Program-made: the position numbers and the translations under genes
Part shown: in pieces, positions 1-46,619 of the stretch
How positions within the stretch are numbered: the first letter of the stretch is position 1
Layout of the letters: every line of letters starts with the position of its first letter
The notes under the pieces: model-generated
What the model was told of the DNA's origin: nothing
Seen by the model: only the letters and a program-made list of their open reading frames with translations
Databases searched by the model: none
From: Actinomycetes bacterium
GTDB lineage: Bacteria; Actinomycetota; Acidimicrobiia; IMCC26256; Chersky-534
NCBI GenBank assembly: GCA_025463865.1
Contig: JAODBH010000033.1
Span: 1 to 46,619, forward strand
Length of the DNA stretch: 46,619 nt
Direction: 5' to 3'

Positions 1-205
1 TGACCCGGCGCAACCGGGTCAGCGGGAATCCGACCCCGGTGCCTTCATAGGGTCCGGCATCCTGACGGGACACGACGAGGTCGACGCTCACGCCCAACTC
101 AGGCAGCGCGAGGTAGTTCACGAGCTCCCGGTCTTCGATGACGTCGCGCACGAAGGTCAGGTGCACCGGACAAGGTCCCTCGAGCGACGTGTCCGGCGAA
201 CGCAC
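1..205 (-). CDS. Probable glycosyltransferase, N-terminal fragment (cut by window edge)
   Basis: An open frame on the minus strand runs from a GTG at 205 through the left edge without a stop and encodes about 68 residues. The fragment contains a beta-strand-like VHLTF segment and then LGVSVDLVVSRQ, which resembles the first Rossmann strands of GT-B glycosyltransferases. It starts 10 bp after the stop of the preceding glycosyltransferase gene, in the same direction, so it looks like the next gene of the polysaccharide operon. The start is uncertain, since other GTG codons lie in frame. The catalytic half is outside the window and the family assignment rests mostly on context. Confidence 0.55.
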   Translation of the reverse strand, partial: MRSPDTSLEGPCPVHLTFVRDVIEDRELVNYLALPELGVSVDLVVSRQDAGPYEGTGVGFPLTRLRRV

Positions 206-215
206 GCCGACGCGG

Positions 216-1385
216 TCACCCGGAGCGTGCAATGCGGGTCGCGCCGATCGGCTGCCGGGCCGCGGACGCGGCGAGCGATCCTTTGTCGACCAGCGCCCGC
301 ACCATCTGTTCCGCTCGCACGTCCCAGGTGTTCGCGGCGGCCCAGGCCCGGCGCCGCCGCATCGGCTCGGCATCTCGTGACCGCAGCGCCTCCCGGAGCG
401 TCGACACCCAACCTTCCGGCGACGTCGGGCAGGTCACGAGCTCCGGAAGTTCGAGACACTCACGGATGGGTGTCGACACCACCGGAATGCCGTGCGCGAG
501 GTACTCGTACATCTTGACCGGATTGATCGAGTCGCCGACGAACCCGCGCCGGAACGGAATGACTCCCACGTCGAACGTCGCCAACAGACGACTGGTCTCA
601 TCGAAGTCGATGACGCCGGGCATGACGACGTTCGGAAGGTCGGCCAACCGGCTGAACTCGCGCGCCATGGAGTCCAGCTGACGACCCGCGAAGAAGAACT
701 CGACGTCGGGCATCGATGTCGCCACCTGCTCCACCAACCGCGTGTCGAAGCGCCAGTCCAAGGTCCCCAGATAGCCGACCCTCGAGCTCAGCCGACGCGG
801 CGCGACCGTGGCGACGTCCTGACACGCGTTGGGGACGTTGATGACCTCGTAGCCGGCTGCACGAGCCTCGTCGGCCAGCGTTCGCGCCGTCGCCGTGACC
901 AGGTCTGCGCCCTTCAGCATCTGGGGGAGCGACCGCCGGTACTGCTCGAGGCTGTTCTCGACAAAGGGCGGATCGATCAGATCGACGATCGTCGCGATCG
1001 GCGACAGGCCCAACGTCGAGTAGGGACCGTGGCCCACGCGATAGAGGACGAAGCGCTCGACGCCGATCGAGCGGGCGAACGCGCGCAATTGGCGGGCGAT
1101 CAGGGGCGTCATGTGCCGCCGCAGACGTACCGGCCGCAGCCGCGCAGCCGCTCCGAAATCGACCGCGACGGTGGTCAGCCCGTTGCGATCGTCGAGCGCC
1201 CGTTCCACAGTCGGTCTCCGGGAGGACGACACGAAGCGCGTGGTCAGCACCGGAACCCGTCGGGCGAGCGCTTCCGCGAGCATCTGCTGGCGGGCCGGTA
1301 TGAACGGTCCTTCGTACCGGTCGCACCAATGAAGGATGCCGGTTGCGGCTTCGTGCCTCATCGCCGAGGGCAGCAACGGTTGCAT
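216..1385 (-). CDS. Glycosyltransferase, GT-B fold (family 4-like)
   Basis: This 389-residue protein has the two-domain layout of GT-B retaining glycosyltransferases. The C-terminal half carries the motifs typical of the nucleotide-sugar site: VGYLGTLDWRFD near the domain start, PDVEFFFAGRQ, LPNVVMPGVIDFDE, then KMYEYLAHGIPVVST with the acidic residue expected in the E-x7-E region. It probably transfers a sugar from a nucleotide donor onto a lipid-linked glycan at the inner face of the membrane. It lies 22 bp after the Wzt-like ATPase gene in a leftward operon, which supports a role in building the exported polysaccharide. Donor and linkage cannot be read from the sequence. An internal ATG at about 1361 is an alternative start. 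Confidence 0.88.
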   Translation of the reverse strand: MQPLLPSAMRHEAATGILHWCDRYEGPFIPARQQMLAEALARRVPVLTTRFVSSSRRPTVERALDDRNGLTTVAVDFGAAARLRPVRLRRHMTPLIARQLRAFARSIGVERFVLYRVGHGPYSTLGLSPIATIVDLIDPPFVENSLEQYRRSLPQMLKGADLVTATARTLADEARAAGYEVINVPNACQDVATVAPRRLSSRVGYLGTLDWRFDTRLVEQVATSMPDVEFFFAGRQLDSMAREFSRLADLPNVVMPGVIDFDETSRLLATFDVGVIPFRRGFVGDSINPVKMYEYLAHGIPVVSTPIRECLELPELVTCPTSPEGWVSTLREALRSRDAEPMRRRRAWAAANTWDVRAEQMVRALVDKGSLAASAARQPIGATRIARSG

Positions 1386-1407
1386 CCCGGGCGGGACCCG
1401 TCAGCGG

Positions 1408-2673
1408 TCATATCGCACTCGTGTTGGACCGGGGCGCTGCCACTCCGGAACTGCTGTCTGCTGCGACCATCGAGAAGTCGGAGACCGTGGGACCGTGATT
1501 GGGCTCGAGGGTGCGGATCGCGTGGTGAACGGCGTACGGCAGCACCCGCACCGTGCACGCGGCATCGAGGTAATCGAGAATCTCGTTCGAGCAGAGCACC
1601 ACATCGACGAGATAGTCCCCCGGCTTCAGCCACGGAGACCGGAGCTCGAACAACCACGCCCCGGATCGATGGTCCACCCCGTCGACCCCGGCCCCGACGA
1701 GTCGACCGTCGCAGTGCGCAAGCAGCACGCCCGTGACGCTGTCTCTCACGTGGATCGAAGGCCACACGGTCAGCGCCTGCAGCGTCTCGGATTCCGCCTC
1801 GATCGCGATGCGGACCGGTTCGCCGACCCGCGTCTCCGCCGACAACGATTCGACCTTCGACAATCGCCAGTGCCCGCTGCCTGTCCGAGTTCTCGTCCCG
1901 AGGTCGGCCGGCCCGCTCCCGAGCGTGGCGAGGTAGGACGAGATCAGCTCCTCCGGTGGACCGTCCTGGACCAGATGTCCATCCGAGATTCGCAGCGCCC
2001 GCGTGCACAGGGCGGCAACCGAGTCGAGCTGGTGCGAGACGTAGATCACGGCCCGACCCTCGTCCCCCAGGCTCCCCATCTTCGCGAGGCACCGCTTTTG
2101 GAACTCGGAGTCGCCGACGGAGAGCACCTCGTCCACGAGCAGGATCTCCGTGTCGAGGTGCGCGGCAACCGCGAAGGCGAGCCGCACGTACATGCCGCTC
2201 GAGAACCGCTTCACGGGCGTGTCGAGAAAGCGCTCCACCCCTGCGAACGCCACGATCTCGTCGAAGCGGCGATCGATCTCCTTCGTCCGCATCCCGAGGA
2301 TGGCGCCGTTCAGGTAGACGTTCTCGCGGCCGGTCAGCTCCGGGTGGAAGCCGGTGCCGACCTCGAGCAGGCTCCCGATCCGGCCGTAGAGCCGGATCTC
2401 GCCCTTGGTCGGCGGCGTGATCCGCGACAACAGCTTGAGCAAGGTGCTCTTGCCGGCGCCGTTCCGCCCGATCACGCCGAGGACCTCGCCCTTCGGAACG
2501 TCGAAGCTGACGTCCTGCACCGCCCAGAACGTCTCCCGCTCCTGGCGGGAGAACGGGTGCCGGGCCCGGTCGAGGAGCTGCTCGGCCAGCGTGATGTGGT
2601 GCTCGGCCTGGTGCCGGATCGTGTACGCCTTCGACAAGCCGCGGACGGAGATCGCGAGGTCGCTAGATGACAT
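1408..2673 (-). CDS. Polysaccharide ABC exporter, ATP-binding protein (Wzt/TagH type)
   Basis: The 421-residue protein has an ABC ATPase domain over about residues 1-240, with Walker A GRNGAGKSTLLK, the signature FSSGMYVRLAFA and Walker B ILLVDEVLSVGD. This is the LVDEVLxVGD form seen in teichoic-acid and O-antigen exporters. Residues of about 255-400 form a second beta-rich domain, as in Wzt proteins whose C-terminal domain binds the glycan. It should power export of a lipid-linked polysaccharide with the permease encoded just upstream. Its ATG at 2673 overlaps the end of the permease gene by 11 bp, which implies translational coupling. The C-terminal domain suggests the exporter recognises a particular chain end; this is inferred from the family. 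Confidence 0.93.
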   Translation of the reverse strand: MSSSDLAISVRGLSKAYTIRHQAEHHITLAEQLLDRARHPFSRQERETFWAVQDVSFDVPKGEVLGVIGRNGAGKSTLLKLLSRITPPTKGEIRLYGRIGSLLEVGTGFHPELTGRENVYLNGAILGMRTKEIDRRFDEIVAFAGVERFLDTPVKRFSSGMYVRLAFAVAAHLDTEILLVDEVLSVGDSEFQKRCLAKMGSLGDEGRAVIYVSHQLDSVAALCTRALRISDGHLVQDGPPEELISSYLATLGSGPADLGTRTRTGSGHWRLSKVESLSAETRVGEPVRIAIEAESETLQALTVWPSIHVRDSVTGVLLAHCDGRLVGAGVDGVDHRSGAWLFELRSPWLKPGDYLVDVVLCSNEILDYLDAACTVRVLPYAVHHAIRTLEPNHGPTVSDFSMVAADSSSGVAAPRSNTSAI

Positions 2674-3511
2674 CGGCGAACTTCCGCTCCATGTGCGCGA
2701 AGACGAACGAGCCGACGACGAAGCACGCGATCGCGCACCCGATGCCCCACAACGCCGGGAAGAGGTCCGGTCGTGCGGTGCCGATCACCGCCCAGCGGAA
2801 ACCCTCCAGCAGCCCGGTGAGCGGGTTGAGCTCGTACAGGAACCGCGCCGAGTGCGGGACGTTCGCCAGCGCGTACCCGACGGGGCTGATGAACAGGAGG
2901 AGCTGCGTCGCGACGGGGAGCACGTACTGCACGTCGCGGTACGGCACCATCAGCGCCGCGGCGAGCAGCCCGAAGCCCGACGCCAAGAGGAGCACCGCGG
3001 CCAACCACAGGGGAAGGGTCACCAGGCTCCACCCCGGCGCGACCCCGGCGAGCGGCCAGATCACCGCCATCATCAGCATGCTCACGACGAAGTCGACCAG
3101 CACCGAACCCACGGTGGAGAGCGGCAGCACGAGACGGGGGAAGAAGATCTTCGACACGAGGGCCGAGTTGCCGACGAGCACGGCGCTCATGCGGGTGAGC
3201 ACGCCGCTGAACGCGTTCCACGCCAGCATCCCGGCGAACGCGAACGCGAAGTACGGCACGCCCTGGCTGGAAAGTCCGGCGACGCTGCCGAAGACGAACG
3301 CGAACGCCCCGGCCGTGAGGAGCGGCTGGAGCACCACCCACAGGACGCCGAGGGCCGTCTGGCGATAGCGCAGGGTGAGATCGCGACGGGCGAACCGCAC
3401 GAGCAGGTCGCGGAACTGCCAGAGCTCACGCAGGTTGAACGGCGCCCACCGGCGGGGCGGCCGGATGACCAGCCACGGGCTCGGCTCCGCCGGGACCCCA
3501 GGCGCGGCCAT
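2663..3511 (-). CDS. Polysaccharide ABC exporter, permease (ABC-2, Wzm/TagG type)
   Basis: This 282-residue membrane protein begins with a short amphipathic region and RDLTLRYRQTALGVLWVVLQPL, the hallmark of ABC-2 permeases of the Wzm/TagG group. About six membrane segments follow. I chose the ATG at 3511 because it lies 2 bp after the stop of the copolymerase gene and gives the family's usual length; the open frame upstream of it is only a shadow of that gene. It pairs with the overlapping ATPase gene to form the export channel for the lipid-linked glycan. Confidence 0.93.
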   Translation of the reverse strand: MAAPGVPAEPSPWLVIRPPRRWAPFNLRELWQFRDLLVRFARRDLTLRYRQTALGVLWVVLQPLLTAGAFAFVFGSVAGLSSQGVPYFAFAFAGMLAWNAFSGVLTRMSAVLVGNSALVSKIFFPRLVLPLSTVGSVLVDFVVSMLMMAVIWPLAGVAPGWSLVTLPLWLAAVLLLASGFGLLAAALMVPYRDVQYVLPVATQLLLFISPVGYALANVPHSARFLYELNPLTGLLEGFRWAVIGTARPDLFPALWGIGCAIACFVVGSFVFAHMERKFADVI

Positions 3512-3513
3512 CG

Positions 3514-5307
3514 CTAGGACGCCCCGAACGGCTTGCTCGAACCGGGCTTCGAGCTCGAGTGCCCGTTGCCACTCCCGTTGCCGTTGCCGTTCCCGTTGCC
3601 ATTGCCGGTGGTGGGCGGCCCGAGGGGCAATGCCTGCGTCTTGCGCCACGCCAGCTCCTGCTTGCGCTCGCGCAGATAGTGCGCGGAGGTCTCGGAGCCG
3701 CGGGCCACCTCGTCCTTCCGGCTGGGACGGGTTCCGTTGAGCACCACGCCGAGCGGCGTGATCGGGGAACCGCGCCACGACCGCATCGTGCGGCGGAGCG
3801 CCGCACGTCGCGTGCTTCCGGGCCGTACGACGAGGACGACGCCGTCGACGAGTCCGGTGAGGCTCGCGGCCTCGGACAGGAGCGCGAGCGGCGTGTCGAT
3901 CACGACGAGGTCGGCGCTCGCGGTGAGGGCCTGGATCAACGCGCCGGCGCGGGCGGAGGACAGCAGCTCGGCTGCCCGGGTGCTGAGCAAGGGGGAGGGC
4001 GAGGCCGCGATCGTCGCCGGCAACCAACGGAGGTGCTCGATCCGGGTCTGCATGAGCGCACGGCTGAGCACGGCCGGATCGGAGAGGTCGAGATCGACGT
4101 CCACGAGGAGCTCGGCCAGCCCACGGTCCGGGGTGTTCCCCATCGTCGGCCTCCGGCCGGGAAACAGCTCGCGGTGGACCGTCGGTGCCCGGAGATCGGC
4201 CGATACGAGGATCGTGTTCAGGCCGGAGAGCGCGTACGCGGCCGCGAGGTTCGTGGCCACCGTCGTCTTGCCGTCGCCCGACTGCGGGCTCGTGACCGCG
4301 ATGCTCGCGGGCGAGCCCCGATCGACGGTCCACATCAGGGAGGCCCGGAGCGCGCGCACCGACTCCGCGTACCGGGAGCCGGGCGCGTCGCCCACCCGGA
4401 GCCGACGTTTCCGCAGATTGCGGTCCTTCGGAAGCTCACCGAGGGTGCGGAGGCCCGCGACGTCCTCCACCCACTCCCGGTCCCGCACCTTGGTGTCGAG
4501 CGCCTCACGCAGCGCCGCGAGCCCGATGCCGATGAGGAGCCCGATCAGCGCGCCCTGGAGACCCCGGGTGACCGGCGAGGTGGAGCTGCTCTTCACGGCG
4601 CCCTGCGCGGGAAGCAGGAACTTCACGCCGCTGTCGTGACTCGTGAGGGAGGCCTGGAACTGCTGCTGGTTGGCGAACACCGCTTGGTACTGGCTGAGCC
4701 ACACGGTCTTCGACGTCTCGAAGGCCGTGGTGTCGGGATTGGTCAACCTCGAGATGGCTTCTTGCGCATTGATCTGGCTGATCTGGGACTCGATGTCCTG
4801 CAACTGCTTGTTGGTGCCGGCGATCTGCGCGTTGAGCGCGCCCTCCCGGGTGGTCCACCGGGTGTCGATGACCGATTGGGCCACCGCGTTCGCCACTTTG
4901 GTCGCCTGGTCCGGCGTGGCGGCCGAGGTGTCGATGGTGACGGTGCGCGCGGGGAGGTTCACCGACGCCTTGACGGTCGCGCCCAGCGGCCCGGTGCCGG
5001 TTCCGAGCTTCCTCGCGGCATCGGCCAGAACCTCGGGGGCGGTGGCCTGACGTTGGAACGTGCTGGCCAACACCGTCGAGAGCACCGGGGCTGCGTCACC
5101 CGCGGTCGGTTGGACCGCCAAGGGCAGGGTTCCGTCCGGGCCCACGGCGGGCTCGACGTAGAGCTGCGCGTGCGCCTGATAGCTGGACGACTGGTCGTGG
5201 TGGGCCACGAATCCCGCGACCAGGCCGACGACGATCGCGGCCTGGAGCACGACCCACCACTCACGTCGGACGACATCCAGGTAGCGGCGGATCGCGGCGT
5301 CGGTCAC
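3514..5307 (-). CDS. Wzz-type copolymerase fused to a tyrosine-kinase-like ATPase
   Basis: The 597-residue protein joins an N-terminal chain-length determinant domain (membrane segment at about 17-35, extracytoplasmic region, second segment near 250) to a cytoplasmic P-loop kinase-like domain. That domain has Walker A SPQSGDGKTTVATN, Walker A' ILVSADLRAP and Walker B LVVIDTPLALL. Such proteins control polysaccharide chain length and export. The tail is odd: instead of the tyrosine cluster of BY-kinases it ends in a Gly-Asn repeat and a Ser/Pro/Lys stretch, with a single Tyr (SAHYLRE) nearby. Its GTG start overlaps the stop of the upstream regulator gene as GTGA. Enzymatic kinase activity is therefore doubtful although the ATPase motifs are intact. 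Confidence 0.9.
   Translation of the reverse strand: MTDAAIRRYLDVVRREWWVVLQAAIVVGLVAGFVAHHDQSSSYQAHAQLYVEPAVGPDGTLPLAVQPTAGDAAPVLSTVLASTFQRQATAPEVLADAARKLGTGTGPLGATVKASVNLPARTVTIDTSAATPDQATKVANAVAQSVIDTRWTTREGALNAQIAGTNKQLQDIESQISQINAQEAISRLTNPDTTAFETSKTVWLSQYQAVFANQQQFQASLTSHDSGVKFLLPAQGAVKSSSTSPVTRGLQGALIGLLIGIGLAALREALDTKVRDREWVEDVAGLRTLGELPKDRNLRKRRLRVGDAPGSRYAESVRALRASLMWTVDRGSPASIAVTSPQSGDGKTTVATNLAAAYALSGLNTILVSADLRAPTVHRELFPGRRPTMGNTPDRGLAELLVDVDLDLSDPAVLSRALMQTRIEHLRWLPATIAASPSPLLSTRAAELLSSARAGALIQALTASADLVVIDTPLALLSEAASLTGLVDGVVLVVRPGSTRRAALRRTMRSWRGSPITPLGVVLNGTRPSRKDEVARGSETSAHYLRERKQELAWRKTQALPLGPPTTGNGNGNGNGNGSGNGHSSSKPGSSKPFGAS
3561..3607. repeat. Short tandem repeat (gttgcc/cccgttgcc units) encoding Gly-Asn tail
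   Basis: Units of gttgcc and cccgttgcc repeat within about 47 bp at the 3' end of the copolymerase gene. On the minus strand they encode alternating Gly and Asn. Units of six are in frame, so slippage would change tail length without breaking the gene. Confidence 0.8.
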
Positions 5308-5921
5308 GGGAGCTCCGGCTTCGGTACATCGAGCAGACCGGCATCGAGCGCCCGGGCGACAGCCTGGGACCGGTTGCGAACCCCGAGCTTACGAAAGAGC
5401 AGCCGTTGCGTGTTCTCGACCGTCCGCGGCGAGATCGCGAGTCGCAGCGCGGTCTGCTTCACCGACAATCCAGCTTCGATCGCGAGGAGGATCTCCCGTT
5501 CACGGGCGGTGATCGGTGGAGGACTCTCCGGAGTCGGCCCGCCGCGGGCGTGCAAGGCCTCGACGAGGAGGCCGGCCTGACGCCGCGTGAGCGCGCTCTC
5601 ACCGCGAGCGGCGCGGTCCAGCGTGTCGACGAGCTCCGACGGCGCACACGCCCGTGTCCGCACCGCGCTCGCGCCGGCTTCGATCAGCTCGACCAATCCC
5701 GACCCGGCAGGCTCCTGGACCACGAGTGCCACGGCCGGGCGACCGAGCGCGCGCACCTGCTCCCATTCGGCGACGCCGGGATCGTCGAGCACCAGCACGT
5801 CGGCATCTTGCACGGCCTGGCCGCGAAGGACGCGCAGCGACGCGCGCTCGAGCACGGAGGCGATGGCCTCGGCCCGCAACGGCCGGGGCCCGACCACGGC
5901 GACCGACGGCGCGCCGCTCAC
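5304..5921 (-). CDS. LuxR-family regulator with degenerate receiver domain (copy 1)
   Basis: The 205-residue protein ends in a LuxR-type HTH (about 137-195): ITAREREILLAIEAGLSVKQTALRLAISPRTVENTQRLLFRKLGV. The first 115 residues have the length and strand pattern of a receiver domain, but the acidic pocket after the first strand is replaced by VVGPRPL and the conserved Lys near the end is missing. An Asp pair (LVLDDPG) is present where the phosphorylated Asp would be. It was probably a response regulator that no longer responds to phosphorylation in the standard way. Its start overlaps the stop of the upstream paralogue as GTGA, and its stop overlaps the start of the copolymerase gene, so it is embedded in the polysaccharide operon. 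Confidence 0.88.
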   Translation of the reverse strand: MSGAPSVAVVGPRPLRAEAIASVLERASLRVLRGQAVQDADVLVLDDPGVAEWEQVRALGRPAVALVVQEPAGSGLVELIEAGASAVRTRACAPSELVDTLDRAARGESALTRRQAGLLVEALHARGGPTPESPPPITAREREILLAIEAGLSVKQTALRLAISPRTVENTQRLLFRKLGVRNRSQAVARALDAGLLDVPKPELP

Positions 5922-6547
5922 CCTTGCCCCGCTGCCGTGGCGTCGGTGCTCGTCGCCGGTTCGAGCAGCCCGGCACGGAGCGCGATAGCGACCGCGTGGG
6001 CCTGGTTCTGCACGCCGAGCCGTTCGAAGATCCGCTGCTTGTGCTGCTCGACCGTACGGATGCTGATACCGAGGGCCGCCGCGACACCACCGGACGTGCG
6101 GCCGTCGGCCACGAGCGCGAGCACGCTCCGCTCACGCGGAGTGAGCGGCATGGGCCCGATCGTGGGGCGCGTCCATCGCAACCGCGTGCGGGCTTCGCTG
6201 CCGGCCACCGCGTCGATCAGCGACGCAGGGTCGGCGCTCGTGTCGACCAGCGTGACGAAACCGGCGGCGAGCGCGACGCCCACCAGCGCGGGTGGCAGCG
6301 AGTCGTGCACGCCCACCACCCGCACGTCGGGGAAGCGACGTTCGGCGAACGCAGCCACATCCGATGCGTCGCGCAGATGCACGAGGACCACATCGAACGG
6401 GACGTCGAGCTGGTCGAGCTCACGCAGCGAAGCAACACACGCGACCACCTCGACGGTCGCACCGCCCACGATCAGCGCGAGGCCTTCCCTCAGGATCACT
6501 TCCTGCGCGATCACGGCGAGACGCGACGTGCTGACGGCATCGCTCAC
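5918..6547 (-). CDS. LuxR-family regulator with degenerate receiver domain (copy 2)
   Basis: This 209-residue protein has the same layout as its downstream neighbour: a receiver-like domain and a C-terminal LuxR HTH (LTPRERSVLALVADGRTSGG then AALGISIRTVEQHKQRIF). The phospho-acceptor position reads DVVLVHLRDAS, with His in place of Asp, and the N-terminal acidic pocket is absent (LAVIAQEV). I chose the GTG at 6547, preceded by GGAAGGG on the minus strand; longer frames upstream run into non-coding sequence. It is the first gene of the leftward polysaccharide operon and faces the divergent gap with the repeat array, so it is a good candidate for an operon-specific regulator. The two copies look like an old tandem duplication. 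Confidence 0.87.
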   Translation of the reverse strand: MSDAVSTSRLAVIAQEVILREGLALIVGGATVEVVACVASLRELDQLDVPFDVVLVHLRDASDVAAFAERRFPDVRVVGVHDSLPPALVGVALAAGFVTLVDTSADPASLIDAVAGSEARTRLRWTRPTIGPMPLTPRERSVLALVADGRTSGGVAAALGISIRTVEQHKQRIFERLGVQNQAHAVAIALRAGLLEPATSTDATAAGQG

Positions 6548-6680
6548 GGGCGCACCACCCTTCCGGTGGTCCGAGCGCTGGAGAGGGATGCGTTCCGGTG
6601 CGCTGCGTCCATGGTTCCTACCGATTGACCTGCCGTGACGCGACACGCGAACGGTAGCGGGGATGCTCCGATCGTCAACC

Positions 6681-6706
6681 ACGAGTGCCCGAAGTACGGG
6701 ACTCGT
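6681..6706. promoter_or_regulatory. Inverted repeat, possible operator or hairpin
   Basis: The arms acgagtgcccg and cgggactcgt pair almost perfectly around the centre aagta, with one extra base in the left arm. It lies about 135 bp upstream of the first LuxR gene and 20 bp before the direct-repeat array. It could be a dimeric regulator site or an RNA hairpin in the leader. Confidence 0.5.
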
Positions 6707-6725
6707 CGCCACGGCAAGTGACGTT

Positions 6726-6811
6726 GGGTGCTCTGCGTGCAAAACCCGAGGAATACTCTCCGTGATATAGAGCGAATGCTCTCCGTGGGAATGGAGCGAA
6801 TACTCTCCGTG
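6726..6811. promoter_or_regulatory. Four-copy direct repeat, ~24 bp period (candidate regulator sites)
   Basis: Three near-identical 14-mers (gaatactctccgtg, gaatgctctccgtg, gaatactctccgtg) start at 6751, 6774 and 6798. A weaker copy (gggtgctctgcgtg) starts at 6726. Spacings are 25, 23 and 24 bp, so all sites lie on roughly similar faces of the helix. The array sits in the divergent gap in front of the twin LuxR genes, which suggests cooperative binding by one of them; that link is inference. Confidence 0.6.
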
Positions 6812-7129
6812 AGATCCCGAGCGACGCAGGTATTTCGCCAACTCGCTCGGTGAAAGCCCTGCAGCTTTCCACGATCGAGCGCCTCGATCAACCAGTGAAT
6901 GTGAACAACCAGTTTCACCACACTGATCGTTGGGTGTGAGCCAATACCCGGGGTTCGATACCCGCGCGATCGTTGTGCCGCAAGGGTTCGCGGCTCGCAT
7001 GGGGCACTTACCCGACCCGCGGATATCTGGCGCGTTTGCGGATGAAGATCGTGTTTTAGCCGCGAACTTCGGGCGTTTGAGTGCTAGGAAGCGGCGCAGC
7101 ACTTCCCGAGGGCAGGGGCACGGCACGGG

Positions 7130-8329
7130 ATGGACACGCCACTGAGCCAGGCGACGGTCGCGTCTTCGATACGAGCCAAAGAGGTCGGCATCTCGCGTCT
7201 TCGCGAGGTCGATAGGACGAAGGTCGATCAGGCAAAGATCGCCATCGTGCACGACTACCTGACCGTCATCGGGGGCGCCGAACGGGTCGTGCTCTCGATG
7301 ATCCACACGTTCCCCAAGGCCCCGATCTACACGTCGCTGTACGAGCCGAAGACCATCATTCCGGAGCTGGCCAGCGGCCATGACATCCGGGCCAGCGTGC
7401 TCAACCGAGTCGGGCTCTTCCGGCGGAACCACCGGACCGCCATGCCGATCCTCGGACCGACGTTCAGCCGCATCAAGATCGACGCCGACGTCGTGCTGTG
7501 CAGCTCGAGCGGTTGGGCCCACGGCGTGCAGACGTCGGGCCGGAAGCTCGTCTACTGCCACAACCCCGCCCGCTGGCTCTACCAACGGACCGAATACCTG
7601 CAACAGGGCAACCGGTTGTGGTGGCTCATGGCGACCGGCATGCACCCGTACCTCCGGCGCTGGGACCGCGCCGCGGCCGCCAGCTGTGATCGGTACGTGG
7701 CGAACTCCTCGATCGTGGCCGAACGGATTCGCAACGCGTATTCCATCGACGCCGAGGTCCTCCCGCCGCCCACGTCCTTCGAGTCCACCGGTCCCCTCCG
7801 GGCCGTCTCCGGGCTCGAGGCCGGCTTCTTCCTGAGTCCGGGGCGGCTCATGGGGCACAAGAACACCGCTGCGCTCGTCGAGGCGTTCGCGGCGCACCTT
7901 CCCGACCTCCAGCTCGTGATCGTCGGCGTCGGCCCCGAGGGTGAGCGCCTCGCGGCCGGCGCGCCACCCAACGTGCACTTCACCGGACAGGTCGACGACG
8001 ACGAGTTGCGCTGGCTCTACGCCAACTGCACCGCGTTGATCTCGGCCTCGCGGGAGGACTTCGGGCTGACGCCGCTCGAGGCCGCGTGCTTCGGGAAGCC
8101 CTCGGTGCTCCTCCGCTACGGTGGCTTCCTCGACACCATGGTCGACGGCGAGACCGCCGTCTTCTTCGACCAACCGGAGCCCGCCGCGATCGCGATCGCC
8201 GTCATCCGCGCCCGAACCGAGTCCTGGGACCAGGCCGCGATCCGGGAGAACGCGCAACGGTTCTCGACGCCACGGTTCCAGGAGCGGCTGCGGGCCATCG
8301 TGGCCGAGGAACTTCGGGAGCAGGGCTGA
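7130..8329 (+). CDS. Glycosyltransferase, GT4 family
   Basis: This 399-residue protein has the N-terminal IAIVHDYLTVIGGAERVVLSM motif of GT4 enzymes, where the GG loop contacts the donor phosphate. Its C-terminal domain has FFLSPGRLMGHKNTAALVEAF, VNVHFTGQ-like sequence and the acidic segment ISASREDFGLTPLEAACFGKPSV. It probably adds a hexose to the lipid-linked glycan. The ATG at 7130 gives about 35 residues before the usual family start, and that leader is not typical, but no start codon lies nearer to the conserved strand. Its stop overlaps the start proposed for the ligase-like gene downstream. It is transcribed away from the regulators. Confidence 0.88.
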   Translation: MDTPLSQATVASSIRAKEVGISRLREVDRTKVDQAKIAIVHDYLTVIGGAERVVLSMIHTFPKAPIYTSLYEPKTIIPELASGHDIRASVLNRVGLFRRNHRTAMPILGPTFSRIKIDADVVLCSSSGWAHGVQTSGRKLVYCHNPARWLYQRTEYLQQGNRLWWLMATGMHPYLRRWDRAAAASCDRYVANSSIVAERIRNAYSIDAEVLPPPTSFESTGPLRAVSGLEAGFFLSPGRLMGHKNTAALVEAFAAHLPDLQLVIVGVGPEGERLAAGAPPNVHFTGQVDDDELRWLYANCTALISASREDFGLTPLEAACFGKPSVLLRYGGFLDTMVDGETAVFFDQPEPAAIAIAVIRARTESWDQAAIRENAQRFSTPRFQERLRAIVAEELREQG

Positions 8330-9828
8330 GCGCAAGGTCCGTCGCTGCCGGCGGCGGCGAGGCGGTTGCGGGAGGCCTGCTCCTCGCCACCGTCCTGGCC
8401 GCCCCTTGGTTGATCACGCCGCTCCGCGAGACCGACGCAAACCGGCTCGAGGTTCTCGCCGGTGCGGGCATCGGCGTGTGGGCCGTGTCGACACTGCTCG
8501 CCGGGAGGCGGCCTCGGATCCCACCGGTGCTCGCCGTGCTGGTCGCCGCGGTCATCGGCTGGGGCGCGCTCCTGACCTACAACGCCCGCGGCCGCTACCG
8601 CGCGGCCTCGCACACGATCGTCGAGATCACCCGCCCGATCGCGTGGCTGCCCGGAGGCGTCGAGCGCGCGGTCTCCACCCGCACGACGGTGCAGGTCGCC
8701 ATCGTGCTCGTCGCCACCCTGGTCATGATCGACATCGGCCGTCGGCCCTTCGCCCGACGGGTCGCGCTGGGGGCGCTCGCGCTCAACGGGTCGGCCGTGG
8801 CCGTGGTCGGTGCCCTGGGGTGGGCCGGGATCCTGACCGTGTTCCATCATCCGCACGGCCAGGGGGGCACACCGTTCGCCGCCTTCGGCTACCACGGGAA
8901 CGCGGCCGCCTACCTCGATCTCGCGCTCCCCGCCGCGCTCGTCCTCGTCGCCACGTGCCGATCCGGTCTCGCGCGAGTCGCCGCCATCCTGGCCACTGCG
9001 CTGATCCTCACCGGTTCCGCCACCCAGGCCTCCAAGGCCGGGCTCGCGGCCGCGGTCCTGATCGTGCTCGCCTTCACGGTCGCGAGCACGCGTCGGGGCG
9101 CGCGCTCGCCGACGCGCGGTGCGCACACTTCCAGGAGGAGTCGGACCGGGCTTCGCGTCGGCGTGGTGGTCCTGATCCTGCTGGTCGCCTCGGCGGGCGC
9201 ATTCGCGTCGCGCAGCCGTTGGTCGGAGCTTCCCGACGAGCTCGGTGCGCACAACGGTCGCGTGGCCGTGTGGCAAGTGGCGATCGACACGTGGGAGAAG
9301 AAGATCGTGACCGGCTCCGGCCCGGGCTCGTTCAAGCTGCTGCTGCCGGGGGTCGCCGCGGCCCAGGAGCCGCAGCTGTTCTCGAAGTGGATCGTCACCG
9401 ACTACGTGCCCGGCCACCCGGTGACCATCTGGATGGTCGCCGACAACGACCCGTTGCAGACGTTGGCGGAATGGGGACTGATCGGAGCCCTGCTGTTCGC
9501 GGCGATCCTGCTCTGGCCCGTCGTGCGCGGCCTGCAGCTGCGGTCCACCCAACACCTCGACCGCGCCGTGCAGATCGGCGGCCTCATCGCGCTCGGGGTG
9601 CTGTACCTGCACATGCTGATCGACGCCCCGCTGCAGATCTTCGCGATCCAGCTCACCGGCGGACTCTGGGCGGCAATCCTGATCGCGACCACCGACGCCT
9701 CGTCCGGTTCCCCGTCTTCGGACCGCCGAGCCGACTCCGCCGAACCGGTCGTGACCATCTTCGACGCATGGCCGACCGAGCCGGAACCGCGGGAGGCACG
9801 GATGCGCGGCCGCGGCCGGGTGGGCTGA
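8326..9828 (+). CDS. O-antigen ligase/polymerase-like membrane protein
   Basis: The 500-residue protein has about ten to twelve membrane segments and a large loop after residue ~280. That loop carries GAHNGRVAVWQVAIDTWEKK and GSGPGSFK, the Wzy_C/WaaL signature (H-x-R, then GxGxGxF). It likely polymerises glycan units or ligates them to an acceptor on the outer face of the membrane. The only upstream ATG in frame (8086) would overlap the previous gene by about 240 bp. A CTG at 8326 overlaps that gene's TGA as CTGA and follows CGGGAG at good distance, mirroring the GTGA overlaps elsewhere in this locus; I therefore take it as the start. The C-terminus is a soluble acidic and then Arg-rich tail. 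Confidence 0.85.
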   Translation: MSARSVAAGGGEAVAGGLLLATVLAAPWLITPLRETDANRLEVLAGAGIGVWAVSTLLAGRRPRIPPVLAVLVAAVIGWGALLTYNARGRYRAASHTIVEITRPIAWLPGGVERAVSTRTTVQVAIVLVATLVMIDIGRRPFARRVALGALALNGSAVAVVGALGWAGILTVFHHPHGQGGTPFAAFGYHGNAAAYLDLALPAALVLVATCRSGLARVAAILATALILTGSATQASKAGLAAAVLIVLAFTVASTRRGARSPTRGAHTSRRSRTGLRVGVVVLILLVASAGAFASRSRWSELPDELGAHNGRVAVWQVAIDTWEKKIVTGSGPGSFKLLLPGVAAAQEPQLFSKWIVTDYVPGHPVTIWMVADNDPLQTLAEWGLIGALLFAAILLWPVVRGLQLRSTQHLDRAVQIGGLIALGVLYLHMLIDAPLQIFAIQLTGGLWAAILIATTDASSGSPSSDRRADSAEPVVTIFDAWPTEPEPREARMRGRGRVG

Positions 9829-9960
9829 GGTTCGGCGGTCGCGGGCCTCGGCGAAGTTGCCGGGGCCGAAGTTCTCGTTGCGCAACGACCGTTCGACCTC
9901 GGCCTCGCCGTGACCAGCCTCGTCTGCATCGACGACCCCTCGTTCCACCGCGTGGTACAT
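9829..9960 (-). pseudogene. Possible coding relic
   Basis: On the minus strand, codons from an ATG at 9960 read with a coding-like composition (AEVERSLRNENFGPGNFAEA) but the frame then runs on into the antisense of the ligase-like gene without a plausible end. Upstream, a second ATG frame (MAITIEA) stops at once. It may be a frameshifted remnant. The rest of the 274-bp gap (9829-10102) shows only a 12-bp direct repeat (tccaccgcgtgg, twice near 9943-9980) and should hold the cupin promoter. Confidence 0.25.
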
Positions 9961-10102
9961 CCGCCAACCAGACCTCCACCGCGTGGCGCTACGCCTCGAT
10001 GGTGATGGCCATCTCCGCGGAGGACGCTGCGCGGGCTGCTCCTCGCGAGTTGACTGCGATAGAAACGCCCACACCACCGCTACTCCTGAACGGGGCACGG
10101 CC

Positions 10103-10462
10103 ATGCCGACGCTGATCACGTCCCCCACCCGCGTGCACGCCGCCGGCGAACCCCCGAAGGACATCGCCGAGTTCGTCGGCCGGGTCAACACCGGCACCGA
10201 CGACGTGAGCATCGCGATCATGTCGAGCCCGCCCGGTTGGGGGGAGCCGGCCCAGACGCCGGTCTTCGAGGAGTGGACGCTCGTGCTCGAGGGCGCGGTG
10301 CACGTCGAGCACAAGGGCGGCGTGATGATCGCGAGGGAGGGCCAGTGCGTCCACGCGGCTGCCGGTGAGACCGTCCGCTACTCCACCCCGGACGGACCCG
10401 CCCGGTACGTCTCGATCTGCAAGCCGGCGTTCTCACCCGTACGGGTCCACCGACACGGTTGA
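10103..10462 (+). CDS. Cupin-domain protein
   Basis: A 119-residue single-domain protein. The middle (EEWTLVLEGAVHVEHKGGVMIAREGQCVHAAAGE) matches the small beta-barrel cupin pattern: a first motif ending in a Glu-Gly turn and a second with Gly followed by His. Small cupins bind a metal or a small ligand; which one cannot be told here. I chose the ATG at 10103, which yields the compact domain; the frame extends upstream without support. It stands alone between the polysaccharide locus and a convergent VOC-family gene. Confidence 0.78.
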   Translation: MPTLITSPTRVHAAGEPPKDIAEFVGRVNTGTDDVSIAIMSSPPGWGEPAQTPVFEEWTLVLEGAVHVEHKGGVMIAREGQCVHAAAGETVRYSTPDGPARYVSICKPAFSPVRVHRHG

Positions 10463-10517
10463 GCGCGGCCCCGCCTCAGGCCGGCCGGATCGAGGCTCAC
10501 CGCCCGGCGGCCCGGGT

Positions 10518-10871
10518 TCAGCCGTCGACGGAGGGCCGGAGGATGCAGAACTCGTTCCCCTCGGGATCGCGCATGACCTGCCACTCGTCGGTGGTGAAGA
10601 CGTCGTCGGCGCGGGTGGCCCCGATGCGCAGCGCGTGGGCGATCGCGGCTTCGTAGTCGTCGCTGCCGACGTCGAGGTGCAGGCGGTTCTTCACCGACTT
10701 GGCTTCGGGCACGTGGAGGAAGTCGATGCGCACCGGTCCCCCGACGAGCTCGGCGTCGTCGCCTTCGCGCGTGACGTCCCCGCCGAGCAGCTGCTGCCAG
10801 AAGGAGGCGAGCGCGAACGCATCGGTCGAGTCGACCGACAACGCGACGATGCCGTTGACCCCGTTCGCCAT
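10518..10871 (-). CDS. VOC-family (glyoxalase-like) protein
   Basis: The 117-residue protein has the single VOC fold: VNGIVALSVDSTDAFALASFWQQLLGG at the start, RLHLDVGSDDYEAAIAHALRIGATRAD in the middle and WQVMRDPEGNEFCILRP at the end, the usual final strand with the metal-ligand Glu. It is likely a small dioxygenase/glyoxalase-type or resistance-type protein acting as a dimer. The ATG at 10871 sits 72 bp from the divergent yaaA start, so the two share a short promoter region. Confidence 0.85.
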   Translation of the reverse strand: MANGVNGIVALSVDSTDAFALASFWQQLLGGDVTREGDDAELVGGPVRIDFLHVPEAKSVKNRLHLDVGSDDYEAAIAHALRIGATRADDVFTTDEWQVMRDPEGNEFCILRPSVDG

Positions 10872-10943
10872 TCGTGCAGTGCAGCACGAGCGGGGCGGTG
10901 CACGAAACCGGGTGCGGCTCGCGACCGTGGTACGAACCCTGCC

Positions 10944-11723
10944 GTGACCGTGATCGTGCTGCCGCCATCGGAGGGGAAGGCAACCGGGGGACGAAGGCCC
11001 TGGGTGCCGGAGTCCGGACGGTTCGCCGCCCTGGGCGCGGCGCGGCGTGAGGTGGCGACCGCGCTGGCAGCCGCGATGGCCCAGGGGGTCGAGCAGCAGC
11101 GGAAGCTCCTCGGAGTGGGCGGCCCGCTCCTCGAGCGCGCCGCGGCTGCGAACGCGCACCTCGTCGGGTCGCCGGCCGTCGCTGCGCACGCGCGGTACCG
11201 AGGGGTGGTCCACGACCACCTCGACGTCGGTTCGCTGGGGCCTTCCGAACGCCGGCGCGCCTACGGGTCCGTCGTCATCGTGTCGGCCCTGCTCGGAGCC
11301 GTCGCCCTCACCGACCCGGTCCCCGACTACAAGCTCAAGATGGGCGCGAGCCTCCCCGGACTCGGTTCCGTCGCCCGGTTCTGGAGCTCCCTCCTACCGG
11401 GCGTCCTCGACGCGGCCGGACGGCGCGGCGAGACTCTCGACCTGCTGCCGAACGAGCACTCGGCCGCTTGGCAACCGCTCGGTCCGCGCGTCACCCGCGT
11501 CCGCTTCGACCAACCGGCGGCCGAGGGAGGCCGCGCCCGCGCCGTCGGGCACGGAGCCAAGGCCGTGAAGGGCATCCTCGCCCGCTACGTGCTCGAGCAT
11601 CCGGGCAAGCTCCACGACGTCCTGCCTGAGTTCACCTGGGAGGGCTGGACCTTCGATCCGTCCGGGAGCCGTCGCAGCTCCCGGACGGACGAAGGGCTCC
11701 TCGTGTTCCTCGCCCCCGCCTGA
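10944..11723 (+). CDS. yaaA: YaaA family protein (DUF328, peroxide stress)
   Basis: The 259-residue protein has the YaaA hallmarks: an N-terminal VIVLPPSEGK strand, YRGVVHDHLDVGSL, VVIVSALLGAV, then DPVPDYKLKMGASLPGLG and W-centred helices. YaaA proteins limit oxidative damage to DNA and proteins by lowering free iron and bind DNA in E. coli. The GTG at 10944 gives the family's normal length. The last 35 bp of coding sequence include a perfect 13-bp inverted repeat, described separately, and the gene ends 1 bp from a convergent hemerythrin gene. Confidence 0.88.
   Translation: MTVIVLPPSEGKATGGRRPWVPESGRFAALGAARREVATALAAAMAQGVEQQRKLLGVGGPLLERAAAANAHLVGSPAVAAHARYRGVVHDHLDVGSLGPSERRRAYGSVVIVSALLGAVALTDPVPDYKLKMGASLPGLGSVARFWSSLLPGVLDAAGRRGETLDLLPNEHSAAWQPLGPRVTRVRFDQPAAEGGRARAVGHGAKAVKGILARYVLEHPGKLHDVLPEFTWEGWTFDPSGSRRSSRTDEGLLVFLAPA
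11657..11689. terminator. Perfect 13-bp stem hairpin inside the 3' end of yaaA
   Basis: tccgtccgggagc and gctcccggacgga pair perfectly around a 7-nt loop, 34 bp before the yaaA stop. The convergent neighbour begins its own 3' end 1 bp after that stop, so there is no intergenic room for a terminator and the hairpin may serve that role for either gene. No U-tract follows. Confidence 0.5.
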
Positions 11724-11724
11724 C

Positions 11725-12288
11725 TCAGCTGGCCATCTTGGCGGCGAGTGCCTTGGCGAGATCGTCCTTCGTCATCGCGGACGCGGACTCGATGCCGGCG
11801 GACCGCGCCTCCTCCAGGAGCTCGTCCTTGTTCGACGCGGCGGAGAGCGCGTCGGCCGTCATCGGCAGCCCGAGCTCGAGCCGCTTGGTCATGAACGGCG
11901 TGGCCATCTGGTCGAGGACCTCTCGGCCGTCCTTGCGCAGCTTCGGGAAGATGTCGTCCTCTTCCTCGTCGACGTGGTGCTTGATGCCCGCCTTGCACGC
12001 GTCGAGCGCGGCGCCGAAGCCCGGTTCGTCGGGGGCGAGGCCGATCATCTGCTCGAGTCCCTTGCGGCCGAGATCGTGCTCGACGTTCCCTTCGACGACG
12101 TCCTCTTTGCCCGTCACCGGCTCCATCGCGGGATACACCACCGTCTCCTCGAGCTCCATGTGCCCGAGGAGCGAGGTCTTGAGCTCGTTGATCAACGGGG
12201 TCCGCGCGTCGCCGTCGGCCTTCTCGATCTTGTCGAAGAGGTCCTCCACCTTCCGGTGGTCGGCCTCGAGGATCTTGGTCACGTCCAT
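11725..12288 (-). CDS. Hemerythrin HHE domain protein with C-terminal SAP/Rho-N-like helix pair
   Basis: Residues 1-145 form a four-helix HHE domain with the iron-ligand pattern: ADHRKVEDLFDKIE, GHMELEETVVYPAM, NVEHDLGRKGLEQM and KHHVDEEEDDIFP. Such proteins bind a di-iron centre and sense or store oxygen, nitric oxide or iron. The last 35 residues (NKDELLEEARSAGIESASAMT...) look like a helix-extended-loop-helix of the SAP or Rho-N kind, often nucleic-acid binding. That addition is unusual in hemerythrins and may tether the protein to DNA or RNA. It is followed by the receiver gene in the same direction after a 96-bp gap. Confidence 0.88.
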   Translation of the reverse strand: MDVTKILEADHRKVEDLFDKIEKADGDARTPLINELKTSLLGHMELEETVVYPAMEPVTGKEDVVEGNVEHDLGRKGLEQMIGLAPDEPGFGAALDACKAGIKHHVDEEEDDIFPKLRKDGREVLDQMATPFMTKRLELGLPMTADALSAASNKDELLEEARSAGIESASAMTKDDLAKALAAKMAS

Positions 12289-12384
12289 CGGTTCCTCCTG
12301 TCGGGTCGGGGGAGCCGGCTCGCGCCGCTCGGGGCGGACGATGCCCGTCCGCGCCCGGCGACAAACGTCGGTGGGTCTCCGCGC

Positions 12385-12825
12385 CTACCTCGGGGGGAGC
12401 TTGACGATCGAGATGTAGAACTCGTCGACCTTGCGCACCACGTTGATGAACTGGTCGAAGTCGACGGGCTTGGTGACGTACGCGTTCGCGTGCAGGTCGT
12501 AGCTGCGGATGATGTCCTCGTCGGCGGCCGACGTCGTGAGCACCACCACCGGGATGCGCCGGAGGTCGGGATCGTCCTTGACCCGGGCCAGGACCTCCCG
12601 GCCGTCGATCCGCGGGAGGTTCAGGTCGAGAAGGATCAGGCCGGGCCGGATGGCTTCCTCGTACGGCGGCTCCCGCCGGAGGTACTTCAACGCCTCTTCC
12701 CCGTTGTCGACCACCGAGAGGCGGTTCAGGAACTTCGAGTCCGCCAGCGCCTCCTGCGTGATGAGCACGTCGCCCGGGTCGTCCTCGACCAGCAGGATGT
12801 CGACCGGTTCGCTGTTGGCGTTCAC
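12385..12825 (-). CDS. Single-domain response regulator (Rcp1-like)
   Basis: The 146-residue protein is a lone receiver domain. It has the acidic pair in [10 protein letters not shown], the phospho-acceptor Asp in [13 protein letters not shown], the Thr/Ser in VVVLTTSA and the Lys in [11 protein letters not shown]. The long loop after helix 3 ([14 protein letters not shown]) is typical of Rcp1-type partners of phytochrome-like kinases. The GTG at 12825 follows GGAGGAG and overlaps the stop of the kinase gene as GTGA, so kinase and regulator are made together. With no output domain it must act by protein contact, probably as a phosphate relay to or from the REC-phosphatase encoded in the same operon. 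Confidence 0.93.
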
Positions 12826-14444
12826 GGGGCTCCTCCGGAGGTCGCAGCTTCTTGGATGGGCAGGGTCGGCGGTACGAGCGGATCCGCTCCACGCCGCGGT
12901 GCGTGCGTCGGCAGGATGAAGCGGATCGTCGCCCCGGCGGTGGCGTCGGGGTCCACCCAGATGCGTCCGCCGTGGTACTCGACGATCTTGCGGCACAGCG
13001 CGAGGCCGATCCCGGTGCCGTCGTACGCGTCGCGCCCGTGGAGCCGCTGGAAGATGGCGAAGACGCGGTCGGCGTACTCGGGCTGGATCCCGATGCCGTT
13101 GTCACGGCAGGCGATCTCCCAGCCCTCGTCCACCTCGACGGCCGTCAGCGTGACGACCGGTGCGGTCGAGTCGTTGAACTTGACCCCGTTGCCGACGAGG
13201 TTCTGGAAGAGCGCGACCAGCAGGCTCTCGTCCCCGTCGATCGTGGGCAGCGGACCGATGCGGACCGACGCGTGGCGTTCCTCGATCGTGCTCGAGAGGT
13301 TGAGGAGCGCCCGATCGGCCGCATGCTCGAGGGACACGGGAACGAGACGCTCGGTCGTACGGCCCACGCGCGAGAACTCGAGCAGGTCCAGGATGAGCGC
13401 CTGCATCCGCTTGGCACCGTCGACCGCGAACCCGATGTACTGCTTGCCGCGCTCGTCGATCTCGTCGCCGTAGCGCTGCTCCAGGAGCTGGCAGAAGCTC
13501 GCGACCTTGCGCAGCGGTTCCTGGAGGTCGTGCGACGCGACGTAGGCGAACTGCTCCAGCTCCGCGTTCGAACGGGACAGGTCCGTCGCCTGCTGCTCGA
13601 TCCGGGCCCGAGCCGACTCGGTGAAGTCGAGGTCCTCGACGATGCGGGCCCGCATCGCCTCGACGTCGGCGGCCAGCTCGACGATCTCCGCCGGACCCTC
13701 GGGATGGATCGCAACGCTGGTGTCGCCGGCGGTCACGACGCGGGTCGCCTCGGCCAGCCGCTCGACCGGTTCGAGGACGAGGCGTCGTAGGCCGTACCAG
13801 AGCGCCCACGCGCACCACAGGACCGCGAACGCGACCACCGAGAGGGAGAGGATCACCTGGCGCTGGCTGCTGTCGATCCGATGGACCGCGGCCCGACGGG
13901 CGTCCGAGAGCGCGGTCAGCGCGGCACCGTAGTTCGTGCGGACCACGTCGAAGAGCGTCTTGCCGCGGCTCAGGTCGGCCGCGGTCACCGCGCCGGTGCC
14001 ACGACTGCGGACCGCGTTGATCAGCGGATCACCGCTCGCGGCCTGCCAGGCCCTGGATGCCGCCTCGAGCTCCGCGAACCGGGCCCGGGCCGCAGGCTCT
14101 CCTCGCAGGAGAGTGTGGAGCTGCTTGGCGCTGTTCGCCTGCTCGACGACCCCGGTCTCGTACGGCCCGAGGAACTGGGGATCCGTGGTGATCGCGTACC
14201 CGCGCACGCCGGTCTCCTGATCCAGGAGGCCGATGAAGTAGTCGTGCAGCTGGATGCCGGCCGGGTCGAGCCGCTGCAGCACGCGCCCGCGAGCGTCGAC
14301 CTGGCGCGCGTACGACCAAGCCACGACCCCGCCACCGACGACGAACACCAGAGCCGTCGCGAGGAAGGCGGCCGCGAGCCGGCGGCGCAGCGAGACCCGC
14401 CGCTCGCGACGACGGGAGCTGGCGGCGCGTACCGGTTCGGTCAC
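12822..14444 (-). CDS. CHASE3-HAMP sensor histidine kinase
   Basis: The 540-residue kinase has a membrane segment at about 25-48, an extracytoplasmic CHASE3 domain (marked by [16 protein letters not shown]), a second membrane segment near 190-212, a HAMP linker, and then a HisKA domain with the phospho-His in [14 protein letters not shown]. The ATPase domain has the N box [19 protein letters not shown] and [12 protein letters not shown]. This architecture is shared by the Cph1/Rcp1-like systems that sense unknown extracellular cues. The GTG at 14444 overlaps the upstream phosphatase stop as GTGA. Confidence 0.93.
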
Positions 14445-15622
14445 CCACCCGCCCCGCGGTGGCGCAGATGGAGCAACGCGACGTCGTCGTCGAGCGGACC
14501 GCCGTGTTTGCGCCGTACCCGTTCGATCAACTCGTCGAGCCGGGGTCCGTCGTCGAGGTCCAGCAGGCTCTCGAAGAGCGTCCGCAGCCCGTCGGGGCCC
14601 ACGCGCTCGGTGCCTCCGCCCTCGCGGGCCTCGATCAGACCGTCGGTGTAGAGCAGGAGCGACCAGTCGGCCGGCAGGGGAACTTCGTGGGTGATCCACG
14701 TCGCCTCGGTCCACAGCCCGAGGGGCAGACCGCGAGTGGGAACGGGCAGCTCCTCCAACCGGTCGGTGAGCAGCAGCGGCGCGGGATGGCCCGCGACCCG
14801 GTACCGGAGCGACGCGCGGTCGGGATCCACCGACACGTCGCACACGGTCACGAAGGCGTCGTTGTCGCGCTCGAGGTACAGCAGGCGCTCCAGTGTCGGG
14901 AGCACCGCGTCCTCGAGCGTTCCCGCCAGCACGAGCGTCCGCCAGCCGATCCGCAGGTTGACGCCGAGCGCGGCTTCGTCGGGCCCGTGGCCGCAGACGT
15001 CGCCGATGACGGCGCGCACCGTGCCGTCGGACAGCTCGATGGCGTCGAAGAAGTCGCCGCCGAGGACACGCGCGTCGCCGCCGGCGCGGTAGCGGGTGGT
15101 GGCGAAGAGCGTCGGGTCGTCGAGCACGCATCGGGGCAGGAGCCCGCGCTCCAGACGGAGGTTCTCCGATCGGCGCAGCGCCTCCTCGAGCAGACGCCTC
15201 GACGTGTCCTTGGCCCGGTGCCGCTCGACGGCGTAGCGGATCGACCGTTCGATGAGGCGCCCGTCGACCTCGTCCTTCGCGAGATAGTCCTCGGCCCCGG
15301 CGGCCACCGCCTCCACACCGAGGTGGCGATCGAGCATCCCGGTGAGCACGACGACCGGCGCGTCGAAGTCGGCGAGGATCGCGGCGATCGCGTCGAGGCC
15401 CGACGCGTCGGGGAGGGCGAGATCGAGCAGGACGCAGTCGATCGGGAGCGCGGACCGCCGCTGCGCTTCCGCCAGCGTGCGAACCCGGGTGAGGTCCACC
15501 CGGAGGTCGCTGCTGAGGAGGTGCTCCTCGACCAGCAGCGCGTCCCCGTCGTCGTCTTCGACCAGGAGGATCCTCAGCCCATCGACACCCGACGCGCCCG
15601 TCGTGAGGATCGGATCGAGCAC
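14441..15622 (-). CDS. REC domain fused to PP2C/SpoIIE-type phosphatase (RsbU-like)
   Basis: Residues ~15-135 form a receiver domain with LLVEDDDGD, the acceptor Asp in CVLLDLALPD, and Lys in YLAKDEV. A short coiled segment follows, then a SpoIIE phosphatase domain (about 185-390) with GGDFFDAIELSDG, VIGDVCGHGPDEA, LLLYTDGLIE and DDDVALLHL, which carry the metal-ligand Asp residues. Such proteins dephosphorylate anti-sigma-factor antagonists when their receiver is phosphorylated, linking a kinase to a sigma-factor switch. It is the first gene of a three-gene coupled operon with the CHASE3 kinase and lone receiver. No STAS or RsbW-type partner gene is visible in the window. Confidence 0.92.
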   Translation of the reverse strand: MLDPILTTGASGVDGLRILLVEDDDGDALLVEEHLLSSDLRVDLTRVRTLAEAQRRSALPIDCVLLDLALPDASGLDAIAAILADFDAPVVVLTGMLDRHLGVEAVAAGAEDYLAKDEVDGRLIERSIRYAVERHRAKDTSRRLLEEALRRSENLRLERGLLPRCVLDDPTLFATTRYRAGGDARVLGGDFFDAIELSDGTVRAVIGDVCGHGPDEAALGVNLRIGWRTLVLAGTLEDAVLPTLERLLYLERDNDAFVTVCDVSVDPDRASLRYRVAGHPAPLLLTDRLEELPVPTRGLPLGLWTEATWITHEVPLPADWSLLLYTDGLIEAREGGGTERVGPDGLRTLFESLLDLDDGPRLDELIERVRRKHGGPLDDDVALLHLRHRGAGG

Positions 15623-15782
15623 GCTGGTGACCCCTCGGGCGGTAGGCGGGCCCGTGAGGGCCCGGTCGGCTCGTGCGGCAACAAGGACCCCGGAAGGTTA
15701 CCGGCCGGAACGGCGCCTCCAGACCGTCCTCGACGAGGCCGACGAGGGGCGGAAGCCGGCGCGGCCTGGAGTCACCGGCGCG

Positions 15783-16388
15783 ATGCCAGGATCGGTCATG
15801 ACGTGCCGGCGCGGACGCGTGCTCGCCCTGGGGGGTCTGATCGGACCGGTGGCGTTCGTCGCTGCGTGGGTCGCGACCGGGCTGTCCACCGACCACTACT
15901 CGCCCGTCCACGACGCCATCAGCGAACTGGCCCGGCTCGGCGCGCCCACGCGAGTGGCGATGACCACTGGCTTCGTCGTCTTCGGCGTCGCGGTGACCGC
16001 CTACGCCCGGCCACTTCGAGCGGTACTCGCGGGGCCGTCCTGGATCGCGGTTGCCGTCACCGGTATGGCGACGCTCGGGGTCGCCGCGTTCCCGCTCGGC
16101 TTCGACGACTCCGTCCACGCCGCGTTCGCCGGCTTGGGCTACGTGGCCCTCACCGCGGCTCCGCTGCTCGCCGTCGGGCCGCTCCGCGCGGCGGGGTTCC
16201 GGCACGCGGCGTTCGCCTCGTTGGTCCTCGGGCTGTTGTGCGCGGCCGGCCTGCTCCTGAGCGTCACCAGCGGCCCGACGGGCCTGTTCCAACGGGCCGC
16301 GCTGACCGTCGGTGACATCTGGCTCGCCGCCGGTGCGGTCGCGATCCTTGCCGGACGCCGCGCATCACCGGTCCAGCCGGGCCGCTGA
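15783..16388 (+). CDS. DUF998-like membrane protein
   Basis: A protein of about 201 residues with five or six membrane segments. The pattern of first helix, then STDHYSPVHDAISELARLGAPTRVAM, matches DUF998 proteins, whose function is unknown. Two ATGs are possible: 15783, or 15798, which has AGGA seven bases upstream and gives a 196-residue protein. The gene is divergent from the signalling operon across a 160-bp gap that must hold both promoters. Confidence 0.78.
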   Translation: MPGSVMTCRRGRVLALGGLIGPVAFVAAWVATGLSTDHYSPVHDAISELARLGAPTRVAMTTGFVVFGVAVTAYARPLRAVLAGPSWIAVAVTGMATLGVAAFPLGFDDSVHAAFAGLGYVALTAAPLLAVGPLRAAGFRHAAFASLVLGLLCAAGLLLSVTSGPTGLFQRAALTVGDIWLAAGAVAILAGRRASPVQPGR

Positions 16389-16464
16389 CTCCCGGCTCTG
16401 GTTTCCCCGCCCACCGTCTTGGGGAAGGATGGCGTCTCCACAATGCAACGAGGGCATCCGGACC

Positions 16465-17145
16465 ATGTGCTTCTCGCCTCAGGCCGATCTGGTGGCCGGC
16501 GCGTTCGTCGGCGCCTGCGGAATCGACGCGTTGCGTCACGTCCGGGAGCCCAAGCAGCTGCCGCTCGCGGCGTTGCCTCTGCTCTTCGCCGCGCATCAGA
16601 TCGACGAGGCGTTCGTGTGGTGGGGGCTCGACGGCCGCGTCTCCGCGCAGGTGGGCCGGGCCGCGATGTACGCCTACCTCGCGTTCGCGTTCGTGCTCCC
16701 GCTGTTGGTCCCCTGGGCCATCGCGGGTGTGGAGCCCGACCGGAGCCGACAACGATGGATGCATGCCCTCGGGGGACTCGGCGCCATCGTGACCCTCGTG
16801 CTGCTCACCTCGATCCTCCGCAATCCGGTCGGAGCGCAGATCGAGCACCTCCACATCTCCTACCGCGCCGACATCGACAACGACCTCGTCGTCATCGGTC
16901 TGTACATCGTCGCCACCTGCGGGCCCATGCTCGTGTCGAGCTTCGGGGCCCTGCGGACCTTCGGCGTGCTCAACCTGTTCATGGTCGTGCTGCTCGGATG
17001 GCTGCTCGCGAACGGGTTCGTCTCGTTGTGGTGCGCGTGGGCCGCGATCACCAGCGTCCTGATCGCGATCTACCTGCGGGAGCCCGCACCCCCCACCGAC
17101 ACCCGGCTCCGACCTTCGCATCCGGTGGGATCGGGTGGGACATGA
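16465..17145 (+). CDS. DUF6629-like multi-spanning membrane protein
   Basis: The 226-residue protein begins MCFSPQADLVAGAFVG, followed by LPLAALPLLFAAHQIDEAFVWWGLDG. This MCFS start and the helix carrying two acidic residues are characteristic of DUF6629 membrane proteins. About seven membrane segments are visible. Function is unknown. Its stop overlaps the start of the flavin-reductase-like gene as ATGA, so the two are probably co-expressed. Confidence 0.8.
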   Translation: MCFSPQADLVAGAFVGACGIDALRHVREPKQLPLAALPLLFAAHQIDEAFVWWGLDGRVSAQVGRAAMYAYLAFAFVLPLLVPWAIAGVEPDRSRQRWMHALGGLGAIVTLVLLTSILRNPVGAQIEHLHISYRADIDNDLVVIGLYIVATCGPMLVSSFGALRTFGVLNLFMVVLLGWLLANGFVSLWCAWAAITSVLIAIYLREPAPPTDTRLRPSHPVGSGGT

Positions 17146-17648
17146 TGGGTGACGTGGAGGAGGAGCAGCGCCCGTTCCACGCGATCGTGGCGAACATCGA
17201 CTACTCGATGATGATCGTCACGGTCTCCGACGGGAGGGAGCGCGCCGGTTGCCTCGTGGGCTTCGGCGCCCAGTGCAGCATCGACCCTGCCCGCTTCTTC
17301 GTGTGCATCTCGAAACGCAACCACACCGCGCGGGTCGCCGAGCACGCACCCGTCTTCGGGATCCACTTCCCCCGCGTCGGCGACATGGCGCTGGCCCGGC
17401 TCTTCGGCGAGGCGACCGGCGACGAGATCGACAAGTTCGAACACTGCACGTGGAGCGAAGGACCGGAGGGCGTGCCCGTCCTCGACGGGCTCGACTGGTT
17501 CCCGGGCGAGGTCATGCAGCACGTCGACAGCGGCGACCACGTGGGCTATCTCGTCGACGTCCTCGACGGCGGGAGCAGCGAGCACGCGCACGAGCCCGCG
17601 CTCACCTTCCAGATGGTGCACGACTTCCATCCCGGACATGAGGCGTGA
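17142..17648 (+). CDS. Flavin reductase-like, FMN-binding split-barrel protein
   Basis: The 168-residue protein has the flavin-reductase-like pattern: MMIVTVSDGRERAGCLVGFGAQCSIDPARFFVCISKRNHT, where the conserved GxxxxxF...P segment binds FMN. It then has a loop with VFGIHFPRVGDMALARLFG and a final strand with HVGYLVDVLDG. It is likely an FMN-binding oxidoreductase; the partner is unknown. Two adjacent in-frame ATGs (17142 and 17145) are possible; the first overlaps the upstream stop. Confidence 0.85.
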   Translation: MMGDVEEEQRPFHAIVANIDYSMMIVTVSDGRERAGCLVGFGAQCSIDPARFFVCISKRNHTARVAEHAPVFGIHFPRVGDMALARLFGEATGDEIDKFEHCTWSEGPEGVPVLDGLDWFPGEVMQHVDSGDHVGYLVDVLDGGSSEHAHEPALTFQMVHDFHPGHEA

Positions 17649-17657
17649 ACGCGCGCG

Positions 17658-18791
17658 TCAGCCCGAGGACAGCGGCCGCGCACCGGGAACGTCGACCCAC
17701 CACGACCGGCGCCGGCGCCAGACGACGTAAGTGATCGCGCCGACCACGATCGGCACGAGGTAAGTGAGCGCGCGGAAGACGAGGACGCCGGCGACCACGG
17801 CCGCGTGCCCGCCGCCGTCGGCTACGAGCGCTCCGGTGAGCCCGAGCTCCACGACGCCGACGCCACCCGGCGTGATGGGCAGTGCCGAGAGCAGCCGGAC
17901 GAACGCGTAGGCGGCGAAGACGTCGGTCGTGCTCACGCGTGCGGCCGATACACCGACGCCGCGCAGGGAGACGAGCAGGACGAGGAACAACGAGAGCTGG
18001 CTGACCACGGTGAAGAACGTGAGGCGGACCCAGCGGCCGCGCAACAGGCCGACGACCCGCACCCGGAACGCGGAGGCCGCGTCACTCCAGCCGGTGACCT
18101 GACCGCGGTGGATCAGGCCGCGGAACCGCGTGGCGCAGCGCTGCGCGATCGCGCCGGCACGGCGCGCCAGGCCGTCGTTGCTCACCAGCAGGGCGATCCC
18201 GACGACGACGAGCGCGAGGGCGCCGATACCGGCCGCGGCGGCCGCGACCCGGCCGGCCGTCACCGTGCCCTGCGAGACGAGCAGCACCACGGCGAGCAGC
18301 GGGAGCACCAGCTTGGCCAGGTTGTTCCAGACGCCGGTGACGACCACCGCCAGCCCGGTCGCCGCGGGGTCGAAGCCCCACGACCGGTACATCGCGGCGG
18401 TCATGCCGATCCCGAACGCGCCGCCCGCCGGCAGCACGTTGGCCACCGCGGTCGACGATTCGGTGACGACGACGGCCTGCGAAGTGGAGAGGCCGGGGGT
18501 CGCCGCCGCGAGGACGAACGCGTACGAAACGAGGTTCCACGTGGCCACGACCACGAGGAGGGCGGCGGCGCCACCCGACATCGACCGGATCTCGCGCCAC
18601 ACGTCGGAGAATCCGGCGACCTTGGGGAGCGCGAACGCGAAGACCGCCACCACGACCGCGACGGAGACGAACACGCGCAGCACGCGACGGCGCGACCCTC
18701 CGCGCGCCGGCGGCTCGACCGGCACCGCGGGTTCGACCGGCACCGCGGGTTCGGGTGGCTCGCGTGGCTCGGGTGGCTCAGTGGGATCCAT
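17658..18791 (-). CDS. Flippase-like membrane protein (LPG synthase TM domain/UPF0104)
   Basis: This protein of about 377 residues starts with a Pro/Glu/Arg-rich cytoplasmic tail with internal repeats, then eight or so membrane segments. The motifs ESSTAVANVLPAGGAFGIGMTAAMYRSWGFD, and the late LPITPGGVGVVELGLTGAL, define the lysylphosphatidylglycerol-synthase TM (flippase-like) family. Members move or modify lipid-linked molecules; without the catalytic domain this one is probably a translocase. A GTG at 18803 is an alternative start. The tail's repeats come from an 18-bp DNA duplication near 18714-18750. Confidence 0.85.
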   Translation of the reverse strand: MDPTEPPEPREPPEPAVPVEPAVPVEPPARGGSRRRVLRVFVSVAVVVAVFAFALPKVAGFSDVWREIRSMSGGAAALLVVVATWNLVSYAFVLAAATPGLSTSQAVVVTESSTAVANVLPAGGAFGIGMTAAMYRSWGFDPAATGLAVVVTGVWNNLAKLVLPLLAVVLLVSQGTVTAGRVAAAAAGIGALALVVVGIALLVSNDGLARRAGAIAQRCATRFRGLIHRGQVTGWSDAASAFRVRVVGLLRGRWVRLTFFTVVSQLSLFLVLLVSLRGVGVSAARVSTTDVFAAYAFVRLLSALPITPGGVGVVELGLTGALVADGGGHAAVVAGVLVFRALTYLVPIVVGAITYVVWRRRRSWWVDVPGARPLSSG

Positions 18792-18869
18792 CGCCTCCGC
18801 CACCTCTCGGGGCGCGCTGGGCGGACGGCTCGAAGGTAGCGGTCACCCCGAGACGACCGCGTGGGGCGC

Positions 18870-19427
18870 CTAGTTCTCCGATGGGTGGCCGGGCGCGTGG
18901 GCGAGCCAAGCGGTCGTGCCGCCCTGTCGGCGCAGCACGTCGCGCCAGAGGTCGCCCGGGTACGGCGTGAGCGCGTCCTGCTCGGTCGCGTCGGCGACGA
19001 TCCAGGAGCCCTCCCCGATCTCGGCCTCCAGCTGTCCTCCTGCCCAGCCCGAGTAGCCGGAGAACAGCCGCACCTCGATGCCGTTGCCGAGTGCGTCGGG
19101 ATCGAGGCTCAGATCGAGCGCGCCGAGCTCCCCGACCACGGGCTGGAACGACCCCGCGTCGAGGTCCGAGCCGGGCTGGATCGCCAGCGCCAACGCCGCG
19201 CCGGGACCGACCGGTCCGCCGACGAACACCACGCCCGGCGGCGCGGTGAGCCGGCTCCAACCGGGGAGCGTGGCACCGACGGGCGTCTCGCTCGGGCGGT
19301 CGAGCACGAGACCCAACGCGCCGTCGCCGCCGTGCTCGAGGAGGAGGATGACGGTCCGGGAGAAGTTGGGGTCGAGCAGCGACGGCCGGGCGACGAGCAG
19401 CTTGCCCTTCAGGGCGGGTTCGGGCAC
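18870..19427 (-). CDS. AlgH/YqgE family protein (UPF0301)
   Basis: The 185-residue protein starts PALKGKLLVARPSLLDPNFSRTVILLLEHG and continues GALGLVLDRPSETPVG, VFVGGPVGPGAALAL, and RLFSGYSGWAGGQLEAEIGEGSW, a near-complete set of AlgH/YqgE family motifs. The family's biochemical role is unclear. I took the GTG at 19427, which gives the family's usual N-terminus. It is divergent from the SRPBCC gene across 69 bp. Confidence 0.92.
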   Translation of the reverse strand: MPEPALKGKLLVARPSLLDPNFSRTVILLLEHGGDGALGLVLDRPSETPVGATLPGWSRLTAPPGVVFVGGPVGPGAALALAIQPGSDLDAGSFQPVVGELGALDLSLDPDALGNGIEVRLFSGYSGWAGGQLEAEIGEGSWIVADATEQDALTPYPGDLWRDVLRRQGGTTAWLAHAPGHPSEN

Positions 19428-19496
19428 GGGCAAAGCCTCGCGCGCATGACGTAGGGTCCGCCCGCGACCACCCGCGCACACGTCGAAGGAGCTCCC

Positions 19497-19889
19497 ATGG
19501 CCCACGCCGAGAACGACATCCTCATCGAACGCTCGCCCGACGAGGTGTGGGCAGTGACCGGCGACTTCGGTGGTCTCGCCGCGTGGATGCCGGGCATCAC
19601 CCGCGCCGACGTCGACGGCGAAGGCGTGCGGGACGTCTACATGGGCGACATGCTCGCGGCGCGCGAGAAGCTGGTCGACCGCAACGAGGAGCAGCGCGCG
19701 CTCTCCTACAGCATCATCGGCGGCGCGATGCCGATCGAGAGCCACGTCGGCACGATCACGGTCGTCGCCGAGGGCGACGGCTCCAAGGTCACCTGGGCCG
19801 TCGACGCCGAGCCCGCGGAGGTCGCGGAGATGCTCGGCGGTGTCTACGCGGACGCGCTCAAGACGCTGAAGACGCACTGCGAGCAGTAA
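19497..19889 (+). CDS. SRPBCC (START-like) family protein
   Basis: The 130-residue protein matches the polyketide cyclase/dehydrase-like fold: DILIERSPDEVWAVTGDFGGLAAWMPGI at the start, then SYSIIGGAMPIESHVGTITV, GDGSKVTWAVDAEP, and a final long helix. Such proteins bind hydrophobic ligands in a deep cavity. GAAGGAG lies 6 bp upstream of the ATG. The ligand is unknown. Confidence 0.88.
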   Translation: MAHAENDILIERSPDEVWAVTGDFGGLAAWMPGITRADVDGEGVRDVYMGDMLAAREKLVDRNEEQRALSYSIIGGAMPIESHVGTITVVAEGDGSKVTWAVDAEPAEVAEMLGGVYADALKTLKTHCEQ

Positions 19890-19911
19890 CCCGCCGTTGT
19901 GCGGGCGCAGA

Positions 19912-20664
19912 TCACCCCACGCCGATTCGCTTGGCGCAGCCCCAGGCCCGGAAGCCGACGGCGGCGCGCACGCGTTCGGCGACCACGATCTGCTGCTCGC
20001 GCGAGGCAAGGCCCGCGTTCGACGCGAACTCCTGGCCCCCGAACGCGTTCCAGGTGGTGTTGGCGAAGCCCACCCCACCGCTGTACCGCGAGCCGCGCAT
20101 CTGCCAGTTGCCACCGGTCTCGCACTGGGCCATGCGATCCCACACCGTGTTCCGGGCCGCGGCGGCCTCCTGCGCCTTCAAGGCGCCGGAGATGTAGAGG
20201 AGCTCGGCCTCGCGCTGCTGCGCGGCCTGGACGAGGCCCACGTAGCGGGCGGTGTCTCGGTTGGCCGCCTCGGCCACGAGCTGCTCCTGCTCGATCTGGC
20301 CAGTGATGGCGGCCTTGAGGTAGACGCCGATCTCGTCGCGACCGTCGATCGACGAGCTCATCAGCGCCTGGACGGCCTGGGCGTCGAAGGCCTTCGCGTC
20401 CGCGCTCACCTTGGATCCCCGGGCCAGGGTCGCCGAGTCGGTGGCGTCGGGACGCATCCACCAACCTGCGGCCGCGACGACCACGACCACCAGGAGGATC
20501 GGCAGGAGCAACGGGACGCGACTGACCCGCTCGGCTCGACCCCGCCACGGCTCCCAGCCCGGCTCCTCGGTCGACCAAACGGGTTCACCCGTTACTTCCC
20601 GCAGCCGGACTTCCTGTCCGGAGGCCACGAGAAGCTGGCCAGATTCGGCGTTCCATCGCCCCAT
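19912..20664 (-). CDS. Rpf-like transglycosylase domain protein, membrane anchored
   Basis: The 250-residue protein has about 50 cytoplasmic residues, one membrane segment (LLLPILLVVVVVAAAGWW), a helical stalk of about 90 residues and a C-terminal domain starting WDRMAQCETGGNWQMRG. That domain matches the resuscitation-promoting-factor/lysozyme-like fold, with the catalytic Glu in CETGGNW and a closing GFRAWGCAKRIGVG. It should cleave peptidoglycan at the outer face of the membrane. The anchor rather than a cleaved signal peptide is a departure from many Rpf proteins. The ATG at 20664 was chosen because upstream frame is not protein-like; the start remains uncertain. Confidence 0.82.
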   Translation of the reverse strand: MGRWNAESGQLLVASGQEVRLREVTGEPVWSTEEPGWEPWRGRAERVSRVPLLLPILLVVVVVAAAGWWMRPDATDSATLARGSKVSADAKAFDAQAVQALMSSSIDGRDEIGVYLKAAITGQIEQEQLVAEAANRDTARYVGLVQAAQQREAELLYISGALKAQEAAAARNTVWDRMAQCETGGNWQMRGSRYSGGVGFANTTWNAFGGQEFASNAGLASREQQIVVAERVRAAVGFRAWGCAKRIGVG

Positions 20665-20789
20665 GTCCCCGAGGACGCTAAGGAGGGTCGGGGGCGGGGG
20701 CAAACTGGAAACGGTGTGAAGGCCGCTCTGTCGGCCGCGAAACCGCAGGTCAGGGAGCCTTCGGGCCGAACCGCCGATAGTCTGCCCCG

Positions 20790-21320
20790 ATGCGCCTCGA
20801 AGCCCGGCACGAGTTCCCCGCTGCGGTCGAGGCCGTCGAGCAGGCGATGGCCGACCCTGCGTTCTACGCCCAGCTCCGCGACCTCCCCGACCTCGCGCCA
20901 CCCGAGGTGGTGGACCGCGCCGCGGTGGGTTCGCGGATCACGCTCACGGTCCGGTACGTCTTCACCGGCCATGTCGACCCGATCGTCCGCCGGGTCGTCC
21001 CCGTCGACCAGCTGGTCTGGGTGCAGACGACCGAGTTCGACACCGCCGCGCACGAGGCCACGCTCACCGTGGTCCCCGAGAAGCTCGGCTCGATGCTGCA
21101 GTGTGCGGGCAAGTTCGTGCTCCAGCCGGCCACCCGCACGTCGGGTGACGGGGTCGCCCGACCCGGCACGGTCCGTACCCTCACCGGCGAGCTCAGGGTG
21201 AAGGTGCCGCTCCTCGGCGGTCGGGCCGAGAAGGCGCTCGGGCCCGGCATCCTCCGCCGCATCGACCTCGAAGCCGACGCCCTCCGCGCCTGGCTCACCC
21301 GGGCCGGGACCTACGAGTAG
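20790..21320 (+). CDS. DUF2505 family protein
   Basis: The 176-residue protein begins with RLEARHEFPAAVEAVEQAMADPAFYAQL, the DUF2505 opening, and continues with the alternating strands of a START-like fold (ITLTVRYVFTG, LVWVQTTEFD, TRTLTGELRVKVPLLG). This family is restricted largely to actinobacteria and has no known function. Its last 10 bp overlap the end of the convergent permease gene. Confidence 0.85.
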   Translation: MRLEARHEFPAAVEAVEQAMADPAFYAQLRDLPDLAPPEVVDRAAVGSRITLTVRYVFTGHVDPIVRRVVPVDQLVWVQTTEFDTAAHEATLTVVPEKLGSMLQCAGKFVLQPATRTSGDGVARPGTVRTLTGELRVKVPLLGGRAEKALGPGILRRIDLEADALRAWLTRAGTYE

Positions 21321-22201
21321 CGGGTGATGTAGCCGCGCTTGCGGAACACGGCGATCATCGTGGTGACGTACCACAGGCTCAGTGCGAGCAGCACGACCGT
21401 GAGCACCGCCGCGAGCGCGAGCTGGTTCCACTCGATGCCCTTGCCGTCGACGAGCGCCCGCAGCGCGATGAACGCGTGGGTCGTCGGCAGTGACAGCGCG
21501 AGCGGTTGGAGGAAGCCGGGCAAGGCGGTCACGGGATAGAAGATCCCGGACAGCGGCATCACCACGAAGAGCACGCCCCACGCGAGCGCCTCCGCTCCCG
21601 CGCCGTAGCGGAAGACCACGCCGACAACGAAGAGCGCAATCGCCCAGCCGACGAACAGCAGGATCGCGAAGATCGGTACGAGACCCCATCCGAGCGACGG
21701 CACGTCGAAGGAGAAGAAGATCGCCGCGCCCACGGTCACCAGCCCGAGCGCGCCCGCCATCTTCAGCAACCCGAACAGGGCGACGCCGGCGACGTACTCG
21801 AACGCGCTGATCGGCGAGACCATCAGGTTGAGCATGTTGCGCGACCACGACTCCTCGAGCACGCCGGTGCTGACCGCGATCTGGCTCTGGTACACGACGT
21901 GCCAGAGGACGATGCCGGCGATGAGGTAGGCCGCCGCCTGCGAGCTGCCCGACGTGTGACCACTCGCCACGAACGTCGCGAGGGAGCCGAAGAGCAGCAC
22001 GTCGACGACCGGCCAGAGCACGACGTCGAACAAGCGGTGCGGGCTGCGCAGGAGGACGTAGGCGTGACGGGTCGCGATGGCGCGCATGCGCAGCCAGCTC
22101 AATCGCCAGCCGCGGAGGAGAGCGTCGTCGCGGGCCGCGGCGCGGGCGCGGATCCCGTCGACGGCGCCGGCTGCGCCGTTGATGTCGGCCATCTCGTTCA
22201 T
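21311..22201 (-). CDS. ABC-2 type exporter permease
   Basis: The 296-residue protein has six membrane segments in the ABC-2 arrangement. The stretch GVLEESWSRNMLNLMVSPISAFEYVAG is the conserved cytoplasmic loop of drug/polysaccharide ABC-2 permeases, and YPVTALPGFLQPLALSLPTTHAFIALRAL is the usual late motif. It forms an exporter with the ATPase whose stop overlaps its start (ATGA). Substrate unknown. Confidence 0.9.
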   Translation of the reverse strand: MNEMADINGAAGAVDGIRARAAARDDALLRGWRLSWLRMRAIATRHAYVLLRSPHRLFDVVLWPVVDVLLFGSLATFVASGHTSGSSQAAAYLIAGIVLWHVVYQSQIAVSTGVLEESWSRNMLNLMVSPISAFEYVAGVALFGLLKMAGALGLVTVGAAIFFSFDVPSLGWGLVPIFAILLFVGWAIALFVVGVVFRYGAGAEALAWGVLFVVMPLSGIFYPVTALPGFLQPLALSLPTTHAFIALRALVDGKGIEWNQLALAAVLTVVLLALSLWYVTTMIAVFRKRGYITRYS

Positions 22202-22977
22202 GCGGGCCGGTCCGTCTGCTCGACCTCGAGCCGCCGGCTCGCGTCGCGCTCGTCGGCGAGCTCGAGGAACACGTCCTCGAGGGCGCCGTGGCCGTAGGAC
22301 GCGGCGACGTCGCTGGGCTTGCCGTCGGCCACGATCCGTCCCTTCGACAGGAAGATGACCCGTTCGCAGAGGCGCTCGACCTCCGACATGTCGTGGCTGG
22401 TGACCAGGATCGCGGTGCCGTCCTCGGCACAGATCTCGCTCAGTCCCTCGCGGACCCGGCGGGCGACGTCGGGGTCGAGCGACGCGGTCGGCTCGTCGAG
22501 CACGAGCAGCCGCGGCCGATGGAGCGTCGCCCGCACGATGCCGACGAGCGTGCGCTGCCCGGAGCTGAGCTCGGTGCCCATTGCCTCGGCCAGGTGCTCG
22601 ACGCGGAACCGCTCGAGGCCCGCGGCGATCTGGGGCCTCGGATCCTGGAGCCCGTAGATCTGGCCGTACATGGTGAGGTACTCGCGCACGCGCATCCGGT
22701 CGGTGAGCGGGAGGTACCCCGCAGCGAAGCCGATCGACGCCGCCGCCCGGCGATGGTCCTTGGCGACCGGGACGCCGTCGATGATCACCGAACCCGCGTC
22801 GGGAGAGACCACGCCGAGGACCATGAGCAGCGTGGTGGTCTTCCCCGCGCCGTTGGGCCCGAGCAGACCGACCCGCTCGCCCGCGTGCACGACGATGTCG
22901 ACGCCGTCGACCGCGCGGGATCGGCGGTAGTCCTTCACGAGGCCCCGGGCCTCCAACACGACGGGCGCACTGCTCAT
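22198..22977 (-). CDS. ABC transporter ATP-binding protein
   Basis: The 259-residue ATPase has Walker A GPNGAGKTTTL, a signature variant LSSGQRTLVGI in place of LSGGQ, Walker B LLVLDEPTASLD and the His switch in TSHDMSEVE. It belongs to the CcmA/DrrA-like exporter group. It pairs with the ABC-2 permease encoded immediately downstream. The ATG at 22977 gives the normal family start. Confidence 0.93.
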   Translation of the reverse strand: MSSAPVVLEARGLVKDYRRSRAVDGVDIVVHAGERVGLLGPNGAGKTTTLLMVLGVVSPDAGSVIIDGVPVAKDHRRAAASIGFAAGYLPLTDRMRVREYLTMYGQIYGLQDPRPQIAAGLERFRVEHLAEAMGTELSSGQRTLVGIVRATLHRPRLLVLDEPTASLDPDVARRVREGLSEICAEDGTAILVTSHDMSEVERLCERVIFLSKGRIVADGKPSDVAASYGHGALEDVFLELADERDASRRLEVEQTDRPA

Positions 22978-23034
22978 CGGCCCAGCCTGACAGCCGGCGC
23001 CCCGGTGGGCGAACGAATAGGCGCTCCCCGTACG

Positions 23035-23403
23035 ATGACCGCCATGGTCGAATTTGCCGACGACACCAGCACCGAGCTCGAACGCCGCGCCACCGCCCTC
23101 ACGTGGCTCTGCGTCGTGGAGACGATCAGCTACGCGATCCTGGCGTTCTTCTGGATCAGCGGCAACACCATCGGCGTCCGGGTCTTCGGCACGTTCCACG
23201 GCGTGGTGTTCCTGGGCTACGCGGCGATGGTGATCATGATCTACCGGCCGATGGAGTGGGACTGGAAGCTCGCCGTCTTCGGCCTCGTGACCGGCCCGCT
23301 CGGCGCCATCGTGATCTTCGAGGTCATTCGCCGCCACGGCGTCCCGGTGGCCAAGCGCCGGGCCGCGATCCCCCGCCCCGGCCAGACCGCCGCCAGCAAC
23401 TGA
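23035..23403 (+). CDS. DUF3817 family small membrane protein
   Basis: The 122-residue protein has three membrane segments and the motif WLCVVETISYAILAFF then GTFHGVVFLGYAAMVIMIYRPMEWDWKLAVFGLVTGPLGAIVIFE, the DUF3817 pattern (ETxSY and FHG). Its function is unknown. An ATG at 23044, three codons later, is an equal start candidate. It is divergent from the ABC exporter pair and convergent with typA. Confidence 0.83.
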   Translation: MTAMVEFADDTSTELERRATALTWLCVVETISYAILAFFWISGNTIGVRVFGTFHGVVFLGYAAMVIMIYRPMEWDWKLAVFGLVTGPLGAIVIFEVIRRHGVPVAKRRAAIPRPGQTAASN

Positions 23404-23439
23404 CTCGACCGGCGGCGGCCGCGCCTCGCGTGCGTTCCG

Positions 23440-25278
23440 CTACTGCGTGCCCTTCGGCGGCTTCTTCGAGTTGCGGAGGCGGCCGCGCTCGCTGCCGTTG
23501 AGGATCACCTTCCGGAGGCGGACCATGTTGGGGGTCACCTCGACGCACTCGTCGTCGGCGATGAACTCCAGCGCCTGCTCGAGCGAGAGCTCGCGGTGCG
23601 GCACCAGGCGGACGGTGTTGTCCGACGAAGAGGTGCGCATGTTGGTGAGCTGCTTCTCCTTCGTGGGGTTCACGTCCATCTCGTCGGTGCGGCTGTTCTC
23701 GCCGACGATCATCCCCTCGTAGACCTCGATGCCGGGGCCCACGAGCATCGCCCCGCGCTCCTGGAGGTTCATGAGCGCGAAGTTGGTGGTCGGACCGCTG
23801 CGGTCGGAGACGAGGCTGCCGGTGGGCCGGGTGCGGATCTCGCCGTACCAGGGCTCGTAGCCGTCGAACACGTGGTGCAGGAGACCGCTGCCCCGGGTCT
23901 CGGTGAGGAACTCCGTCCGGAACCCGATGAGGCCACGCGCCGGGACGATGTAGTCCATGCGCACCCAGCCGGTGCCGTGGTTCACCATCTGCTCGAGCCG
24001 GCCCTTGCGCAGCGCCATGAGCTGCGTGACCACGCCGAGGTAGTCGTCGGGCACGTCGATCGAGAGGCGCTCGACCGGCTCGTGGACCTTGCCGTTCACG
24101 ATCTTGGTGACGACCTGCGGCTTGCCCACGGTGAGCTCGAAGCCCTCACGGCGCATCATCTCGACGAGCACCGCGAGCTGCAGCTCGCCACGACCCTGGA
24201 CCTCCCAGGTGTCGGGGCGCTCGGTGTTGAGCACGCGGAGGCTCACGTTGCCGACGAGCTCGGTGTCGAGGCGGTTCTTCACCAACCGGGCGGTGAGCTT
24301 CTTGCCGTCGCGTCCGGCGAGCGGCGAGGTGTTGATGCCGATCGTGACCGAGAGGCTCGGCTCGTCGACGGTGGTGACGGGCAGCGGACGCGGGTCGTCG
24401 GGGTCGGCGAGCGTCTCGCCGATGGTGACGTCGGGAAGCCCGGCGATGGCGATGATGTCACCGGGACCGGCGGACTCCGCCTCGACCCGGTCGAGGGCCT
24501 CGGTGACGAACAGGTCGGTGATGCGGGTGCGCTCGATGGTCCCGTCGGAACGGCACCACGCGACGGGCGAGCCCTTGTGGATGTGACCGTGCCGGACGCG
24601 GCACAGGGCGAGGCGGCCGAGGTACGGCGACGCGTCGAGGTTGGTGACGAGGGCCTGGAGCGGGTGGTCGTCGTCGTACTCGGGGGCCGGGATGCGTTCG
24701 AGGATGGTCTCGAACAGCGGTTTGAGGTCGCTGCCCTCGACGTTGGGATCGGTGGACGCCCAGCCGGCACGCGCGTTCGAGTAGATGATCGGGAAGTCGA
24801 TCTGGTGCTCGTCGGCGTCGAGGTCGAGGAACAGCTCTTCGACCTCGTTCACGACCTCGGCGATGCGGGCGTCGGGCCGGTCGACCTTGTTGACCACCAG
24901 GATGACCGGGAGGCGGGCCTCGAGCGCCTTGCGGAGCACGAACCGGGTCTGGGGCAGCGGGCCTTCGCTCGCGTCGACGAGGAGCAGGACGCCGTCGACC
25001 ATCGTGAGGCCCCGCTCGACCTCGCCGCCGAAGTCGGCGTGGCCCGGGGTGTCGATGATGTTGATCTTCACGTCGCCGTACCGGACCGCGGTGTTCTTGG
25101 CGAGGATCGTGATCCCCTTCTCGCGCTCCAGGTCGTTGGAGTCCATGACCCGGACGTTGACGTCCTGGTTGGCGCGGAACGCGCCGGTCTGCCAGAGCAT
25201 CGCGTCGACGAGGGTGGTCTTGCCGTGGTCGACGTGGGCGACGATGGCCACGTTGCGCAGGTCTTCGCGCGCGGACAT
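23440..25278 (-). CDS. typA: Ribosome-associated GTPase TypA/BipA
   Basis: The 612-residue protein has the GTPase motifs [23 protein letters not shown], and [10 protein letters not shown], then EF-G-like domains II-III and V and the family-specific C-terminal domain (GGGELHL-like [34 protein letters not shown], then [14 protein letters not shown] and [13 protein letters not shown]). TypA binds the 70S ribosome and helps assembly and stress translation. The ATG at 25278 has GGAAGG seven bases upstream. The frame also runs upstream but that part is non-coding. Confidence 0.96.
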
Positions 25279-25483
25279 AGCGGGCCTTCCGGTGGAGGGG
25301 TTGCGCGGTGGAGATCGCGCGGGGACGTACATCGTACCGTTTGTACCCTCCCGAGGAAGACCACGTCCTGGAGACGGCCATCGGCACCCAGGCCGGTCAA
25401 AAGCCCCGGTGGGACCGGTTCTTGCGTAGCCTTGCGCAGCCGGTCGGCCCGGACCCCGTCCGCCGGCGTCGGGAGCGCCTGTC

Positions 25484-26602
25484 GTGAAGATCGATGCGGC
25501 ACGGATCGTGTTCGGAGACGATGACCGCGCGGAGATCCTCCGCCGGGTCGACGCGTCGCTCCGGACCGGCGCGCTGACCCTGGGCCCGAACACCCTCGAG
25601 CTCGAGGCCGGGTTCGCCACGCGCCACGACTCGCCCTTCGCGGTCGCCACGAGCAGCGGCACCAGTGCGCTCGAGATCATCTTCCGGGCGCTCGGGGTGG
25701 AGGGCAAGGAGGTGGTGGTCCCGGCCAACACGTTCTTCGCCACCGCAGCCGCCGTGGTGCACGCCGGCGGGAGGGTCCGCCTCGCCGACGTCGACCCCGA
25801 GACCCTGGCCCTCGATCCGGCCTCCCTCGAGGCCGCGCTCACGCCGGAGACCGTCGGCGTGGTCCACGTGCACATCGGCGGTCTGGTCTCCCCCGCGGTG
25901 CCCGCGATCGCGGAGCTGTGCCGAGCCCGGGGCGTCTGGCTGGTCGAGGACGCCGCGCACGCCCACGGCTCCTCGTTCGAGGGCCGGCCCGCGGGCACCT
26001 TCGGCGTGGCCGGCGCGTTCTCGCTCTACCCGACCAAGGTCATCACGAGCGGTGAGGGTGGCGTCATCGTGACCGCCGACGAGCGTCTCCGGGACGAGGC
26101 GGTCGTCCACCGCGACCAGGGCAAGGCCGGGTTCCTCGGCGGTGACCACGTGCGGATGGGCGCGGCATGGCGGATGTCGGAGCCGAACGCCGCGATCGGT
26201 GTCGTCCACCTCGGCCGGCTCGACGGCTTCATCGCCCGGCGGAGCGCGATCGCGGCGCGCTACCGGTGCGGGCTCGAGCCCGTCGGCGGGATCCGCGCCC
26301 TGCCCCTGCCGCCCGGCTGCGTCTCCAACTTCTACAAGTTCGTCGCCCTGCTCGACCCCGGCGCGGACCGCGATCGGTTCAAGCAGGCGCTGCGCGACCG
26401 CGGCGTCAACGCGAGCGGCGAGGTCTACGCCAAGCCGCTCCACGCCCAGCCGATCTTCGCCGATCTACCCCACGGGCCGTTGCCGCACTGCGACGACGTG
26501 TGCGCCCGCCACGTCTGCCTCCCGGTCCACTCCGACATGACGGACGAGGAAGCCGCGTACGTCGTCTCCAGCGTCCAGGAAGTGCTGGCCGACCATGGTT
26601 GA
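25484..26602 (+). CDS. DegT/DnrJ/EryC1/StrS family sugar aminotransferase
   Basis: The 372-residue PLP enzyme has the family motifs: [13 protein letters not shown] binding the cofactor phosphate, [26 protein letters not shown] with Asp156 contacting the pyridine, and [14 protein letters not shown] with the Schiff-base Lys185. It transfers an amino group to a keto-sugar nucleotide. It opens a three-gene operon with an epimerase (8-bp overlap) and a MGDG-synthase-like glycosyltransferase (4-bp overlap). This suggests it makes an amino sugar that the last enzyme attaches to an acceptor. The GTG start follows GGGAG nine bases upstream. The substrate cannot be read. Confidence 0.93.
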
Positions 26603-27536
26603 GACACGACGCATCGCCGTCACCGGCGGGTCCGGGTTCATCGGCTCCAACGTCGTCGACGCGCTCGTCGCCGCCGGCCACACCGTCGACGTGCTCGACG
26701 TGCGGCAGCCCCGGCGGACCGACGTCGGCTTCGTGAAGCTCGACATCACCGACGTCGACGGGTTGACCGACGCGTTCGAGGGCGTCGACGTCGTGTTCCA
26801 CCTCGCGGCGGTCTCCAACATCAACGAAGCGTTCGCCCATCCGCTCGACGCGGTGACGGTGAACGTCACCGGCACGGCCAACGTGTGGGAGGCGGCCCGG
26901 CGCAGCGAGGTCGGGCGCGCGGTGCTGGCCAGCACGGTGTGGGTCTACTCGGGCGCATCGGGTCCGGGTCCGTTCGGCGAGGACACGCCCCTCGACCCCG
27001 CGGGCATGGGCCACATCTACACCAGCTCCAAGGTCGCGGCCGAGATGGTGGTGCACAACTACGCCGAGCTGTACGGGCAGGCGTTCACCATCCTGCGTTA
27101 CGGGATCCCCTACGGGCCCCGCATGCGCGAGGAGCTCGTCATCCCGCAGTTCATCCGCCGGGCCCTGGCCGGCGAGCCGATCACCGTCAACGGCGACGGC
27201 AGCCAGTTCCGCAACTACGTGTACGTCGCCGATCTCTGCGACGCCCACGTCCGCGCGCTCGAGCCGGTTGCGGAGAACCAGGTGTTCAACCTCGAGGGCA
27301 GCGAGCCCGTGTCGGTGCTCCGACTGGCCGAGGCGGTCCGCGACGTGATCGGCGACCACGTCGTGATCGAACACGTGCCCGCGCGGGTCGGCGACTACGT
27401 CGGCAAGGAGGTGTCCGCCGCCAAGGCGCGCGATCTCCTCGGCTGGACGGTCTCGACGCCGTTCGAACGCGGCATCCGCGAGACGATCGAGACGTACCTC
27501 GAGGACCACGGGCAACCGCCACCGGCCGGTCGATGA
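26595..27536 (+). CDS. NAD-dependent epimerase/dehydratase (extended SDR)
   Basis: The 313-residue protein has the Rossmann motif VTGGSGFIGSNVVDAL, the strand DVVFHLAAVSN, the active-site YTSSK in GHIYTSSKVAAE, and the substrate-binding RYGIPYGPRM. It is an extended SDR that epimerises or dehydrates a nucleotide sugar. It overlaps the preceding aminotransferase gene by 8 bp and the next gene by 4 bp, so the three are translated together. Its product may feed the transferase downstream. Confidence 0.93.
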   Translation: MVETRRIAVTGGSGFIGSNVVDALVAAGHTVDVLDVRQPRRTDVGFVKLDITDVDGLTDAFEGVDVVFHLAAVSNINEAFAHPLDAVTVNVTGTANVWEAARRSEVGRAVLASTVWVYSGASGPGPFGEDTPLDPAGMGHIYTSSKVAAEMVVHNYAELYGQAFTILRYGIPYGPRMREELVIPQFIRRALAGEPITVNGDGSQFRNYVYVADLCDAHVRALEPVAENQVFNLEGSEPVSVLRLAEAVRDVIGDHVVIEHVPARVGDYVGKEVSAAKARDLLGWTVSTPFERGIRETIETYLEDHGQPPPAGR

Positions 27537-28621
27537 CCACCCGGAAGGTGTTGATCCTCTCCGGGCACTTCGGCAAGGGGCACGACACGGTGGCCGAGGC
27601 GACGGCCACGGCGCTCGCACCGCTCGACGTCGAGTGCCGCACGGTCGACTCGATCGACATGCTCGGACCGGCTGCGGGCCAGGCGGGAGACCGCGTCTTC
27701 CGCTCGATCCTCTCCGTCCCGCCGCTCTACGACGCGCTGCACTTCAGCCAGCTGCGGCCCGGAGGGCGGCTCGCCGACCTCATGGACTGGGCTGCGGTCG
27801 CGGCGATGTACCCGCATTTCCTCGAGATCGTCCGCGAGTTCCCGCCCGACCTCGTCGTGTCGGTCTTCGCCACCGGCGCCGGCGTCGCGTCCCGGTACAA
27901 GGCGAGTCATCCGGACCTCATCACGGCGGTGTTCATCACCGACGCGTACGCGCACCGGCTGTGGGTCCACGCGCACACCGACATCTTCCTCACCACGTCC
28001 GAGGTCGGGGCGCGTTCGGTGGAGGGCCTGCGGCCACGGGCGCGCGTCGCCGTCGTCACCCACCCGACCCGTCCCGCGTTCTATGCGGCACCGGACCGCG
28101 CGTCGGCCCGCGCCGGGCTCGGCGTTCCCGACGACGCCCGCTGCGTCCTCCTGATGTCGGGCGGCTGGGGCATCGGCCCGCTCGCCAAGGCCGCCACCGC
28201 GGTCGCCCGCGCCGGGATCTGGGTGCTCGCGGTGGCCGGCAACAACGAACGGCTCGAACGCCAGCTGCGCCGCGCGTCGGCGGCCGACCGTCGCATCGTC
28301 GCGTTCGGCTACACCGACCGGGTGCCGGAGCTGATGGCCGCGAGCGACGCGGTGATCACCTCGTCCGGGGACACGTGCCGGGAGGCCCGGGTCGTCGGAC
28401 GGCCGCTCATCCTCACCGACGTCGTGCCCGGGCACGGTCGCGAGAACCTGATGCACGAGCTCGAGCTCGGCGGCGCGACCGTCACCACGATGGGACCCCG
28501 GTCGCTGGTGGCGACGGTCGAGGACTTCCTCGACCATCCGCCCGCGATGCCCGCACTCGGCGACCCCGACCGGTGGGAGCGCGAGCTCCGGGGCGCGCTC
28601 GCCCCGGTCGGGTTCGCCTGA
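27533..28621 (+). CDS. MGDG synthase/MurG-like glycosyltransferase (GT28-type)
   Basis: The 362-residue protein starts KVLILSGHFGKGHDTVAEA, the loop of diacylglycerol glucosyl/galactosyltransferases (MGDG synthase and UgtP/YpfP), then has PDLVVSVFATG, a C-terminal domain opening RCVLLMSGGWGIGPLAK and the donor site GYTDRVPELMAASDAVITSSGDTCREARVVGRPLI. It likely moves a sugar from a nucleotide donor to a lipid acceptor at the membrane. With the aminotransferase and epimerase in the same operon it may make an amino-sugar glycolipid, which is inference. The ATG overlaps the epimerase stop (ATGA). Confidence 0.88.
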   Translation: MTTRKVLILSGHFGKGHDTVAEATATALAPLDVECRTVDSIDMLGPAAGQAGDRVFRSILSVPPLYDALHFSQLRPGGRLADLMDWAAVAAMYPHFLEIVREFPPDLVVSVFATGAGVASRYKASHPDLITAVFITDAYAHRLWVHAHTDIFLTTSEVGARSVEGLRPRARVAVVTHPTRPAFYAAPDRASARAGLGVPDDARCVLLMSGGWGIGPLAKAATAVARAGIWVLAVAGNNERLERQLRRASAADRRIVAFGYTDRVPELMAASDAVITSSGDTCREARVVGRPLILTDVVPGHGRENLMHELELGGATVTTMGPRSLVATVEDFLDHPPAMPALGDPDRWERELRGALAPVGFA

Positions 28622-28660
28622 GTCGCCTGCCTGCGGCGGCTGCAGGCTCGGGCAGCGCGG

Positions 28661-29149
28661 CTACTTGGGCAGTTCGGCCTCGAGCGCGGAGATGACCTCG
28701 GGCGCCTTGGGGTCGACGGTCGGGCGGAAGCGGTGCACGACCTCACCCTTCGGCGACACGAGGAACTTCTCGAAGTTCCACTGGATGTCGCCCGCGTTGC
28801 CCTCGTCGTCGGCGACCTTGGTCAGCTCGGCGTAGAGCGGGCTCTGGTTCTGGCCGTTGACGTCGACCTTCTCGTAGAGCGGGAAGGTGACGCCGTAGGT
28901 GCTGCTGCAGAACGTGGCGATCTCCTCCGGGCTCCCGGGCTCCTGCGCACCGAACTGGTTGCACGGGAAGCCGAGGACCGAGAAGCCGCGGCCCTGGTAC
29001 TCCTTCTGGAGCTCTTCGAGCCCGGTGTACTGAGGAGTGAGACCGCACTTCGAGGCCACGTTCACGAGCAGAAGCGCCTCGCCCTCGTGGTCCGCCAGCG
29101 TGGTGTCGTTGCCGTCCAACGTCTTCAGGGGGATGTCGTAGATGCTCAT
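28661..29149 (-). CDS. Glutathione peroxidase family protein
   Basis: The 162-residue protein has the complete active-site set: Cys35 in VNVASKCGLTPQY, Gln in FPCNQFGAQEPG, Trp and Asn in IQWNFEKFLV. It uses Cys rather than selenocysteine. The second Cys-containing stretch (ATFCSSTYG) may act as the resolving Cys, as in thioredoxin-dependent members; this phylum uses mycothiol, so the physiological reductant is probably thioredoxin or mycoredoxin. A weak hairpin at about 28625-28647 lies between it and the convergent transferase gene. Confidence 0.95.
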   Translation of the reverse strand: MSIYDIPLKTLDGNDTTLADHEGEALLLVNVASKCGLTPQYTGLEELQKEYQGRGFSVLGFPCNQFGAQEPGSPEEIATFCSSTYGVTFPLYEKVDVNGQNQSPLYAELTKVADDEGNAGDIQWNFEKFLVSPKGEVVHRFRPTVDPKAPEVISALEAELPK

Positions 29150-29234
29150 GCACCGAACCTACCGCACCAACGCGCCGGCTCCCACGGCGCGCGGGCGCGG
29201 TGACCGGTGGCCGCGGGCCCGTAACGTGGCGGTG

Positions 29235-30608
29235 ATGGGCGACGACCTGATCGAGCGTCTCCGGGCCGCGGTGGGCCCGCAACACCTGCTCGTCGACCCG
29301 GACCTGCGGGCTCCGTACGAGACCGACTGGACCGGCCGGTGGTCGGGCCGGGCCCGCGCCGTCGTCCGCCCCGCCGACGCGCACCAGCTGGCCGACGTGC
29401 TGCGCATCTGTCTCGCCGCGGGTGCGCCCGCGATCGCGCAGGGCGGCAACACCGGTCTCGTCGGCGGCGGAGTCCCGCGCGGCGGCGGCTCCGAAGTCGT
29501 CGTGTCGCTCGCCCGCCTCGACGGTATCGGGCCCGTCGACGGCTCCAGCGGCGACGTCGTCGTGGGCGCGGGCGCGACCCTGGCGCGCGTCCAGGAAGCC
29601 GCGAGGGCGGCGGGCTGGGACGTCGGCGTCGACCTCGCCGCGCGCGACTCGGCGACGATCGGCGGCATGGTGGCGACGAACGCCGGCGGCGTCCACGTCC
29701 TCAGGTACGGCGGGATGGTCGAGCAGGTGATCGGGCTCGAGGCGGTGACGATGGCGGGTGAGGTGCTCGGCCGCGTGCCCGCACTGCGCAAGGACAACAG
29801 CGGGTACCACTGGCCGGCGCTGCTCGCGGGGAGCGAAGGGACGCTGGCCGTCGTGACCCGCATCCATCTGAAGCTCGTGCCGCACCTTCCGGACCGGGTC
29901 GTCGCCCTGCTCGGGCTGCCGGATCTCGACGCGCTGCTCGCGGTGGCCGGCCGGCTCCGGCGCGGCCTTCCGTCGCTGCGCGCGCTCGAGGTCATGTTCG
30001 CCGACGGCGTGACCCTCACCCACGAGTACAACCGACTACCGCTTCCGCTCCCCGGTCCCCCGCCGGTCGTGCTCCTGGTCGAGGTCGCCGACGCGGCCGG
30101 CACCCGGTCGAGGTTGTTCGACGCGCTCGGCGCGCTGGTCGCCGACGATCCCGACGTGCTCGCGACCGCGGTCGCCGACGACGAGCTCGGCGCGCGCCGC
30201 TTGTGGCGGACCCGCGAGGACCACACCGAGGCCATCAACGCCGCCGGCATTCCCCACAAGCTCGACGTCACCCTGCCCACCGCGAACCTGGCCCCGTTCG
30301 CCGACGAGGTGCGCGCACTCGTGACTTCTCTGGCCCCCGCCGCGCGGCTCGTGCTGTTCGGCCACGTCGGTGACGGCAACCTGCACGTCAACCTGCTCGG
30401 GCTCGTCCCCGACGACGATTCCGTCGATCACGCGGTGCTCGACCTCGTCGCCCGCCTCGGCGGCAGCATCAGCGCCGAGCATGGCATCGGCGTCGCCAAG
30501 CGGGCCGACCTGCCCCTCACCCGCACCGGCGCCGAGATCGCAACGATGCGCGCCATCAAAGCCGCCCTCGACCCCACCGGCCGCCTCAACCCCGGCGTCA
30601 TCTTCTAG
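29235..30608 (+). CDS. FAD-binding oxidoreductase (D-2-hydroxyacid dehydrogenase/GlcD type)
   Basis: The 457-residue flavoprotein has the FAD_binding_4 motif AIAQGGNTGLVGGGVP, then SATIGGMVATNAGG and RKDNSGYHWPALLAGSEGTLAVV, and a C-terminal FAD-oxidase domain with LFGHVGDGNLHVNLLG and SAEHGIGVAK. Such enzymes oxidise D-lactate or D-2-hydroxyglutarate. I chose the ATG at 29235, which gives a normal N-terminus. The gene ends just before the large hairpin at 30612-30658. Confidence 0.92.
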   Translation: MGDDLIERLRAAVGPQHLLVDPDLRAPYETDWTGRWSGRARAVVRPADAHQLADVLRICLAAGAPAIAQGGNTGLVGGGVPRGGGSEVVVSLARLDGIGPVDGSSGDVVVGAGATLARVQEAARAAGWDVGVDLAARDSATIGGMVATNAGGVHVLRYGGMVEQVIGLEAVTMAGEVLGRVPALRKDNSGYHWPALLAGSEGTLAVVTRIHLKLVPHLPDRVVALLGLPDLDALLAVAGRLRRGLPSLRALEVMFADGVTLTHEYNRLPLPLPGPPPVVLLVEVADAAGTRSRLFDALGALVADDPDVLATAVADDELGARRLWRTREDHTEAINAAGIPHKLDVTLPTANLAPFADEVRALVTSLAPAARLVLFGHVGDGNLHVNLLGLVPDDDSVDHAVLDLVARLGGSISAEHGIGVAKRADLPLTRTGAEIATMRAIKAALDPTGRLNPGVIF

Positions 30609-30611
30609 AGG

Positions 30612-30658
30612 TTCGTGCGTCCCACGAGCACACATATCGTGCTCCGGGGACGCACGAA
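30612..30658. terminator. Long imperfect hairpin between convergent genes (outer stem ttcgtgcgt)
   Basis: Arms ttcgtgcgtcccacgagcac (30612-30631) and gtgctccggggacgcacgaa (30639-30658) pair over 20 positions with two mismatches and a 7-nt loop. It sits 3 bp after one stop and 6 bp before the convergent one, so it is a good bidirectional terminator. Its outer stem is shared with the hairpin at 38896-38938. Confidence 0.75.
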
Positions 30659-30664
30659 GCCGGG

Positions 30665-31807
30665 TCAGGCGGGGGCGGGGGTCCTCGTGGCCGCGCCCGG
30701 GTCGGCCGCGACGCGGGAGAGATCGGTGGGCGTGATCAGGCCGACGAGGTGGCCGTCGTCGTCGAACACGAGGATCCGCGGGTCGAGGACGGCCTTCGGC
30801 GCGGTGAGGACGTCGACGAGCTTGTCGTCGGGACGCGCGGTGCGCAGCCCGGAGAGCGGGACGGTGACGTCGAGGACGCGGGCCAGCGTGCGGTTCTCCG
30901 GTGGCACCGTCGCGAGCCGGTCGAGCGTGACCACCCCGGCGATGCCGCCCTCCCACGCCGCGACCGGGAACGCGCGGTGGCCGGACGCCCGGGCGATGTC
31001 GGAGAAGTAGGCGACGTTCTGCCAGCCGGTGGCGACGACCGGGTCGGCGGTCATGACGTCGCGCACCAGCACATCACCCACCCTCCGGTGGACTTCCGCC
31101 ACGCCCAGCTCGCCGCGCGCCGCGTACAGCACGAAGAGCCCGAGCAGCAACGTCCAGATGCCGGCCGGCGAGCCACCCAACAGCTCGAAGATGCCGACCC
31201 CGCACACGATGGTGCCGAACACCCGGCCCGCCTTGGCCGACGTCGCGTTCGCCCGCCACTCGTCGCCGTGACGGAGCCAGAGCAGCCCCGTGAGGACGCG
31301 GCCGCCGTCGAGCGGTGCCGCGGGCAGCAGGTTGAACAGTCCGAGCAACAGGTTGATGAACGCGAGCCAGCCGAACACCGCGACGACGAGTCCGTGGAGG
31401 CCGAGCGCGACCGACGCGATGGTGAGCCCCGCGAAGACGAGCCCCAGCGCGACGCTCACCGCGGGCCCCGACACGGCGATCGCGAGCTCGGCCCGTGCGC
31501 TCGGGACCTTGCCCTCGAGCTTCGACACTCCCCCGAGCAACCAGAGCGTGATGCCCTCGACCCGCATGCCGACGCGCTGCGCCACGACGGCGTGGCTCAT
31601 CTCGTGGGCGAGGATCGACACGAAGAAGAGACCGGCCGCGAGGATGCCGGCGAGCCAGTAGGCCCCCGACGAAGAGCCGGGGACGGCGGCGGGGAGCTGA
31701 CCGGAGGCGAGCGACCAGCTGACGAGCGCGGCCACGACCAGCAGGCTCCAGTGCACACCTACGGAGACGCCGCGGATGCGGCCGAGCCGGATCGTGTTCT
31801 GCATCAT
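30665..31807 (-). CDS. Site-2 protease family metalloprotease with CBS domains (Rip3-like)
   Basis: The 380-residue membrane protein has the zinc motif HEMSH in SILAHEMSHAVVAQR, the second ligand region NLLPAAPLDGGRVL, and a C-terminal pair of CBS domains (from about 250: VRDVMTADPVVATGW and ILVFDDDGHLVGLITPTDL). It would cut membrane-embedded substrates, usually anti-sigma factors, and the CBS domains may sense nucleotides. Adjacent ATGs at 31807 and 31804 both serve; the former is given. It is divergent from the sulfatase-fold gene. Confidence 0.9.
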   Translation of the reverse strand: MMQNTIRLGRIRGVSVGVHWSLLVVAALVSWSLASGQLPAAVPGSSSGAYWLAGILAAGLFFVSILAHEMSHAVVAQRVGMRVEGITLWLLGGVSKLEGKVPSARAELAIAVSGPAVSVALGLVFAGLTIASVALGLHGLVVAVFGWLAFINLLLGLFNLLPAAPLDGGRVLTGLLWLRHGDEWRANATSAKAGRVFGTIVCGVGIFELLGGSPAGIWTLLLGLFVLYAARGELGVAEVHRRVGDVLVRDVMTADPVVATGWQNVAYFSDIARASGHRAFPVAAWEGGIAGVVTLDRLATVPPENRTLARVLDVTVPLSGLRTARPDDKLVDVLTAPKAVLDPRILVFDDDGHLVGLITPTDLSRVAADPGAATRTPAPA

Positions 31808-31915
31808 GGGTCCTCGAATCCGACGCGTCAGAGGTGCCGGCTCGCGCCTCCAACGTACGCCGCGGTCCAGTCCTTCCCGCATCGGCCCGAGTTCGTGCCC
31901 GCATAAGCTCCGTCA

Positions 31916-33454
31916 GTGCCGGAAGCCCGCAACGTTCTCTTCATCACCCTGGACCAGTTCCGGGGTGACGGCCTTTCGGCGGCCGGACATCCGGTGGTCC
32001 GGACCCCGTTCCTCGATCGCCTGGCCGCCGACGGGGTCCTGTTCCGGCGGCACTTCTCCCAGGCCGCGCCCTGCAGTCCCGGCCGCGCGTCGCTCTATAC
32101 CGGCCTCTACCAGCTCAACCACCGGGTGTGCCTCAACGGGACGCCACTCGACGCCCGGTTCACCAACGTGGCGCTGGAAGCCCGTGCTCTCGGCTACGAC
32201 CCGGTGCTCTTCGGCTACACCGACCAGAGCATCGACCCCCGGACCGTCACCGCCGACGACCCCCGCCTCCGCACCTACGAAGGCGTGCTGCCGGGGATGC
32301 GCGCGGTGGTCGACTTCACCGAGGACCTCGGCCCGTGGCTGAAGTGGCTCGCGGCCGAGGGCTACGACATTCCGGAGAACGGCCGCGACATCTACCTCCC
32401 TGCCGACGGCACCGAGCGCGACTCCTGGGGCGAGCCGGGTGGATCGAACGCGCCCACGGTCTACAAGGCCGAGCACAGCGAAGCCGCCTTCCTCGTCGGC
32501 GAGCTCACCCGGTGGATCGACCAGCAGGGCGACGGGCCGTGGTTCGCGCACGGCGCGTTCATCCGCCCGCACCCGCCCTACATCGCGCCCGAGCCGTACA
32601 ACGCGATGTACGACCCGGACGACGAGGCCATGCCGATGCCGGTGCGCGCCGCGTCACCCGAGGCCGAAGGCGACCAGCATCTCTTCGCGAGCTTCGTCGT
32701 CAACACGCCCGGCCTCGCCGCGCCGCGGACCGACCGCGAGACCCGCCAGCTCCGGGCGACGTACTACGGCATGCAGAGCGAGGTCGACGCGCAGATCGGT
32801 CGGCTCGTCGCCCACCTCGAGCACGCGGGCATCCTCGACGACACGTTGATCGTCGTCGGCTCCGACCACGGTGAGCTGCTCGGCGACCACTGGCTCACCC
32901 AGAAGCTCGGCTACTGGGACGCCGCCTACCACGTGCCGCTCATCATCCGCGATCCTCGCCCCCAGTCCGACGCGACGCGCGGCACGCAGGTCCAGCACTT
33001 CACCGAGAACGTCGACGTGATGCCCACCATCGTCGAGTGGATGGGCGGCGAGGTGCCGGCGCAGTGCGACGGCCGATCGCTGCTCCCGTTCCTGCGCGAG
33101 GGCGCGCCCGACGACTGGCGCACCGAGGTCCACTTCGAGTTCGACTTCCGCGATCCGGTCAACCACGGACCCGAGACCCTGCTCGGCGTGAGCAGCGAGC
33201 AGTGCTGCATGACCGTGCTGCGGGACGACCACGGCAAGTACGTGCACTTCGCCGCGATGGATCCGCTGTTCTTCGACCTCGACGACGATCCCGCGCAGAT
33301 CGTCAACCGGGCCGACGACCCCGCCTACGCCAACGACGTCCTCGCCTACGCCCAGCGCATGTTGAGCTGGCGCATGCGCCACACCGACCGCACGCTCACC
33401 GGCACCTTCCTCGGCCCGGCCGGCGTCACCGTCAGCCACGACCCGCGCGTCTGA
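31916..33454 (+). CDS. Sulfatase-fold hydrolase (phosphonate monoester hydrolase-like)
   Basis: The 512-residue enzyme has the alkaline-phosphatase/sulfatase fold: FITLDQFRGDGL with the first metal ligand Asp, then Cys53 in AAPCSPGRASLYTG, the C-x-P-x-R motif in which Cys is converted to formylglycine, and later VVGSDHGELLGDHWL. The run VCLNGTPLDARFTNVALEAR then FGYTDQSIDPR resembles phosphonate/phosphodiester monoester hydrolases rather than true sulfatases. No signal peptide is seen, so it is cytoplasmic. A formylglycine-generating enzyme gene is not in the window. It starts with GTG and is followed after 4 bp by a thioesterase gene. Confidence 0.88.
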   Translation: MPEARNVLFITLDQFRGDGLSAAGHPVVRTPFLDRLAADGVLFRRHFSQAAPCSPGRASLYTGLYQLNHRVCLNGTPLDARFTNVALEARALGYDPVLFGYTDQSIDPRTVTADDPRLRTYEGVLPGMRAVVDFTEDLGPWLKWLAAEGYDIPENGRDIYLPADGTERDSWGEPGGSNAPTVYKAEHSEAAFLVGELTRWIDQQGDGPWFAHGAFIRPHPPYIAPEPYNAMYDPDDEAMPMPVRAASPEAEGDQHLFASFVVNTPGLAAPRTDRETRQLRATYYGMQSEVDAQIGRLVAHLEHAGILDDTLIVVGSDHGELLGDHWLTQKLGYWDAAYHVPLIIRDPRPQSDATRGTQVQHFTENVDVMPTIVEWMGGEVPAQCDGRSLLPFLREGAPDDWRTEVHFEFDFRDPVNHGPETLLGVSSEQCCMTVLRDDHGKYVHFAAMDPLFFDLDDDPAQIVNRADDPAYANDVLAYAQRMLSWRMRHTDRTLTGTFLGPAGVTVSHDPRV

Positions 33455-33458
33455 AGCC

Positions 33459-34262
33459 ATGGACGCCGCGGAGTTCTTCGGGCTGCAGCCCACCGACGAT
33501 CCCTTGCACTGGCTCCTACCGGTCACGCCCGGAAACCTGTCGGGGATCGGCGCGCTCTTCGGCGGATGCGCGCTCGCGGCCGGGATCGAGGCGCTGGAAC
33601 GCAGCACCGGCCGACCCGTCGTCTACGCCGCGGTGCAGTTCCTCTCCTTCGCCAAGCCGCCGTCGGTGGTCGCGATCGAAGTCGTCGAAGCGGTGCGCGG
33701 ATACCGGATCTCGCAGGCCCGCGCCGTCGGGCGGGTCGACGGCGAAGAGATCTTCACCGTCAACGCCGCGCTCGGCCGCCGCGACTCGACCGCCGACGGC
33801 GTGTGGGTGCAGCCACCCGACGTCGCGCCGCCCGGCGACTCGCCGGTGCGCGAGGCGCAGGAGCACCAGCGCGGCACGGTGATGGAACGGGTCGACATGC
33901 GCATGGCGAACGCGCGCGAGACCCATGAGCTCGACGGCACGCCTTCGGCCGACGGCCGCAGCGCGTTGTGGGTCCGCATCCCCGGGCTCGAGCTCTCGGC
34001 CGCTTCGCTCGGCTTCGTCGGCGACTACGTGCCGTTCGGCATCCTGCAGTCGATCGGGCGGATGATCGGCGGCAACAGCGTCGACAACACGCTGCGCGTC
34101 GTCCGGATCGTCCCCACCGAATGGATCCTCGCCGACATCCGCACGCTCGCCGTGCGCGACGGTTTCGGCCACGGCAGCGTCTTCCTGTGGTCCGAGCGCG
34201 GCGACCTGCTCGGCATCGCCAGCCAGACGACCATCGTCCGCGAGAACCACCCGCGCCGATAG
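33459..34262 (+). CDS. Acyl-CoA thioesterase family protein (double hotdog)
   Basis: The 267-residue protein matches TesB-like thioesterases: two hotdog repeats, with GNLSGIGALFGGCALAAGIEAL in the first and LELSAASLGFVGDYVPFGILQS plus TLRVVRIVPTEWILADIRT in the second. It would hydrolyse acyl-CoA. It follows the sulfatase-fold gene by 4 bp, so the two probably share a message, although a shared pathway is not evident. Confidence 0.83.
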   Translation: MDAAEFFGLQPTDDPLHWLLPVTPGNLSGIGALFGGCALAAGIEALERSTGRPVVYAAVQFLSFAKPPSVVAIEVVEAVRGYRISQARAVGRVDGEEIFTVNAALGRRDSTADGVWVQPPDVAPPGDSPVREAQEHQRGTVMERVDMRMANARETHELDGTPSADGRSALWVRIPGLELSAASLGFVGDYVPFGILQSIGRMIGGNSVDNTLRVVRIVPTEWILADIRTLAVRDGFGHGSVFLWSERGDLLGIASQTTIVRENHPRR

Positions 34263-34281
34263 GGCGCGACAGGTCTGGTCG

Positions 34282-35013
34282 TCAGGCCGCCTGCTTGAGC
34301 TTGACCTCGTGATGGCGCACCGACACGAGGTGGCAGCCACGCAACACGCGGATCATCCACCAGCCCGGATCGACGGCACGGGTGTCGAGCGCGAAGGTGG
34401 CCGACGTGGGCGCGGCGTGGTGGTTGTTGTGCAGTCCTTCGCCCGCGGTGAGGAGCGCGAGCAACTGCCCGTTGGTGGCCGAGTTCGGGTAGGGGCGGCG
34501 GCCGACCCGGTGTCCGACCGCGTTGACCGCGCCGCTCAACATCACGTAGGTGACGGCGTGGACCCCGGCGGCGAGGAGCCCGGTCCCGAGCCCCAGCACC
34601 AGAACCGAGATCACCAGCCCGAGACCCAGGCCCAGGAACGCGTGGTCGAACAGGACCCGGTCCCAGCGGTCGGCGGGCAGGTCCTTCGTGTACCGCTTCA
34701 CCATGACCTCGTTGCGGGCCGCGCTGCGGTAGAGCCCGACGTTGCCGAGTTGCACCCGCCAGAAGCCGTGCACGATCGGCGAGTGGGGATCGGCCGCGGT
34801 GTCGGTGTTGGCGTGGTGGCTGCGGTGCACGGCCGCCCATTCGCGGGGCCGCATCCCGGTGGTGATCCAGATCACGGCCCGGCAGGCCCAGGCGAGCCCG
34901 GGATGGACCGTCAGCGCCTTGTGGGCGAGGCCCCGGTGCAGGTAGATCGTGGTGACGAACACCGAGACCTGGGTCGCGAGCAGCCCCACGAGGACCCCGA
35001 GCCAGAGGTTCAA
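34282..35013 (-). CDS. Acyl-CoA/fatty acid desaturase
   Basis: The 243-residue membrane enzyme has the three His boxes of di-iron desaturases: HRGLAH at 26-31, HRSHH at 63-67 and HNNHH at 195-199. It is short for the family but retains all ligands, with additional membrane segments between. It would introduce a cis double bond into a saturated acyl chain. It is divergent from a TetR regulator, and a perfect palindromic operator lies between them, so that regulator probably controls desaturation. No electron-transfer partner is adjacent. Confidence 0.92.
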
Positions 35014-35076
35014 TGTGTCTCCTGGAGCCGGGCCGCGTGCGCGGGAAGAACGTGGGTGGGTGCCGGGCAGAGTAGC

Positions 35077-35100
35077 CTACCGACCAGTCGGTAGACCGAC
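35077..35100. promoter_or_regulatory. TetR-type operator: three alternating half-sites
   Basis: The sequence ctaccgac-ca-gtcggtag is a perfect palindrome with 8-bp arms (35077-35094). The right arm also forms a second perfect palindrome with the following bases, gtcggt-ag-accgac (35087-35100). Thus ACCGAC, GTCGGT, ACCGAC alternate every 8 bp. It lies between the divergent desaturase and TetR genes, so it is the probable binding site for that TetR. Confidence 0.8.
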
Positions 35101-35164
35101 GCCACGGTCCGCCCGCCGACCTGCGCCGAGCAATCGTGCGCCCGCTCATCTTGAAAGCCTGGCA

Positions 35165-35779
35165 ATGGTCACTGTCGGCCCGAACACGAAGGTGCAGATC
35201 CTCGAGGTCGCGCTGCGTCGATTCGCCGATCACGGCTATTCGGGCACGTCGCTCAACGAGATCGCGGACGAGGTCGGCATCCGCCGCCAGAGTCTGCTCC
35301 ACCACTTCCCGTCGAAAGAAGCCCTGTACCGCGCGGTCGTGCTCGAGTCCTTCGAGGACTGGCTGACGCTGGTGCAGGAAGCCGTCGCCGAAGAGGGTCC
35401 GGCCAAGCAGGGCTGGCCCCAGGTCGAGCGCATCCTCGCGGCCGCGTTCACCTTCTTCGAGGATCACCCCGAGTTCGTGCGCCTCGCCCGGCGCGAGGCG
35501 CTCGAAGGCGGACCGTTCCTCTCCGAAGAGCTGGGCGTGTCGCTCCGGCCCCTCTTCGACCGCGCCGCGCAGTTCCTGCAGCGCGAGATGGACGCCGGCC
35601 GGCTGTACCGCTACGACCCGAGCCAGCTCCTGCTCACCGGTTACGGCGCGATCCTCTCGTATCTCTCCGACGCGCCGTTGATCACCTCGCTCCTCGATCA
35701 GGACCCGCTGAGCCCGGCGGCACTCCAGGCCCGGCGCGAGCACGTCATCAACCTGCTCCGCCACGCGCTCGAGCCCTGA
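35165..35779 (+). CDS. TetR-family transcriptional regulator
   Basis: The 204-residue protein has an N-terminal TetR HTH (about 10-55): [50 protein letters not shown]. The rest is a helical ligand-binding domain. It faces the desaturase gene and the palindrome at 35077-35100, so it probably represses both and responds to an acyl-CoA or fatty acid; the ligand is inferred. Start ATG at 35165. Confidence 0.92.
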
Positions 35780-35834
35780 TCCCCTGAGCCCCTGAGCCCC
35801 TGCGCACCCGAGTCCCGGGGTCGGCCGGAGCGGC

Positions 35835-36563
35835 TCAGATCACGTCGAGGGCGACGAACCGGTCGAGGAGACTGACGTCGCCGAACACCTCGAGCGCCGC
35901 CGAATCGAGCCGGCCACTCACGAGCAGGTCGAGATCCGACGCCGTCGCCCGGACCGCCACATCTCCCTTGGCGTGGCTCCGGTCGACCAGCAGGCCCGTC
36001 GGCGAGAAGGTGACCAGCCACTCCCCCGGCGCGTCGGTGGCATGCAGGTGCACGGTGCCGGACCCGGGCGCGACCTCCGCGTAGCGCGGGTGCGCGGCGA
36101 ACTTCTCGAGCTTCTCCTCGACACCGGTGATGGCGAGGTCGGTCGGGACGGGATCCGGTGTGCCGACCGCAAGCTGCGCGTCCCAGCGGTGGATCTCGGT
36201 CTCGTTGGCCTGGCGTCGGAACCAGAACGGCATCACGTGCGGCGGCCAGAAGGTGAACACGGGGGCGCCGGGGTCGGCCGCGCGCAACGTCGCGACCAAC
36301 GTGGCCGCGCCGGCCTCGACCCAGTCGCCCGGGTCCGTGGCCGGATCGGGAGCCGCGAACAGTCCCCGCATCCCCGCCGCCTCCTGCACGGGGGTGGCGA
36401 CGACGGCGGTGGCCATGCGGTGCACAGACCCCACGTGGAACGCGAGCTGACGTACGTCCCAATCGGGGCACGAGGGCACCGCCGCGTCGGGGTCCTGCCG
36501 GGCGACCTCGACGATCGTCGCTGCCGCGGTCGCGATCGCGTCGCAGTACTGGGCCTGGTCCAC
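35835..36563 (-). CDS. Mycothiol-dependent maleylpyruvate isomerase family protein
   Basis: The 242-residue protein has the MDMPI N-terminal DinB-like bundle, with PSCPDWDVRQLAFHVGSVHRM, then the metal-site-like TEIHRWDAQLAVG, and the small C-terminal domain. The H-x47-E-x3-H style ligands (His in FHVGSVHRM, Glu and His in ETEIH) are present. The family uses mycothiol in isomerisation or detoxification. It lies 7 bp after the SRAP gene in the same direction. Confidence 0.88.
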   Translation of the reverse strand: MDQAQYCDAIATAAATIVEVARQDPDAAVPSCPDWDVRQLAFHVGSVHRMATAVVATPVQEAAGMRGLFAAPDPATDPGDWVEAGAATLVATLRAADPGAPVFTFWPPHVMPFWFRRQANETEIHRWDAQLAVGTPDPVPTDLAITGVEEKLEKFAAHPRYAEVAPGSGTVHLHATDAPGEWLVTFSPTGLLVDRSHAKGDVAVRATASDLDLLVSGRLDSAALEVFGDVSLLDRFVALDVI

Positions 36564-36570
36564 GGAACTC

Positions 36571-37311
36571 CTAGACGTCGAAGAGCGTTCGGGGTGGGAG
36601 CGGCTCGACGAGGTCGGGCCCGTCGTTGTCGGCCTTGTTGACGCGGGTGCTGACGTCCCAGAGCTCGAGCTGGGTCTCGGGTGCCGGAACGAGCAGCGGT
36701 TCGAGCAGCGCGGTGTCTTCGATCGCAGGGTCGAGCCACACGTCCCACACGTCCTCGGGAAGCACGACCGGCATGCGGTCGTGCAAGGGAGCGAGCAGCT
36801 CGTTGGCCCTCGTCGTCACGATCGCGCAGCTGTGGAGCCACGCCGCGTCGGGGTCGGCGGGATCCCGCCAGCTGGACCAGAGACCGGCGAGCGGAAGCGG
36901 CTCACCGCTGCGGTCGTGGATGAAGACCGGCTGCTTCATGGCCCGGGTCCTGCCCCCGGCGCCCGGTTCCCGCTCGGCCCGCCATTCGTAGAACCCGTCG
37001 GCCGGGACCAGGCACCGTCGGAGCCGGAACGACCGCTCGTAGGCGGGTTTGTCGGCCACGGTCTCGGCCCGGGCGTTGATCAGGCGGTCACCGATGCTGC
37101 GGTCCTTGGCCCAACCCGGGACCAGACCCCAGCGCATCGGCTCCAGGGCCCTCGGCGAGCCCTCGGCGCGGCGATCCTCCACCACCACGAGGACGTCGGC
37201 CCTCGGCGCGACGTTCCAGCAGGCCTCGTGCTCCGGCACCCGGATCTCCTCGACCGAGAAGTGATCTGCGAGCAGTTGCGGGGACGAGACCGCGATGAAC
37301 CGGCCGCACAT
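36571..37311 (-). CDS. SRAP-domain protein (YedK/HMCES family)
   Basis: The 246-residue protein has the SRAP signature: MCGRF with the essential Cys2, WNVAPR with Asn33, GFYEW with the catalytic Glu, and LHDRMPVVL with the active His. These proteins link through Cys2 to abasic sites in single-stranded DNA and protect them. It follows the DUF3052 gene with 1 bp between stop and start, so they form an operon with the MDMPI-family gene. Confidence 0.95.
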   Translation of the reverse strand: MCGRFIAVSSPQLLADHFSVEEIRVPEHEACWNVAPRADVLVVVEDRRAEGSPRALEPMRWGLVPGWAKDRSIGDRLINARAETVADKPAYERSFRLRRCLVPADGFYEWRAEREPGAGGRTRAMKQPVFIHDRSGEPLPLAGLWSSWRDPADPDAAWLHSCAIVTTRANELLAPLHDRMPVVLPEDVWDVWLDPAIEDTALLEPLLVPAPETQLELWDVSTRVNKADNDGPDLVEPLPPRTLFDV

Positions 37312-37312
37312 G

Positions 37313-37753
37313 TCAGCGCCGCGCGGCGACGCGCGATGCGGTGCGATCGACGACGCGGTACACGAACCGCAACCCAGACCACGTGTCGTCGATGGCGCAC
37401 ACCTTGTTGTCGACGAGGCCCGCGCCGAGTCCGACCTCGCGCGTATACGCCTCGCTCAGATCGGTGATGACGTTCGACGCCTTCTTGGGCCACGCGATCC
37501 ACAGGCCGCCGTCTTGACGAATGGCGCGGGCCATCGCCGGGAACCGACGCGCGAGCTCCGCGCGACGCGTGACGAAGAACACGACGACGTCGAGTCGGCC
37601 GCGCGCGTCGGTGCGGACGTCGACGCCCTCGGGAAGCTCACCGAGCGCGGCCGGATACGTCGACGGCGCGCTGATCACCGCGACGCGCGAATGCGCGCGG
37701 ATGCCGAGCTTCTCCGGAAGTGGTGTCGCCGAGTACCCCGCCACGGCGCACAC
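37313..37753 (-). CDS. DUF3052 family protein
   Basis: The 146-residue protein matches DUF3052: AGYSATPLPEKLGIRAHSRVAVISAP at the start, DVVVFFVTRRAELARRFPAM, then DGGLWIAWPKKASNVITDLSEAYTREVGLGAGLVDNKVCAIDDTWSGLRFVYR. Function unknown. Confidence 0.9.
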   Translation of the reverse strand: MCAVAGYSATPLPEKLGIRAHSRVAVISAPSTYPAALGELPEGVDVRTDARGRLDVVVFFVTRRAELARRFPAMARAIRQDGGLWIAWPKKASNVITDLSEAYTREVGLGAGLVDNKVCAIDDTWSGLRFVYRVVDRTASRVAARR

Positions 37754-37839
37754 TCCAGTCGCGCCGGACCGCTCCCGTCAATCGGAGCGCGCCGCGGGCG
37801 TCGTGTCGCGGTCTCGCGCGTGAACGCGGTGCGTGAAGA

Positions 37840-38031
37840 TCACGCCGTCGTCGTCGGGCCGTCCGAGTCGTCCGGCTGGTCGCGTTCGGTGACCTCGCGG
37901 GCATGGGCGCGCGCCCGGCGAGCCAACCAGGCCGAGACCGCTCCCGCGCCGAGGAACACCACGGCGAGGCCGGCGAGCACCGCGGCGAGGAGCAGCTGGT
38001 CGTTCCGGGACGCGGCGATCAGCAGGCTCAT
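37840..38031 (-). CDS. Hypothetical single-pass small membrane protein
   Basis: The 63-residue protein has one membrane segment (LLLAAVLAGLAVVFLGAGAV) and a charged C-terminal tail rich in Arg and acidic residues. AAGGA lies about 9 bases before the ATG at 38031. No family is recognised. It is divergent from the peroxiredoxin gene and ends 86 bp before the DUF3052 start. Confidence 0.55.
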   Translation of the reverse strand: MSLLIAASRNDQLLLAAVLAGLAVVFLGAGAVSAWLARRARAHAREVTERDQPDDSDGPTTTA

Positions 38032-38163
38032 CGACACCGATCCTTCCAGTCGCCGGTTGGCGGCGTATTCCCGACTCGTCCGCTCGACTTTGGCGAACCT
38101 GATCGCTACCATCGCGTGAAATCGAGATCGATCGGTCCCCCTGTCCCACGAAGCGAGGTTCCA

Positions 38164-38799
38164 ATGGCAATCCGTCTGGGCGACACCGCCCCCGACTTCA
38201 CCGCCGAGACCACCGAAGGCACCATCAACTTCCACGAGTACCTCGGCGACGGGTGGGGGATCCTGTTCTCGCACCCGAAGGACTTCACGCCCGTCTGCAC
38301 CACGGAGCTCGGCGCCTTCGCCAGTCGCAAGGCCGACTTCGACAAGCGCAACGTGAAGCTCATCGGGGTCAGCGTCGACTCGCTGGAGTCCCACAAGGGC
38401 TGGGTGGGTGACATCGAGGAGACCCAGGGCACGGCCCTCAACTACCCGCTGATCGCCGACACCGACAAGAAGGTGTCGAACCTCTACGACATGATCCACC
38501 CGAACGCCAACGACACCATGACGGTGCGCTCGGTCTTCATCGTCGGCCCCGACAAGAAGGTCAAGCTCATCCTCACGTACCCGGCGAGCACCGGCCGCAA
38601 CATCGACGAGATCCTCCGGGTCGTCGACTCGCTGCAGCTCACGAGCAACTACTCGGTGGCGACGCCGGTCAACTGGACCGACGGCGACGACGTCATCATC
38701 GGCTCGGCCGTCTCGGACGAGGACGCCAAGGTGAAGTTCCCCAACGGCTGGAAGGCCCCGAAGCCGTACCTGCGCTACGTCCCGCAGCCCGGGAAGTAG
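38164..38799 (+). CDS. 1-Cys peroxiredoxin (Prx6 class)
   Basis: The 211-residue protein has the peroxidatic Cys45 in HPKDFTPVCTTELGAF and the long C-terminal extension of Prx6 (after NIDEILRVVDSLQLT). No other Cys is present, so it uses an external thiol as resolving partner. It reduces peroxides. GAGG lies 6 bases before the ATG. A hairpin terminator follows. Confidence 0.95.
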   Translation: MAIRLGDTAPDFTAETTEGTINFHEYLGDGWGILFSHPKDFTPVCTTELGAFASRKADFDKRNVKLIGVSVDSLESHKGWVGDIEETQGTALNYPLIADTDKKVSNLYDMIHPNANDTMTVRSVFIVGPDKKVKLILTYPASTGRNIDEILRVVDSLQLTSNYSVATPVNWTDGDDVIIGSAVSDEDAKVKFPNGWKAPKPYLRYVPQPGK

Positions 38800-38849
38800 T
38801 CGCCTGCGGGCCCCGCGCCCGCACCCGGAACACCGCTACACCCGGATCC

Positions 38850-38872
38850 GAGCCCCGCACCGTGCGGGGCTC
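38850..38872. terminator. Perfect 11-bp stem hairpin after the peroxiredoxin gene
   Basis: gagccccgcac and gtgcggggctc are perfect inverted copies around a single central base (functional loop 5 nt). It lies 51 bp after the stop of the peroxiredoxin gene. No U-tract is visible, which is common in this GC range. Confidence 0.75.
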
Positions 38873-38895
38873 GTCCGCGTCGTGGCCCCCAGCTC

Positions 38896-38938
38896 CGTGC
38901 GTTCCTCAACGACCTATGCGGTTGTTGAGGAACGCACG
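38896..38938. terminator. Long hairpin between convergent genes (outer stem cgtgcgt)
   Basis: Arms cgtgcgttcctcaac (38896-38910) and gttgaggaacgcacg (38924-38938) pair perfectly over 15 bp, and the loop can extend the stem with G-U pairs (caacgacc/ggttgttg). Together with the hairpin at 30612-30658 it forms a pair of elements that share the same outer stem and position between convergent genes. Confidence 0.75.
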
Positions 38939-38975
38939 AGCCTGACCTCGAGGTTGGCCTCGACGTGTACGGGAG

Positions 38976-39023
38976 CTCCACGTCGAGATGACTCCACGTC
39001 GAGACGACTACACGTCGAGGAAG
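38976..39023. repeat. 16-bp tandem repeat, three copies, derived from the ftsX 3' end
   Basis: ctccacgtcgagatga, ctccacgtcgagacga and ctacacgtcgaggaag follow head to tail. The third copy is the end of ftsX (the cta is its stop on the minus strand), so the first two appear to be duplications of the end of the coding sequence into the downstream region. Confidence 0.75.
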
Positions 39024-39877
39024 CGGCGGAGACCGAGGGCGGAGGCGGCGACGCCGATGAGGCTGCCGATCAGGAGCACCACGACCGACGCGAAGACCAC
39101 GTCGGAGTTGGTGATGTAGTTGCCCTGGACCGCGAACGTGTGCTCGAGGAGGTAGCGGACCGCCAGGAGCGCAGGGACCGCGATCACCGCGCCCAGCATC
39201 CCCTGGAGGAAGCCCTCGGCCATGAACGGCACGCGTACGAACCAATTGGACGCGCCGACGAGCTTCATGACCTCGATCTCACGGCGGCGGGCGAAGGTCG
39301 CGAGCCGGATCGTGTTGAGGATCAGGATCGTCGACGAGGCGAGCAGCACGATCGACAGCGCGATCAGGAGCTGCTGGGCCCGTTTCGTCTGGCGGAGCTT
39401 GCGGTCGAGCGCGGCGCCCGGCGTGTTCACCTTGTTCACCCCTGGCAGGCGCGTCAGCTCGTTGGCGATCTGGTTGGTGAACTCCGCTTTCGCCGGCGCG
39501 ACCCGGAACGACGTCGGCAGGTCGGCCGGGCTGACGTTGTTCACCAGGGCGGGCTGGTTGGCGAAGAGAATCTTGAACTCGACCAGCGCGTCCTGCTTGT
39601 TGAGGTACTTGTAGCTCTTGACGTTGGTGTACGACTTGAGCGCCGCGTTGACGCCGTCGATCTGGGTCTGGGTGGCGTCGACGTTCATGAACGCCTCGAG
39701 CCGCACGCCGCCCTTCCAACGGGCGTTGCCGTGGTTGGCCCAGTCGGAGCCGAGGATCATCCCGCCGAACAGCACGAGTGACACCGCGACGGTCAGCACA
39801 CCCGCGATCGACATCGACAGGTTGCGGCGCAGCGACGTCAGCGTCTCGCGCAGGAAGTACCCGAACCTCGCGAGCAT
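39008..39877 (-). CDS. ftsX: Cell division protein FtsX
   Basis: The 289-residue protein has a short cytoplasmic N-terminus (FLRETLTSLRRNLSMS), a membrane segment, a large extracytoplasmic loop, then three C-terminal membrane segments, with ATFARRREIEVMKLVGASNWFVRVPFMAEGFLQGMLGA, the FtsX family's conserved cytoplasmic region. It acts with FtsE to activate peptidoglycan hydrolases at the septum. The ATG lies 2 bp after the ftsE stop. In many actinobacteria smpB follows; here a hairpin and tandem repeats follow instead. Confidence 0.96.
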   Translation of the reverse strand: MLARFGYFLRETLTSLRRNLSMSIAGVLTVAVSLVLFGGMILGSDWANHGNARWKGGVRLEAFMNVDATQTQIDGVNAALKSYTNVKSYKYLNKQDALVEFKILFANQPALVNNVSPADLPTSFRVAPAKAEFTNQIANELTRLPGVNKVNTPGAALDRKLRQTKRAQQLLIALSIVLLASSTILILNTIRLATFARRREIEVMKLVGASNWFVRVPFMAEGFLQGMLGAVIAVPALLAVRYLLEHTFAVQGNYITNSDVVFASVVVLLIGSLIGVAASALGLRRFLDV

Positions 39878-39879
39878 GC

Positions 39880-40563
39880 TCAGACCCCGCCGTAGACGCC
39901 GCGCGCCTGGTCCCGGACGAGGAGCCCGTGGTCGAGCTCGATGACCCGACGGCGCATGGTGTCGACGATGCGCTCGTCATGGGTGGCCATGACCACGGTG
40001 GTGCCGGTCCGGTTGATGCGGTCGAGCAAGCGCATGATGCCGACGGTGGTGGTCGGGTCGAGGTTCCCGGTGGGCTCGTCGGCGAGGAGGATCAGCGGCC
40101 GGTTCACGAACGCGCGGGCGATGGACACCCGCTGCTGCTCACCACCCGACAGCTCGGTGGGGAAGTTGTTCTGCTTGGCCGCGAGCCCGACGAGGTCGAG
40201 GATCTGCGGCACCTGCGTGCGGATCACGTGACGCGGGCGGCCGATGACCTCCTGCGCGAACGCGACGTTCTCGTAGACCGTCTTGTTGGGCAGCAGCTTG
40301 AAGTCCTGGAAGATGCACCCGATGTTGCGGCGCAACTGCGGGACCTTCCACGAGCTCAGGCGCGAGATGTCGCGCCCCGCGACCATGATCTGGCCGGTGG
40401 TGGGCAGCTCCTCGCGCAGCAACAGCCGCAGGAAGGTGCTCTTCCCCGAGCCGGACGGCCCGACGAGGAAGACGAACTCGCCCTTCTGCACGTCGAGCTC
40501 GACGTCGCGGAGAGCAACGACATCGCCCTTGTAGACCTTGGTGACGTTCTCGAATCGGATCAT
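39880..40563 (-). CDS. ftsE: Cell division ATP-binding protein FtsE
   Basis: The 227-residue ABC ATPase has Walker [14 protein letters not shown], signature [14 protein letters not shown] and Walker [14 protein letters not shown], with the FtsE-specific opening [32 protein letters not shown] and [24 protein letters not shown]. It forms a complex with FtsX. Confidence 0.97.
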
Positions 40564-40687
40564 GCGAGGGCCTCACGCTAGTGCGCCCCGACCCCCGCCC
40601 GCGGTCATGCCGATTGTGGCACGCAGGCCCCGCCGGGACGCGGCACGGGCAGGGCGCGCTGCTCCGGGCGGATCGATCCGGGGCGGA

Positions 40688-41817
40688 TCAGGCGCTCCGG
40701 GACCGCTTCCACTGCAGGTAGGCCTCGAGGAACGGGTCGATCGCCCCGTCGAGCACGGCCTGCACGTTGCCGGTCTCGTAGATGGGCTGTGGGCGCCCGT
40801 CGACCTCGCGGGTGCGCTCGTCCTTGACCATCTGGTACGGAGCCAGGACGTAGGAGCGGATCTGACTGCCCCACGCGACGTCGTTCTTGTCGCCCGAGAG
40901 CGCTTCCAGCTTCTGCCGGTGCTCCTCCCGCTGCCGCTCCGCCAACCGGGCGGCGAGGATCTGCATCGCCTTGGCCCGGTTCTGCATCTGCGACCGCTGG
41001 TTCTGGCACGACACGACGATGCCGGTGGGCAGGTGGGTCAGGCGGACCGCGGAGTCGGTCTTGTTGACGTGCTGACCGCCCGCGCCGGACGAGCGGTACG
41101 TGTCGACCCGCGATCCTTCTCGTCGATCTCGGGGGTCTCGGCCTCCTCGAGCGACGGCACGCAGTCGAACGACGCGAACGCGGTCTGGCGCCGGGCCTGG
41201 GAGTCGAACGGCGAGATGCGCACGAGGCGGTGCACGCCCTTCTCGCCGCTCAGCAGGCCATAAGCGAAGCGACCCTTCACGACGAAGGTGGCCGAGGAGA
41301 TGCCGGCCTCGGTGCCTTCGGCGATCTCGTCGATCTCGACGTCGAACCCGCGGCTCTCGGCCCAGCGCATGTACATGCGCAGCAACATCTGGGCCCAGTC
41401 CTGCGCGTCGGTACCGCCCGCACCGGAGTGCACCTCGCAGATCGCGTCGCGTTCGTCGTGCTCGCCGGTGAACAGCGCGCGCAGCTCGAGGCGCTCGAGC
41501 TCCTCTCGGAGCGCCGCGGTCTCTTCCTCGATCTCCGCCTCCTGCGACGGATCGGACTCCTCGCGCGCGAGCTCGGCGAGCGTCGCGACGTCGTCGACGC
41601 GCTGCGCGAGACCGTCGAGCAGGTCGATGTCGTCGGCGACGCGCTTCAACTCGGCGGTCACCTTCGTGGCGACGGCTTGATCGTCCCAGAGATCGGGGCG
41701 GCTGGCCTCGGTCTCGAGCTCGGCGTGACGGACCCGCTTGTCGTCGAGGCGGAGGTAACGCTGCGCGTCGGCGACGCGCTGGTGCAGATCGGCCAGCTCA
41801 CTGCTGTAGTCGCGCAC
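40688..41817 (-). CDS. prfB: Peptide chain release factor 2, split by a one-base frameshift
   Basis: The upstream part (41817 to about 41112) encodes the N-terminal helical domain and the [36 protein letters not shown] segment of RF2, ending EIDEKD. The frame then breaks, and in another frame the coding continues as [21 protein letters not shown], with the GGQ motif, and [17 protein letters not shown], to the stop at 40688. Adding one T (plus-strand A) between 41111 and 41112 restores [15 protein letters not shown] and a 376-residue protein. RF2 is essential, so an assembly error is the first explanation; the usual +1 programmed site near codon 25 is not involved. The GTG start is 3 bp after the secA stop. 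The gap 40564-40687 shows no gene. Confidence 0.9.
41111..41112 (-). other. prfB: Frameshift point in prfB (probable missing base)
   Basis: The minus-strand sequence GAGAAGGATCGCGGGTCGAC would read Glu-Lys-Asp-Leu-Arg-Val-Asp if a T stood between the C and G of ATCG (GATCTGCGG). This is the canonical RF2 sequence. The sequence as given puts the GGQ half one base out of frame. No X-XXY-YYZ slippery heptamer is visible at the point. Confidence 0.85.
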
Positions 41818-41820
41818 CCG

Positions 41821-44529
<2,709 letters not shown>

Positions 44530-44581
44530 ACAGGAGAGCGAGTGTACCGGGGGTCCCGGCCGGATCAGACCCGGGTACGGC

Positions 44582-45187
44582 TCAGCTCGAGCCCTCGATG
44601 AGGCCGAGGTGACCGTCGTGGCGCCGGTAGAGCACCGCGGCGGCGTGGTTCTCCGCGTTGGTGAACAGGAAGAAGTCGTGGCCGAGCAGCTCCATCTGGA
44701 GCGCCGCGTCGACCGGGCTCATCGCCTGCATGGTGAGCTGCTTCGTCCGCACGAGCCTGGCCTCGGTGTCGGGCTCCGACGCGGCGAGGTTCTGCTCGTG
44801 CGCGTAGTCGTCGGCCGGCATCGCGTGGGTCTGGAAGTCACGCCGTCGGGGATGGGCCCGGGCGACCCGCTTCTCCTTCAGCTTCGCGACCTGGTGCTCC
44901 AGCTTCTCGACGCACAGGTCGAGCGCGGCCAGCTGCTCCTTGGCCGCGGCGTGCGCCTTCACCACGTGACGCCGCAGGTGGACCGTCGCCTCGCAGACCT
45001 GGTTCGCCGCGATGCGGGGGTTCTTCAGCTCCGAGAAGTCGACCTCGGCCCGGCTCGCGTCCTTGGCGAACCGCCGGATCCGGCCCAACTTCTCCCGAGC
45101 CGCGTCCCGCACCCGCTCGTCGAGGTCGACACGCTTGGCGCGGACCACGATCTCGAGCGCACTTGCCTGGCCGTCGTGCATGGTCAT
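44582..45187 (-). CDS. hpf: Ribosome hibernation promoting factor, long form
   Basis: The 201-residue protein has an N-terminal S30AE domain (about 10-115) and a C-terminal S30AE_C dimerisation domain after a basic linker, seen in LVRTKQLTMQAMSPVDAALQMELLGHDFFLFTNAENHAAAVLYRRHDGHLGLIE. Long HPF binds the 30S decoding region and pairs two 70S ribosomes into 100S dimers. It sits 52 bp before secA, as in many actinobacteria. Confidence 0.95.
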   Translation of the reverse strand: MTMHDGQASALEIVVRAKRVDLDERVRDAAREKLGRIRRFAKDASRAEVDFSELKNPRIAANQVCEATVHLRRHVVKAHAAAKEQLAALDLCVEKLEHQVAKLKEKRVARAHPRRRDFQTHAMPADDYAHEQNLAASEPDTEARLVRTKQLTMQAMSPVDAALQMELLGHDFFLFTNAENHAAAVLYRRHDGHLGLIEGSS

Positions 45188-45337
45188 ACCGGCAGCCCCC
45201 CGCCTCGAACCGAAACACCGATCAGCACCGTGTGCCCGGGAGTATACGGCGCGCCTCCTGGGTCGGACCTGAGCGCCGCCCCCTCGGATCGGTGCGTCGC
45301 CATGCCGCCCGGCGGCGGTCGTCGATCAGAACGTGGA

Positions 45338-45577
45338 TCACATGGTGTGGTTCGGAGCCGGAACGAGCCAGGCGACGATGCGCTCAGCGACGTCGTCGAC
45401 AGAGGGCGCGTAGTGGCCGGTGCGGACCTGCTCGCGCACCGCGCGGACGTGTTCCTCTCCCGTGCTGTCGAGCTCGTACGCGACGCCGAGGTCGAGGGTG
45501 AGCAACCGACCGCGTGCCGCCGGCGCCGGGAGCGCGGTCGGGAACATGGTGCTTGCGTCACTGCGGAACTTCGCCAT
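45338..45577 (-). CDS. FlgM-like anti-sigma factor
   Basis: The 79-residue protein has a C-terminal half that reads VRAVREQVRTGHYAPSVDDVAERIVAWLV, close to the FlgM C-terminal helix pair (x-VR-x-KV-x-x-G-x-Y-x-x-D-x-x-x-VAE-R). The N-terminal half is not recognisable. FlgM holds the flagellar sigma-28 inactive until export. No other flagellar gene is visible in the window. The upstream region has a sigma-28-like promoter, which would be consistent. The match is modest and an unrelated small regulator is possible. Confidence 0.6.
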   Translation of the reverse strand: MAKFRSDASTMFPTALPAPAARGRLLTLDLGVAYELDSTGEEHVRAVREQVRTGHYAPSVDDVAERIVAWLVPAPNHTM

Positions 45578-45612
45578 GGTTTGACTCCGTTCTCCTGTTG
45601 TTCGCACAGGAT

Positions 45613-45640
45613 GAGTCGGCCACGTTTCGCGATCTCTTGA
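45613..45640 (-). promoter_or_regulatory. Sigma-28-like promoter upstream of the FlgM-like gene
   Basis: On the minus strand TCAAG (45640-45636) and GCCGACTC (45620-45613) resemble the sigma-28 consensus TAAA and GCCGATAA, with a 16-base gap between TCAA and GCCG against the usual 15. The -10 box is 35 bp before the ATG, so the transcript leader would be about 25-30 nt. The remainder of the 209-bp gap shows no gene. Confidence 0.45.
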
Positions 45641-45786
45641 GCAAACTGACCACGATGAGTGGTATGACGCCGGGGATGATTCGCCCCATGCCGACGGGGA
45701 CGGTTCCCGACGCCCAGCGCGGTTCCGGGCGCGCCGGCGGCCCACGCCCTCGTGGTGCCGGCGCGTCAGCCGCTGACGCACCCGCA

Positions 45787-46461
45787 TCACGCGCGACGGG
45801 CGACCGCCGCACCGACGACCGCGGAAGCTCCCGCGCGGCGCAGCTCCCGGGCCGCGGCGGACAGGGTGGCCCCGGTCGTGAGGACGTCGTCGACCACGAT
45901 GACGGTGGCCGCCTCCGCGCGGAGGGCCCGGAACACCGGTCCGGACCGGCGCTCCGCAGCTGAACGGCCCGTCTGCGGAGGCCCGGGACGGCGCGCCAGC
46001 ATCCGCCGCACCGGGAGCCCGAGCTCCGGACCGATGCGCCGGGCCAACAGCTGCGCGTGATCGAACCCGCGGGCGCGTCGACGGACAGCTGTGGTCGGTG
46101 CCCACGTGACGACGGCCCGGTGCAGGTCCCACTCCCCCGCGGCCGGCTGCGGCGCGGCCTCCCGGAGTGCCGCGTCCTGCAGTGCTGCGTCCTGCAGTGC
46201 TGCGTCCTGCAGTGCGCTGACGACTGCGAGTGCCATCCAACGCACCGGGTGCACCGACCCGCGGTACTTGAGCCGGGCGATCAGCTCGCGCATCGCGCCG
46301 TCGTACGCGAACGGCACGGCCAGCGCGTCGAGACCCTCCGGCTGCGGGCCGCCCGGCGCTCGCCGCAACCCCGCCACGCACACGTCGCACAGGGGCTCGC
46401 CCGGCGCTCCACATCCCGGGCAACGGGCGGGAAACACACTGCGGACCAGACCATCGAGCAT
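45787..46461 (-). CDS. ComF family phosphoribosyltransferase-like protein
   Basis: The 224-residue protein has the N-terminal zinc-binding CPGCGAPGEPLCDVC, FAYDGAMRELIARLKYRGS and a C-terminal PRTase domain with VIVVDDVLTTGATLSAAARELRRAGA, the ComF signature. ComF acts in DNA uptake during natural competence in some bacteria, but the family is widespread. A three-copy 15-bp repeat sits in the middle. A GTG at 46491 could extend the protein by 10 residues; the ATG at 46461 gives the usual N-terminus. Confidence 0.9.
   Translation of the reverse strand: MLDGLVRSVFPARCPGCGAPGEPLCDVCVAGLRRAPGGPQPEGLDALAVPFAYDGAMRELIARLKYRGSVHPVRWMALAVVSALQDAALQDAALQDAALREAAPQPAAGEWDLHRAVVTWAPTTAVRRRARGFDHAQLLARRIGPELGLPVRRMLARRPGPPQTGRSAAERRSGPVFRALRAEAATVIVVDDVLTTGATLSAAARELRRAGASAVVGAAVARRA
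46167..46211. repeat. Three 15-bp tandem repeats within the comF-like gene
   Basis: gtgccgcgtcctgca, gtgctgcgtcctgca and gtgctgcgtcctgca occur head to tail. On the minus strand they encode AALQD three times, between the zinc finger and PRTase parts. Being a multiple of three, copy changes do not break the frame. Confidence 0.9.
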
Positions 46462-46494
46462 GCGAACGACGCTACGGCCGAGGTATGACACGAA

Positions 46495-46518
46495 CGCCCG
46501 GCTCCGAAGAGCCGGGCG
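46495..46518. terminator. Perfect 10-bp stem hairpin downstream of sahH
   Basis: cgcccggctc and gagccgggcg pair perfectly around the tetraloop cgaa. It lies 60 bp after the sahH stop and just before the comF start, and on the minus strand is followed by TTCGTGT. It is a likely terminator for sahH. Confidence 0.75.
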
Positions 46519-46577
46519 CGCGTGCTCGACCTGGTGCTTGACCTTGACCTTACCGAACGCGTTGCGCCAGCAACTGG

Positions 46578-46619
46578 CTAGTACCGATAGTGCTCGGGCT
46601 TGTAGGGGCCCTCGAGGGG
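46578..46619 (-). CDS. ahcY: Adenosylhomocysteinase, C-terminal end (cut by window edge)
   Basis: The last 13 codons before a TAG at 46580-46578 read PLEGPYKPEHYRY. S-adenosylhomocysteine hydrolases characteristically end G-P-F/Y-K-P-D/E-H-Y-R-Y, where the Lys and Tyr reach into the neighbouring subunit to bind NAD. Everything else is outside the window, but the tail is distinctive. Confidence 0.8.
   Translation of the reverse strand, partial: PLEGPYKPEHYRY

Follow-up and report, generated by a model that had tools for sequence, protein, structure and literature searches.

For the GerE-type regulator ComA of B. subtilis, inverted repeats with a 4-nt centre are the preferred sites, and direct repeats can serve as well (PMC4797271). 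DevR, a NarL-type regulator, fills close-packed sites cooperatively, with the proximal site at –35 (PMC3029386). Here we describe a repeat array in front of a polysaccharide operon headed by two LuxR genes, located in a 46.6-kb window (the whole stretch of DNA that was analysed, 46,619 nucleotides). A literature search returned no study of this locus. Our preferred explanation, to which we give about an even chance, is that the array is a lineage-specific multi-site operator that tunes the luxR1-luxR2-wzz/BY-kinase operon from upstream of its predicted promoter.

Genes of the locus and anatomy of the array

The genes on the two sides of the array are the following:

3514–5307, minus strand: Wzz/BY-kinase type polysaccharide chain-length protein, third gene of the operon (Pfam)
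5304–5921, minus strand: LuxR2, GerE helix-turn-helix, no recognised receiver (Pfam)
5918–6547, minus strand: LuxR1, GerE helix-turn-helix, no recognised receiver (Pfam and profile matches; GTG start at 6547)
7130–8329, plus strand: divergent glycosyltransferase, group 1 (Pfam; ATG at 7130)

The Wzz/tyrosine-kinase gene is followed by ABC export genes and a glycosyltransferase; after the divergent glycosyltransferase gene comes a gene for an O-antigen-ligase-like protein. The initial annotation had taken the first two genes of the operon for LuxR genes, and this is borne out: both products carry a C-terminal GerE helix-turn-helix of the LuxR/NarL type (Pfam E 5.3e-16 for LuxR1 and 6.6e-14 for LuxR2), and the array is upstream of their likely promoter. 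The Pfam search for Response_reg gave no match in either protein. Partial matches to response-regulator models exist, and LuxR1 matches chains of EsrB, VraR, ComA and DevR.

A four-copy repeat starting at 6726, 6751, 6774 and 6798 had been reported in the 582-bp divergent gap (6548–7129). The coordinates are right, and at least three copies were reached in none of 300 dinucleotide-preserving shuffles of the gap. The ‘four’ are three near-perfect copies and a degenerate one: GAATACTCTCCGTG at 6751 and 6798 and GAATGCTCTCCGTG at 6774 are near-perfect copies of GAATRCTCTCCGTG, while GGGTGCTCTGCGTG at 6726 is weak but in register, matching the 6751 copy at 10 of 14 positions and the 6774 copy at 11 of 14. 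Start-to-start distances are 25, 23 and 24 bp. When extended leftward, the 14-mer becomes GAG(C)GAATRCTCTCCGTG, and the conserved unit is thus about 18 bp long, GAGCGAATRCTCTCCGTG:

6726–6739, unstranded: copy 0, degenerate, GGGTGCTCTGCGTG (in-register sequence; repeat family D6 covers the same stretch)
6748–6764, unstranded: copy 1, GAG-GAATACTCTCCGTG, without the dyad C (repeat and shuffle analysis)
6770–6787, unstranded: copy 2, GAGCGAATGCTCTCCGTG, with a perfect dyad AGAGC-GAAT-GCTCT at 6769–6782 (repeat and dyad search)
6794–6811, unstranded: copy 3, GAGCGAATACTCTCCGTG (repeat search)

The 18-bp unit includes a dyad, GAGC-GAAT-GCTC, with a 4-bp centre. It is perfect in copy 2, has one mismatch in copy 3, lacks one base in copy 1 and is present only as its right half in copy 0. 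By analogy, such a dyad would suit a dimer of the GerE (LuxR/NarL-type) family. Since 23–25 bp correspond, by arithmetic, to 2.2–2.4 turns of B-DNA, adjacent units are not on one face of the DNA, which is an unusual geometry for side-by-side cooperative dimers.

The array cores are identical at 16–17 of 18 positions. The spacers ATATA, GGAATG and AGATCCC (the last one after the final unit) are 5, 6 and 7 bp long, differ in sequence as well as in length, and match one another at only 2–3 positions; this contrast is partly circular, because the core borders were picked by likeness, after the fact. It bears on a neutral alternative in which slippage duplicated a 24-bp unit in this lineage and the copies are now in decay, with no binding protein involved. 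The period, nearly constant at 24 bp, the restriction of the array to one genome and the occurrence of similar-sized tandem duplications elsewhere (for example, a 26-bp Shine-Dalgarno stretch and a 9-bp CTCTCCGTG run in two other genomes) are in line with such an expansion. However, the spacers have fully diverged and differ in length whereas the 18-bp cores have barely changed, with the core border set after the fact, and the array sits beside a predicted promoter. We regard neutral expansion as less likely than an operator, but as a serious alternative.

With at most one mismatch, the 14-mer occurs in only these three places in the whole 3.96-Mb assembly. A search of the same genome with the 18-mer, allowing up to three mismatches, yielded beyond the array only single 3-mismatch matches at control level, and a regulon of further sites in this genome was rejected on this ground. 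Because near-exact copies are confined to this place and other matches are at control level, the array is an element dedicated to this locus rather than a member site of a regulon. The divergent gap that holds it does not look coding: the GC bias by codon position, strong in the flanking genes, disappears between about 6650 and 7100, and an overlapping 125-aa minus-strand open reading frame has no Pfam match. A CRISPR array was rejected, since the spacers are 5–7 bp long, as opposed to the unique spacers of about 30 bp and the cas genes of CRISPR. Plasmid iterons and a transposon end were rejected too, as no rep or transposase was found among the Pfam-annotated genes near the array.

Other repeats were seen in the window. 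The same divergent gap contains a second short direct repeat at 6886–6913 (GATCAACCAGT / GAACAACCAGT, 17 bp apart). A perfect 12-bp inverted repeat at 11658–11688, CCGTCCGGGAGC-CGTCGCA-GCTCCCGGACGG, is located shortly before the end (11723) of a plus-strand open frame that meets a hemerythrin gene head-on. A near-perfect 15-bp tandem repeat at 46166–46215 (3.3 copies of AGTGCTGCGTCCTGC) has a unit length that is a multiple of three and may be an in-frame repeat.

Predicted promoter and the palindrome at its –35 box

Two features were found between the array and LuxR1:

6651–6678, minus strand: predicted promoter of the LuxR1 operon, TTGACG-16-TACCGT (TTGAC-N17..19-TANNNT scan)
6681–6706, unstranded: imperfect 26-bp palindrome ACGAGTGCCCG-AAGTA-CGGGACTCGT, operator-like (dyad search)

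The promoter-like match at 6678–6651 on the minus strand is the only match to TTGAC-N17..19-TANNNT in the window (chance expectation 0.19). A stricter sigma-70 scan gave no promoter match because TACCGT retains only TA...T of the second hexamer. The predicted promoter faces LuxR1, LuxR2 and the Wzz/tyrosine-kinase gene; transcription from it is expected to start near 6644, about 97 bp before the GTG of LuxR1, which places the array at about –82 to –167. The array thus falls in the upstream activation zone of what is likely to be the promoter for the LuxR1-LuxR2-polysaccharide operon. As in a cooperative multi-site operator of a GerE-type regulator, nearly identical sites are grouped next to a promoter, here a predicted one.

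The order of these elements also bears on the possibility that the array acts as RNA: the leader of the LuxR1 transcript would then carry four CACGGAGAG units that fold into hairpins or are recognised by an RNA-binding protein. Read on the LuxR1 strand, every unit is CACGGAGAG and includes a short hairpin (AGAGC-AUUC-GCUCU); CsrA-type proteins are known to target repeats that contain GGA. Yet folding is no better than in shuffles on either strand (z –1.1 and –0.6, not significant), and with the predicted promoter downstream of it the array would stay untranscribed. We consider an RNA element very improbable.

The palindrome stops 2 bp before the predicted –35 box. It is only moderately unusual, because 22 of 500 shuffles of the gap give one as good (10 pairs), and no second close copy of it was found in the genome.

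Relatives of the locus

One relative with orthologues of the twin LuxR genes was found (genome G005), a member of the same order. Its LuxR1 orthologue is 64% identical over the helix-turn-helix, with a near-identical recognition helix, and its LuxR2 orthologue is 40% identical over residues 42–200. They belong to three LuxR-type genes in a row (L066:6803–9446), the third being an additional one; this trio adjoins open frames reading like a DegT-type aminotransferase and a low-molecular-weight phosphatase. A genome of the same genus (G001, 80% complete) is uninformative on conservation of the array, since it has no LuxR1 orthologue and no glycosyltransferase or BY-kinase match. In a phylum sample of 397 genomes searched at E 1e-16, LuxR1 had no orthologue except in its own genome.

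The array motif, allowing up to two mismatches, is absent from the G005 locus and its LuxR1-upstream DNA, a single distant relative, and alignment of the window gap with that upstream DNA is no better than for shuffles. The initial annotation had proposed the twin LuxR proteins as binders and had named two outcomes that would count against it: repeats not conserved in relatives that keep the regulators, or no binding by either protein. The first of these is what the motif search at the orthologous locus gave, in one distant relative: G005 keeps both LuxR genes without the motif, which leaves the twin proteins plausible but unsupported as binders. This comparison with one relative argues weakly against LuxR1 as the array binder.

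Among 395 genomes of the class, the 18-mer with one mismatch has eight matches outside the genome of the array, all lone and all inside long open frames. No tandem array was found elsewhere in this set, only unrelated chance or simple-repeat cases. Three of these were rejected individually: a duplicated 26-bp Shine-Dalgarno stretch before a gene reading like rplY (G024), a 9-bp CTCTCCGTG simple repeat run (G278), and two CTCTCCGTG words 22 bp apart (G242, L111:1500–1532), which do not exceed chance (by a hand estimate about 0.2 are expected, and a control gave one match). The G242 pair, with a NarL-type response regulator on one side and a pilin-like gene on the other, is intriguing but probably a chance occurrence. 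Viral contigs gave three motif matches, none of them tandem. Because G005 lacks the array, no regulon is seen and the array is absent among the 395 class genomes, the initial interpretation is only partly supported.

G005 also bears on another assignment of the sites, in which the –35 palindrome is where LuxR1 acts and some other regulator uses the array. The window gap contains the word ACGAGTN{0,2}CCC two times, once in each arm of the palindrome, and the DNA upstream of G005 LuxR1 also has it two times (background 0.02 per kb); the recognition helices of the two proteins are near-identical. The arms in the window are ACGAGTN{0,1}CCC and the G005 words ACGAGTN{1,2}CCC, 18 bp apart. But the arrangement differs, being inverted in the window and direct in G005, the palindrome has no regulon in the genome, and a fair control, in which any word that is present twice and also shared by a random stretch counts, does as well in 276 of 3000 cases; the sharing is therefore a hint only (p ~0.09). 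This division of labour seems unlikely to us. The two G005 words, at L066 6617 and 6635, are a recurrence of the palindrome half-site ACGAGTNCCC as direct repeats, which is not significant under this control.

Candidate binders and known GerE-type systems

If the array is a multi-site operator, its three strong and one weak putative sites would be bound by a sequence-specific, probably dimeric, DNA-binding protein. We infer that this protein would tune the luxR1-luxR2-wzz/BY-kinase operon, either by upstream activation or by repression through multi-site binding; the divergent glycosyltransferase gene may be affected too. LuxR1 or LuxR2, by autoregulation, is the most economical candidate, one that we put forward tentatively, and some other regulator encoded in this genome has a similar likelihood. 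An arrangement in which one LuxR protein reads the –35 palindrome and the other the out-of-phase array, their ratio setting the output of the polysaccharide operon, strikes us as improbable. Should the twin LuxR proteins bind it, the array would provide a binding site for an uncharacterised LuxR pair in which no receiver was recognised and whose genes head a polysaccharide operon, in a lineage that has been little studied; autoregulation could then readily be tested through it.

As a kind of system, the array represents an ordinary type of switch, and its parallels with ComA and DevR are likenesses, not membership. ComA serves several promoters, whereas the array motif is found at one place only, and the ComA hexamer TTGCGG forms a direct repeat with a 5-nt spacer, in contrast to whole 18-bp units every 23–25 bp. 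The ComA sites (PMC4797271), like the array, comprise more than one recognition element ahead of a promoter, combine inverted with direct repeats, and include an inverted repeat whose centre is 4 nt long, which in the array is perfect in copy 2 only. DevR contains a receiver domain and its regulon comprises about 48 genes, while here there is no Pfam-recognised receiver and no regulon, and the sequence is unlike. The DevR/DosR boxes of M. tuberculosis nevertheless resemble the present case in that close-packed sites, the proximal one at –35, are found with an actinobacterial GerE-type regulator (PMC3029386); autoregulation and shared sites serving divergent promoters, here proposed only, would be further likenesses.
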